Below, piece by piece: positions 1 to 64,000 of a stretch of 64,000 nucleotides of DNA (positions are counted from its first letter, which is position 1; each line of letters opens with the position of its first letter). Source of the DNA: Agelas oroides. Taxonomy: Eukaryota > Porifera > Demospongiae > Agelasida > Agelasidae. The stretch spans positions 1,343,313 through 1,407,312 of the forward strand of contig OX422186.1 in assembly GCA_949130485.1 (NCBI GenBank), read 5' to 3'. The notes below the pieces were generated by a model. That model did no database searches. It had not been told where the DNA came from and saw only the letters and a list, made by a program, of their open reading frames with translations. Made by a program: the position numbers and the translations under genes.

Positions 1-1100
1 ATTGGGCGAACGTGAGCGAGCCCCACACTAGTGAGTTGAATCGAGATTTTTCATATAATATCTGTCGTACGTCGTTCCGTATGTTTTTGACGCTGTAATT
101 TAACGCAATAGCCGCGGGCCGCGTGCGGACGTAAGTAAGATTTTCGTACAACTTGGCAGCCAGCTAGCTCCAAGGTTACTTTGATTATGAAAGGCATCCA
201 GGAAAAGTAGCTGGAGCGTGCACACTTATTGAACAAAGGATAGCCTAGAAGTTGTGTCGCTATTAAACAGTTGTGTAGAGAGGCTGAAAGCAGAAAGCGG
301 CAGAGACCCTCCTTCGATCCATGGCCAGTGATGGATGGCAAACCCCATCTGCTGTTTCTAAGATGCCTCAAGTAAGGACTATGCATGACAAGCCAGGCTG
401 TGTTTAGACTTAGCCAACACTTAGCCAGAGTAGTAGATGCTTAGGTTACACTGAGGGCTGCATTGTATGGTACGTATACCACCCAATGACAAGCTAGTCT
501 CTGCAACCACCTTCTATAAGCTGCACTTTTGTAGAGAGTAGAGTGACGAGCTTTGTTCAGTTACATGCAACGCCACCTGTGTGCTGTGATCTGACACTTC
601 ACTGAAAAGCCTTTGATATATATAAAGTGTATTGCTTGCTCACGCTCGCCCCACAATGTTCTACATTCGCCTAGTTTATCAGAGAGTCGGTTGACTCTCT
701 ATGTAGGGATGGCGCCGACGCGCAATATATGCAATACTTAAGCAAAAGCCGTATAACTTCACCACAAATACGCTAAAAGATTATTTAAGCGCCCAAGCTT
801 CATCTGTGAGTGCCTTTGTGATCAGCAAGACTCATAGTTGCCCAAAAGCCACGCGGAAGACAGTTAAACACAAAAGTGTGCGGTAGCAAAAGTGCCATTT
901 TTAGTATTCTTTCTTCTTTCTTTCTTCGTTACGACTTTTGTTCAAACAACGATAACTCAAAAACGGTTCAAGCACAGCACGAAACGGATGCTCATCACAG
1001 CGCGCAGCTTCCCAGCTAGAATCTGATGAAGGCTCACCACTCTCCGGAGCTCCGTACCAAACTTTTTGAAACCAATGTTATTACATGCTTGGAACCACTA
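1..1100. other. Window start, repeat-like, no gene recognised
   Basis: GGGCGAACGTGAGCGAGCC near position 4 and its near-complement GCTTGCTCACGCTCGCCCC at about 635-653 suggest an element of about 650 bp. A related phrase GCTTGCTCAGGCTCGCCCC occurs at 46953 and 57357. Confidence 0.4.
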
Positions 1101-1221
1101 CTAAACTGTCAATGCCGTTTCAAGTTTTGGGGTTTTGGTTACACTTAAAGAACATTTATAATGTTTTTTAAGTCTTGTCTAACTGTAACAGAGATTAACA
1201 GCAAAAAAAAAAGTACAGAAA

Positions 1222-1815
1222 CAAGACTTATAAAACATTAAAAATGTAAAAAGATGTAGGGATGGCATGCCAAAAAGTATGCAAACAAGGTAGGGATGAT
1301 AAAATAGTGAAGGTAAATTTACAAAGCCCTATCCCTACATCTTTTTACATTACAGTTGCAAACTAGTGTGAAAATGATGCAGGGATGAGGCTTTTTATTT
1401 TATTTTTTATTTTTTAACTGAACAAATTTCTTATATCAGGTCATCAGAAGTAGCTAGTAAGCTAATATAAACTGATAACCTACAAAGACAAAAGACAAAA
1501 CTAAAACAAATTTACAATAGCACGTTTAAAAGCAGGTAAGGTAGAAATAGCACTAACATCTGAAGGTAAACTATTCCACAATCTAGTACAAGAGGGGAAA
1601 AATGAGTTTAAATAAAAGTTTGAATGCGCACGTGGCTGTACCATGGAGCTGGAGTTAATAGACCGAATAGAGTTGCCATAGGGAGTGGATCTAAAAACAG
1701 TGGGGGGGCTTTGTAAATTTACCTTCACTATTATATCATCCCTACCTTGTTTGCATACTTTTTGGCATGCCATCCCTACATCTTTTTACATTTTTAATGT
1801 TTTTTAAGTCTTGTA
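1222..1815. mobile_element. Foldback element enclosing a retrotransposon tail
   Basis: Arms at about 1222-1345 and 1705-1815 are inverted copies (AAAAAGATGTAGGGATGGCA..., ending in AACAAGACTT / AAGTCTTG). The interior holds the RT fragment. The family recurs at 63227-63478. Sequence to about 1104 (CTAAACTGTCAATGCCGTTT) is also shared with the outer flank of the 63-kb copy, so the full element is longer. Confidence 0.75.
1501..1773 (-). pseudogene. C-terminal fragment of a CR1/L2-like reverse transcriptase
   Basis: The frame contains FFPSCTRLWNSLPSDVSAI and LPAFKRAIVN, the conserved tail of CR1/L2/Jockey RT proteins (compare the RLPLLWNSLPS tail of the ORF at 14512-16086). Only about 65 codons of the family remain; the first 25 codons of the open frame belong to the surrounding foldback repeat. 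Confidence 0.75.
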
Positions 1816-2034
1816 TATATGTATATATGAAAAGTAAGCCTAGACATACATAGTCTCACAAGCCAGACGTCTAGACTTAGTCTCGTGCCTAGCCCGCGTG
1901 TGCCTCCCTTCGAGAAACTGTCTGGTGAACGCGAAGTCGAACGGCCTCGTTCCCAGGCCTGAACCAACGAAATACTAGTATCCCTGCACTGCATGTAGCA
2001 AAGCGGTGAGAAGCAAGCAGTGAGGAATCCTGCC

Positions 2035-3800
2035 AAGTTTTAGGTGTCAAAAATGGACGCATGCAATCTGCTGTGGTGTTTACTCTGCTGAGCATCGAAG
2101 GCTGGGTGAGCATGAAGATGAACCTTGGTATTGTCCTGGCTGCATGATGACTGAACAGCAGTTCTTTGACGCGTTAATCAGTGTTTGTTGTGTATATGCT
2201 AGCTTTACCATTAACACCAGTAATAGATCTCGCCTCTCTTGGAGCCCAAACCTACAATTATACATTTGAATGTCGAGAGTAATGCCGAAGTTGGAAGAAG
2301 TGAGAGTATTGCTTTCTGAGGCCAAACACCCCCATTATCTTGGGAGTACATGAGACTTGGCTTGATGAAACTGCTACTAGATGGGGAAGTCAGCATCTCA
2401 CGATACTCTCAGTTTACAGAGCAGCAAAGGAGGAGGTATGCTGTTTACATGTCTGAAAGCTGTCATTGTCAAAGGAGAAGAGACCAGTATCACACCATAG
2501 AACCTATCTGGATTGAGCTATACATCTGAGGAAATGTGTCATTCTGCTTTGGAACATCTACATACCTCCAAATGCCAATACATCCACACTGGAAGTTGCA
2601 TGATAGAAAGAGCCTCATAGAAGTAGTCCTAATCAGCTAATGGGAGATATGAACTGCAACTGGCTGTCCCCAAACAGGCTAACTGTAGCCTTGTTCCCAG
2701 GAGAGCCTGGGAATGAGGCTACAGTTAACTGGTGGTCTAAATCTAATCGTAGAGGAGAACAACCTGAAGCAGCTTAATTCTGTACCCACTCGAACAACAG
2801 GAAACTCACAGACTCTAATTGACCTCTAGCTAACCCAGACCAGTTTTCTTCTACAGGTGGTATTTACAGGGAGTGACCACTTTATGATTCATGGAGAGCG
2901 TGAGGAGAGGGCTTCAGAGTGACTACTGTCAGAAGCTTCAAGAAGTGTAACAAGGATGCCAGACCTAGACAGGGCACCTGGCATGTAATGGAGATGTTTT
3001 CATCATTTGACAAGATATGGGATTATTGCAAGAAGCTCTTTTTGGAAGTTGTAGGAGAGCATGCCCCACTGCATGGTGTGAAAGTCAGGATGAAGATAGA
3101 GTGGATTGATGACGACATACACAAGCTGATGAGAGCAAGGAACTACTATCGAATGAAGCATCGGAAAACTAAATTATTGGAAGACTGGAAAGTATTCGAG
3201 GATCTGAGAAATGAGGGTAGAAAGAAGTTGCGCCTGGCAAAGGAAAGGCACTACACATCTTTGTGCCAAAATAAAGTCTTTCAAAGCATCCAAAGAAAGT
3301 AGGGAGACAGTTAAATTCTGCGCATGGACATAAGCATCACAGCAAAATCACATGCCTCAAGGGGGATGGGATAACCCTGATCACAAACACTGTGGACATA
3401 GTCAATAAGCTTGCCAGTCACTTCAGCTATCTATATACCAAACTTGGCTTCCAACCAACATTGCATCCCAGATGCCTAGATCAGTTGATACTTCCTTCCA
3501 GTTTGCAATGATGAGGATGTCCTCAAAGCACTGTGCTCTCTAGATGACACTAAACCAACTGGACCAGATGGGATCACTTATCCATCAGCAGCCATAACAT
3601 ACCTAGACTCAAACAATTTACTGTCTTCAGCTCAGTTTGGTTTATGACCCCACCATAACAATCAGGATGTTTTGTTAAAATCAGTTGATGATTGGAAGAT
3701 GGCCTTAGACAGAAATAAGTTAGTGGGAAATGTGATGATTGATCTGAGCAATGAATTCAGTTGTTACCATCACTATCAGCTTATATCCCAAATGAAATTT
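2035..3800 (+). pseudogene. Decayed CR1-like non-LTR retrotransposon: PHD-like finger, endonuclease, RT
   Basis: Frames must be switched several times. 2050-2140 gives a PHD-like piece (CQKWTHAICC ... GEHEDEPWYCPGC). 2560-2690 gives endonuclease traces (IHPHWKLH, and VVLIS near the Asp-Met-Asn site) and 2730-2825 ENNLKQLNSVPTRTTGNSQT plus LIDL. 2919-3301 is one open stretch of 127 codons for the endonuclease-RT linker (WIDDDIHKLMRARNYYRMK, then YTSLCQNK). 3515-3590 has ALCSLDDTKPTGPDGI and 3600-3790 SAQFGL, DVLLKSVDDWKMALD and VMIDLSNEFS, cognate to RT motif A. A 48-bp MITE sits at 2680-2727. Dead copy. Confidence 0.75.
2680..2727. mobile_element. 48-bp mini foldback of the same family, inside a dead retroelement
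   Basis: TAACTGTAGCCTTGTTCCCAG and its near-complement close to a 3-bp loop. It interrupts the endonuclease region of the decayed retroelement at 2035-3800. Other solitary ends of this family lie near 1880, 8308, 11780, 49977, 52490, 59636, 61927, 62420 and 63083. Confidence 0.65.
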
Positions 3801-4086
3801 TAAGCCGTACCCCATGTCATTGAGTTGAAAGTGTACAACTTGCAAAATGTTAAATGCAGATTCATACAAAGTGTTGTTATTTGTACATCAAAAGTAATAG
3901 AGCTACTCCAGTGAAACACATCCCAGCGAAGAGCTAATAAGCACACCACAGTAATAAAGCTAGTACATACATCACAGATGAAAATTTTGATGGTCGCTCT
4001 GTCTTCTTGCTCATAACTAAACAACGCCACTACCTGTAAGTTACCAACCTACTTATATGCATAAATTATGGTAACACATTACTTAT

Positions 4087-4165
4087 AATATACCAGCCAG
4101 TATGAAGCAAGTAGCTAGCTACAGTTATTGTAGCTAGCTACTTGCTTCATACTGGCTGGTATATT
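4087..4165. repeat. Perfect 37-bp-arm hairpin
   Basis: Arms 4087-4123 and 4129-4165 are exact complements (AATATACCAGCCAGTATGAA...) around a GTTAT loop. First of three hairpins in 360 bp. Confidence 0.95.
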
Positions 4166-4297
4166 TTCAAGATTTAGACATGATGGATTTATCATAAAAG
4201 CAATGCAGGGATTCGCTTTTAATATAGAAGCACATGCAGTAACCAGACAACAAAACTGATGAGCTAGCACATGCAACCACATTTGGAGTGACTGTTA

Positions 4298-4382
4298 GTT
4301 ACTACAGACAGCATACACTCAGCTGTGCTGTTATATTACATATTACAGCACAGCTGAGTGTATGCTGTCTGTAGTACGTAAC
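4298..4382. repeat. 34-bp-arm hairpin
   Basis: GTTACTACAGACAGCATACA... at 4298-4331 pairs with 4345-4382 (the right arm has a small insertion near its end); loop of 13 bp. Unrelated in sequence to its neighbours. Confidence 0.92.
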
Positions 4383-4407
4383 TTGGTGTGTTATTCCTAT
4401 TGAAGTT

Positions 4408-4447
4408 ATGCACTAACCACTAGTAAATTTACTACTGGTTAGTGCAT
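4408..4447. repeat. 20-bp-arm palindrome without loop
   Basis: ATGCACTAACCACTAGTAAA at 4408-4427 against TTTACTACTGGTTAGTGCAT at 4428-4447, with a single mismatch. Confidence 0.92.
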
Positions 4448-4695
4448 ATCTTCCTTAAGAATAACATTATACCAAGACTGACAGCCAGAATGAGAACATA
4501 CTACCATAAAACTGTACAGCATTTGCCTATATACAACAACAAAAACTACTGGGGGGAAAGGACACAAGTAACTATAGTGTGTACGTACATGGTTATAAAT
4601 AAAATCAAAAGTACAATTTGTAGTTTGCACAAATCAAATTCGAAACAAAGAACACTACTGCTAATTTTGCACACAACCTAAACATTTTTTTTGTA

Positions 4696-5462
4696 CCGTA
4701 GTGTCCCGCTAATACGCCCCCTTCGAAAATACGCCCCCCCCCCCCCTCTTTTCCGCCAAAGTTCCTGCACAGGGTAGTTTCACTCGTTATAACGCCCCCC
4801 CGGTGAGCGTCTTCTGGAACATCAAAACTACACGTGCTTACTATACGTTGCAAGTGCATTCAGTAAGACTATAGTAGTCGGTGAATCTTTTGTAAGTTTT
4901 GTGGCTTTTAGAAAAGTCGGTTAGATGTTCCAAGTTTTAAGCTGCTAGTTTAGCAAACAGGTTTATCAGTCTGTCAAGGTGTTTTTGTTTCCCTCTGAAG
5001 ATGTACACGCACGGAACCACGAGTCCTTTCCCATCAACTTCAGAACGTCTTCTGTCACCATTGACGATGCAAGTCATCTCGCTGCCACTCTTGTGCAAGA
5101 AATACCAGCAGACTCTGGAAATTTCCCGTGGTACATGACCGACAGTGTTGCCGTTCTTGAGGACAGCTACAGCGAAGTCGTCGTGAATGTTATTGACCTC
5201 GCGTTGAACTGGCAGCTCTTCTCCGATGTAGGGAGACCACGCAGCTTTGTAAACGTGATGTCCGCGAACAGTACTCTCGATCCTGAAAGTCGTCGCCATA
5301 GTTAGTTGGAAGTGTCCTAATTGCGTACATAGCACTTGCGTAAAATCTTTTGGGGGGGGGCTTATAGTCGAGACTAATTGCATCCTCGAATATAAGCCCC
5401 CCCCCCACTTTAGGCGGGATGTAGTGTACAAAATGGGGGGGCGTATTAACGGGACACTACGG
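4696..5462. mobile_element. 767-bp TA-flanked inverted-repeat element carrying the HIRAN-like ORF
   Basis: Ends are CCGTAGTGTCCCGCTAATAC and its near-complement TATTAACGGGACACTACGG, flanked by TA at 4694-4695 and 5463-5464, as expected of Tc1/mariner-type insertion. Subterminal C-rich and G-rich runs (around 4735-4752 and 5351-5359) and repeats of the pattern AATACGCCCCC follow the ends. The body carries the minus-strand ORF at 4937-5299. Confidence 0.8.
4937..5299 (-). CDS. Intact HIRAN-like domain ORF inside a short TA-flanked element
   Basis: A 120-aa ORF from ATG at 5299 to TAA at 4937. Its order of motifs (HHVYKAAWSPYIGEEL near 14, then [20 protein letters not shown] at 53-61, a WYFL helix, VPCVYIFRG near the end) is that of the small HIRAN-like fold, which in the SWI/SNF ATPase HLTF binds single-stranded DNA 3' ends. 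In sponge and cnidarian genomes such stand-alone ORFs are common near repeats. It fills about half of a 767-bp inverted-repeat element. The frame is open upstream to 5494 but that part crosses the repeat end. No transposase is present, so any role in mobility is unproven. Confidence 0.7.
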   Translation of the reverse strand: MATTFRIESTVRGHHVYKAAWSPYIGEELPVQREVNNIHDDFAVAVLKNGNTVGHVPREISRVCWYFLHKSGSEMTCIVNGDRRRSEVDGKGLVVPCVYIFRGKQKHLDRLINLFAKLAA

Positions 5463-5582
5463 TACTTTCTGAGTGCTCTTAAGTAACAGTCCACATTTAA
5501 AATTGTATACTATAACAATCACTATTAGAGTTCTAAGACAGATTATACTACTGGTTTGGCACAGTGATTTTCTATCTACTGC

Positions 5583-8500
5583 TTATTCTTCCCTCAGACG
5601 TTTTAGCTTGTCTCTGTCAATATTTCCACCAGTCAGCATCAAAACAACACTGGAATGGAGAAAAGAAAGAGAAAAAAGGCAGAAGGACACAATGGCTCAT
5701 TGATGAGCTTGTATTTTGGTTAGCAGATTTTGCCACTAATCTTACTTCTTGCCCTGAAGGTGACTCCACAGATTGTGCAGGCATGCAGCAAGGGTTATGG
5801 CACCTCCCCCTTCCACTACAATTCCCTCCTTGTCCTCCAGCATCAGGATTCCCTCCTTGATGTGTTCCTCCTTCACCACTTCCATGTGTAGTTTCTCAAA
5901 ATTATCCGTGTATCGACGCACAATCTCGAAAGAATTTCCACCAACCTGTAAATTCCAGAGAGTATCAATTAAGGGAAACGTTTTCTCCAAGCCATGATTT
6001 TTGAGTATTAACGGGAACTCTAACATACACACTCTTGGAAGCAAAATGTACATGACATAGCTAAGCACTGAAGCAGGACTCTCACCATGGGCACATTTAG
6101 GCCATCAGCAAGGGTGGCAGGGTTTGAGTCTACTTTCACTGGTTTGCCGTTTTTGATGGCTTTTGTGAAACTTTGGCACCATTCTGACTCCACAGCCTGC
6201 AGGGAATGATACATGTTGTGTTTCATCACTCTATGATTTCTTCCCTTGCAGAATAAGGCCACACAAAGTTAATTTCCTGTTTCTGGTCCTACAAGTCACG
6301 GAATAAATGTGATTTATTTGATTGGTAGCTGCTGGTATTCTCAAACTATATTTCACAGGGTAATTATTATTATTTTTTTGTTGTTGGAGAAAGACATAGA
6401 TTGTGATCCAACCGGGATTGAACCTGGGTCTTCTGAACTCCAATCAGATTCTCTTACCAACTCATTCACTGAAGTCCTCGCATTGGAGCATATGAATGAT
6501 GGTATATATTACCTGAGCACTGTTTGATTGTATGCTGGATCTCAAGGCCTTTACTCTGCATAGTGAGTACTGATGTACCCACAGTCACGTATCAAAGTAC
6601 TTGCTTCACCAGCATAACTGGACATGCATGACAGCAGCCAACTCAGTATGTACCATCATAACCTGTTTGGGGGCGACCAGAAACATCTCTCCGGAAGGAA
6701 AGAGCTTGCAATGTTTTTGTTTTTGTATGGAAAGCTTATATGCCAACATATTCCTTGATGCACAGAACATCTAAAGTATGAACAATCTAGCCCAACGTGG
6801 TTAGCCAAATTACACCACCAGCAGTAGGCAATAGAATCTCAATGCCTAACTGCATTGTGTCATACTAGAAGACATTTGCACTGGTCTCAGTCCCAGAATA
6901 CTAATGTAATATTATAGATTGTTTGTAGGCTTGATTGCAGAGCTACAAACAAACTTACGAAGATTTTCATATCCGGTTTGAAATGCTGGATGACAGTGAC
7001 CATGCCAGCAAGCAGCCCTCCTCCTCCAACGGGAATGACTATGGCATCTGGCTCCACCCCTAGCTTGTCCATCTGCTCCAGCACCTCCAGAGCAGCCACA
7101 CCCTGTCCAGCCAGGATGGGTAGATCATTGTAGCTGGGATGAGGGAGTGAAAGTCGGATTATTTTGTGATAGTAGCTTGGTTCAGCTATCAGTTTGCAGT
7201 ACATCTAATGCTGTTCGTGATCTACTGTTGGCGGCCTCAGATGTAACATAATGCACACCAAAAAATGTGCTTACCCATTCACATATTGCAGCCCCTCTTC
7301 CTCTGCTTTCTTGGTGGCAAGATCCTTTGCTTCCCCAATGTCTTTGCCATGTTGAATTATCTTGGCATTGCATGCTCTGCTCCGCTCCACCTGCATGGTT
7401 TGAACACAGCAGTATAGTAGTACTAGCAGTGTACATATTTTGTTTGCATGAAGTGACTTATTAGTTTGAGCAAAATACATAAATGCTCACATAATTTATA
7501 CTATAAAATGTCTACCCTTGCCCTCATCATGCTAAATACAAGCCTCATTACTAGCTAGATATGAATGTCACTGCCAAGTATGCTTGCCTTAACTTTCGGA
7601 GCACTGGTTGGGAGGACCACTGTTACTGGGACACCGAGCTTCATGCCATAGTATGCTAGTGCCAGAGCATGGTTGCCAGCAGATGCTGTAATCACTCCTC
7701 GCTGCTTCTGCTCCTGGGTAGGTGAAGGTGGGAAGGTTTATTTGTTATGTTGGCATACCCTAACAACTTGCATGTAGAATCTGTTGATGTTGTGCTTACA
7801 TTGAACCATATACTCTTTCTGTGTGTATGTGTGTGTCATCTTCTCACTCATAAATGCTAACTTTTGTGATGCCAGTAACTAATTATTGCTTCTTGTTGTT
7901 CTGGGTACATGCTCATGCATATTAGCACTAATGTGGATATTTTTGTGATAATTGTATCATTGGTCATTTGACATATAATTATTGTTATCTACATGCATGC
8001 AAAAGAAACAACAACTCTCTAATGGTGCATAGATCGTCTTACTGGTGTCAGTTGCATCAGTGTGTTGCATGCTCCCCTTGCCTTGAAACTACCAGGTGAT
8101 GGATAAAGAACAGAATGGTATAGCTTATGACTTTGTATATAACACTCTAAAGTGATGTTCTAGATATGCCATTGTACAGAGTGACTTGTATACGCCATCG
8201 TGTTGGCTGAGTCATCTGCACGTCATACAAATGAAAATGTTATTATCATGTTGAACTCTCTAGCTGTTGAATTTCAGATTTAATCAGGAGGGATTGATAC
8301 CCTAGTCTCGTTCCCAGGTCTTGCGCGCGCGTTCGTCGCTTGCAGTGTATATAGTACGCAGAAGGCCGGCCGGGTCCATTTTATCACGTGATGCGTGCCG
8401 CGAGACGTCACGACCATTCAGTGATGTAATAGATGAGCTCGCGCACTGTTTAGCGTTGAAAGAGACCCCCCAGAGATCACAGTGATGGCTCATATGCGAA

Positions 8501-11500
8501 ATTACCTAAGTGCTAAAAGTCTCGGCAGCAAAAGAGCACAAACTGCCATATTTAACTGGATAGTATACTCAGATACATTGGCCACATCGTGTTACTAGGT
8601 CAAACCGTAGATTATAGACCTATGGAGAAGGGATTGGAAACGCACAATTTGTCCGAAGCGCGTTGCGGTCACGTGATCTACAAATGGTGCCTGCGTCTCG
8701 CACCTGCCAGAGCTCTGGTGCAGCGAAGCTCCACCTAAAACTGCCGATTATCTAGTGCGAGTTTTTCTTCGCTGCTAAAGCATGTACAGTACCTGGAGAA
8801 TACCCGTAACTGCGAGGAAAACGGTACATTCAGTACCGGCATGATAGCAGTACTTTCACCCGTCATTCCCTCCGCTGTTACCTACAATCGAAAAATGCAG
8901 ACATGAAGCAGTACAATTATTATGTTCGATCTGTGTGGGGTATGTACAGCTTGTAGGTGAAACTTTGTTGGAAAGACTACAAAGCCAAGTATTGGTCGTG
9001 AAGGCTAAAATCTGAAGTGTATATTTGTGTAACTAAGCTCTGAACGCTATTGAAGGTTTCTTAGTTCAATCTAGACATTCACCATGTACATAGGTACCAT
9101 ACAGAATAATTGGAATGGTTGTTGCATTATGAATAGAAAACTTGACAAAACCACCAAAAACGACATTATTTGCCTTCGAAAACGAAACAACTCTCATGAG
9201 CAGCGCTTCTGCATCCTCGAAGGTAAATTTCATGACTAAAATAATGCCTTGGAAGCGTTACTAGCCTGGTACGTTATCACGAGTTCGCAGTACTTCAGTA
9301 TATGCTGTGCAGGTAGGCCAATCTCACTGTACCACTGTAACGCGCTTAGCCCCGTCCACAGGCCCCGCTCGATAAATCGGGAAAAGGGCCTGATCACACA
9401 TGCAAAAATTCACGTATGCGCTCTGTCATGTCAGTAGTCTTAGACGAATCATGCACGTTCGTACATTACCATGCAATTACTAAAGTCTTGACCTTCTTCT
9501 TCGTCTTTGTAACCTACTTTCTAGGAGAGTATCCCTAGTTAGGCTATATAGGGCCGGGTTGGAGTAGTAGTGCGTTCCGGTGTGCATGGAGTTGGTCTAG
9601 AAAGTCCACGATGTACACCGGTGTTGCGTGGTCCTTAATCCATACACAGCCGAGCATGACGTCGACAAAGCGGTCCGGGTCCAGGGTAATATCCGGGAGT
9701 AGCGATTTCCGAGGGTGTATATGAGAGTAATTCATGGCGGCGGGTGGAGAGGGAGGGGCAGCGCAAGATGAAGTGGGCGGAGTCCTCAGGTGCAGTGAGA
9801 CACAGCTTGCAGGTGGAGTCGCCGGGGGCTGTGCCATTCATCCTGCGTCGAAACCTCGAGGCGTGAGCCTCCAGGCCATCACAGCCAACCGGCGTTCTAA
9901 CTGGTGGGAGGGTTTACCGAGACCACGTAACTTAGTAACGTTGTTCCAAGACTCATTTAAAAATGGGAACGAGGCTACCTGAGTTTTTGTAGGCCTCGAA
10001 ATTCAAAAACTTAGGGTACATTTACGCTTGATAGGCTACTACTCTCGCTTCCCTGAATTAGTGCATAGCTGTAGTCGCTTATTGGCAAGATCTGTTCACT
10101 TATTCTGTAACGCCATTGTCAACAGTAACTGGTTACACACGTGATCTTACGTAGGGCATGTGCTGTAACATAATATGCTGACTCAGGACCTAACGTTCAC
10201 CGAAAGCCTATCTGCATGCGTCATTGAAACAGTGAGCTCTCAAAGTGCTTCGCTGTACTTACGTTCCATAGACCGCGGTCGGCCTTGCCACTCAAAATGG
10301 CGGCGTAGTACCCGGATTTCCGTTTGGTTACGTGAGGTATTACATGAGTTTTATAGTCTATCGTACGCGCGCATGACATGTTTCAGGTTCTCCCAACTCC
10401 ATTTGTGCTTATCTCTGCAACACGGTTACACAGCGATTTGCTATAGACCTTATCCGCGCGATTCTACAAGAGACTGGCAGATGGAATTTCCAGGAAGGAA
10501 CAAAAACAATACTCTGTTGTCATGGGATGGATCCGTTGTCGTTTATCATCTCCGCCATCCTATGTATTCGTGGAAGCAGATCTCCTCACCACCGTCCAAA
10601 GCATGAACTGAATATCACTCTAGCCACATCAGAGGGTCGTGTTCCCTCGGCTGTGTAGTGGCCATTCCTATTTTTATAATTTTCCTCTATAATTTTTGTT
10701 TACCTCCACTCTTCTTTCCTTTCCATTCCATTCTAGAGTCACATTCAACCTTCTACCCCATAGAAGGGGGCTTATATCACATTTTTATTGCCAGTCACAT
10801 ATTTCCGTGTATAAAAAATCATTTGTGATACGTCATTCACTTCCGGATGGCAAAAGCGCACAAATGCCCATTAGCTGTGTGTGTAAGGTGTACGTGAGAA
10901 GAGCGGTAGCGTTTCGTTTCTTTTGATTCTCCGAGGCCCCAAACTTGCGGGGATTGTACGAAAAAGCTATCAAACGACACAAACGGTAGGCGAAAGCTCA
11001 TACTGTCATAGTAGGATTTGTGGAAGGCAGTTCACTATTGGTACTACCTAGGGAAGCTACAGCTTGTAAAAGCGTTTGAATGGTTTATCTACTCGATAGT
11101 GAGCTAAGATGGCTTCTGCGTCATGGATATACTCACTGTACTCTTCGCCCTTTGCCATACTACATATCAATCCGGCTGTAAAACAGAGCGCTCTTCCCTC
11201 CTTTTACAATTTGCCATCCGGAAGTTAATGACGTAATCTCAAAATGATCGTACGTGGATAAGGTCTATAGCGCTATATACTGAGTGTGACGTAAATGACG
11301 TCGGCGGCACGCATCACGTGATAAAATACCACTAATACTGATATGTGCACGCTGGCGGAGGAGTTTTCACAATCGTAACACCTACCTCCCAACACCTTCC
11401 ATGAGACAGTCTTTCTTCAAGTAGATATTCATTGCTGACAACAACCAGGATCTCTGTGTTGGTGGCGGAATAGTATTAGCATTAATTTTAACAACTTGAA

Positions 11501-11618
11501 CGATCATGGAATAGTTTTTGATTGCGGTACATACCTCCAAAGGTGTTTCCTGGACCTTTCCGCGAATGCGTTCGGCAGCATCCTTCACATCTTGGAGCTG
11601 AAATTTAGATGCTGCCAT
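5583..11618 (-). CDS. PLP-dependent serine/threonine dehydratase-like enzyme (serine racemase family), nine exons
   Basis: Exons on the minus strand in order: 11618-11535, 11453-11386, 8088-8043, 7713-7588, 7390-7275, 7133-6959, 6196-6086, 5945-5746, 5649-5583. They sum to 993 nt (330 aa plus TAA) and every junction is in phase. The product is a cytosolic fold-type II PLP enzyme that deaminates or racemises L-serine/L-threonine. Visible motifs: GSFKARG with Schiff-base Lys53 (in the 46-nt exon 3), SAGNH at 77-81, the PLP-phosphate loop GGGGL from 183, TLADGLNV, and LTGGN near the C-terminus (family form LSGGN). There is no ACT domain, and the length fits a catabolic dehydratase or serine racemase. 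Serine racemases have Ser in place of Ala78 (SSGNH), and the Lys-to-SAGNH spacing of 25 residues matches bacterial threonine dehydratases, so dehydratase is preferred. Intron 4 uses a GC donor (AAG|GCAAGC); the alternative GT donor 6 nt upstream would delete two residues. Start chosen at the first ATG (MAASKFQ); the upstream in-frame stretch begins only with TTG. Confidence 0.93.
6365..6500 (-). mobile_element. Possible tRNA-derived SINE in intron 6 of the PLP-enzyme gene
   Basis: On the minus strand GAGTTGGTAAGAGAAT (A-box-like) is followed about 35 nt later by GGTTCAATCCCGG (B-box) and then an A-rich tail ending AAAAAAATAATAATAA near 6365. The spacing fits a tRNA-derived head, but a complete cloverleaf does not fold, so it is not a tRNA gene. 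Confidence 0.5.
8089..10439. other. Left part of intron 2 of the PLP-enzyme gene
   Basis: Contains a solitary TAGTCTCGTTCCCAGG MITE end at 8306, a CpG-rich patch with ATCACGTGATGCGTGCCG (8375-8395) that recurs inverted at about 11298-11320, the retroelement tail at 9545-9960, and from 10186 a repeat shared with 17361-17460. I see no further exon. Confidence 0.5.
9545..9960 (-). pseudogene. C-terminal zinc-knuckle fragment of a non-LTR retrotransposon
   Basis: The minus-strand frame at 9841-9635 contains CKLCLTAPEDSAHFILRCP then RRHELL, the Cys-Cys-His-Cys tail typical of several non-LTR RT proteins. Upstream (to about 9960) AHASRFRRRMNGTAPGD can be read. Nothing of the RT core remains. It lies in intron 2 of the PLP-enzyme gene, on the same strand. 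Confidence 0.65.
10440..11271. mobile_element. 832-bp inverted-repeat element in intron 2 of the PLP-enzyme gene
   Basis: Terminal GCTATAGACCTTATCC at 10440 and its exact complement at 11256-11271. A second inverted pair, CTTCCGGATGGCAAA near 10840 and TTGCCATCCGGAAG near 11210, lies inside. No coding capacity recognised. Confidence 0.55.
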
Positions 11619-11733
11619 TGCTTCTAAATATTTCTTCAGTGACGGTAGCAATCAGTGGAGCTAAATCCAAAAGAGGGCATTGTTGACCAGAGGAGGTTGG
11701 AAGCTAGTAATTAGTGATACGCGCGAGATAGTG

Positions 11734-12220
11734 CTACGCGAATGACGTAATCATACTGACTGCCGTAGAGGCCCATATAGCCTCGTCCCCGGCGCGCGCG
11801 AAAAACGGAGAAGCGCCTGGTACACACTGTTTGCGCATGCGTTTAATCTCCCCAAGATGTGGGGACTCCGGACTATTTTCTGATTCTTCCGTGTCATGTG
11901 AGGTCAGAGTTCGGACTCGATATAGTAAACTTGTCAGGATAATATAATGGCGTGTAATGAAAGTTGGGATTTTCAGCAAGCGATATCTCAAGCCCTTCAG
12001 CGACTTGCGACCCCAAATATGGTTCTCTAAACTTTCAACTCTCCGCTTGCACGTCCCACACATGAGATTCGGTAAGCCGTCGTCATCGTTCAACGTTATA
12101 TCCAACAGAGCGCTTATCCTTGATGCTAGTCTTTCCTGACGAGTTTTTTTTACTAAACAATGCTACTCTATGGTGGCTATAAGCCACAGAGGATCCGCAA
12201 AGGCGGCACACCGATGCCAT
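11734..12220 (-). pseudogene. ZAD-like C4 zinc-finger ORF with one frameshift
   Basis: From ATG at 12220: MASVCRLCGSSVAYSHHRVA, then, after a one-base slip in the A8 tract (12144-12151), LASRISALLDITLNDDDG and LPNLMCGTCKRRVESLEN. The two CxxC pairs separated by about 50 residues, with LASRI..LL and LP..MC, resemble the zinc-finger-associated (ZAD) domain. The rest of the frame runs into repeat sequence. The frameshift sits in a homopolymer, so a sequencing or assembly slip is an alternative to true decay. Confidence 0.55.
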
Positions 12221-12384
12221 TTTCGCTAACTGGGCCACGTCGGGATGTTTACTACTTAAATTCGTCAGAGCACACACCCCTAAACAGTGTAAACGTCATA
12301 AACGTGAGCAACGCCATTTTTAATTAACCGGAAGCGCATCAGTGTGCACCAGGCGCTCTTCCTCTGCGCCGGGTACCAGGCTAA

Positions 12385-12664
12385 GGCCCATAGTGAAAGG
12401 TCAACTCGATTTACACAAACAGCTTTCGTTTGTTTGAGACGAAACTCACTCAGTGGATACTGCTAGGTGAGCTCTATGGTATTTTATGATAAGCAGAATT
12501 TTCCGTAGGGATTCCCAAGGACACACTCAAATGCTTCGCTTCGCGCGTAAGGAAGAGCTATAGCGGTTGATCTAGAGCGCACCTGGCAGTATCCACTGAG
12601 TGAGTTTCGTCCCAAACAAACGAAAGCTGCTTGTGTAAATCGAGTTGACCTTTCACTATGGGCC
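12385..12664. repeat. 280-bp inverted repeat (MITE-like)
   Basis: Begins GGCCCATAGTGAAAGGTCAA and ends with its complement; arms of about 80 bp (to ATCCACTGAGTGAGTTTCGT). Adjacent to the right arm of the larger element at 11693-12747. No target duplication seen. Confidence 0.8.
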
Positions 12665-12747
12665 TCTATGGCAGTCAGTATGATTACGTCATTCACGTAG
12701 CACTAATTGCTACCTCGCGCGTATCACTAATTACTAGCTTCCAACCT

Positions 12748-13774
12748 TCTCTGATTTATACTTTGTACATTATTGTACATTATTAATTCACATTATTATT
12801 ATTATTTTGCACGTTTACTTTTTGTCATTCCGCACCGAAGATAATATTAACGGTATAAATTTTCGGACCTACAAAAGTTCCTACAGTAGTACTAATGTGA
12901 TTGCAAAAGTAAATGAAGTTGTTATTAACTGCATGTACCAACAACAGGTGTATAATGCAATTGTTTTGGTGGCATGGTAGTGGTTATGGCGGTCTGTACT
13001 GCATGCAACGCGAAGCATCTACTACAAGTTACGGAGAAACTGCATGTGTACAAGAAATCACGCAAAAGAAACTATACATCACCACAATCGATACTTTTTT
13101 CTTTTTGCAAAGTTACGCAATTATATAATAAATCTGCACGCTTGAACACCAAGTAAATTTGGACGCCTGTACGCGGTGACATTGTGAGAACAATTTAAAC
13201 ACGGTATCTATGCTGTATGTGATGCAAATGTTTGAGTACTAGCTCAGAGTGTAACAGGTATGACCTACTATAAGGTTCTTCAACAAAATAATTTTTTGGT
13301 AACATATTACGCAACTTATACAAAATACACATTATATATATCACAAGAACATCATTTGTTCGCACATATGTATAATAATAATAATTTACGTTAATGTGCG
13401 ACATTTTATCGAGTCACTACATGCTCAAATTATTTAAAATATATCCTGTGATACATGCATATCTTGTTTTAGATGACACATACGCGCGTCAAAGTCAGTT
13501 GGCTGTTGCATTAACAAATGAAACTTATTTACTCACATGCACGCATTATTTCACACTTACACGTTGTGGCTCTTTTGTTGCCTTCACAATTCGCTTCTGC
13601 ACTCTAGGTATCTGCGCAAAAACGAGGGGGACTTGACTTTTATAGCGACGCATTGCAGAAGAGGATCCGTTACTTACAGGCTTAGTCGTGAGAAAAAGTT
13701 ACTCTAATTTACACGTTAACCCTATCTTTGCATAGCTTGTGCAGCTATCTACTGACCTGTAAAGCTGTTGTGCA
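12748..13774. other. Intergenic stretch, no gene recognised
   Basis: AT-rich with short frames only; no repeat family recognised. Confidence 0.4.
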
Positions 13775-14221
13775 ATAGTCTCGCAAATAAGTGCCCATGG
13801 GCGTATCGCCTTACAAGTCTGCCAAGGATGGGGGTGGGCGCTCTTTCCAGTGTTTCCGCATTTAACCACGTAAGGGCATCCATGTCATGTTTACAGTTAC
13901 TCGATGCCCTGGAAACAAATAATTGGACAAACAATAGCATACAACGGAGGCATCAGCCTTCGAAGTCAAGTCCTGACGGCACACAACACTAGAACACTAG
14001 CTCTGAATGGCAAGATGCTACCGTGAGCATGGTGCATGTACTTCGCTAGCGGAGCGCGACAGCATTAGCATCTTCTGGGTGCACTCAGCCCTACCTCAAG
14101 AATTGATTACAAGGTTTACCTTCGCGTCCTTCGGAGGGGACGTTAAGCCGTCGGTCCCGGGGAACCCCCATAAAATTAACTGGGTCATCCCAGGTAAACC
14201 ATAATTAGCAACATCAATCCC

Positions 14222-14267
14222 TTTATTATTATTATTATTATTATTATTATATTATTATTATTATTGC
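14222..14267. repeat. (TTA)n microsatellite
   Basis: About 46 bp of nearly pure TTA/ATT. Its position at the 3' side of the minus-strand retroelement suggests that it is the element's simple-repeat tail. Confidence 0.9.
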
Positions 14268-14511
14268 TTTACAGCACAGTGAAGATTTGGACTGGATGAA
14301 TGAAGAACAGAAGTTGGTGAAGATGAAAGTTAGAGATTGTACCGTGCTGAAGGACTACTATGGATAAAGAATAGCAGCCTGGACAAAAAACACAAACAAG
14401 CTAGTGATGACAAACAATAATTATAGTTTACAAATTATTTATAAATTAAAATCAAAGTTGAAGTTAGTCACGTTGTTTTTCTGTGGTGGCTGAAGAACTT
14501 GCACATGCTTG

Positions 14512-16086
14512 TTACTCAATTTGAAAGTTCGACTTTGGAACAAGAGAACATTTGCTGCATGGGCAGCAGAAATGGTATGTGCATGTAATTTCGCTGTCGA
14601 AATTATGAACAAAGGAGAGCCAGAAGATGTCTTTGAGCTTGCGCTTTATTGTGTCATAGCTGAAATCCAAGTCTATAGATGGGAGGGAGTTCCACAGGAG
14701 AGGAAGCCTACTGAAATAGAAGTTTTTGTGTCTGGTAGTTTTTACAATAGGCTGAATGAGTTTCCTGTGGCTGCCTGATCTTGTAGGGTTAGTACTAAAA
14801 GAAATATATTGTAGGATGTCAAAAGAACTGCATTGGAGTCTCGACTGCTTTAAGCTTCTGACAAAAAAAAATATGTCTTGTAATTCAAAGGTCATCATAA
14901 GAGGGAGCAGATGTAGTTTCATGAGGCGACTCTTGTAATCAAGCGAATTGTCGTTAAGGATGAATTTAGTAGCCCTGCGTTGGATTTGTTCTAAGCTTTT
15001 GATATCTTTGATTAAGGCTGGTTTCCAGATCTGGGAGCCATAGAGTAGCTGTGAACGAACCAGTGAGATGTATAAACGTTTCCTAGTTACAATATTATTG
15101 GTTGCTGAAAAGGATCTGCGAAGCAGACCGAGAATTCGATAGGCATTGCAAGTGATTTGAGTTATGTGCTTCGACCAAGAGAGATCATGAGACATAGTGA
15201 TGCCTAAATCCTTATGATAAGAACATGCTACAACTTCGCAGTTGTTGATGTAGTAGGGGAGGAGACTGCTGGCATTCCTTGAGGAGCCTGACGTGAAAGA
15301 TATTAGTGAGCACTTCGACTCATTGAAGAGAAGACTCCAATCTGAACTCCAAGTGGATAGTTGATCTAGATCAGATTGTAGGAGTTGGCAGTCCAAAATA
15401 GAAGAAATGGGAGACAAACATTTGGTGTCATCAGCAAACAGTAATATCAGTGAGTGACAAACATATTGAGGTAGATCATTGATAAATATTAAAAATAATA
15501 GAGGTCCAAGTATGCTGCCCTGGGGAACCCTGGAGAGGACTGGCAGTATTGCAGAGTTGCAGCCATTTATTGAAACGTGTTGGACTCTATTTGTCAGGTA
15601 TTCATGGATCCACAGCCAAACACTTCCAGTAATACCGATATTCCAGATTTTTGAGAGTAGTTCATGGTGGGGCACTGTATCGAAGGCCTTTTTGAAATCT
15701 AAGTAAATGATGTTACAACCATCGTTGCTGTTGAGAATGTGATAAACTCTGTCCAAAAATACTAGAAGTTGCTGAGTGGTGGACCGATGTTTGAGAAAAC
15801 CAAACTGGAACTGAGAAATTATGTCGTTAGAGATAATAAATTTGCATAAATAGTTATATATTAAGCGTTCAAGGACTTTTGAGGCTATGCATAGAAGTGA
15901 CACTGGTCGGTAGTTGTTGACTGAGGTTCTTTCTCCGGATTTGAAAATAGGAGTTATAGAATGATGTTTCCATTCCGAAGGAATAGCATGGTTAAGGATG
16001 CTTAGAGAGAACAAGTGGTGAAGGGGGATATAGAGAGCTGGAGCACAATGCTTGAGAAGTTTAGAACCAATGCAGTCGACGCCCAT
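14512..16086 (-). CDS. Non-LTR retrotransposon reverse transcriptase (CR1/L2/Jockey-like), 5'-truncated but uninterrupted
   Basis: 524 codons without a stop. RT motifs in order: ITPIFKSGERTSVNNYRPVS near 44, YLDFKKAFDTVPH (motif A), VPQGSILGPLLFLIFINDLP (motif B), LLFADDTK (motif C catalytic FADD), then the thumb and C-terminal region with RLPLLWNSLPS near 455. The frame runs on upstream for about 15 sense codons (VFSALSSLDPAKS before the first Met) to a stop near 16135, so the Met at 16086 is internal to the original protein. The endonuclease part is missing. The intact frame suggests a recent insertion or a family that is still active. Confidence 0.92.
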   Translation of the reverse strand: MGVDCIGSKLLKHCAPALYIPLHHLFSLSILNHAIPSEWKHHSITPIFKSGERTSVNNYRPVSLLCIASKVLERLIYNYLCKFIISNDIISQFQFGFLKHRSTTQQLLVFLDRVYHILNSNDGCNIIYLDFKKAFDTVPHHELLSKIWNIGITGSVWLWIHEYLTNRVQHVSINGCNSAILPVLSRVPQGSILGPLLFLIFINDLPQYVCHSLILLFADDTKCLSPISSILDCQLLQSDLDQLSTWSSDWSLLFNESKCSLISFTSGSSRNASSLLPYYINNCEVVACSYHKDLGITMSHDLSWSKHITQITCNAYRILGLLRRSFSATNNIVTRKRLYISLVRSQLLYGSQIWKPALIKDIKSLEQIQRRATKFILNDNSLDYKSRLMKLHLLPLMMTFELQDIFFFVRSLKQSRLQCSSFDILQYISFSTNPTRSGSHRKLIQPIVKTTRHKNFYFSRLPLLWNSLPSIDLDFSYDTIKRKLKDIFWLSFVHNFDSEITCTYHFCCPCSKCSLVPKSNFQIE

Positions 16087-16705
16087 TGATTTGGCTGGAT
16101 CTAATGAAGATAGAGCCGAAAAGACTTCAAGACTTTACCCAAAACAACCTTGTAAACACCTTCGGTGAAAGTATATGTTTCCTAATCCGGGTATGCATAG
16201 CGCTTGAGGCTTTGCTTCTCAAAACTCCACGAGTTTGCTGTATTGGTCACGCAAAGCTCGCTCCAAGGTGGGGGCTTATTTGAATAAACTTTGAGCCTAT
16301 GCAAGAAATTGGGCCAAAAGTAGGGGTAGACGCTTTTTCGAGAATGGGCGCTCTTTCGAGGATGGGCGCTCTTTCGCGAGACTCATTTTGTTTAATATAC
16401 GCGCGCGCACGTGGTACTTCCGGTGCATCCACATCCTGCTGTACATGGCGATTGCAGTCGCTCGTATTTCGAAGCAGTTTCACGGAGGCTACTTTTAAAA
16501 TGCAACGAGCAGACTACATTGCTAGATCTATATGCAGATAAGGCCAGTCAGTTTTTGCATGAAGTACATGCACAGCATTTCCCATCTCACCGTCACACCA
16601 GCACACCTGATAAGTCAAAACGCGTCCTGCAATGACAGTGACTCCAGATCTTGAGCGCAATTTCTGGCTACACATCGTTTGCAAAGTTGGTATCAGAGGG
16701 GAGTT

Positions 16706-17162
16706 GAGGGCCGTAGCCGCCTGTCAGGTTAGTCCGGTTTCAACCGGACCACTTTTCACCCAACCCGTGGCTTGCTTGACGTCGTCAATTAGCGTCATTG
16801 TGCTCGCTGGACGCCCACGCAGGGCCCTCAAGCAGGTGACATGTTAAAACTTGCGAGATGGCTGTGAACAGTGCGAACAAACTCTTCCAAGTCTTCCTTC
16901 CAACAACTTTCTGTTCTTCCAAGCGAACGATTATAGTCTCGCAAGCCTCATCTGTGGCTTGCGAGATTAGCGAACGATCGGAAAGCCGAAACCAGTGCTG
17001 TACGACTCCGAGAAGTATCACATTGGCCCAAAAATGGTCTCAGAAGCAATTTCATAGCCTCTAAATATTCTGGGAGAGTATATGCTTTCAGACCCCTAGC
17101 TGTATCGCGCTTACGCACGCACTACGAACCTGACCATTCCAACCCTGATGGCTACTGCTCTG
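16706..17162. mobile_element. 457-bp non-autonomous element with GGGCCGTAGCC ends
   Basis: Left end GAGGGCCGTAGCCGCC, right end the complement of CAGAGCAGTAGCCATCAGG. Its body (TTGGCCCAAAAATGGTCTCA, TTACGCACGCAC, GCGAACGATCGGAAAGCC) is the inverse of 48790-49270, so both belong to one family. It ends about 480 bp before the synthetase start codon. Confidence 0.65.
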
Positions 17163-17554
17163 GACTTATTTTAGCGTTTGTTGACCGTTGAGCACCTCCA
17201 GCCGCAGTTTAACCCTATGCAATGCCTTACGTGGTCATGAACAGGATAATGAACGGACATCCGTACACTACGCCGACATTTTGAGTGAATGGAGCGTGAG
17301 TGCAGCGGGGCAGTTTGCGCTGATTTATTACTTCCACTGAAATGCACAAGATCACAATAGGACCTAACGCTCACCGAAGCAACTTATCTGTATGCTGTGA
17401 GCTCGCCAACTGCCCCGCCGTAAAATGGAGGCGTAGTACCCGGATTCCCGCTGTGTATAAGTTAGGTGATTCCCGCTGTGTATAAGTTTTACGTGTTGAT
17501 ACACGCGTATTGCTAGGCCTATATGAATGGGAGGAACCCATAGGCCATTGCGGT
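17163..17554. other. Upstream region of the synthetase gene with a dispersed repeat
   Basis: Most of this stretch (about 17361-17460) resembles 10186-10320: both contain CCTAACG..CACCGAA, then ATGG.GGCGTAGTACCCGGAT. A second short direct repeat, GATTCCCGCTGTGTATAAGT, occurs twice at about 17441-17488. No convincing gene; it could contain distal promoter elements. Confidence 0.4.
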
Positions 17555-17645
17555 ATGAATTGCGCATGCGTACTTATCACCAATTTATAAAAACGCTACG
17601 CATGCTCGGAAAGTACTTCCACTTCTGAGTCAAAATCGGATCAGT
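17555..17645 (+). promoter_or_regulatory. Probable core promoter of the seryl-tRNA synthetase gene
   Basis: Two signals lie just upstream of the ATG at 17646. An NRF1-like palindrome TGCGCATGCGT is at 17561-17571, a site typical of animal housekeeping promoters, and a TATA-like TTTATAAAAA is at 17584-17593. A start about 30 bp after the TATA would give a 5' UTR of only about 30 nt. Motif match only; the TSS is inferred. Confidence 0.45.
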
Positions 17646-20600
17646 ATGGTGCTGGACTTGTTGCTGTTTCGTGCCGACCAAGGCGGCGACCCGGACAAGA
17701 TCCGCGAGCTGATGAGAAAGCGGTTCAAAGATGTGACGCACGTGGACAAGGTCGTGGAAGCCGATACCAAATGGAGAAAACGTTAGCCATGAAGTATAAT
17801 ATTATTTGCTAATAATATCCGGCGTGGCAGTCTGGTTTCACATCTATTTCTAGAATGTGTAGTTGTGCTTTCCTAAACACCTAGGCCTGCTTAAACAGCC
17901 AAAACACTGGTACCATAAAACGTTAGATTGCTAGATGCAAAAAAGGTTGAACAATCCAGCTATGTGTCATGAAAGCTGTAATATTTTGATGGCATGTAGT
18001 AGGCATCCTCTGTAGCATGTACAGCGCTACAAACACGGAGTTTATTGTTACAGTGATTCGTGTGTATACGTATTCAACCAACTAAGTTATTGGCTGTGTT
18101 TACAAAGAGATCCAACTCTTGTGGGGGTGGCCTTGATTGCAATCAGATTCATTTGGTATTAACATATTCACAGTCAGTTTGTTGCCGCTCTAGCTTGAGA
18201 CCATTACACTTCCTACCAGATTCCCAAACTCTTGGAAATGGTATCTACAACAAGAATCAAACTAGCTAGGAGAAATGAGTCTATAGTCTTTGGCCTTTCC
18301 AGTGACACAATATTATACGGTTAGCATGCTAAATTATCTGTCTCATTGCAACAAAATAATAAGATGTTGACATTAATTTTATTCTATTTGTATGGTGCAG
18401 TGTGGCTCATTTTTGATAAAAACTGCAGTCTACTAAATATCTTTAACTCCATCATTTTTTGTTTTTGTTTTTCTTTTAGAAAATAATGCAGTCAGTCGTA
18501 ATTTACACCATATGTTCTTGTTTGTTTCACAGTACACATGTATTGTGTCACATGTCTGGGCATCTGAATGCCAGCTTTAACCTTGTTATACAACAAAATT
18601 TAAATTTACTGCTCACTCAGGAGGGATGGCAAGTGGCCAGTGAATTCATGGATCACCATCAACTCTCATTTTGTGTTTCCATACTTGACTACCAAAGTGA
18701 GAGCTTACTGTCTACGTTAGCAAAAACTTATGAGTTTTTGGTGAACACCTCCTGAGAAAATAAAATCACGGTTGTGGAACTATTTCGAGTCGTTACATTC
18801 TATAATTAATTACACAGTAAAAGCTTAAAATCACAAATGTTCTGTATTCTACCTTACAATGCCATACTTAGTGAAAACAGAAAAAGTTAAGGTTGAGAGG
18901 TTGTGTAAATTGCACTTCTTTGACTGACGTAATCCAACGTTAGACTCTGCTAAATAAGTAGAAAGTAACACACAAAGTGCACAGTTAACACTATGATAAA
19001 AAAATATTTCTGGAAGTTAGACAATGTGACCAAAGTTCCACCCCTTGTCACCCTAAATACAAAATTAATAATGTTGCATTTTTTAGTATATGAATGTTGG
19101 AGAGCAGAAGGACCACCAAGGGAGATCAAAATACTGTGATGTTACACAGACTATGATATAGTTCTGCAAGGGGTGGAGCATAGACAGGATTCATAAGAAA
19201 TGTGCATATTTCAATCTTGAAGTAACTTTAATAAAGTTACAAGTCCTATATGTTGAAGAAACTCCCTGTGCGGTGCATGAATGCATGCTTACAGTTAATT
19301 TATTAACCATCTAGCACATGATTGACTTTAGCATGTCGCCAGAACTCTGCCCTTTGTTTGGAACAAACACAATGAAAGCAGCGACATGAATCTTGCACTG
19401 TACCACCCGCCAAGTATCCTGTGAAACTACATATTACGAAACGCAGCTGGGTTCCAGCAATAGGGGGGTGGAGCTCAGACAGCATTCATATACTATGATA
19501 TGGACTGGAACTTATTACCCTCTGGAATGTATAGCTAATTCACGCCTTCTAGGAATTTCAACTAACCCCTATAAGATATTAGAGTAATCCAAACCTAGAT
19601 GTGTACCTCACTGTATACTTTTGTAAATAGAATTAGACCAAGCAAGTCTCTCAATTTTACCTATTTGCAATAGATTTGATAATTTATGATGTGTACAAAT
19701 GCATGGACTACAACTTGTGTATACTGTGCTTGCTCAAAGATATAACTAGTTAATTTCAATATTTACTGCTATTTGTTGCTAAGCAATATTGGTGTACGTG
19801 GGCAGGAATGAGAACTTACTGGCCTAATGCAGTAGAGAGACTTGTACATATGTATACATTATATGTTTTGAGTACAAAGGTTAAATGTTTGTGTTGTCTG
19901 CTCAATAGGCAAGAACAGTTAAGTAATATTCATGTAGTATTTAAACTGTGAGCAGTACGTGTATTCATTTAGGTTTTATTCAAGCTTTAATTCCACAAGT
20001 AAATAAAGTAGTGATGCTTATGTAATTATGTACAACATTACATAACAACAGATAGGAGGGGGTTAGTGTTCTGCAATACCCAAATCAGCATTATATCTAC
20101 AACGAGGGGACCCCTAAGCAGTCTAGCAAGAGCGTATCAATACACCATCAGTATAGGATACTTCATAAAATGCGTCTATATAGTTGTATCAGTAGCTTAC
20201 TAAGCTAAACGTTAACCATCATCAACCACATCCTATGCTGGTATTCGAAATAGTGTAATAGGCCATATTATCAGAAGTTTTGTGCTGCACTTTTTCTAAA
20301 TACTTACCCCATAAATACTTGTTCTACCTGTTAGCCCTATTTATGGTACATGATACATGCTTAGATTAACCATTTAGCATGGTCATAATTATTACTATTA
20401 TGTTTTATTTGAACTTTGATTCCACAAGTAAACAGTTACTTTAAGCTAGCAAATCAGGTTACAGCTATACAAGTTGACTGTGTACATTGGTAAATGGATT
20501 AAAGTAAATGTTTTGTGATACTCCCTGTGTGGTACATACCCATGGTCGATAAATACACCATTTAGTATATGATTACTACTAGAGTTATATTTATGCCACC

Positions 20601-23600
20601 AGAGTTCTGCCTCTTGTTTGGCACAAACACGCAAATGAAAATAGTACTGCAATTTCATAGTAGCTAACTACATGAATATGTTGCACTGTACGAGGACCAC
20701 CAACGGAGATCAACAAACTGTGGAGCTACAGATGACGCCACACAGACTATGTTGTAGTTCTACAAAGGGTGGAGCTCTGACAGCATTCGTGTATGATTGG
20801 TTGCAACTAAGGGATGTGTATTCATTTACTGAAGAAATTCAGTTAATTGAATAACCATTTAACACATTATTAGTTCAGATAAATGTCGCCAGAACTCTGT
20901 TGTTTGTTTGGCACAAACACGCAAATGAAAGTAATGCTGCATTTCATAGTAGCTATATGAATATATTACACTGTACATACAGGACTACCAAGGCCAGCTG
21001 GGAATCCTGTAAAGCAACAGGTGACACAACACGACCTATATTCATGTACCATTGGCTGGAATTCACTACTCTTTGAATTCTGTAACCCCTATACAAATAT
21101 TAGAGTAATCATGAAATGGAGTTCACTTCAGTGTACATTCATTTGAATGGACTTAGGCCAAACAAGTATATACCAGTATCACATTTTTGGGGGAAATTTT
21201 TGATGTAGTAAAAATTACATATTATTGTAACCTTGTAGTATGCCTTGCTCAAAACACATAGCTACATAGCTACTATCTAACTATCTAGGTTGAAATGGTA
21301 TGCTGCCAACAGAATGGTAGCACAATGACTATTATGCACACTACAGATGATGCTGCACAGACTACCGTATTTCCGTGATTTCTTCCCGCCCTTGAATTAA
21401 CCCCGCACGCGAGCGCTCGCTTGAGCTGAAGAAAATTAACCCCGCCCTCGAATAGTTCCCGCACGGTTACGCAGCCACACTCATTGCTGGCAACGAAGAC
21501 GACTTGGACGACTCAGATCGCTTGTCTAGCCGGTCTGTACTCACGCACTGTACTGCACTGTACGTACCTAGTATTTTTGCCGTACACAAAGACGTCAGTC
21601 GTCTGCATTTCGATGGCGCACGCGCGACTGGAGCGCACGTCGGACTAGGCTGAACCCGCCCTCGTTTTGTTCCCGTCGTCGTATAGTACCCGAGGGAAGT
21701 AAAAATGTTGCAATTCTGCAAAGGGTGGAGCTCACACAACATTAATGTATGATTGGTGGAACTAAGGGATGTGTATTCATTTATTGAAGTAAGCCAATCA
21801 AGAACTCTGTCTTTTTGTTTAGTACAAACACGCAAATGAAAGTAGTGCTAGGTTTACTGTGGTGTATGAATATACATACTAGGACCACCAAGGCCAGCTG
21901 GGAATCCTGTAAAGCAACAGGTGACACAACACAGCCTATATTCATATACCAACGGCTGGAATTCACTACTCTTTGAAATGTAATTTTCAATTTTGTAACC
22001 CCTATGCAGATATTAGAGTAATCATAAAATGGAGCGTACTTCAGTGTACAATCACATGAATGGACTTAGGCCAAACAAGTATAAAGCTATTTACAGCATT
22101 TTTTGGCCACTTTTTGATGTAGTTAGTCATGTATTAATATAACTTGTGATGTGACTTGTGCAGTTGCTCAAAATGCATAGCTACATAGCTACTCTAGCTA
22201 GAATGAACATATAGTGGCATATAGTGGTAAACAAACAGAATGGTAGCAGAATGACTATCCATACATGCATGCAGGTACTAAGTTTGAAGGATGAGAAATT
22301 AACATAAGTTATTGGTATGGTGTTGTCAAGTAGATGTGTGATGTGTACAGTAGTGTCATGTATGGCTTAGGATTTTCTTCAATAGACAGGAGACATCAAA
22401 AATGTTAGCAATAATGCGAACGCTTGCTGTACAGCACAAACATGCATTTGGAATACAAATGCTACTATTATGTGCTTTATGCTCAGTAGGCAAGAGCCGC
22501 CAAGGTTATTGATAACTGTGATAATAATCCTTGAGCAGTATTTATTCATTTCCTGTTTGAATTTTGACTCCAAAGTAAAACGTCACATCAAACTAGCTTA
22601 TCAGGTTATGTCTGTGTAGCTGTGTACACTAAATTACATCACTTGACAATATAGGAGGTGGTTCGAGTCCCCGTGTGGTACTTGAATACATACTCACAGT
22701 TATTTTAACAACCATTTGATACATGATTACCACGAGACTCTAGCTTAATGTCGCCAGAATTCTGTTGTTTGGCGCAAACACGCAAATGAAAGTAATGTTG
22801 CATTTCATAGTAGCTACATGAATTTGTATATTGCACTGCACCAGGACCACCAAGGGAGAGCAACAAACTGTTGAGGTAAAGATGACGTAGGCTAGCTGCT
22901 AGAGATGCAGCTCGAACAGGATTCATGTATTCAATGCTGGAATTAAGGGACGGATATTCATTCCTTGAATTAACTTTGCAGAGTAATGAAATTGCTATTA
23001 GTTAATTGTGGAGTTGTCTGCTCTCAAGGTTCCATTAAGACATGAATGCAATACAGCATAATTATAACTTCTTCTATGAAAGAAGTCAACATGAATACAT
23101 AAGGCATGTCTCCATTTTACTGATCAAAGCTAAAACTAAAAGTAATTGTTAATGAAAATCTAAAACTAAGCAAATATGAAATCATCCAAAGATTGTCGTT
23201 AACTAAAACTAAAAGTTTAATTTAATTTTTAAGTACAACTAAAAACCAGTGATCTTTTTTCTTGTTTGGCACAAACACACAAATAAAAAGGCTGTGTCTA
23301 TTCCTTAATTAGCTAGCACGTATTTAGTGCTAAGCAATGTTGATGTTAGTAGGAAGGAGAACTTGTTGGTACACAGGGTACACATCCAGTTTAGGAGTAC
23401 AAAGATCAAAGTTTGGTTGTGTTTTCTCAATAGTAATATTCATAAAATATTTAGCTATATTCACATATGCCTTATTCAAAATGTGACTCCACAAGCAAAA
23501 AATCGGGCTACAACTAACTGTAACTTTCAGGTATATCTGCCTATAATGCCATACAAGTAGTCGTACATGATTTAGGCATCCTCAAAATTTAGTGTCTGTG

Positions 23601-26600
23601 ATGCAGTGTATGGTTATCTGATTTGAAAGGGTTGTAATAGTGTTGGGAATAGTTGTAAATTCCACTATAATTATTAATTTGTTGCCAACTTATTAGAAAG
23701 TAGTTATGCAGTTACAAGTCACATAGAATTTACTTTGTAAAAAAACATATATATATATAAACATTACTATGCAAAGTAACTTCAAGGTTCAAATAAGACA
23801 TAAATATAGGTGCATGTGTCATTCCTGAGTTCCATCCATGAATGCTGTTTGAGCTTCATTCCTTGCAGAACTATGACAAAGCCGTGGCCTCACAGTTTGT
23901 TGATTCCGTTGGTGGTCTTCTTACTCGGCAACATTCATACTTTAATTTTATTTTTAGGCATTTGAGTCAGACAGGGGTGGAACTTGGGCCACATTCATAA
24001 ACTATTATTGGCTATGTGGACAGGGATGAGAAACTAGGTTAACCTGCTATACATAACAGTAGAAGTTGCACATCCAGTTTTGCACTGGTATGAAACTGGG
24101 ACCAGCCAGTAGAAAATGAATGCACTGTAAATATTTATTGCATGAATTTAGTAATCATGCAGTCTAGGTTAGACTAACTGTAATCACCGGTTATTGCATA
24201 CATGTAGGTGGGTTATTCAATTAGTTTTGGTTGTCCGTTAGTCAGCCAACAAACTTTGTTGACTAACTAACAACTCTGATAGAGTTTGTCCAATGTACAC
24301 GCTGTGCTACATTGTAACTATTGAACCTAGACTAATGCAGTAACTAGCTATGGGGGTGCAGTTTAAAAAAGAAATTGATCAGGGTAAGTAAGTACTGGAC
24401 ATGAGACATGGTGATGCAAGGAATGGAGTTTAAGTAGAATTCTTCAGTGAAAGTTGGATTCGCCAATTGACATTACAACCTTTTGGACTGTAACAGGGCA
24501 ATTGTCAGGACATACAGCATTTTGTTTGTGCCTGACAAGGAGTTAACTTTGGCCTCAAAAGTCTTATGTTGGCTGGACAAAGATGATATGTCTGGAGTAC
24601 TAAAATCCATTGGTCGCAAGATCCTCTGGAGAGGCAACATTAGTTAATATCGTGTAAAAAAACTTACGTATGCGTGTTACAGTAAAACCTCCGAACAAAG
24701 GACACATTGGGGACGGGCCATTTGTCCCTTGTAGAGAGGTTTTCCTCTTCTCAGAGGTTTTCTTTTAGACCTATTGGAAAGTCATTAAAGACAAAAAAAA
24801 CTAACACTTAAAGGCTTTAAAATGTAATATTCTGTGCATATATTTTCATTTTGATATTTTTTCAATTGTAAGATGGCAAGAGCAATACTACTTGCATAGA
24901 ATGATGCAATTATGACATCTTATACAGCAACAAAATAAACACTCGATTGATATTTGTACGTAGCTAACCGAAAGTTTTTGCTTGCGAGTACAGTGGAAAG
25001 GACCACCGCTGCGTATGCGGAATACGGTGGTGGGCATTCGGTATACTTCCGGTAATGTGTGCTCCGACCTGTTGAACACGATGAGGTCGCATTTTCGGAC
25101 CTCTCCGTTGCTGTACCATAGCGAGAAAGGCGGATCAATCGTACTGTTGACGGACCAAGCGCGCTACGAAGTCTGGAAGCCATACAAATGCTAGTACATG
25201 CCTTGTGACGTGTCACGTGACCCAATTATCGACCTGCCAAAATATCTACGGGTCTGTAACGGATTGTGCACTAGTCTCGTCCCCAGACACCAAATTTTTC
25301 GCGCGCGCCCTGCGGCCTTGTCGAAAAATAGGGTCTGGACACGTTCACTGGTAAAACTGGGGCGTAATCGTACGAGCGTATCGGCATGTTGTCGCACCAA
25401 TCAGATTGCTCAGGTAAAGTAAATTGCGTTATGCGTCATCACAAATAGCCAGCTTGCAAATTTTTGGGCGCCAAAGCAAACGCTGCAGGGAGCTGATAAT
25501 GTAATTAACACCTACAATTACCCAATTTACTGACGCCGTATGTAAACTTGCCCCAGTTTTCGTAGTGAAAGTGTCCAGACCCTATTTTTCGACGAGTCCG
25601 CAGGGCGCACGCGAAAAATTAGGTCTGGGGACGAGACTAATTGTGCACAAACTCGTTACAGCCAGGCCGTACAAAATTTGCTGTGTACGTAGCCGGGTGA
25701 CAGCTTTTCGAAAGTTGTTGTTTAAAAAAAAAAAACGGTAAAGAACACAAAAGCAAAAACTGTCGGAGATGTGGACCAGTAGATGGTGCAACGCGGAATC
25801 CTACGTTCATCAAACGGGATACTTGAGGGCAATGTCCCGACACAGACTTGCCAGAGCTGTGGAAGCGGTACTTTCATGACGTTCCCGCCACATGAACTCG
25901 TCCAGGTACGAGGATAGCATCATCGGGTCTCGTGGACACCTTTCATTCGCTTAATTAAACTTTGTCTTACTCCGGTTCCAGTAGGACTCGGCATGGTGGG
26001 TGTGAATCGGGGGCAAGTGATCTGTCCGCTGTAGAGAGGTAGTCCGCTTTTCGGAGGGTCCGTTATTAGAGGTTTTACTGTAATGCCTTTTGCTTGTAGC
26101 TTGCTATCCATGTTTGTACGCTTACTGCAGAAAGTTTGACAATCATTTACCATGCAACCAGTTTTTCACAAGTGCAACCGAGGTAGTCAGTGTCAGTTTA
26201 ATAATTATGAAAAATGTCTAAAAATGTATTAAACCCCCCCAAAAAATTTGTAATGCAAGTAAAAGCAGCTTGAGTCTTCAATTCGTCACACTGATACTGG
26301 AAACATTTAATTATTATTGTTCTGGCTACAAGACTAGTAAACGTACTCATCTTCCAAAGCTGGTTACATATGTTTGCCCTTTCCTGATGCATACAGTGCG
26401 TTTTCAGGCGGACAACTGGAACAAACTGCGTAACCTGTGTAGCAAGGAGATTGGTGCCAGGATGAAGCAGAATGAGGTGGTGGGAAAGGATGACAGTCTG
26501 CCTGAAAAGATCACTGCCAAACTGGATGCTCTCACAGCAGATGACCTGAAGGTATAACATCACTTTAAGAGTCTGAGTGGATATTGCAGGTATTTATAGA

Positions 26601-29600
26601 TTTCTGAACTTGACGTAAGCTTTGGAAGCATACTCAGTCTATGGTTAATTTCAATGTGTACATGTATGCACAACTGTGCGCGCATGCATCTGTTTGAAGG
26701 TAAGTTATTTATAATTTCAAATGTTATGTAATCTACATGAGCATCACTGTGACATACACTGATACATCACACCAAGCTTTGGTGTCCTACAAGTTGTATC
26801 AGTCTTGGCTCCTAAAGTCACACATGCACTGATTATACATAGCTAACATATAATGCAAATGTAAGACATTAAAATTGCTACATAACGAAAGAGCATATGG
26901 AAGGCTTGGCAGCGTGTTACAAGAACGATTTTGCAAACACAATGTTGACTATAGGAAGTTCATTGTTCGATTAACAATCTTGTAGTGAGGTCCCTCTTCG
27001 ATTAACAATCTTGTAGTGAGGTCCCTCTTCAAAGTCTGTAATATGAATGCATGTATCTGTGTATGCCATAGTACGTAGCTACATACTGTTTCTATTTCAG
27101 GCCTTGACGGTGACACAGATTAAGAAGGTTCAGGCACTGATTGAAGAGTCCAATGATCGCTGCACAGCTGAAATGAAGGAGTGTGAGGCAGTTCGTCACT
27201 TCCACCTCATTCAGATTGGAAATCTCCTTCACCCCCGTGTGCCCATTAGTGATGATGAGGTGTGTGTGTGTGGATGTGTGTATGTTCTTATGTGCCAACT
27301 ATTGCCACTCCAGCTTTGTTTCCCAGGGATGAGACTATGTTAATACCTGCCCACAAACAACTGATAGCACTTGGAGTTAACAGATGTGTTTGCTGAGGTT
27401 TGAGCATATTTTATTGTTTTGTTTACTTGAGCCTCCCTCACTTCTGTTTAAGTACCTGATCTCCTTTCCTGGCACATGCATGTGCAGTGGGTGACTTTGG
27501 ATAGAATCTAAGGCCTGCCTTTAGGGTGATGTGGTTGATTGTTCATGCATACCCATTCTTACACACATGCACACATACACATGCATGCATGCACACATAT
27601 ACAAACATAAAATACAACCATACATACATGCATACATACATACAGGACAACAACAGGGTAGAGAGGACATTTGGTGATGGTGCTACACAGAAGCGTTACT
27701 CCCACATTGACCTCCTCTGCATGATAGATGGAGTGGAAACACAGAAGGCTGTTATTGCTGCTGGCAGCCGATGCTACTACCTTAAGGTGCGCTACATACC
27801 GTATTTCTTCGAATAGACGCCGCCCTTGAATAGTAGCCGCGGCTAGTATACAAGTCTGGCACGTGACCAAACCCACGCCATAGAAAAAAAATGATACTGT
27901 TTTTGAAAAAATTTTTTTAGATAGACAGATCTAGAGACATAGCTACTAGCTAGCAGTCCTCTAGTACAGTTTCGTTGTCCTCGAGCTCCTCCTCGTCTTT
28001 GCTCTCAGCGAAAGGATCAACATCATTGTCTGTATCGCGCCCCAAGGGAGAGGTACTTTCTGTATCTACTGGGGAAGCAAACAGTCACGATCGCTTCGCT
28101 GTATGCATGAAGAGAGGGAAGCTGATAGTCGGTCACGTTCCAAGAGAGATATCACGCAAAGTGTGGTACTTTTTGAGGCACGGGGGGACAGTCTACGTGT
28201 GAAGTCACAGGGCGAAGAAAGCGAGGGAATGGACTGGAAGTGCCATGTGTGTATCGCTTTGTAGCAAAGCAACGGCTTATCAAAAAGCTCAAAACTTCGC
28301 TGCAGCCTTCGGACCACTCCGAGTCATGCCCGTTCTAATCTTTTTTTGTTGTTGTTGTTCGTCTGTTTGTTTGTTTTTTTACTGGCTTTTATATATATTT
28401 TGCTAGGCTTTTATATATCCCAAAGAAATAGATGCCGCCCTCGAATAGACGCCGCCCTCGAATAGACGCCGCCCTCGAATAGACACCGCCCTTGAATAGA
28501 CGCCACCCTCGAATAGACGCCGCCCTTGAATAGACGCCACCCTCAAATAGATGCCGCCCTTGAATAGTAGCCGCACCAAATGTACCACAAAATAAATAGT
28601 AGCCGCAGTGTCTGATCGAAGAAATACGGTACCAGATACTACTCCTGATTAGCTGCTGGTTGCTCTTTTCAAAGGCCTGAATGAAACTGACATTCCTCTT
28701 GACTAGTGATGGTGGCTGGTTGTGTAGCATGAGAGCAACAAACAAACCATTATGACAAGAATATACACTGCTAGATCTACCATACATTCTTAATGCAAGC
28801 ATTTAGCTATTATGACATTTTCAGAAAAGCTTCTTCTCCACTGATCTATTGGTAAATGGATTGGCATCACTGCATATATATGTATGTAATCATACACGGC
28901 TTATAAAGAATGATTTGGAGGATTGTTTAAACAAGAAGTGATTGCATCATGAGGCAGACTCATCATATTCTTCCCTGCAAAGATGTCTGAATGCATGATC
29001 TCCTTCCTTGTAGGGCGCAGTTGTGTTTCTTGAGCAGGCATTGATCCAGTATGCCATGAATGTCCTCTATCGTAAGGGCTACACTCCAGTCTACACACCA
29101 TTCTTCATGAGGAAGGAGGTCATGGAGGAGGTGGCCCAGCTGAGCGACTTTGATGAGATGTTGTACAAGGTGTGTGATGGTGTGAGTGGGTGCATGCAAA
29201 CATGTCTTTGATATATGGAGGGTGTGTGTGTGTGTTTGTGCATCTATAAAGGAGGTGTTTTATAAGTGTTGTATAGTGTAAGTACAATAAGGGGAGATAT
29301 GAGAAGAAAATGAGGGTGTGACACTGTCCCAAATCAGACAAACAGTGGGAGTATGGGAAACCTTCTACTATAAACTAGTTATCTCTTTTATGATCAGTTT
29401 GCCTATATGTCCTTCCCTCCCTCCCAAGGTGATTGGCAAGAGCAGTGAGGCATTGGATGACACGGGGACGGAAGAGAAGTATCTCATAGCAACCAGCGAG
29501 CAGACACTGTGTGCCCTGCACAGGTAGCTAGCTACAAATGCACTTTAAAAATTCCTATGCAACCATTTCTGGTGCTTGCACACACAGGGTAGTTAAGCTT

Positions 29601-31505
29601 TTTGGTCCACCTCCCCTCTACACACATATGCGTACATGAGCTATATTCTTGTGATGATGTTGTCTGCTCTCCAGGGACGAGTGGATGGATCCAAAGGAAC
29701 TTCCAAAACGCTACATTGGGTACTCCTCATGTTTTCGCCAGGAGGTGGGGTCCCATGGCCGGGACACCAGGGGCATCTTCCGGGTGCACCAGTTTGAGAA
29801 GGTCAGAAAATAGTTGTACTTTGCATGCACTCACACATGGTCAAATGCACTCAAACACACCTGCATGTACATACACATGCATGCACACACGTATGTGCAC
29901 ACACACACACACACACTAAACATGATGATGCCTGGTATTTTGCATAACATCTGTCTTTATCAGTAGTGCTATTATATGTACACACACACACGACAGGTAG
30001 AGCAGTTCTGCATCACAAGTCCTCATGGCGATGTCTCATGGAAGATGATGGATGAGATGATTGGCAATGCAGAGGAGTTCTACCAGTCCCTCGGCATCCC
30101 TTACCGTGTTGTCAACATTGTGTCAGGTAGGGAGGAGAGTAAAGATATATAGATGTGAGAGGGTGCTGCCGGATGGGGGAGTGGGAGACTGTACTGCCAT
30201 GTAGCAGGATTACAATGTGTATTCATTTTAGTGAGAAAACAATTTCACCACAAATTGACCATGTAGCTATCTACAGCATCATTGTGAGTTAATGTTATCC
30301 AAACATGCTTATAGCTATTACAAAAACATTCCAACCAAATTTTAGTACAAACGTATTCACTAGTACAATGCCACTGGTCACTGTTTCATTACTGCTGTGA
30401 ATATACTCACTGTTATATTGAGCAGCTTTCAAATGCAAAATTAACTGTCCTTAAATGCCACTGTGTATACTCTTACTTATTGAGCAAATGTGCTTGGTCT
30501 TCCATGCGTTACTATTATAGGGGAGCTGAACAATGCTGCATCAATGAAGCTGGACTTGGAGGGATGGTTCCCTGGGTCAGGTGCCTACAGGGAACTGGTG
30601 TCATGTTCAAACTGTACTGACTACCAGTCCCGGCGCCTGCAGATCAGATTTGGACAAACAAAGAAGACAACTGGACCGGTATAAAGTACATACACTATAC
30701 AATACTATACATCTATACACAACCATGTACCTTTCCAGCTAGGCCCCTTTCTTTAGGGATTGACAAAATATGCTTTTGTTTTTACCCATTATTCTATTCT
30801 ATTATTCCTCCAAATTTTACCTATTATTCTCACTAACCTTACCCATTATTCTCAATGAAAATCCAAAATTTTAGAAAATGTTTACAAAACTTAACGATAA
30901 TTGTACTGCAACATTACTAGCCAATTGAGGAGGAGATCAAAACACACTCATAGTGAAACAGGAGAGACCTCACATCTTGAACTTGCAGCCTCTGAAGATG
31001 AGCCCTCTTCACAGATTCCATCTATTATGCACACACTTGCAATGAATACTATTACATGCAGGAAGTATTATACTGTTTCAAGGAATTGTTCGACTCATAA
31101 TTACATAATTTCCCAAATTCCCACCTGTTATTCTACAACAGAATCTACATACCTATTATTCTATGCTAGCATATTTTGTCAATGCCTACCTTCCCATGGT
31201 ACTCATTGTTTGTCCATAATTATGCAGTTTAATGAGCTGCACTGATGATACTTGTCAAACTTTCACCAGTAATTCAAGCCAGTAGAACACTGATCTATGC
31301 ATTGTGACTTTTCTAAATGCAGGTGGAATTTGTGCATATGCTGAATGCCACCATGTGTGCCACAACTCGTGTTATCTGTGCCATTTTGGAGAACTACCAA
31401 ACAGAGGAGGGTATAGTCATCCCAGAGGTCCTGAGGGCATTCATGCCCCCAGGTCTGAAAGAGATCCTCAAGTTTGTCAAGCCAGCTCCAATTGACAAAC
31501 AGTAG
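17646..31505 (+). CDS. sars1: Cytosolic seryl-tRNA synthetase, ten exons
   Basis: Exons: 17646-17781, 26397-26551, 27101-27259, 27646-27786, 29014-29169, 29429-29523, 29675-29801, 29997-30126, 30521-30678, 31323-31505; total 1440 nt, 479 aa plus TAG, all in phase. The enzyme charges tRNA-Ser (and tRNA-Sec) with serine in the cytoplasm. Residues 1 to about 165 form the N-terminal domain with the long coiled-coil tRNA arm, starting [20 protein letters not shown] as in animal SerRS. The class II core follows: TPFFMRKEV near 225 (around motif 1), TSEQ at 271-274 in the serine pocket, motif 2 [17 protein letters not shown] from 301, and motif 3 with Arg435 in TMCATTR. The protein ends at [10 protein letters not shown], so the basic C-terminal extension of vertebrate SerRS is missing. 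The exon 6 acceptor is AAG rather than CAG. Intron 1 is 8.6 kb of repeats; intron 4 holds a HIRAN-type element; intron 9 holds a small inverted-repeat element. Confidence 0.97.
19085..23560. repeat. Degenerate tandem repeat family in synthetase intron 1
   Basis: At least five diverged units share, in order: TGTCGCCAGAACTCTG, TTGTTTGGCACAAACACGC, AAATGAAAGTA.TGC, GTAGCTA.ATGAAT, AGGACCACCAAGG, a GGGGTGGAGCT block and ATTCATTTA.TGAA. Anchors lie near 19330, 20590, 20885, 21790, 22745 and 23265. AGGCCAAACAAGTATA follows at 21160 and 22070. Spacing varies from 0.3 to 1.3 kb because of insertions and deletions. Confidence 0.75.
21365..21710. mobile_element. Partial CCGTATTT-type element in synthetase intron 1
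   Basis: Starts TA|CCGTATTTCCGTGATTTCTT followed by CCCGCCCTTGAATTAACCCC, the same style as the HIRAN-bearing elements. The right end lacks a clear CCGTA terminus, so the boundary is approximate. No HIRAN-like ORF recognised. Confidence 0.5.
24680..26080. mobile_element. TA-flanked element with CAGTAAAACCTC ends in synthetase intron 1
   Basis: Left end TA|CAGTAAAACCTCCGAACAAA, right end the complement of CAGTAAAACCTCTAATAACG followed by TA at 26081-26082. Subterminal GTAGAGAGGT motifs occur at both sides. Termini and the TA target are typical of pogo/Tc1-like elements. Interrupted by the Mutator-like MITE at 25272-25639. Short open frames near 24920-25225 are not recognisable as transposase. 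Confidence 0.7.
25272..25639. mobile_element. Mutator-like MITE with 9-bp target duplication
   Basis: 368 bp with long inverted ends (TAGTCTCGTCCCCAGAC...) and an exact 9-bp duplication ATTGTGCAC at 25263-25271 and 25640-25648. Long TIRs plus a 9-bp TSD are the hallmark of Mutator-type elements. No coding capacity. A second copy is at 40766-41135 in opposite orientation. Confidence 0.88.
27537..27645. repeat. CA/CATA-rich tract before synthetase exon 4
   Basis: Alternating ACACATGCATACA-type repeat running into the exon 4 acceptor (TACATACAG). The acceptor therefore has an unusually purine-rich upstream tract. Confidence 0.75.
27975..28338 (+). pseudogene. Frameshifted HIRAN-like ORF in intron 4 of the synthetase gene
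   Basis: Two overlapping frames give the halves of one HIRAN-like domain: 27975-28202 contains [12 protein letters not shown] and the same VGHVPREIS nonapeptide as the ORF at 4937-5299, then the other frame continues [20 protein letters not shown] to TAA at 28336-28338. One extra base near 28185-28200 explains the break. There is no convincing ATG and a serine-rich run replaces the usual N-terminus. Same strand as the host gene, but not part of its coding sequence. Confidence 0.65.
28426..28575. repeat. 17-bp tandem repeat inside the right half of the HIRAN-type element
   Basis: Eight to nine direct copies of GAATAGACGCCGCCCTC with a few substitutions. The unit also occurs singly next to the left end (27811). 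It makes a spurious [15 protein letters not shown]-type reading frame on the minus strand. Subterminal arrays of this kind are often protein-binding sites in DNA transposons; that role is inference here. Confidence 0.9.
30757..31192. mobile_element. Possible inverted-repeat element in synthetase intron 9
   Basis: GGATTGACAAAATATGC at 30759 and its complement GCATATTTTGTCAATGCC at about 31170-31187 bound a stretch with ACCCATTATTCT / ACCTATTATTCT repeats on both sides. Moderately supported; no target duplication established. Confidence 0.5.
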
Positions 31506-31599
31506 CTCCTGCAGACTGAAACTTGAACATAGAAAATAGACATTAGTAGATTGCAGCACTTGTGCTTTATATACTGTACAAAAGAATAGTTTAGTGTCT

Positions 31600-33125
31600 A
31601 GCTTTAGTCTACTTGCAATGGAACCTAGGCTGCTGACACTTACAGTTATGAACAATATTGAGTACCTTGACTATAGCTAGTGTCCTTTTAGATAGTTTAG
31701 TTGCTGTTTCCAGCCATTATAGTTACACTCCTGTTAACTATAATAGTTTCAGTATGTATTCAAAGGTTTTTAGGAGAGAAACCAATGTTATAGCTATTGC
31801 ACATGTCCAGTTTGGTCAACAGTCATACGTAGTCTACCTATATAATATATCCTCTGCATGTAAACATGGATAAGCATGCAAGTGGAATATGGTCTGGGCT
31901 GACTATTGAGTGCTGCAAAATCTTTTGACACTAAGCTACACTAAGACCTACATATCACTGCCAGTTCTAAGCACAATCTCTGAGACGTCACAAATCACCA
32001 AGAGTGCATGTTCATGAGTGCTGGGGTTCTTGTGTAGAAGCAAACATAGAAAGTGCACGAAGAATGAGGCCAAGAGTGCTGTTTTGAGAGTTGAAAGTAC
32101 TTCTCTTGCAAACCTTTTACTGTTGTGATTCAGATGTGTAGCCTACCTCAACATTTTGTAGTGGAAACTCACCATCCCTATGAGCAGATGATGGGGATAT
32201 CTATATGAGGGGTTGACTGAAGGGAGTGCCCCAATAGTCAGGAATTTGATTACCTCAGACTGCATAGTTAAACAGTATGTGTCAAATCCCCAGTAATCTC
32301 CCACCTTTTTCGAGGGGATTTGATTACAGGGTCTGCCCCACTATAGATCGAATTTTAATTAGTCAAATCTGCACCTTGCAATTGCCCCACTATAGCAAGT
32401 TTTGGGGGTATATTGGGGCATAACATTGATTGACACATAATATCTACCCACACAGTTAGCTGCCCTAAACATGATTGTGCAACGTATCTCTAATGGGAAC
32501 TTGACTGGACTATACATCCTGGCCCACTAGACCTGTCTTCCTGACCTGCAGACTGGTCTTTATCGCTATTATATTGCTTGCACTCAATATCTGCAATCAT
32601 GTATCTGCGTTGTTAACTTTGAAATACATCATAGAAGATTTTAACCGTGTGTTGTGTGGACTGAAAGTCAGGTTGCTCATTGAACACAGAGAGCGCAGAG
32701 AGTGGCAAAGCTTCTCCTGTTGGTCAGAGTGTGCATGTTGAATTGTTGCAAATTTACCATGCATATGGCAACTTTATCCAAATAAGGACATGACAGGCCA
32801 CCAGGCTGTGCTCACTGACAGCAGACTGCAGCACGACCTTATTACCTAACTTGAGAGACTTCCTTAGTAGGTGTGAGCAGCATGCTCAGCACGGTGTGTG
32901 GGAGAGCTATCCAGATAGCTTCTGTAGAGTCCTTCCTTGGTCCTTGAGAGGTGATCATTGGGTGTGTTCATTTAGCTAAGTCTCCTGCTGAAATCCAGCT
33001 CTAAGTAATGTCCCTCTCAACCTGCAGAGGAATAAGCTTTAAGGTGGTCTTGATCTTCTGTTATATCTGCTATAGCTCAATTAAAGAGGTATGTTTAGTC
33101 TAGCACTGGAGGTGCCACTTTAATT
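31600..33125. repeat. Segmental duplication, segment 1 (left part)
   Basis: Starts 95 bp after the synthetase stop codon (TAGCTTTAGTCTACTTGCAA, CCTAGGCTGCTGACAC) and matches 53854-54866; from 32182 it also matches 44268-45209. Identity by eye is in the high 90s per cent. Ends abruptly at TTTAATT where the other copies continue GTGTAGTCTGAGAGG; the GGCGTAGC-type element begins there. Confidence 0.9.
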
Positions 33126-33127
33126 AG

Positions 33128-33700
33128 CAGTGGCGTAGCTACACCCGGGCATACCCGGGCCTGTGCCCACGTAAAATTCGCTGGTGCCCGGGTAAAAATA
33201 ATGTAGAAAGCATAATCAGTTATTAGCATGTGCGATCGCAAGTTTCATGCGGACGTAGCAAGCATATAGGTAAGACTGAAAGAATTGTATTTGTGGCCGA
33301 AAATAGCCTCAGAAGCGATCTCAGAGTGTATAATTTCGAAATTTTTCATGGTGGGAGCATGCCCTAGGTCCCCTACTCAGTGCGTGCGTACATAGTTAAT
33401 ACTGTACGAGCGGACATGACACAGACTTCCTTGGTCGACGGAATAACTCCATTTTGTTTTACGTGTGCCAATAATATACGGTTAGTTTGCGGAAAATGCA
33501 AAGAGACAGAAATGGCATAATTTTGAGAGAGTAAATTCTACCTCAGCGAAGCGAGCACGCCAGTCGCCACTCTCCAGGGTTTTACCGCGCTCTGCATAAC
33601 CACGGCTCTGCGGACGTCCTGGGTGTTGGGCTTGGCCATCGCAACCGCAAACACGGCAAGCTCCGAGTGAGCGCCGATCGTGACCTCCCAGAAGGTTGCT
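33128..33700. mobile_element. Element fragment beginning CAGTGGCGTAGCTACACC
   Basis: The terminus resembles hAT-type ends. 33270-33400 (GCCGAAAATAGCCTCAGAAG, CCCTAGGTCCC, GTGCGTGCGTAC) is related to the inside of the 48790-53853 and 16706-17162 elements. The right boundary is unclear; 33540-33730 is CpG-rich without a recognisable ORF. Confidence 0.5.
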
Positions 33701-34013
33701 CTATGAGGTGGAGCGTCTTGTGGCCAAGAGAAGTTAATTAACCACTGTAGTCTTTATGTGTGCCTTTGAATTCAGTGGTGGAGATTATAAAGCCATAAGC
33801 ACGTTGACGTGCAAGCACTAGCTATACATGTATAATTATAGATAGCTAGCCTGAGGGTAGCCAGTCTCTACATTTCTGTGCTGTGATACTGCAGGAACTG
33901 ATGAGTGCTTAGTCCTCTGGAGTGACTACCCCAAAGGGTAGTCACTTATATGTAGACTGTTGAACTAGGATCACGATTTTTGATCAGTGGAAATTGTGCT
34001 TGATCGGTTGATC
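33701..34013. other. Intergenic stretch with one short perfect hairpin
   Basis: GTGACTACCC / GGGTAGTCAC pair at 33922-33948 with a CAAA loop. Nothing else recognised. Confidence 0.5.
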
Positions 34014-34277
34014 GTTCCCTTCCGAAGCTCTTGATGGCTTGATTTGCAGTGGTTCATGTTCCCTTCCGAAGCTCTTGATGGCTTGATTTGCAGTGGTTCA
34101 CGTTCCCTTCCGAAGCTCTTGATGGGTTGATTTGCAGTGGTTCACGTTCCCTTCCGAAGCTCTTGATGGCTTGATTTACAGTGGTTCACGTTCCCTTCCG
34201 AAGCTCTTGATGGGTTGATTTGCAGTGGTTCACGTTCCCTTCCGAAGCTCTTGATGGCTTGATTTACAGTGGTTCAA
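34014..34277. repeat. 44-bp minisatellite, six copies
   Basis: Unit GTTCCCTTCCGAAGCTCTTG followed by ATGG(C/G)TTGATTTG/ACAGTGGTTCAC. Variants alternate, so units 3-4 and 5-6 form an 88-bp higher-order pair. Confidence 0.93.
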
Positions 34278-35054
34278 AGGACAAAATGGCAACCATGCCT
34301 CCCTAGTGTCGTTGATCTGTTGTTTTTTTCCTGGTCACAACAAATGCTTCAACAGGTGACATATAAGTGACCACCTCTTGCTACCCAAAAGAATCACCCA
34401 CATGGGAAGCATTAATTTTGTGAACGGCTGCTACTCCATTATTAAAAACCAATACATGTTATTGGCATGGCTATAGCCTCCACCAGAAGCATGACAGTGC
34501 CGATACTATAGAACAATGATCTTATCATTTGGGCAGCTGTTTTGGTGTGACAATGAATTGTATTATATCTTTTACAGTGCTTTTGAAGCTCCCTGCCCAG
34601 CCTATCGTCTGGTATATATAGCAGATAGTATCAGCGATTTCATTGCTGAAGTACATCGAAGTCTGCTGAACTGATGCTAATAAGCCTTCGCTGAGATGAT
34701 TTGTTGGCAAGATGCTAACATCCCTATAACAATTTATCAATGTTGAATTGGCAAACATTATTATGAATCTTTTTTATGATAGAAGATTACACATGAATCA
34801 CCTTATTAGCACACGCTTGTCTGCCTGAGCTCACTCATCACAAGATTACCAGTATACATATATATTGCCATAGCAACATGCAGACAGGTATGGACAAAGC
34901 TCTAGTAGTATACACACATGTATGAGTCTTTTTAGTACTGTTTTGGCCTTGTTGGGCCTTATCAGCAGAGTACAACACAACAGAACCACAAACTTAAAAA
35001 TCAGTGATTTGCTGCTGCGTAACCCTGAACAGTACTGTTTTCTTGCAACCCTAC
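34278..35054. other. Intergenic stretch, no gene recognised
   Basis: AT-rich, short frames only (longest about 77 codons on the minus strand at 34525-34758, no recognisable domain). Confidence 0.4.
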
Positions 35055-35615
35055 AGGCATGTTTTGTGCATGCATGTGTGTGTGTGTGTGTGTGTGCATG
35101 TGTGCTTTGTGTGGGTGTGCGTCTGCATGTGTGTGTGTGTGTCTGTGTGTGCGTGTGTGTAGGTGTGCGCTTGCATGTGTGTGCTCTGTGTGGGTGTGCA
35201 CTTGCATGTGTGTGCGTGTGTGTGTAGGTGTGTGTGCATGTGTGCTCTGTGTGGGTGTGCCTTGCATGTGTCTGTGTGTGCATGTGTGCTCTGTGTGGGT
35301 GTGCCTTGCATGTGTCTGTGTGTGCGTGTGTGTGTAGGTGTGTGTTCACTGTATGTGTGCGTGTGCATGTGTGCTCTGTGTGGGTGTGTGTTCACTGTAT
35401 GTGTGTGTGTGCATGTGTGCTCTGTGTGGGTGTGCACTTGCATGTGTGTGCACTGTATGTGTGTGTGTACTCTGTGTGTGTGTGTGGGTGTGCACTTGCA
35501 TGTGTGCATGTGCATTGTGTATGTGTGTGTGCATGTGTGCTCTGTGTGAGTGTGCGCTTGCATGTGTGTATATATGTGTGTACATGACCAAGTGTGTGGG
35601 TGTGTTTGTGCATGC
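35055..35615. repeat. TG-rich compound minisatellite
   Basis: About 560 bp of GTGTGTGCATGTGTGCTCTG and GTGGGTGTGC(G/A)CTTGCATGTGT units in variable order. It generates long His-Thr or Cys-Val reading frames in several frames, none of which is a gene. Confidence 0.93.
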
Positions 35616-35670
35616 ATGAGAGAGAGAGGTAGAGGGACGATTACATAAAGCACATACTTTCAAGTGTGTG

Positions 35671-35712
35671 TAGCCTCATTCCCAGGTGCGAACGGGCCTG
35701 GCAACGAGGCTA
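35671..35712. mobile_element. 42-bp mini foldback of the TAGCCTCGTTCCCAG family
   Basis: TAGCCTCATTCCCAGG at the left and CCTGGCAACGAGGCTA at the right enclose only about 10 bp. Both flanks are GT-rich (AAGTGTGTG and GGTGTGTGT), so a target duplication is likely but imprecise. Confidence 0.65.
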
Positions 35713-36061
35713 GGTGTGTGTACACATACAGTGGAACCTCACTTAATGAACACCCCTCAATAGCAGACATCTACAGACATTTACAAAAATCCCAACTGTC
35801 CCTCCATTCACTTTGCAACCCCTGAGTAACGGACATCCCACTACTCCATATAACGGACAGTTTTCACACTCCTAGCTGTACGCAAACAATACTTAATGAC
35901 CCTGAATAAGCAAACACTCATTGACCTTTCTGCAAGATATCCACCATCGCTGCTGAAGTTAAAACTTGACATTAGATTAGCGCTGTTACTCATAGTACTA
36001 GCCTTTGGTTAGCCTTCCATGCCAGCGTACAGTGAGGGAAAGCTCTGAAAACATGTCCACA
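35713..36061. other. Stretch with one pogo/Tc1-like terminus
   Basis: TA|CAGTGGAACCTCACTTAATG at 35727 is the characteristic left end of pogo-type elements, followed by ..ACGGACA.-type subterminal repeats to about 35860. No right end found; the retroelement fragment begins at 36062. Confidence 0.5.
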
Positions 36062-37004
36062 CTGTGTTCAACAGGAATGGGTAGGCAAAGTTGAATGGAT
36101 GGCAAGGGTGGATGCGGAACTAGAGGCAGAGCGAGGTCGATTGATATGGGACCTAGTAGCAAGGCCTGGCCTGGAACATGCAGCAGATGTGTGGAGGCCA
36201 GGGGGGAAGACAGTAGGAAAGAGGTTGGAGGCTGTACAGGATAGGTTGGGAAGAAAACTGTTGGGAACTAGTAGAACAGTGGCAGGGGAGGCAATCCGTG
36301 GGGAGATGGGATGGAGAAAGTTAGAAGAAAGAAGAGAGGAGAAGAAGATGTTGTACGGGCGGAGATTCTGGGAGCTAGGCGAAGAGAGTAGAAAAATTGA
36401 AAGAGTCAGGTGGAGTAGGCTGGAGGGAAGAATATGAGATGTTGCTAAGAAAGTATGGCTTGGAGGAAGCTGAAGAGGAAGAGTCAGGGTCAGCAGCAGC
36501 CTGGAAGAGGAAAATAGAAAACAGAACTGGGAAGACTGGCAAGAAGAGGTGGACAGGAAAAGTAGCTTCATACGGTATAAGAAGGTTAAAGAAGAGTATG
36601 GGCTGGAGAAATACGTAGGTTCATGGGAGGGACATGTGGCAGTACGGTTGAAGTTCCGGTTGAGGTCAGGGTATGCAGGGTTGTTTGAAGATAAAAAGAG
36701 ATGCGGGATGGTGGAAGAGGACAGGTGTGTGCTGTGTAATGGAGGGAAGGTGGAAGATGTTAAGCATTTTGTATTGGAGTGTGAGCTAGGAGTTTGACCA
36801 GGATAGATGTCGGCTTCTGGAAAGGATTGTGGGAGCAGAGGAGTGGGTGAAGGGATATGAAGAAGGTGATGATGACAGTTGAGTGAGTTTACTGCTAGGG
36901 AGAAGGGTAGATGTGAATAGGGAGGTGATGGATGACATAGACAGGTGCATAATGAAAGAGATGGTGACGTGGTGGCAGAGGCGTAAGGTGTTGTTAGGTT
37001 AGGT
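36062..37004 (+). pseudogene. 3' fragment of a non-LTR retrotransposon
   Basis: 36062-36436 encodes a post-RT region (HAADVWRPGG, LGTSRTVAGEAIRGEMGW). Two frame changes later, 36560-36797 gives LRSGYAGLFEDKKRC and CVLCNGGKVEDVKHFVLECE, the Cys/His tail. Residual coding (DQDRCRLLERIVGAEEW; EVMDDIDRCIMKEM) runs to about 37004. 5'-truncated and frameshifted; a different family from the RT at 14512-16086. Confidence 0.75.
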
Positions 37005-37204
37005 TAACTAGCTCTTACTCCCCCTGATTACCTGGGTACCAGTGCCCCATCCTCTCTTTCTCTCTCAGTGAACTGACACTAATAAACTACATGTCATGGT
37101 AGCTGTATTTATTTATTTATTTATTTATCATATCACCCAGTTGTATAAGTATGTCACTTAAAAATCTGCCATGTACATGTACTGTGATGGCCCTTACGGG
37201 TTCA

Positions 37205-37325
37205 ACTATTCCAATTAAAACTCATTGCTTCCTGTTTCCACCCACAATATTGTACCACAAAGGTTATAATTAGGATGGTGTGTTCCCAAGTGACATCTCA
37301 AGCTGAAGACCCTTTCCTGTCCAAC
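37205..37325. repeat. Segmental duplication, segment 1 (second piece)
   Basis: CTTCCTGTTTCCACCCACAATATTG and the following 90 bp match 45695-45785 and 55360-55430. It shows that segment 1 once continued beyond 33125 and was disrupted. Confidence 0.75.
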
Positions 37326-37434
37326 ATCCGTTGCCTAGCATAGCCTAAAAGTTTCCTTGTCCATGTCTAGCCAACCCACAACATCTGTAGTAATATGATG
37401 TGTCTAGCTAACCCACAACATCCGTAGCAACAGC

Positions 37435-37579
37435 TTTGCAGGTAGGTTGAAACAGACAGTGTTCATCTTGTGGTTTACCAGGTCAATCAATAACCACTGG
37501 GACTTCATAGGCTTCAAAAGACATTAATAAACCACAAGATGACAGCTGTCTGTTTCCTTGTGACAACCTACCTGCAAAG
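37435..37579. mobile_element. Foldback with TTTGCAGGTAGGTTG ends, copy 1
   Basis: Inverted ends TTTGCAGGTAGGTTG and CAACCTACCTGCAAAG, with inner TTGTGGTTTACC / inverted AACCACAA. A second copy is at 52871-53034. Confidence 0.75.
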
Positions 37580-37964
37580 GCAGTATGATCTACTAAAGCC
37601 TATTTTCAGATGTGTCTAGCTAACCCACAACATCCCTTAGCAACAGCAATTCATGGTAATATGATCTACTAAAGCCTATTTTCAGATACCCACAACTTCC
37701 TACACAGGGCGAAAAATGAAATTTCCCATCTGTCCTGTGGATATGAAACCTGACATTTCTTTGAGAGGATAGAGCCAAATGTCGGATGTGTATGACATTT
37801 GGCTCTATCCTCTACAGGATTGGTGGAGAACGGTCAAAGAAATGTCAGATTTCATGTCCACAAGACAGATGGGAAATTTCATTTTTCGCCCTGTGCTATT
37901 ATATGGGGGGTCTGTATATAGCTGGCTACCACCAATGATGTTGTTTGAGAGAGTGAGAAATAAC

Positions 37965-38110
37965 TCCATGGTAAAAATTCCAGGATCCAGCTGGGATTCA
38001 AACCAAAGATCTTCTGAATATGTGTTCCCAACATTCTTAGACAAGGGGGAGGGCCAAGCCTACTCAGACATGCTAGCCTGCAACATCCCTATCTGGGGTC
38101 ACACAATCAT
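37965..38110 (-). mobile_element. Possible tRNA-derived SINE, degraded
   Basis: The minus strand has CAGAAGATCTTTGGTTTGAATCCCAGC with a B-box-like core (GGTTTGAATCCC), similar to the sequence at 6365-6500 (TCAGAAGACCCAGGTTCAAT). The A-box is weak. Confidence 0.35.
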
Positions 38111-38172
38111 TGGATTGCTAACTCACACTTAGTCTATTGTATAGTGCGGCTGAGTCACAACTCACTAGAATC

Positions 38173-38879
38173 ATTGGCTTTCTAACCTAACCTGGTGTGA
38201 ATATGAATCTCAGTTCATTTCCTTCCACATATTGAAGGCATGCCGGCCTGAAATGTGTGCTTCCTAGCACATCATGTGCATGGGAGTTGATTTTGCAGGA
38301 GTTGATCTCATGGCACCAAAGCACACAGATACCCACATATATACCTATCAAAGAGACATATGAAAGCAAAGGGATCATTCACAATAACAAGTGGTTGCAA
38401 GATGGTCAATGAAAGTGTCAGGGACTAAGAATCTAGTGGCTACAAATCTGTTGATTACGAATTCCGTAAGCTGTCAGGTTTAGAGATGTTTGTGTATATG
38501 ATGTGAATTTAGAAATGCAATCATTTTAGCGAGCAGTGATTTATCCAAACCTTGCATGTCATAGCTAGTTGCCTTCTGCAAAAGTGCATGCTTTTAATTT
38601 CTGTAGATGCACTCTTTTCCAATATTTTACCAGGTTGGTCTATGTAGTCTGTACCATCTCTCACCCTCTGAGACAAACAAGATTCCTAATCCATGGCAAC
38701 TTCGTGTTCCTATAGTGTATAGTGTGGCTGGGTCATATATCACTCATTGGCTTCATAAGCCATGCCAACACTAGTGGGATTGACACAAGAGTCATCGTTG
38801 GTGTTTGTCTCACAGTTGGTGTCAGTAAAGCTGACCACACATGTGCATGCATACATATCCATTGTAGCTATGTATCATA
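38173..38879. repeat. 707-bp direct duplication, left copy
   Basis: Nearly identical to 60136-60841 (a handful of substitutions). Begins ATTGGCTTTCTAACCTAACC, ends ATTGTAGCTATGTATCAT. No coding sequence recognised in either copy. Confidence 0.93.
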
Positions 38880-39049
38880 TGCGTATTTGTACTACACTGC
38901 GTGGGTGGATTAAAGGCACCACGCTGAGTTTATATACTGCAAACCACAAGGAGTACTTACAAGTACCAATTAGGGTAGTTAGACGCCATCGTGTAAGTTC
39001 CAATTAAGGCAGTTAGAAGGCAGTGAAGCCATGTTTAGTACAAGCTAGG

Positions 39050-39136
39050 TATATAACCCGTTACCTAGGCAACATATAAGAATGTTGCTCATATCTCTCT
39101 TGTACAGTGATGTTGCCTAGGTAACAGGTTATATAA
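39050..39136. repeat. Hairpin with TATATAACC.GTTACCTAGG arms
   Basis: Left arm TATATAACCCGTTACCTAGG plus CAACAT, right arm its complement (one mismatch), loop about 35 bp. First of three adjacent inverted repeats. Confidence 0.9.
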
Positions 39137-39219
39137 TAGTTAAATCCCTCCCTGGGGTGTGGTCTTGCATTGACCCCAATGTGTAAAACGACCACCCCCC
39201 AGGGAGGGATTTAACTATT
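39135..39219. repeat. Hairpin with AGTTAAATCCCTCCCTGGGG arms
   Basis: Arms at 39135-39163 and about 39190-39219 pair almost perfectly. It abuts the previous hairpin. Confidence 0.9.
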
Positions 39220-39224
39220 ACATA

Positions 39225-39817
39225 CTACAGGCTAGCATGGTCGCTCGGCAGTTATTCAATTAGAAGCCTCGGTTAATAGGGTTGGGCGGATTATGCTGGC
39301 ATAATTTTGGGTACCAGAAAGCATTGAGCATTATGCGGGAATAATAGGTACATTTTGAGCATAATGTGTCTGTGGTAGATCGTCCTCAGACAGTGTCCCA
39401 GTCCCATGCAGACAGTGAAGTATCTCGTCCCATGCCCTGTTGGTAAGTGGCGAAGTATTAAAGGGAGCAATGATCAGCAATCGCAGTCTGGTGGACTACA
39501 TTGAACTTTCCATGATGTTACAGTTCATTGGTCAATGAACTGCCATCCTGTTTCAATTTACTTTTTTCTGTACAGTGTAAAATAATTATTTGAACATACA
39601 AGTTTGCTCCTTCCAGAAATAATGCATGGGCATAGTTTGAGCATAATAGGCAAATTTGGGGAATAATTTTAGACATAATTGGTACAATTTTGAGCATATT
39701 GGAATAGAATAATGGGTACAAAATTGAGCGTAATCCGCCCAACCAAACCTCGGCTGCGCCTTGGCTTCTAATTGAATAACTGCCTCGTGTATATCCTGTA
39801 ACCGCGCTAGCCTGTAG
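39225..39817. mobile_element. 593-bp inverted-repeat element
   Basis: Ends CTACAGGCTAGC and GCTAGCCTGTAG; arms include GGCAGTTATTCAATTAGAAG and TGGGCGGATTA. The centre is made of degenerate GAGCATAAT / GCATAATTTTGGG units. No target duplication fixed. Confidence 0.8.
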
Positions 39818-40765
39818 TAGCTATATCTATAACGTGGACACATACACAGAGGATTTAGAATAGCACCGTGTTGTGGAGTTCTTCAAAGGCCAAATATTGG
39901 TGACACCAGCTGAGAGTGCTCAATTGGCACCTCTAAATGGCGTAATTGTGTAGGGGTACACCAGTTTTTGGGTAAATTTAGCACTGGAGGATTCAAAGTT
40001 CAAAGTTCAAACATGTTGAACGTATACTTCAAAAACGAACAAGTACAATAAAATGGATGAATAGCAGTCCATAAACAAGTTGCACAAATGCATATAACCT
40101 AACATGCGATAAAATAAGCAGTTTCAGTTTGTCCATGCACACAACACACTTTAACATTATGGAATTCAAAGTTTGACTTGCTTTCTCTGAGATCAGAATC
40201 CGGATCATCCTTGTTCTACATCGAGAGAAACATTGTGTAGACACATGCATTTATAATATTTACATGTATTTGTATTTGTCTTTTAAACATGCAGGTCCAT
40301 GAAGGACCTAGTACATGCATGTCATTTCACAATAAAAGTGAGAACGTAACTGCCTTCTGTGCATCACTGCTAGCTATGCCCATGGATTTCCTTAAGGTTA
40401 CGGGATACCTTAGAGAGTGCTACTAAGATCAATAATGCATGACAAAATTCATTTCACCGCAAAGCATGTACGTTACGCGCATATGTTGGCTTCCTACTTG
40501 ACTGCTGTACAAATCTCCCGCCTACTGAAGCCGCATGCGCACTTTGTCAACCACAACAACGTAATTATCTCAACTAGCCATGGCTGCCAGCATGCGGAGT
40601 TGCTTGCTCTTGCACAAAAAATAGCCTTCTGTGAGTGTTGGAATGAACTTTTACGGACTTATATGGCTTGTAGACTCCTCCCCCGAGGGATTGACGGAAG
40701 ATTTTGATGATTACTTGACTTGGAGTGAATATATGACAAGGTAAGTCCCTGGGCAGGGCTTTGAG
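39818..40765. other. Intergenic stretch, no gene recognised
   Basis: Low-complexity AT-rich sequence; the longest frame (40417-40707, plus) has no recognisable domain. Confidence 0.4.
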
Positions 40766-41135
40766 TAGTCTCGTCCCCAGACCTAATTTTTCGCGCGCGC
40801 CCTGCGGACTCGTCGAAAAATAGGGTCTGGACACTTTCACTACGAAAACTGGGGCAAGTTTACATATGGCGGTCAGTAAATTGGGTAATTGTAGGTGTTA
40901 ATTACATTATCAGCTACCAGCAGCGTTTACTTCCGCCGCTAAAAAATTTGCAAGCTGGCTATTTGTGATGACGCATAACGCAATTTACTTTACCTAAACA
41001 ATCTGATTGGTGCGACAACATGCCAATACGCTCGTATGATTACGCCCCAGTTTTACCAGTGAACATGTCCAGACCCTATTTTTCGACAAGGCCGCAGGGT
41101 GCGCGTGAAAAATTTGGTGTCTGGGGACGAGACTA
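40766..41135. mobile_element. Mutator-like MITE, second copy, inverted
   Basis: 370 bp, aligning end to end with the reverse complement of 25272-25639, with exact 9-bp flanks GGCTTTGAG at 40757-40765 and 41136-41144. Differences from the first copy are scattered point changes. Confidence 0.88.
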
Positions 41136-41533
41136 GGCTTTGAGCAGGCTATGATGCTCTATATTAGCGATTTGCTTCACTATTTTTTAAAAAGCTTCCG
41201 TCAGTCGCTAATAACCATTCTTAAGATGCCACTGGGTGCTTCTTACAGTTTCCTGGGCAACTTAACTGCGTGTTATCTTGTGCGCGAGTTGGTTAATATT
41301 TGAACCACCATAACTTGTGAACTGTTTATATGCAGCTGATGATTTTTGCTGCACAAAGGCAGCTATGTGTGATGCTTGTGTGGTCCAAGTTTCATGTGCT
41401 AAGACTTTAGTATGCCTGTTTTAGTAGCATAAATGTATACATATATGAAGTCACATAATTCTACTCATGTTTTCACTGGGCCTAGTAAGTAAATCAATAC
41501 ATTTCCCAAAATGCCCTCTCCCCTTTTTCTATA

Positions 41534-42033
41534 CCGTAGTCTCGCAAAAAAGGGCCCACTTACGAAAGAGCGTCCACCCCCTACTTTTCGCCCAATTTCC
41601 TGTACAGGGTCAAAGTTTACTCGAATGAGCGCCCACCCTGGAGCGAGCTTCGCGTGGAGTTTGAGAAGCACAGTATGCGTATCTGAGGTAAGAAACTTCG
41701 TGTAATACTTCACCGAAGTTGCTACAAGGCGTGCATCTTTGCGTAGACGGACGTAGCTAATGCAGTGTGCACTGCGAGCTACACCATGCTCACGGTGATG
41801 TGGTGCCGTTCAGAGTGTTGTGTGCCATTAGGACTCGACTTCGAAGCCGCTGGTGGTTCTGTTGTACGTTACTGTTTGTCCAATTATTTGCTTCGAGGGC
41901 ATCGAGTCGCTGTAAACAAGACATGGGCGCTCTTTCGTGGTTAAATGTGGAAACACCCGAAAGAGCGCCCACCACCCTCTTTGGCAGACTTGTAAGGTGC
42001 TCCGCCCATGGGCCCTTTTTCGCGAGACTACGG
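41534..42033. mobile_element. 500-bp TA-flanked MITE with CCGTAGTCTCGC ends
   Basis: Ends CCGTAGTCTCGCAAAAAAGG and CCCTTTTTCGCGAGACTACGG with TA on both sides (41532-41533, 42034-42035). Subterminal GAAAGAGCGCCCAC-type repeats lie on both arms. No coding capacity beyond chance frames. Confidence 0.82.
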
Positions 42034-42035
42034 TA

Positions 42036-43125
42036 CTACATTTTAGTCTAAAGTGAGGAGGAGGCATTTACTCAAATGTAAACCTCACCTCCAACAACTG
42101 AAGCCGACTCCAGTTTTGTACCACATCAACAACAGGAGCAGAGCTACTGCACTCTCATTCTCTACATGGAGAAGATTGACACAACACGCTGTTAGAGACA
42201 GTTCATATATCTTGTAAATTGGAAAAATTTTGGTGTTAACATATTTTGTAGACCTAGACAGCAACAAGAATTAAACTGCTGAAAATTATTCAATAGCTAA
42301 GTATTAAAACAATGCTACATGAAAATATAGCTCAAGCTAGTGACATGCCTGTGGGGTAAATACTGCTAGCGACAAACTTGAGCGCTAGGCATAGAAGTCT
42401 TGGGTAAGATCAACTGACTCAGATTCCAATGCAGTGCGTTGGTTTCACAATTTCACCTTTGAAGAGTCTGCCCAAGGAGTCGTTTTTTATTCATCTGCCT
42501 TCACAAGCGATTGTAGCCAAGGTACATAATGGTAGGCACAAATACAGCTATGTCTTTGGCCAGTGGTAGCTCATCAGCAGCTGAATCTCTCAAGTCCACC
42601 CTTGCCTTGCTAAAAAATTTCGACGTTAACAATTTTTGTGTAAAAATGATGGCCTATGAAAATATTTTGACATGAGCCTTAATTGAATCACACATGTGGC
42701 TTCCTGTTGAGTGTTGCTTACCATGTTATCCGCCACCTGTAGTAGAGAAGTCGTCATTGGCTTAGTCCACACAGCTTTGCCACTCCAAACATTTCCCCTC
42801 ATTTTCTCTCAGTTGATACTCCCTGTTAGCACATCCTCAGCTTTGAGCTTCTTGAGCAGCTACAAATATAGATATGTATAATGGCATTCCATAAGTGAAA
42901 TCAACTGCATGTTGGTATAAACAATAAGCCTATAGGTACAGTTATACAGGTTGTGTACTGCATGCATGCTCTGGCAATCTCCTAGTCTTGTTCACACTAG
43001 AGTTTATTGCTTGCAACTCACTATGATAGCTGATTCCACTGTCTTGTTGCTGTCTCTCGCGGTAGAAGGACTCCAACAATACAGAATTGTTTGTTCTGTT
43101 GGAATCTGGGGGAGCGAAGTCCTTT
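42036..43125. other. Intergenic stretch, no gene recognised
   Basis: No frame with a domain signature and no long repeat seen. 41136-41533 on the other side of the neighbouring MITE is likewise featureless. Confidence 0.4.
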
Positions 43126-43400
43126 CCCGCACATAAACAGGCTTGCTCAGCCCTCACAGGACCTCCACAGTGGTGAAAACGGCTTTCTCGATCTTCCCTG
43201 GCACTTAAACAGGCCTGCACGTGCTTCACAGCACATCATCGGAGGTTAAAACTGCTTTTTCAGGATTTCCCGCACATAAACAGGCTTGCACCAACCTCAC
43301 ACGGGCTCCACAGCGGTGAATACTGCTTTGTCGATCTTCTCAGGCACTTAAACAGGCCTGCACGTGCCTCACAGCACCTCCTCCCAACCCAGTGCGTGCT
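43126..43400. repeat. 143-bp tandem duplication
   Basis: Two copies, starting at 43126 and 43269, of CCCGCACATAAACAGGCTTGC ... CAGGCCTGCACGTGC ... CACAGCAC. Copies differ by scattered substitutions. Confidence 0.85.
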
Positions 43401-44267
43401 GACTATGGCATTCATCTTCCAGCTGTCCTTGATGCGACAGTCACCGATTCGACGATCAGTGATACGCCGACTCGGATGCGCGGGATGCGCACACATTTTA
43501 AACGTCGAGAGCGACTACTTTAAAACAGTAGGAGGTTGCTAGAATCACAAAAGTTAGAAGCTACAACCCAGGGAAAAGGTTCAAATCGCACACAAGAGAA
43601 ATCGGCAGCTGCTGCGCTGCCCGCGCGCCGAAAAGTTCAGTATGCGCATGCGTAGCACGGAAATACCCAGTGAGACACAGCAGGCTAGAAACTGCATCTC
43701 TGCACGGATTCCCACCGCAGCAAGCGTCTGGATTTTTACTACTATATGTTTAACTCCAAATTTTAGCAAGTCCATGATGTATAGCGCCTTCAAATCGATG
43801 TCAGCAATTGTTTCAAGGTGGTTCAAATTAACCGAGGAAGCGTGTAATAAAGTAGGTATCTGTATGTTTTATGAAAATAAATACTCAGGAAATTCTTGTC
43901 TGATGTGCACTAGAGTATGAACCTTATAAACCCTACTCTTGGTGCTGTTTCTACACTAGAGTTTTAAATTAAACTATGTTAGGGCTACAGTAAAACATGT
44001 AGTGCTACACAGCACCTACTGGGTTAACTTTAACACTACATAAATAGCACTCCTGGTGTTGGTATAACACCTCCCTTTCTTGCGTGTATCATGTGAACCT
44101 CACATTGGTGTCAATGCTACTCCATGGTGGTTTACACTAAGCCGTGCTGGTGCTGGACTAAACAACCAAGTGTTATACTACACCTCATGGGTTGATACTT
44201 GCACTGCAGATATATGCTTACTTTAACACTACCGGTGTTAATTTCACATCTCTATTTTAACAGTGTA
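43401..44267. other. CpG-rich patch followed by TGTTA-rich repeat
   Basis: 43430-43680 is CpG-rich with an NRF1-like GCGCATGCGT at about 43634, which could mark a promoter, but no downstream gene is recognised on either strand. 43960-44265 is built from GGTGTTAA / TTAACAC phrases and ends at the start of segment 2. Confidence 0.4.
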
Positions 44268-46051
44268 TGAGCAGATGATGGGGATATCTCTATGAGGGGT
44301 TGACTGAAGGGAGTGCCCCAATAGTCGGGAATTTGATTACCTCAGACTGCATAGTTAAACTGTATGTGTCAAATCCCCAGTAATCTCACACCTTTTTCGA
44401 GGGGATTTGATTACAGGGTCTGCCCCACTATAGATTGAATTTTTTAATTAGTCAAATCTGCACCTTGCAATTACCCCACTATAGCAAGTTTTGGGGGTAT
44501 ATTGGGTCATAACATTGATTGACGCATAATATCTACCCCACACAGTTAGCTGCCCTAAACTTGATTGTGCAACGTATCTCTAAAGGGAACTTGACTGGAC
44601 TATACATGCTGGCCCACTAGACCTGTCTTCCTGACCTGCAGACTGGTCTTTATCGCTATTATATTGCTTGCACTCAATATCTGCAATCATGTATCTGCGT
44701 TGTTAACTTTGAAATACATCATAGAAGATTTTAACTGTGTGTTGTGTGGACTGAAAGTCAGGTTGCTCATTGAATACAGAGAGCGCAGAGAGTGGCAAAG
44801 CTTCTCCTGTTGGTCAGAGTGTGCATGTTGAATTGTTGCAAATTTACCATGCATATGGCAACTTTATCCAAATGAGGACATGACAGGCCACCAGGCTGTG
44901 CTCACGGACAGCAGACTGCAGCACGACCTTATTACCCAACTTGGGAGACTTCCTTAGTAGGTGTGAGCAGCATGCTCAGCACGGTGTGTGGGAGAGTTAT
45001 CCAGATAGCTTCTCTAGAGTCCTTCCTTGGTCCTTGAGAGGTGATCATTGGGTGTTCATTTAGCTGAGTCTCCTGCTGAAATCCAGCTCTAAGTAATATC
45101 CCTCTCAACCTGCAGAGGAATAAGCTTTAAGGTGGTCTTGATCTTCTGTTATATCTGCTATAGCTCAATTAAACAGGTATGTTTAGTCTAGCACTGGAGG
45201 TGCCACTTTAATTGTGTAGTCTGAGAGGTTTAGCTGGGGGACTTTCTGGGACTTTCTGGTGAAGATGGCTGTCTTGAGGGTAAACCACCCTTTGGTTAGG
45301 GTTATAGCTAGGGTGCTGAGCCATGTTGTAATCAACAAGGATTCTCCTCTAGGGTCTGCATGGTGTGCTTTAGGGCATGCCACACTCTTAACTGAGTGAT
45401 TAGTGGAGACAGCCACATCTCTGTCTGGTACTATCACAACTGTTTCACAAGCTTGGAGATTAATGGCTGTGTATATGCAAAACCTAGTCAGCCATACTTG
45501 ATGTAGTTTTAGTAGCTTTCTATATAGAGCTCAGGACAAATGGTCGACATCGATAGGCCCAGGTGGATTATCACGTTGTTAGATTTTGTAATATAGCCAT
45601 TACATGTGAGCAAGACAAACACCACGCTGTAAATGGTGGAAAACTGATAAAAATGACAAAGGGGTGGCAGGTAAACAATCAACACATGTACAATAATTGC
45701 TTCCTGTTTCCACCTACAATATTGTACCACAAAGGTTGTGATTAGGATGGAAGTGACATCTGCAAGCTGAATACCCTTTCCTGTCCACTTCATGCACCCT
45801 CCAGGAAGTAGTGCGTGGGCATAACATTGATAGGTGCATTATGCATGTGGTAAAATAGACGCACTACAATCGCGCTTCACGCACCCAACGCAGGTCTTCT
45901 CTCACAGGAAAGCCTCTTCAAAATTGCTACTATGTTTTGTAATGTATAGTACCTACATAGTTACGTCTGATTATGTTGTTGCTGTACTCATAACACAAAA
46001 TATGGCATAAATAACTTTCCTGCATCCGCCGCTGTGGGACGCAATTGTAGA

Positions 46052-46159
46052 TATAAAAGCAGATTGTTCGAGCAACACTCACCACAAACAATTATACCCG
46101 GGAGAAACACAACTTGCAGCGAACAAAACTGCGTCATCTTCATCAACAGCTCGTGGCAG
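46052..46159 (+). promoter_or_regulatory. TATA box and putative non-coding leader exon, copy A
   Basis: TATAAAAG at 46052-46059, then about 75 nt without an ATG ending in a good donor, GTGGCAG|GTATGT, at 46159/46160. Splicing to the acceptor at 47502 would place the leader 14 nt upstream of the ATG at 47517 after a 1343-bp intron. The arrangement is conserved in copy B. Inferred from signals; no transcript evidence. Confidence 0.5.
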
Positions 46160-46344
46160 GTATGTTGTGTGTAGTTATGTGATGCGCGACTGTCCCGCAA
46201 TGTAGCATGTGTACCCCCGTTACGTCGCGCACGCCACAGCGGGCGGCTGGAGCTCAAGCCGCCGGTTCATATGCGCTCTGGCAAAAACCCATGCAATACA
46301 TGTTCTTCGGTATGCGGCGCATTGCAAGATGCGTGTGTATGTTT

Positions 46345-46600
46345 GCGTGTGGCCATATACCGTAAATGGATGAGCGCATTCAAATATTTCACGAAGATCG
46401 ATATCGTGAAGCATGTGAAGGCCAGTGAAGGTCTGACTGTCAGAGTGCAACGTCGGCGACCCGGAGCGAAGACGACTGAAGTTGAAGCACGCGTGGCAAC
46501 TTAATTCTGGTTTGTGCTTCTAGATCTACCGACGACGTCAGGCCGCTCACTATAGTCTCGCGGAGCCAGACTCTCTGACGAAATGCGGGAGAGTTAGTGT
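46345..46600. other. Sequence of the copy A leader intron missing from copy B
   Basis: About 240 bp present in A and deleted in B. It contains a short plus-strand frame ending at 46504 (MSAFKYFTKIDIVKHVKASE...) and the 73-bp foldback at 46551-46623. Whether the frame is coding cannot be told. Confidence 0.6.
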
Positions 46601-46623
46601 GAGTGTCTGGCTCGGCGAGACTA
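46551..46623. mobile_element. 73-bp mini foldback with 9-bp duplication in the copy A leader intron
   Basis: Ends TATAGTCTCGC...GCGAGACTA with inner inverted GAGCCAGAC / GTCTGGCTC and exact flanks GCCGCTCAC at 46542-46550 and 46624-46632. Copy B keeps only the right part (about 57000-57040) because of a deletion across its left end. Confidence 0.75.
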
Positions 46624-47516
46624 GCCGCTCACAGGCGGTACAAATTTAATATGGACAGTGGTTGACTGGGTCGCTTCAGGTAGGGCCATGCATAAACGGC
46701 ACTCATAAACGCCAGAAATTTAGCTCACAATTTCGGGGTAAAGCTTAGTCCATGCATCTGTAGCCACGTTAGCTACCATTGCTGGAGACTGAACGGCTGG
46801 CATATGCCTATGTGATATTTATCTCTGTTGACTCAGGACTTAGCTACATATATACGTTATTAAACCAGTTTGGCTTAAACAGTCGACAGTGACAAATCCT
46901 GCTCTCTGCCATGACAAAGTAGTAAATTAGCAGTTTGCTGCTTGCTCAGGCTCGCCCCATGATGATGAATCATCTCACTAGTATCTCTGTATGTATAAAC
47001 CGCAGCTCGAAGCCTTCAACGAATAGGCCTGCATAGTGACATAGCTTGAGTGATCTTAGCTCATTTCCCATACTTCTCCCCTCGTTTTGTCGCATACACT
47101 GTATCGTAAGCAACTAAAGCTAGGGAGGAGAGTGGAAATGATGAAACTGCATGTAGCTGGCAAAAGAACACTTATTTAGCCACCTGCAGATCTCCAGAGA
47201 CTACGCATACCTTGCGCTGCTTTACAGTTATGGATTGCCATACGTAGAGCTAGCTGATGAAGGCTGCTTGATAAACAGAATTACGTATAAACAGATGTTC
47301 AATGTTTAATAGCTAAGGATATCCAGGCATGTGTGGGGCAATTATTTCCTAATCCCCAAGATTGTCTTGTGATGAGCCTGAAAGTATCTCTTCTTGAGAT
47401 TCTGTGAAATGATTTCTGCAACTATAAAAGTAAATAAATTAACTTTTGTAATTGTATGGGTGTGCCATGTTCTTATGTGGGCTGCCTACACACATTCTAC
47501 AGGTAAACTTGACAAG

Positions 47517-48281
47517 ATGATTTGTACTTTCTGGATGTACACTGTGCTTGGCAGTGTGTTCGTACTGTCTGCCGCTCAAAATACATGCCCTACTTCGTGG
47601 TTTACTTCCGAGTTCACGATTGTGTCTGACCGAGTGATCAGTGCTGCAACAGGTGAAGGACTCCTTGACGATCCAAATGGCACATACTTCAGAGATGTCC
47701 TGGGGTTTAGTGAGAGTCGAATAGCCGCAGAGTTGGTAACAATTCGTGATTATTTCAACACAACTTTTGGGCTTGATTTCCCTGATTTGGATTCAGATGG
47801 AGAAGCACACTTTGAAAGTGCCACTCTGTCTTACTTTCGTGTTCCATTCACCCACTTTGTTACAGTCAACCGCTGGATATCAAATGGAAACACTAGAAGC
47901 AGGTGCATCGATACTTTAAATGGTGGTGTTCGGGTTACTTTCGCTGCGGGTAGTACTCAGGTTCTGCGTGGAACATATGGAGGTGCAACTGGAAGAACGG
48001 TGGTGAGGGGTGAGGACCTCCTCTATGGCTACTACAGCATCAACGCCTGCCCTCAACAACCATTATTGATTCAGTACCAGTCACAGATCCCAGGACGACA
48101 AACTGCTGACAGCTATGTTGTTAATGATAATCGTCTTTACCATCCTCAGCTTGGTACTGGATTTGAAATAGTCGTCTTCAGGGTTGAACCAAACTACAAT
48201 AACGATCCATCACTCCTACGTTCACGGTTTTATGCCACACTGTTCTTTCCAAATATAACACCTATCATTGGACTTAATTAG
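47517..48281 (+). CDS. Uncharacterised probable secreted protein, copy A
   Basis: A 254-aa ORF ending in TAG. The first 21 residues (MICTFWMYTVLGSVFVLSAAQ) look like a cleavable signal peptide, followed by NTCPTSW. The mature part has three cysteines (24, 130, 178), N-glycosylation sequons at 54 (NGT), 81 (NTT) and 246 (NIT), an acidic DFPDLDSDGEAHFES stretch near 88 and many aromatic and Thr/Val residues, suggesting a beta-rich extracellular domain. I do not recognise the family. The frame stays open upstream: an ATG at 47409 would add 36 residues including a second hydrophobic stretch. The start at 47517 is preferred because a plausible splice acceptor (TTCTACAG) ends at 47502, pairing with a donor after a TATA-driven leader at 46.1 kb. 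It is a near-twin of the copy at 57915 (13 of 765 nt differ, six residues). The coding part appears intronless. Real gene by conservation between copies; function unknown. Confidence 0.8.
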   Translation: MICTFWMYTVLGSVFVLSAAQNTCPTSWFTSEFTIVSDRVISAATGEGLLDDPNGTYFRDVLGFSESRIAAELVTIRDYFNTTFGLDFPDLDSDGEAHFESATLSYFRVPFTHFVTVNRWISNGNTRSRCIDTLNGGVRVTFAAGSTQVLRGTYGGATGRTVVRGEDLLYGYYSINACPQQPLLIQYQSQIPGRQTADSYVVNDNRLYHPQLGTGFEIVVFRVEPNYNNDPSLLRSRFYATLFFPNITPIIGLN

Positions 48282-49270
48282 ACATCATTGTAACTTTTAT
48301 GGATGACTTTTATATTTATAGTTATTCCAGTGGCTATCTAAATGTATTATATACAGTTTATCCATCATAGAATTTGATGAGCAGGCCATCATTATAATTA
48401 TGAATTATAACTTGCTGGCAGTGCATTTTGTATGGCAGTGTGATGTATCTGAGTGTGGTCACATAACTAATTATAGTATTCATGAATGTAATTTGGGACT
48501 AATAGAACTGATGAGTAGCTGTTAACAGTATGAGGGGAAGGAGAAAGCAAGTTCTTGTTAATCATACAAGAGTACTACAGTAAGTATGAAGATGAATACC
48601 CAACTGCTGTAGTTGCATGCCAGTGTGTGTGATTATGCGCCAAAAAACGCCTCACAACTTTTAATGTCTTGCTTTTGCCATATATTCAGGCTTTAAATGC
48701 AGTATTCTAAAATTATGATCATCTCTGTGCAAGTCCCAGGGAATAGTTTGCCATTACTAGTAGCTTTAATCTACTTGCAATGGAACCTACAGGGCCGTAG
48801 CCATCAAATTTGGGGTGGTCAGGTTAGTGGTGCGTGCGTAAGCACGCAAGACCTAGGGGGTCTGGGGGCTTGCCCCCCAGAAAATTTTGGGAATTTAGAG
48901 TCTATGAGGTTGCTTCTGAGACCATTTTTGGGCCAAAACGATGCTTATCAGAGGCCAGACGGCGACAGAGTTTTACAAGCATGAACATCTACCCTTTCTG
49001 CCCGTCACGCCATATAGCACTGCATGGTTTCGGCTTTCCGATCGTTCGCTAATCTCACAAGCCACACCCTTCGCAGATCGTTCGGTTGGAAGAACGGAAA
49101 ATTGTTGGAAGACTCGGTCTTTCGCACTGTTTGCAGCCATCTCGTATTATGTTGCAACATGTCACCACGCTGTGTGCGTACCATGGGCGTTTGCCGAGCA
49201 TTGGCCCTATTTGGCGACGCCAAGCAAGCCACGGTGAGGGAAAAAGTGGTCCGCAGTCGAACCGCAACCA

Positions 49271-49360
49271 TAGCCTCGTTCCCAGGCCCGCGCCCAGCTT
49301 CCCGTCGCTTGCAGTGCTGCAAGCGACGGGAAGCTGGGCGAGGGCCTGGGAACGAGGCTA
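49271..49360. mobile_element. 90-bp near-perfect palindrome with 9-bp target duplication
   Basis: Starts TAGCCTCGTTCCCAGGCCC and ends with its complement; the arms meet around GCAGTGCTGC. Flanks CCGCAACCA are duplicated at 49262-49270 and 49361-49369. It is a minimal relative of the TAGYCTCGTYCCCAG MITE family, and is inserted in the larger element at 48790-53853. Confidence 0.85.
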
Positions 49361-49550
49361 CCGCAACCATACATTTACGTTGCGATTTAATTTCGCGGAA
49401 GTGGGCGTTTTTCTACAAAATGGCCGCCTTTTGCAGCACGTGAACCACTTGAAAGAAAATGGCGAGGCAGCTGCTTCTAGACTGCGATTTAACCGTTTGA
49501 AATGGTGACAGAGTGGCGACAGATATACACTGTGGTGTTTTGCTTGTAAC

Positions 49551-49647
49551 ATGCAAGATGACGGTGGTATTATACGTCAAAATAGCGGGCTGGCAGTCGA
49601 TCAAGAAGAGCTTCTGCTACCACACGGCGGCGCCTACTCCGGCACTG
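49551..49647 (+). other. Exon-like ORF inside the 5.1-kb insertion
   Basis: ATG followed by QDDGGIIRQNSGLAVDQEEL then LLPHGGAYSGTG, running into a consensus donor ACTG|GTGAGT. It sits in a CpG-rich patch (49361-49650) that could be a promoter. This could be the first exon of a gene carried by the element; no downstream exon could be matched. Confidence 0.35.
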
Positions 49648-49799
49648 GTGAGTGGGACAGTAGATTTTGTTCTGTTGGAGTAAAGTTCAATAAGTACTCT
49701 ATTGTTGAGTATAGGTATAAACATCATAGCTTTGCAGAAACGGCAGTGTGCAAACAGAGTTTGAAGGTATGTTAAGAGTGGCAAAATTATGTTAAGACG

Positions 49800-51180
49800 T
49801 CATTTTTGGTGGTCGAGCCTGATGACCTTTCAAGGAGGGTAGGTAGGTAGCCTAAAAAGTGATGATGATATTTAGGTGTGCAAGGTTTTGCTGACAGTCT
49901 GTATCATTAGCTGTGTTAACCGTCTCAAATGCTTGCTGATCTTCAGGCTTCTTTTGATAAGTACGTTTGTCACTAGCCTCGTACCCAGGCCACTCGTCAA
50001 AAAACAAAACAAAATGGTCTGGTATCCACTGTTTGCGCATGTGCGGCAGTCACAGTACACTTCCGTAAAATTGTTCGGTTCACGTAGCTAACTCCTCGTG
50101 AATCACATCCAGAGGAATTTTGCGATGTAGTAACGTAGAGACATAAACCATAGCTATTTGCTGTTGACTCTGTAATTAATTCCAAGTTTACAACGATTAC
50201 CAGCTAAGTGACATTCAAGCACACCACCACTCTCTTCAGCGAGGTGTCGGACTGCCGCATAATTGGCCTTCTTGGTTAGTTTATACTTGTCTGTTTCTAG
50301 AGGAGATGGCTTACCTTCACTTATCTAGCTACTGTGCTTGTCTGGCAAAAGCACAAGTTTAGGGTACTTTGAGAGCAGGCTTACGCTCACGAGAGTGTTG
50401 ACGATAATTTACAAACATTTTGAATTTGTGACTTACACAATACATCTTTCCCCATATTGACGAAGTCTGCATGTAGATTGACACATGTGGAGTATGTATA
50501 CAAATACAGCTTTCAAAATTATGCCCAGTCAACATTGGTATGGCCTTCATTCATGACTCTACATGTACATTGTTAGGAAGGCTTTTTTGCTTGCACTCCA
50601 TGCAGCAAAGTGTGTGAAATATGCCTGTGACTTACCACATAGTAGACAGGGCGTGCACTCTCGATTGGGGTGGTAACGTCTTGGTCTTTGGGTTGACATA
50701 TTATCCTATTGTATGAGAACACCTAATATGTTATCATGCTATCATATTGAGCTTTCTAAATTATGCTGATTTCACTTGTTACAATGAACCTATGTGGGGT
50801 GACATCGTATTGAACACTGAGTGGGTTGACAGTCCAGAGCTTCATTCTGCACTGAGAGTACACATACTGATTTTATTCGACTCCACCCCTTTTTTGTGTG
50901 AGTTTAGAGTATGCTATCATGGAATGCTTGAATTTGGTTGGTCAGTGTGAAGGCTCTAAATCACTTAGAGCCACTGTCGGTGGACTGACTCTACATGTAG
51001 TCCATCCCCCAGGGTAGACTTACATTTTGCAACAACAATGTTGTTTATGGGATACATTAAAAAAATTGTTGATAAAAACACATTATTGTTGATACAAAAC
51101 ATGAATAATTGGTTGCTACTGACAAGGACGGATTGATTACATAAGAAAATAATGTTTGGTTTCTACTTGGGACTGCCACG
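49800..51180. other. Interior of the insertion, no gene recognised
   Basis: Contains one TAGCCTCGTACCCAGGCC MITE end at about 49975. Frames are short and without domain signature. Confidence 0.4.
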
Positions 51181-51687
51181 TTACTGTGATATAACTCTGA
51201 GAGTATCTACGTACCTGTTACAAGTAAGAAGACAAGTAGAAGGAAGCCCGAGACGTAAACAAATCCCATCATTGATGCTGACATTCAAATTATGGTGGGA
51301 ACAATGCAGACGGACTGTCAGGTTTGTGATAGTGTCACCGTGAGTTTCTTGACACACGGTCTTTCGCCATTTATGCCAAAATAGTCTGTGGTCTTTCCTT
51401 ACGCTCGGCTGCCTTCGAACGTGGAGAGAGGGGTGAGCTTCTTTTGGGGCAGGCGCTGCCGCGGATGGGAGTAAATTTCCGCTTAGCAGGTGGAACCAAG
51501 GGCGCATCGAGCCGCCGAACAGCGAAGGTGAAGCTTGTTTTGCCCTTTTTGCACAGTAGACAGAAGTTTCGGCGTCGCCCTGCAACCATTTGAATAGCTC
51601 ATTGCTAAGTTCCATCCTCATCCTGGTTTGAAAAGTTACGTTGTAGTGGCCATATTTCTAGCATACTCTAAAGAAGTTAGACGCTTC

Positions 51688-51803
51688 GACCGACGGGATC
51701 TACGCGATTTAGAAACCGTCAGGCCCTTAAGTAGCGCCCTCGCTGTGCTTGGGCACTACAGCCTCGGGCCCTCGGGTTTCTAAATCACGTAGATCCCTCG
51801 GTC
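51688..51803. repeat. Nested inverted repeat (double cruciform)
   Basis: Outer arms GACCGACGGGATCTACGCGA... and the complement ending CGTAGATCCCTCGGTC enclose an inner hairpin GTAGCGCCC / GGGCACTAC. Confidence 0.88.
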
Positions 51804-52870
51804 TCAGCGCGTAACTGTTGTTTAGTCTAAGACTTACTGTAACAGAAATCAAGAAGCTTTGTATTAAACTTTGCATCAAAACTGTCAGTCAGTGTGTAAT
51901 GCATTATTTACCAGTCCATTGTTCTAGTATGGTATCTGCGTTTGCAGGCCCCGCCTAGCTTTCCATTGCTTGCAGTACAGAAACTAGGCAAAGGCCTGGT
52001 ATCTTCCTCGTGTGAGTGATGTCAGGATAAAAAGGATGGTAGAAAGGATTGAATTGTGTGTGGGTTGCACAGGGCCCAGAATAGTAAAAGAGGTATCAGG
52101 TAACCTACTACATGTATCTACGTAGCAGGGGGCAACTGTCGTACACACATGTTGAGCGTGTAGTTGGTTGAACAGTATGTGAAACACTGCCTGTTTGTTC
52201 TGGAAATTTTTGCCATTTTCTGATTACGTCATGCTCACATGAGGAAAGATACTAGGTTATCATACTGCAAGTGATGTAAAGCTGGGCGGGGCCTGGGAAC
52301 AAGTCTACTTGTATAGTTCCAGCAGCAATAACCATGTAATGCCAACATGCTGTTTCAAAAAACCTTCGCAAATATTGTTCAAACACAAGCGTTGGTTAGT
52401 GCTGTTGTAACTTTCAAAAATGCTGGTCATGTTACACATTATTGATATATCCTTCGGGGTCATGTTACCACACTTCATGAGGATTCTTAGTCTCGTGCCC
52501 AGCCGGAAATAACCTACGGAAAATCCGTCTGGTAACGTTGGGCTCAATTCTGGGGCTTTTCTACTTACGACGGAGTTATTTGAACGTGCCAATCAAATTG
52601 TAGTATGTCCAATTATTCGGGCGGCCCACTGGCGCCCTAGTGCTTGTGCGGATGCTAATTGGTGATAATTGAAGCCATGTAGAGGTGAGAATGTCCATAT
52701 ATGGCCGCGTTCAAACCCTGCTGACATGTGCAAAAGCCCAAGAAAGGCGCGCAATGTTACCAGACAGATTTACCGTAGGTTTTTCCGGCTGGTCACGAGA
52801 CCAGAGGATTCTTGCCTTTTACGGTATATTGGCAAAACTTTATTTGCGACATTGATGTTTATACTGGCGC

Positions 52871-53034
52871 TTTGCAGGTAGGTTGTCAGCAGTTACAAGA
52901 CTAAAGTAAACTTGTGGTTTACCGGGTCAATCAATGGCTTCATAGGCTGACTCACATTTTATGGTTTCTTCAAAGGACTTTAATCAACCACAAATACACG
53001 CTGTCCGTTTCCTTCTGACAACCTACCTGCAAAG
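52871..53034. mobile_element. Foldback with TTTGCAGGTAGGTTG ends, copy 2
   Basis: Same ends and the inner phrase GTGGTTTACCGGGTCAATCA as the copy at 37435-37579. Flanks GGCGC / GCGC may be a small target duplication. Confidence 0.75.
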
Positions 53035-53094
53035 CGCAGTATGCACTTTTTAGACGATTTGCCCCAATAACATTATTTGTTGCCTTTCCCAATT

Positions 53095-53128
53095 ACACAC
53101 ACACACACGCACACACGCACACACGCAC

Positions 53129-53174
<46 letters not shown>
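53095..53174. repeat. (CA)n microsatellite
   Basis: About 80 bp of CA with interspersed CACACG units at the left. Creates a Cys-Val frame on the minus strand that is not a gene. Confidence 0.95.
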
Positions 53175-53176
<2 letters not shown>

Positions 53177-54195
53177 CAGAGAAGACTCGACAGGACTGAC
53201 TGTATCATGCTGACAGTGATTGAGTGACAAGTGATAAAGTTGGCTTGTAGAGAGCTTATGTTCAGTGTCTGTGCTTCCAGGTTTCAAGACTTTGTTGTAC
53301 TGACCTGTGTCTGTATAAATCAGTGCATTTTGCATCCATGTTGTGTCATTTTATTCAATAATTCATGCCTACAAGCAATAATATTGCTACTTATTGTTGT
53401 GCTGTATTTCTTGGTGGAAGTTTGCGGGACAAAATCATTCATAGCACGTACGGACACACCCACCTTTGCAGCTGTCGGCTGTGGGTAGCATGACCGCCAA
53501 AATGTACAGAAACGGAAGTGTGCAAACAGTTTGTGAAGGCTGTCATTTTGGTACCTGTTGGCTTCGGCTATAATTTGCTACTACATTTCACAGATTTTGT
53601 TGCCTTTTTTTTCATAGTAGTACTGTATACTAAATGAAATAGCAGTGTGCTATGTCGAAGGAGTTGAAAAATAATTTGGGAAGGAGGTAAAGGAAGTTTT
53701 GTTGCGATGCGCGAATTGATGAAACACCGTTTTTTAAAACGCGGAAGCAATGTGAAACTAAATCTCTCGTTTTAAACGTAATACGGTACGGTTGCGGTTT
53801 GACTGGTCCGGTTGAAACCGGACTAACCGGACCGGTGGCTACAGCCCTGCAGTCCTAGGCTGCTGACACTTACAGTTATGAGCTATATTGAGTACCTTGA
53901 CTATAGCTATGTCCTTTTAGATAGTTTAGTTGCTGTTTCCAGCCATTATAGGTACACTCCTGTTAACTATAATAGTTTCAGTATGTATTCAAAGGTTTTT
54001 AGGAGAGAAACCGCTATTGCACATGTCCAGTTTGGTCAGGCAACAGTCATACATAGTCAGCCTATATAATATATCCTCTGCATGTAAACATGGATAAGCA
54101 TGCAAGTGGAATGTGGTCTGGGCTGACTATTGAGTGCTGCAAAATCTTACACTAAGACCTACATATCACTGCCATGCAGTTCTAAGCACAGTTAT

Positions 54196-54237
54196 AGCTG
54201 CCCTAAACTTTATTGTGCAATAAAGTTTAGGGCAGCT
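54196..54237. repeat. Perfect 20-bp-arm palindrome at a deletion junction
   Basis: AGCTGCCCTAAACTTTATTG, two bases, then its exact complement. In segments 1 and 2 only the left-arm-like phrase AGCTGCCCTAAAC.TGATTG exists. Confidence 0.9.
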
Positions 54238-55433
54238 GGCTAATGGGAACTTGACTGGACTATATATCCTGGCCCACTTGACCTATCTTCCTGACCTTCA
54301 GACTGGTCTTTATCGCTATTATATTGCTTGCACTCAATATCTGCAATCATGTATCTGCGTTGTTAACTTTGAAATACAGATTTTAACTGTGTGTTGTGTG
54401 GACTGAAAGTAAGGTTGCTCATTGAACACAGAGAGCGCAGAGAGCGGCAAAGCTTCTCCTGTTGGTCTGAGTGTACATGTTGAATTGTTGCAAATTTACC
54501 ATGCATATGGCAACTTTATATAAATAAGGACATGACAGGCCACCAGGCTGTGCTCACGGACAGCAGACTGCAGCACGACCTTATTACCCAACTTGGGAGA
54601 CTTCCTTAGTAGGTGTGAGCAGCATGCTCAGCACGGTGTGTGGGAGAGTTATCCAGATAGCTTCTCTAGAGTCCTTCCTTGGTCCTTGAGAGGTGATCAT
54701 TGGGTGTGTTCATTTAGCTAAGTCTCCTGCTGAAATCCAGCTCTAAGTAATGTCCCTCTCAACCTGCAGAGGAATAAGCTTTAAGGTGGTCTTGATCTTC
54801 TGTTATATCTGCTATAGCTCAATTAAACAGGTATGTTTAGTCTAGCACTGGAGGTGCCACTTTAATTGTGTAGTCTGAGAGGTTTAGCTGGGGGACGTTC
54901 TGGGACTTTCTGGTGAAGATGGCTGTCTTGAGGGTAAACCACCCTTTGGTTAGGGTTATAGCTAGGGTGCTGAGCCATGTTGTAATCAACAAGGATTCTC
55001 CTCTAGGGTCTGCATGGTGTGCTTTAGGGCATGCCACACTCTTAACTGAGTGATTAGTGGAGACAGCCACATCTCTGTCTGGTACTATCACAACTGTTTA
55101 ACAAGCTTGGAGTACGTATTAATGGATGTATATATGCAAAACCTAGTCAGCCATACTTGATGTAGTTTTAGTAGCTTTCTATATAGAGCTCAAGGACAAA
55201 TGGTCGGCATCGATAGGCCCAGGTGGATTATCACGTTGTTAGATTTTGTAATATAGCCATTACATGTGAGCAAGACAAACACCACGCTGTAAATGGTGGA
55301 AAACTGATAAAAATGACGAAGGCGTGGCAGGTAAACAATCAACACATGTACAATAATTGCTTCCTGTTTCCACCTACAATATTGTACCACAAAGGTTGTG
55401 ATTAGGATGGAAGTGACATCTGCAAGCTGAATA

Positions 55434-56472
55434 CCCAGAGGAGGTAGTGCAGGTATACGGGTTTTGTATACGTACGTTACGTCTTCCGGTGATATCCGTT
55501 ATGATAATCGGAGTTATGCGGTTGTCGTACAACGAAAGAGCTGTGCCAGATGGCAGATTTCGGCACCATCTGTTCCAAGCTGTGTTCATGCGAACGACCT
55601 ACCCTTCAAGATATGTGTATTTCAGGTGGTCAAGGGTCCACACAGCTGTCGAGACCGCTGTTACTGCTCCCATCGGTATGTGAGAACGCTGTAAAAGCCG
55701 GGTCCAGCTTCAAGCCTCTGAAATTGGTGAGATTCAAGCGCCCATAGCGCATGAACGCAGGGTGCTATCAAGACCGGATTTGCACCAGATAAACGATCTG
55801 TTTCTGTGCTTTCTGAAAATCCTCACATGATGGGGTGACATCCCCATTAGATTTGGAGCTATAAGCCCGTGAAGTTAACCATGTTTTGTGGTTTTGGTGC
55901 GCATGGGTAGCTTTGTCCAATCGTATCTCCTGAACCCTACCACCTATGGACATCAGACTCGAACCGTTGGATGCAGCAAATATTGACGTTTATAAGGGTA
56001 TGTAAAAGTATTGCGACATCCCCATCAGATATGGAGCTGTGAGCCCATGAAATAAACCATTTTTCATGATTTTGATGCACACGGGTAAATTTGTGTGACT
56101 GTATCTCTTGAACCCTTCCCTCTACAGACACAAAACTTGTACCATTGGATGCAGCAAAGATTGAGGTTTATAAAGACGTGTTCAAGCATAGTGACATCCC
56201 CATCACAATTGGAGCTGTGAGTCCTTGAAGTAAACCATGTTTCACGTTTCTGTACGCATTGGTAATTTTGTGTGACCATATGTCCTGAACCCTACAACTT
56301 AAAGACATGGAACTTGTACTGTAGGACACAGCAAGGATTGGCATTTATAAGGATGTGTTGAAGTATCGTGACATCCACATTAGATTTGGAACTGCGAGCC
56401 CATGTGTTGGTTTTGGTACGTATGCATTGGTAATTCTGTGTGACCATATCTCCCGAACCCTACAAACTGTGG
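55434..56472. repeat. Insertion in segment 3 with a 178-bp tandem repeat upstream of copy B
   Basis: Absent from segment 2. 55839-56472 holds about 3.6 units starting CATCCCCAT at 55839, 56017, 56195 and 56372 (periods 178, 178, 177), each with GGAGCTGTGAGCCC, AAACCATGTTT and TCTCCTGAACCCTAC. 55434-55838 is unique sequence. Confidence 0.9.
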
Positions 56473-56693
56473 ACGTGCATTATGCATGTGGTAAAATAGA
56501 CGCACTACAATCGCGCTTCACGCACCCAACGCAGGTCTTCTCTCACAGGAAAGCCTCTTCAAAAATTGCTACTATGTTTTGTAATGTATAGTACCTACAT
56601 AGTTACGTCTGATTATGTTGTTGCTGTACTCATAACACAAAATATGGCATAAATAACTTTCCTGCATCCGCCGCTGTGGGACGCAATTGTAGA

Positions 56694-56801
56694 TATAAAA
56701 GCAGATTGTTCGAGCAACACTCACCACAAACAATTATACCCGGGAGAAACACAACTTGCAGCGAACAAAACTGCGTCATCTTCATCAACAGCTCGTGGCA
56801 G
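56694..56801 (+). promoter_or_regulatory. TATA box and putative non-coding leader exon, copy B
   Basis: Same TATAAAAG (56694-56701) and donor GTGGCAG|GTATGT (56801/56802) as copy A. The acceptor partner would be TTCTACAG ending at 57900, giving a 1099-bp leader intron. The sequence upstream of about 56470 differs from copy A, so the shared promoter segment is roughly 220 bp. Confidence 0.5.
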
Positions 56802-57914
56802 GTATGTTGTGTGTAGTTATGTGATGCGCGACTGTCCCGCAATGTAGCATGTGTACCCCCGTTACGTCGCGCACGCCACAACGGGCGGCTGGAGCTCAAG
56901 CCGCCGGTTCATATGCGCTCTGGCAAAAACCCATGCAATACATGTTCTTCGGTATGCGGCGCATTGCAAGATGCGTGTGTACGTTTGCGTGTGGCGTGGG
57001 AGAGTCAAGTTAGTGTGAGTGTCTGGCTCGGCGAGACTAGCCGCTCACAGGCGGTACAAATTTAATATGGACAGTGGTTGACTGGGTCGCTTCAGGTATG
57101 GCCATGCATAAACGGCACTCATAAACGCCAGAAATTTAGCTCACAATTTCGGGGTAAAGCTTAGTCCATGCATGTGTAGCCACGTTAGCTACCATGGCTG
57201 GAGACTGAACGGCTGGCATATGCCTATGTGATATTTATCTCTGTTGACTCAGGACTTAGCTACATATATGCGTTATTAAACCAGTTTGGCTTAAACAGTC
57301 GACAGTGACAAATCCTGCTCTCTGCCATGACAAAGTAGTAAATTAGCAGTTTGCTGCTTGCTCAGGCTCGCCCCATGATGATGAATCATCTCACTAGTAT
57401 CTCTGCATGTATAAACCGCAGCTCGAAGCCTTCAACGAATAGGCCTGCATAGTGACATAGCTTGAGTGATCTTAGCTCATTTCCCATACTTCTCCCCTCG
57501 TTTTGTCGCATACACTGTATCGTAAGCAACTAAAGCTAGGGAGGAGAGTGGAAATGATGAAACTGCATGTAGCTGGCAAAAGAACACTTATTTAGCCACC
57601 TGCAGATCTCCAGAGACTACGCATACCTTGCGCTGCTTTACAGTTATGGATTGCCATACGTAGAGCTAGCTGATGAAGGCTGCTTGATAAACAGAATTAC
57701 GTATAAACAGATGTTCAATGTTTAATAGCTAAGGATATCCAGGCATGTGTGGGGCAATTATTTCCTAATCCCCAAGATTGTCTTGTGATGAGCCTGAAAG
57801 TATCTCTTCTTGAGATTCTGTGAAATGATTTCTGCAACTATAAAAGTAATTGTATGGGTGTGCCATGTTCTCATGTGGGCTGCCTACACACATTCTACAG
57901 GTAAACTTGACAAG

Positions 57915-58679
57915 ATGATTTGTACTTTCTGGATGTACACTGTGCTTGGCAGTGTGTTCGTACTGTCTGCCGCTCAAAATACATGCCCTACTTCGTGGTT
58001 TACTTCCGAGTTCACGATTGTGTCTGACCGAGTGATCAGTGCTGCAACAGGTGAAGGACTCCTTGATGATCCAAATGGCACATACTTCAGAGATGTCCTA
58101 GGATTCACTGAGAGACAAATAGCCGCAGAGTTGGTAACAATTCGTGATTATTTCAACACAACTTTTGGACTTGATTTCCCTGATTTGGATTCAGATGGAG
58201 AAGCACACTTTGAAAGTGCCACTCTGTCTTACTTTCGTGTTCCATTCACCCACTTTGTTACAGTCAACCGCTGGATAGCTAATGGAAACACTAGAAGCAG
58301 GTGCATCGATACTTTCAATGGTGGTGTTCGGGTTACTTTCGCTGCGGGTAGTACTCAGGTTCTGCGTGGAACATATGGAGGTGCAACTGGAAGAACGGTG
58401 GTGAGGGGTGAGGACCTCCTCTATGGCTACTACAGCATCAACGCCTGCCCTCAACAACCATTATTGATTCAGTACCAGTCACAGATCCCAGGACGACAAA
58501 CAGCTGACCGCTATGTTGTTAATGATAATCGTCTTTACCATCCTCAGCTTGGTACTGGATTTGAAATAGTCGTCTTCAGGGTTGAACCAAACTACAATAA
58601 CGATCCATCACTCCTACGTTCACGGTTTTATGCCACACTGTTCTTTCCAAATATAACACCTATCATTGGACTTAATTAG
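57915..58679 (+). CDS. Uncharacterised probable secreted protein, copy B
   Basis: A 254-aa paralogue of the gene at 47517 with the same signal peptide, cysteines, glycosylation sequons and C-terminus (FFPNITPIIGLN). Relative to copy A the residue changes are S65T, S67R, R68Q, S122A, L134F and S199R. Upstream of the preferred start copy B lacks 18 bp (six codons, in frame) present in copy A at about 47430-47447; this matters only if translation begins at the upstream in-frame ATG. The reading frame is fully preserved, which argues that both copies are, or recently were, functional. Its leader and TATA box are duplicated too (56694-56801), and the inferred leader intron is shorter (56802-57900) because of a deletion. 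A 178-bp-period tandem repeat lies directly upstream of its promoter and is absent from copy A. Function unknown. Confidence 0.8.
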   Translation: MICTFWMYTVLGSVFVLSAAQNTCPTSWFTSEFTIVSDRVISAATGEGLLDDPNGTYFRDVLGFTERQIAAELVTIRDYFNTTFGLDFPDLDSDGEAHFESATLSYFRVPFTHFVTVNRWIANGNTRSRCIDTFNGGVRVTFAAGSTQVLRGTYGGATGRTVVRGEDLLYGYYSINACPQQPLLIQYQSQIPGRQTADRYVVNDNRLYHPQLGTGFEIVVFRVEPNYNNDPSLLRSRFYATLFFPNITPIIGLN

Positions 58680-59216
58680 ACATCATTGTAACTTTTATGG
58701 ATGACTTTTATATTTATAGTTATTCCAGTGGCTATCTAAATTATTATATACAGTTTATCCATCATAGAATTTGATGATCAGGCCATCATTATAATTATGA
58801 ATTATAACTTGCTGGCAGTGCATTTTGTATGGCAGCTAGTGTGATGTATCTGAGTGTGGTCACGTAACTAATTATGAAAAGATAACTTGCTTTTAATGAA
58901 ATATACTACTTCAGTTGCTGTATATATATATATATAGTATTCATGAATGTAATTTGGGACTAATGGAACTGATGAGTAGCTGTTAACAGTATGAGGGGAA
59001 GGAGAAAGCAAGTTCTTGTTAATCATATACAGTAAGTATGAAGATTAATACCCAACTGCTGCAGTTGCATGCGAGTGAAAAAATTGTGTGATTATGCACC
59101 AAAAAACACCTCACAACTTTTAATGTCTTACTTTTTACCATATATTCAGGCTTTAAATGCAGTATTCTAAAATTATGATCATCTCTGTGCAAGTCCCAGG
59201 GAATAGTTTGCCATAC

Positions 59217-60135
59217 AGCTTGCATATCTATATTAGGTTCTCGTGATGTAGCATTGATTGTCAAATTCAACATTCATTAAACATGTATAGCAATAATTAT
59301 TTGCAAGGGCCAGAGGGAGTACAAAGCCCACACAGTTTCTGATCCTCACCCTACATCATTATTACTAGTACGCAAGAACCACCATATATATCGTTCACTA
59401 TAGAACTGTATGATTATTTGAAATGTCAAAAGTTTGCATACATTTGAACAACAGCTTGATTTAGCCACGAATAAACAAACTCATCACTAAATTTACAGAC
59501 CAGTCCACTGATTCCATAACCAAATTACTAAACACATCAAGTTCATAATAAAATTTCACACCACACTAGACTGAAATTGGATGAAATCCACCCAAGAATG
59601 GTCTCAAAACCAGGCATCAATAGAAAGCTGGGCGGTGTCTGGGAATGAGGCTACTCACAGCTTGCTACATGACGGAAGGATTTTGATTTCATTCTTCTTC
59701 TAAACTCTGTTTCTCTGTTTGCACTATACGTGAGTTAGATACTTTGAAAACAAATAAATTCAAACAGTGCTTTACTTCCATATGAACAGTCAACAATGCA
59801 CTAACAGTGATGTATATACAATAACAATATGAATGCACATATCTACAAATCTGACAGCTTGCAGGATTCATAATCCACAGCTTGGATTCCTAACCCACGA
59901 TCACTTTGTGTACGCACCTAGTGTATAGTGCATTGGCTTAGTCATAAAACATGCCCACACAAGCTACACATTCAAAACATGCATATAGCTATACAGACGC
60001 GTATACACACACCTTTCTCATCCTAGACGCCAAAATGAAAATGGGATGGGAATAGTCCTGTACTAGTATATACAAATTTCCCTGCCCTACAATATCTCCA
60101 CAACATCCTTAGTTGGGGAAAGTTGCATGCATGCA
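59217..60135. other. Intergenic stretch between the duplicated blocks
   Basis: One solitary MITE end (GGCGGTGTCTGGGAATGAGGC near 59630); otherwise nothing recognised. Confidence 0.4.
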
Positions 60136-60841
60136 ATTGGCTTTCTAACCTAACCTGGTGTGAATATGAATCTCAGTTCATTTCCTTTCACATATTGAAG
60201 GCATGCCGGCCTGAAATGTGTGCTTCCTAGTACATCATGTGCATGGGAGTTGATTTTGCAGGAGTTGATTTCATGGCACCAAAGCACACAGATACCCACA
60301 TATATACCTATCAAAGAGACATATGAAAGCAAAGGGATCATTCACAATAACAAGTGGTTGCAAGATGGTCAATGAAAGTGTCAGGGACTAAGAATCTAGT
60401 GGCTACAAATCTGTTGATTACGAATTCCGTAAGCTGTCAGGTTTAGAGATATTTGTGTATATGATGTGAATTTAGAAATGCAATCATTTTAGCGAGCAGT
60501 GATTTATCCAAACCTTGCATGTCATAGCTAGTTGCCTTCTGCAAAAGTGCATGCTTTTAATTTCTGTAGATGCACTCTTTTCCAATATTTTACCAGGTTG
60601 GTCTATGTAGTCTGTACCATCTCTCACCCTCTGAGACAAACAAGATTCCTAATCCATGGCAACTTCGTGTTCCTATAGTGTATAGTGTGGCTGGGTCATA
60701 TATCACTCATTGGCTTCATAAGCCATGCCAACACTAGTGGGATTGACACAAGAGTCATCGTTGGTGTTTGTCTCACAGTTGGTGTCAGTAAAGCTGACCA
60801 CACATGTGCATGCATACGTATCCATTGTAGCTATGTATCAT
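60136..60841. repeat. 707-bp direct duplication, right copy
   Basis: Partner of 38173-38879. Its position downstream of copy B suggests that both belonged to the 3' part of the same ancestral duplicated segment. Confidence 0.93.
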
Positions 60842-61500
60842 ACACACCATATGTATATGTATGTGGACACATACACACTGTAAATGAAGAAGGTGATCTG
60901 ATACCAACTGTAGTGTGGAAAATAACTTGCTGATGTTTTGACTGAATGCTCCAGTCATCATCAGAGCGAAAGTGAAGAAGTGTGAACAAACACTAAGGAT
61001 ATGCATCATTGGAGGTCAAAGGTCGGTAAGGATTGATCCTTCCTCCCTGCCTCCTCATCACAGTCATCCAGCAACCAGGAACTTCCCGTCCTCCATCACG
61101 TTTGAAGTGCTCCTCCGAGGGTATCATCTGGATGTGTAAGACCAACAGCTCCTGTCCTCTGCTGTAGTCCAGTATACATGGTCTCCTCCCAGTGGATCAG
61201 CTCAAATCACCATGATGAGATGGCCACAGTGATTGACACAAGATTACCTGTACTATAGTGTAAACACTTTGTCAAAACCCCATAACATCCTTACTAGGGG
61301 GAAGTTCAGTGCATACACGCAGCCTAATGTGAAGGTGTTAAAGTTTCACTATGTACTGAATGGCTAACTCACAACATCCTTAAATACAGCAGCCATTGTT
61401 TGATGGTACTATGGATCTGGTTCTGACTAAAGCCTCCTCTCAGTCATGAGTCATGTATGTCTAGCCAACCCACATGCAACTCCCTCCGTATGTAGGAGTT
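60842..61500. other. Intergenic stretch, no gene recognised
   Basis: Contains a GACTGAATGCTCCAGTCATC hairpin near 60940 and no domain-bearing frame. Confidence 0.4.
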
Positions 61501-62637
<1,137 letters not shown>

Positions 62638-63226
62638 AATGGTACTGATGGATTTCACTTGATGTATCTTGTGCAAAAACACCTGGACCATTCAAGTTTA
62701 TAGCTGTCACAAGACTATATTAATATTTTTACATTTTTCCCATAGAAGAATAATTGATAGCTTGGAGTGACTTCTGATAAGTAGCTAGCTACATTTAGCA
62801 AGCACCAGTGCAATTGATTATTTAGCTAGCTACCACTTGTAGATTATAAAAATAGGTGGACCACTCACGTAGATATCTGGGTATGTTTATATACAACCCC
62901 CATATAAAATCAAAAATCCCATATTTTGGCATACAACCTTCTGTTATTTTCGGAAGAACGAAGGTCATGGAAACTATTGTAACTGTAGTTTACAAACAAG
63001 GTCACTTGGTTCTTAGATTTTAGCATACTTGAGTCAGGTTTATTCTATTCTTAATTTTTTCCTCGGGATGGATAACTGGGCGGGGCCTGGGAACGAGGCT
63101 ACACTACACAACGGGGGAGGGCGGGTATCATGTGTACATATTGTATTTATCCAAGTATAGCCAGCAGATACTTGACTAACATGATGCCAGGTGGATCAGT
63201 GCTTGTTAGCTATATGTCATTGTATA
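62638..63226. other. Intergenic stretch, no gene recognised
   Basis: One MITE end (GGCGGGGCCTGGGAACGAGGC near 63080). No frame with a domain signature. Confidence 0.4.
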
Positions 63227-63478
63227 CAAGACAGAAAAATCATTGAAAATGAAAAGAGATGTAGGAATGGCGTGCCAAAAAGTACACAAACAAGGAAGGA
63301 TATAAAAGTGATGGTAAATATACAAAGCCCCGTCCCTACATCTTCACTATTGTGAAAAGATGTAGGGATGGATGAGGCTTTGTATATTTACCTTCACTTT
63401 TATATCCTTCCTTGTTTGTGTACTTTTTGGCACGCCATTCCTACATCTCTTTTCATTTTCAATGATTTTTCTGTCTTG
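63227..63478. mobile_element. Foldback element, compact copy
   Basis: Starts CAAGACAGAAAAATCATTGA and ends with the complement. Arms of roughly 110 bp meet around CTACATCTTCACTATTGTG. Related to 1222-1815 (GATGTAGG.ATGGC.TGCC and CAAAAAGTA.) but without an insert. Confidence 0.8.
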
Positions 63479-63952
63479 TTTCTGTACTTTTTTGGTAATG
63501 TTCTCAGTTACGTTGTGAAGTAAACACTAGTGCAACCACAACTCTACACCTTGAAACAATACTGACAGTTTAGAAATTGTTCAGGTAAGCGCAAGCATGC
63601 AAGCACATACAGGTAGTCTGGACCCCAGATCTCTTGTAGCTTACAACACAGGTTTTAGTCTACCTTGCTTTTATGCCCCAGACTTTCATTCTAGCTTTTG
63701 AGAGCTTGGAGTACATTATTCATGTAAGCTGTCAAAGCCGGCATGGACTAGTCTGGACCATGACATGAGGGCCTGTAAGCTGTCAAGGCCTGTATATGGC
63801 GCTTTTATATAGTGAAACAAAAACCGCTAAGTGGGACCGTGCATGTTAACAGCGTCTTACCTACGCGTTGTCAATAGCGTTGCGTAGCATCCTGTGACCT
63901 GGGAGAGACTGGGACTCGTACTCGAACTCATGCTCGCAGAGATCGCGTGCGC

Positions 63953-64000
63953 TAGTCTCGTTCCCAGACCAACTGCAGTAATTCGTGGTCTCGGAATGAG
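63953..64000. mobile_element. TAGTCTCGTTCCCAG MITE cut by the window end
   Basis: TAGTCTCGTTCCCAGACC followed within 30 bp by GGTCTCGGAATGAG, the start of the inverted end. The terminal bases and any target duplication lie outside the window. Confidence 0.6.

Follow-up and report, generated by a model that had tools for sequence, protein, structure and literature searches.

A 767-bp TA-flanked element with a HIRAN-domain ORF in the sponge Agelas oroides as a probable internal-deletion derivative of a two-gene pogo-like transposon

We examined a 64,000-nucleotide stretch of the Agelas oroides genome (hereafter the window; assembly GCA_949130485.1, contig OX422186.1) and found that it holds an element of 767 bp, with 26-bp inverted ends and a TA on each side. 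The features of the element, in window coordinates, are the following:

4694..4695, no strand: left TA target-site duplication (TA at both flanks in 30 of 30 loci found by BLAST)
4696..4721, plus strand: left terminal inverted repeat (HIRAN end), CCGTAGTGTCCCGCTAATACGCCCCC (649 end-pattern matches genome-wide)
4696..5308, no strand: HIRAN-side terminal segment, equivalent to full-length positions 1770-2373 (BLAST, 97.4% identity, and junction map)
4937..5299, minus strand: 120-aa HIRAN-domain ORF, read as an accessory gene inherited from the parent transposon
5306..5308, no strand: internal-deletion junction 159/1770 with a 3-bp overlap, transposase gene absent (BLAST, junction map)
5306..5462, no strand: transposase-side terminal segment, equivalent to full-length positions 1-159 (BLAST, 97.5% identity)
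5437..5462, minus strand: right terminal inverted repeat (match to the left end)
5463..5464, no strand: right TA target-site duplication (TA flanks in 30 of 30 loci found by BLAST)

The ends of the element family follow CCGTAGTGTCCCG, with TA/CCGTA-type termini. Just upstream of the element, three near-perfect inverted repeats are found at window positions 4087-4165, 4294-4382 and 4389-4466, with arms of 37-43 bp that are 87-100% complementary and spacers of 0-5 bp; from their sequence they would be expected to form long hairpins, and they look like foldback elements.

The HIRAN domain is mainly known from HLTF-type helicases, in which it grips DNA ends and serves in fork remodelling. We found that the window ORF matches Pfam HIRAN at 32.3 bits (cut-off 24.7) and that HLTF HIRAN ranks first for its predicted model in both Foldseek and VIA-align, a HIRAN barrel fold being predicted for the protein. 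The sequence-only reading, which had described a 767-bp TA-flanked element with matching ends and an intact HIRAN ORF, was confirmed in these respects, the identity of the domain included. In contrast to HLTF HIRAN, the window protein stands alone, without helicase or RING, and the two share approximately 20% identity. According to the part of the HLTF study that was available (PMC4666394), the HIRAN cavity bordered by Y72 and Y93 holds a single-stranded dinucleotide, and full impairment is reached only by a double change at 90/91. The two stacking tyrosines are not conserved here, aligning with Ala20 (beside the invariant Trp21) and His39; Asn37 and Asp40 (aligned with HLTF N91 and D94) are invariant in 9 of 9 alignment rows, and the residues of the 3' end-binding pocket are thereby partly kept. 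By analogy, the protein might plausibly grip free ends or sense forks, although the changes in the pocket make this less likely.

When the genome was searched with the Pfam profiles for HIRAN and DDE_1, matches to HIRAN and to the transposase were observed side by side on contigs C3 and C5. The full-length element on C3 (G000:C3:1982219-1984591; 2,373 bp) has TA flanks and the same ends as the window element, and carries the HIRAN gene as in the window together with a DDE_1 transposase, on opposite strands and head to head (divergent). The transposase frame spans 455 codons stop to stop, matches DDE_1 (3.8e-28), HTH_Tnp_Tc5 (6.2e-13) and BrkDBD (1e-6), and has a D-D-36-D acidic triad, 36 residues separating its second and third positions (motif places picked by eye). 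On C5, a second copy of the transposase (99%) lies beside the same HIRAN gene. Among the 97 matches listed in the transposase protein search, full length is reached only at C3 and C5. The match that ranks next by score is a 59% fragment, and L033, a copy with a partial deletion (junction 325/1100), holds a 95% transposase fragment.

The full-length element combines DDE_1 and its acidic triad with an HTH/CENP-B-type DNA-binding region and a TA duplication and, judged by its domains, triad and TA flanks, is a two-gene pogo-like DNA transposon. It resembles the pogo superfamily (IS630-Tc1-mariner) in its TA flanks, its DDE_1 with HTH_Tnp_Tc5 and Brinker-type DNA-binding domains and its D-D-D triad, and the 36-residue spacing falls within the DD29-56D span that the accessible text of a pogo survey gives for these transposases (PMC7386202). 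Unlike pogo, it has a second, divergent gene for HIRAN, a term with 0 occurrences in the accessible text of two pogo surveys (PMC7386202, PMC7325037). Extra genes are already known in the Tc1/mariner group from the ciliate Tec and TBE elements, which the available part of PMC7325037 describes as Tc1/mariner-type elements that have several ORFs, including one on the opposite strand; there the extra ORF is a site-specific recombinase, and that part of the paper does not mention HIRAN.

Against this full-length element, the window element consists of positions 1-159 joined to positions 1770-2373, and the description of a MITE-sized element that retains HIRAN and is devoid of a transposase was borne out by BLAST. 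It is short, has inverted ends and a TA duplication, belongs to a set of many homogeneous copies, lacks the transposase segment and has a transposase-bearing relative with the same ends, namely the 2,373-bp element on C3. In this it is like the MITEs and internal-deletion derivatives of the Tc1/mariner-pogo group, which are short and high in copy number, with matching ends and TA flanks and without transposase. Unlike MITEs, which generally hold only non-coding sequence, it keeps a whole accessory ORF.

We therefore consider it very probable that internal deletion in a two-gene pogo-like transposon gave rise to the window element, a non-autonomous derivative, and that HIRAN is decaying neutrally in the short copies. 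The short element would carry HIRAN because the full-length parent carries HIRAN beside the transposase: an internal deletion would have removed the transposase and spared HIRAN, since the latter abuts one terminus, and the parent transposase would mobilise the short copies in trans, with insertion at TA, the ORF being merely carried along. Both full-length copies differ at two residues from the consensus ORF of the short copies, indicating that they are sisters of the short copies' true source.

HIRAN also lies beside transposases elsewhere in the genome. We found two sister elements, C3:1092853-1095828 (2,976 bp) and C1:23125413-23129143 (3,731 bp), each with inverted ends starting with CCGTA, TA flanks and a DDE_1 transposase, the transposase frame of the latter being broken near the third acidic position. 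Both contain a frame of 315 or 340 codons, convergent with the transposase, that encodes an N-terminal HIRAN and a C-terminal Peptidase_C48-like region. The C48-like regions score 18.4 and 19.6 bits, just under the Pfam cut-off of 20.7, and L102 has two weaker matches to other cysteine-enzyme families as well. His, Asp, Gln and Cys residues, which we take to be catalytic, are common to both HIRAN-C48 proteins. The predicted HIRAN-C48 model has a mean pLDDT of 59.7 and is of poor quality, above all towards the C terminus, so that the C48 assignment rests on the sub-threshold Pfam matches and the four shared residues.

The fused protease raises a rival reading of the gene in the parents, namely that parental HIRAN is directed at the host: it might, for example, make the host less able to recognise breaks left by excision or forks that have stalled, while SUMO or ubiquitin marks would be removed by the fused Ulp1-like protease. 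The fusion in two elements speaks for it, as does the Ulp1-type protease module known from Ginger1 and Mutator transposons in the consulted part of PMC2836005, but in the window family HIRAN occurs alone, without a fused protease; judged from these sequences, such a role is possible though rather unlikely. In carrying an Ulp1-type module, the sister elements are like the Ginger1 and Mutator transposons with Ulp1 or OTU protease domains (PMC2836005, same part). Unlike Ginger1, where the protease lies within the transposase, here it would be fused to HIRAN in a separate gene; moreover, the Ginger1 and Mutator transposases are of a type different from that found here, and that part of the source does not mention HIRAN.

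Next, we compared the positions of 149 DDE_1 matches with those of HIRAN rows (150 listed and the best 95 of 134), which merged into 144 DDE_1 and 227 HIRAN loci. At least 13 HIRAN/DDE_1 pairs lie within 3 kb; in a local-shift control (2,000 shifts), the average was 1.13 pairs and the highest count 6. Since the match lists are incomplete and some pairs are members of a single family (the C3 and C5 pairs both belong to that of the window, and two pairs on C2 are equally spaced), these are not 13 families. Among the matches listed on both sides, 7 of 150 HIRAN matches have a DDE_1 match within 3 kb, as expected if most HIRAN matches are short copies, the pairing nonetheless resting on few loci. 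Between families, HIRAN shows dN of 0.19-0.59, identity at third positions is as low as 29-42%, and synonymous divergence either has reached saturation or lies near 3 (NG86 and codon-position identities, saturation preventing an exact ratio). Such dN beside diverged third positions indicates that the HIRAN gene has been constrained over the long term.

The recurrence beside transposases bears on a further explanation, that a host HIRAN gene was captured (Pack-type transduplication) and is being spread by the element. Host-gene capture is known for other DNA transposons, and other HIRAN-containing loci exist in the genome, some without a DDE_1 match nearby among the matches listed, including a short relative of 65 aa and 53% identity (L085) without a listed DDE_1 neighbour. 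Against capture, the HIRAN ORF is present in a transposase-bearing element with the same ends, where a Pack-type element would have a gene absent from its autonomous relative and matching a host gene, and two of the best-matching relatives outside the family (L103, L102) sit in DDE_1-transposase elements. With the donor looked for within the genome-wide HIRAN searches, we regard capture as highly improbable; the idea that the element spreads a host domain gene is not supported, as the HIRAN gene sits in the full-length relative and in two other DDE_1 elements. Additionally, ten near-identical dispersed ORFs of 84-102 codons (L073-L076, L078, L081, L083, L084, L086 and L087) encode another kind of HIRAN-like domain, with Pfam E-values as low as 1.9e-9, one of them (L073, C4:1319194) approximately 24 kb before the window; by their sequences they are probably a separate repeat family.

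We then turned to the short copies themselves. The 649 end-pattern matches correspond to roughly 325 elements. From 100 of the 649 matches, 40 pairs were fetched, the 20 unpaired among the 100 being left out, and one pair 9.5 kb apart (L031) proved to be two separate copies, giving a sample of 41 that leans to young copies as both ends had to match within one mismatch. The L031 span, considered as a large autonomous element between matching ends, was thus rejected in favour of two separate short copies. In L031 (1-10000), approximately 8 kb separates these two copies; a TGTATGTA microsatellite adjoins one of them on one side and the other on both sides, and between them lies an ORF of 563 codons whose start resembles a P-loop and which contains glycine-rich repeats (by eye). 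In two further copy pairs, L006/L013 on C5 (approximately 16.5 kb apart) and L011/L012 on C20 (approximately 13 kb apart), both members have the same 10-bp flanks, which points to recent local duplications and not to separate insertions.

Upon partitioning 66 short copies by deletion junction, we observed the classes 159/1770 (that of the window), 113/1746, 170/1757, 185/1835 and others. Genome-wide, the 159/1770 pattern has 137 matches (59+78, at most one mismatch), 113/1746 has 83, a pattern shared by L033 although that copy retains more of the upstream sequence, and 170/1757 has 13. By content, 113/1746 and 159/1770 cannot derive from one another, indicating at least two independent deletion events among the three classes; 159/1770 could derive from 170/1757, and all of these classes from an L033-like copy (325/1100). 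The ORF class consensuses are identical between 159/1770 and 113/1746, and the mean divergence of the ORF from the consensus is 0.6% (66 copies). With the HIRAN ATG at full-length position 1779, the junctions 159/1770, 113/1746 and 170/1757 leave 9, 33 and 22 bp before it, whereas 185/1835 cuts into the ORF. A junction whose deletion extends into the HIRAN ORF has 16 matches genome-wide, indicating that spread does not require the lost portion in cis.

The three amplified junction classes thus end just 9-33 bp ahead of the HIRAN start codon, closer than expected if the gene were immaterial, and this counts against neutral carriage. It is what would be seen if selection kept HIRAN in the short elements, with HIRAN-making copies favoured and ORF-sparing deletions spreading, and the frame is intact in 15 of the 41 sampled copies (one with an extra codon, one without the first ATG). 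Breakpoint hot spots or a need for cis sequences would also produce this closeness, and the observation was made post hoc. The frame is broken in the other 26 of 41, that is in most sampled copies, an outcome set beforehand as speaking against a use of HIRAN by the short element.

The balance of nonsynonymous (N) and synonymous (S) variants gave a similar answer. Across 66 copies (the 41 unselected copies, the window copy and 24 chosen by BLAST score, identical copies dropped), singletons comprised 58 N, 2 stops and 19 S (ratio to neutral 1.14, P for an N deficit 0.73), variants in at least two copies 21 N, 2 stops and 5 S (1.66, P 0.90), and those in at least three copies 4 N, 1 stop and 2 S (0.9, P 0.59). 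This first count had included misaligned copies, and it agrees with a filtered recount in which six copies were removed (five misaligned or interrupted, one segmental duplicate) and positions near gaps were masked: singletons 48 N, 1 stop and 16 S (1.29), shared variants 10 N, 2 stops and 4 S (1.26). For the 36 unselected copies of the filtered set, the counts were 33 N and 8 S among singletons (1.71) and 6 N, 2 stops and 3 S among shared variants (1.11), and every P for an N deficit was at least 0.6 in both filtered runs. Shared variants are few (16 after filtering), which leaves room for weak selection on the ORF.

Per column, the ORF has somewhat fewer variants (81/363) than the sequence outside it (76/232; doubtful copies and the junction zone removed), which counts against neutral carriage, though repeats outside the ORF may inflate the latter figure. 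An apparent excess of shared variants outside the ORF (38/281 columns versus 7/363 inside, at least three copies) was discarded as mostly misaligned alternative junctions, as 34 of the 43 variants seen in at least three copies sit at positions 110-159 of the ORF strand; without these positions, 6 such variants lie outside and 6 inside the ORF (66 copies).

The 2,976-bp sister (f1) provides a parallel case. Its short derivatives join the HIRAN end, positions 1-489, to positions 2849-2976; L106, L107 and L108 are 99.7-99.8% identical and gapless, L107 measuring 607 bp with TA on both sides. A 10-bp deletion frameshifts HIRAN (aligned in one copy, the frame being broken alike in 3 of 3 copies fetched), indicating that the HIRAN-side end was kept and amplified though the whole domain cannot be made. 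In addition, 14 listed HIRAN rows cover the same stretch as the f1 derivatives (positions 37-107 or 37-111, 91-97% identity). Set against the junction classes and the 15 intact frames, the near-neutral N/S balance, the ORF-internal junction and the amplification of the f1 derivatives make selection for HIRAN in the short elements quite improbable, and the proposal that the short element uses HIRAN for its own spread is not supported by the broken frames, the N/S balance and the f1 derivatives. The HIRAN ORF in the short copies appears to decay like neutral baggage.

In the transposase-bearing parents, by contrast, HIRAN would be a long-conserved accessory gene and may serve the element. One guess is that it binds free 3' DNA ends or fork-like structures arising from excision or gap repair and would thereby aid repair or re-insertion near replication forks. 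A fuller version, which we hold to be unlikely, is a pogo-like lineage in which transposase and HIRAN (sometimes fused to an Ulp1-like protease) act together, HIRAN gripping the 3' ends of excision and steering fork-linked repair and re-insertion, with the short copies as a HIRAN reservoir and ORF-sparing deletions amplified. Drosophila pogo transposase binds PCNA, with a relevance described as unclear in the accessible text of PMC5371812; the strict PIP-box pattern was not found in the six proteins searched here.

Outside this genome, the end pattern had 0 matches in viral contigs and the element matched no plasmid, and searches of viral contigs with the HIRAN-C48 protein and the HIRAN alignment gave pattern matches and no relative, all in collections without animal genomes. 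Among the open-literature papers listed, none is, judged by its listing, about HIRAN genes in eukaryotic DNA transposons, most subscription journals and the repeat databases being outside that scope. On this weak evidence, the HIRAN companion gene in a pogo-like transposon is apparently new, the element class itself being known. Overall, a recurrent separate HIRAN gene beside pogo-type transposases would connect cut-and-paste transposition in a concrete way with the processing of forks or ends, a connection suggested earlier by the PCNA binding of pogo transposase (PMC5371812, in the part available). Furthermore, a MITE may seem to carry a working gene when what it has is probably a neutral remnant inherited from the parent element.
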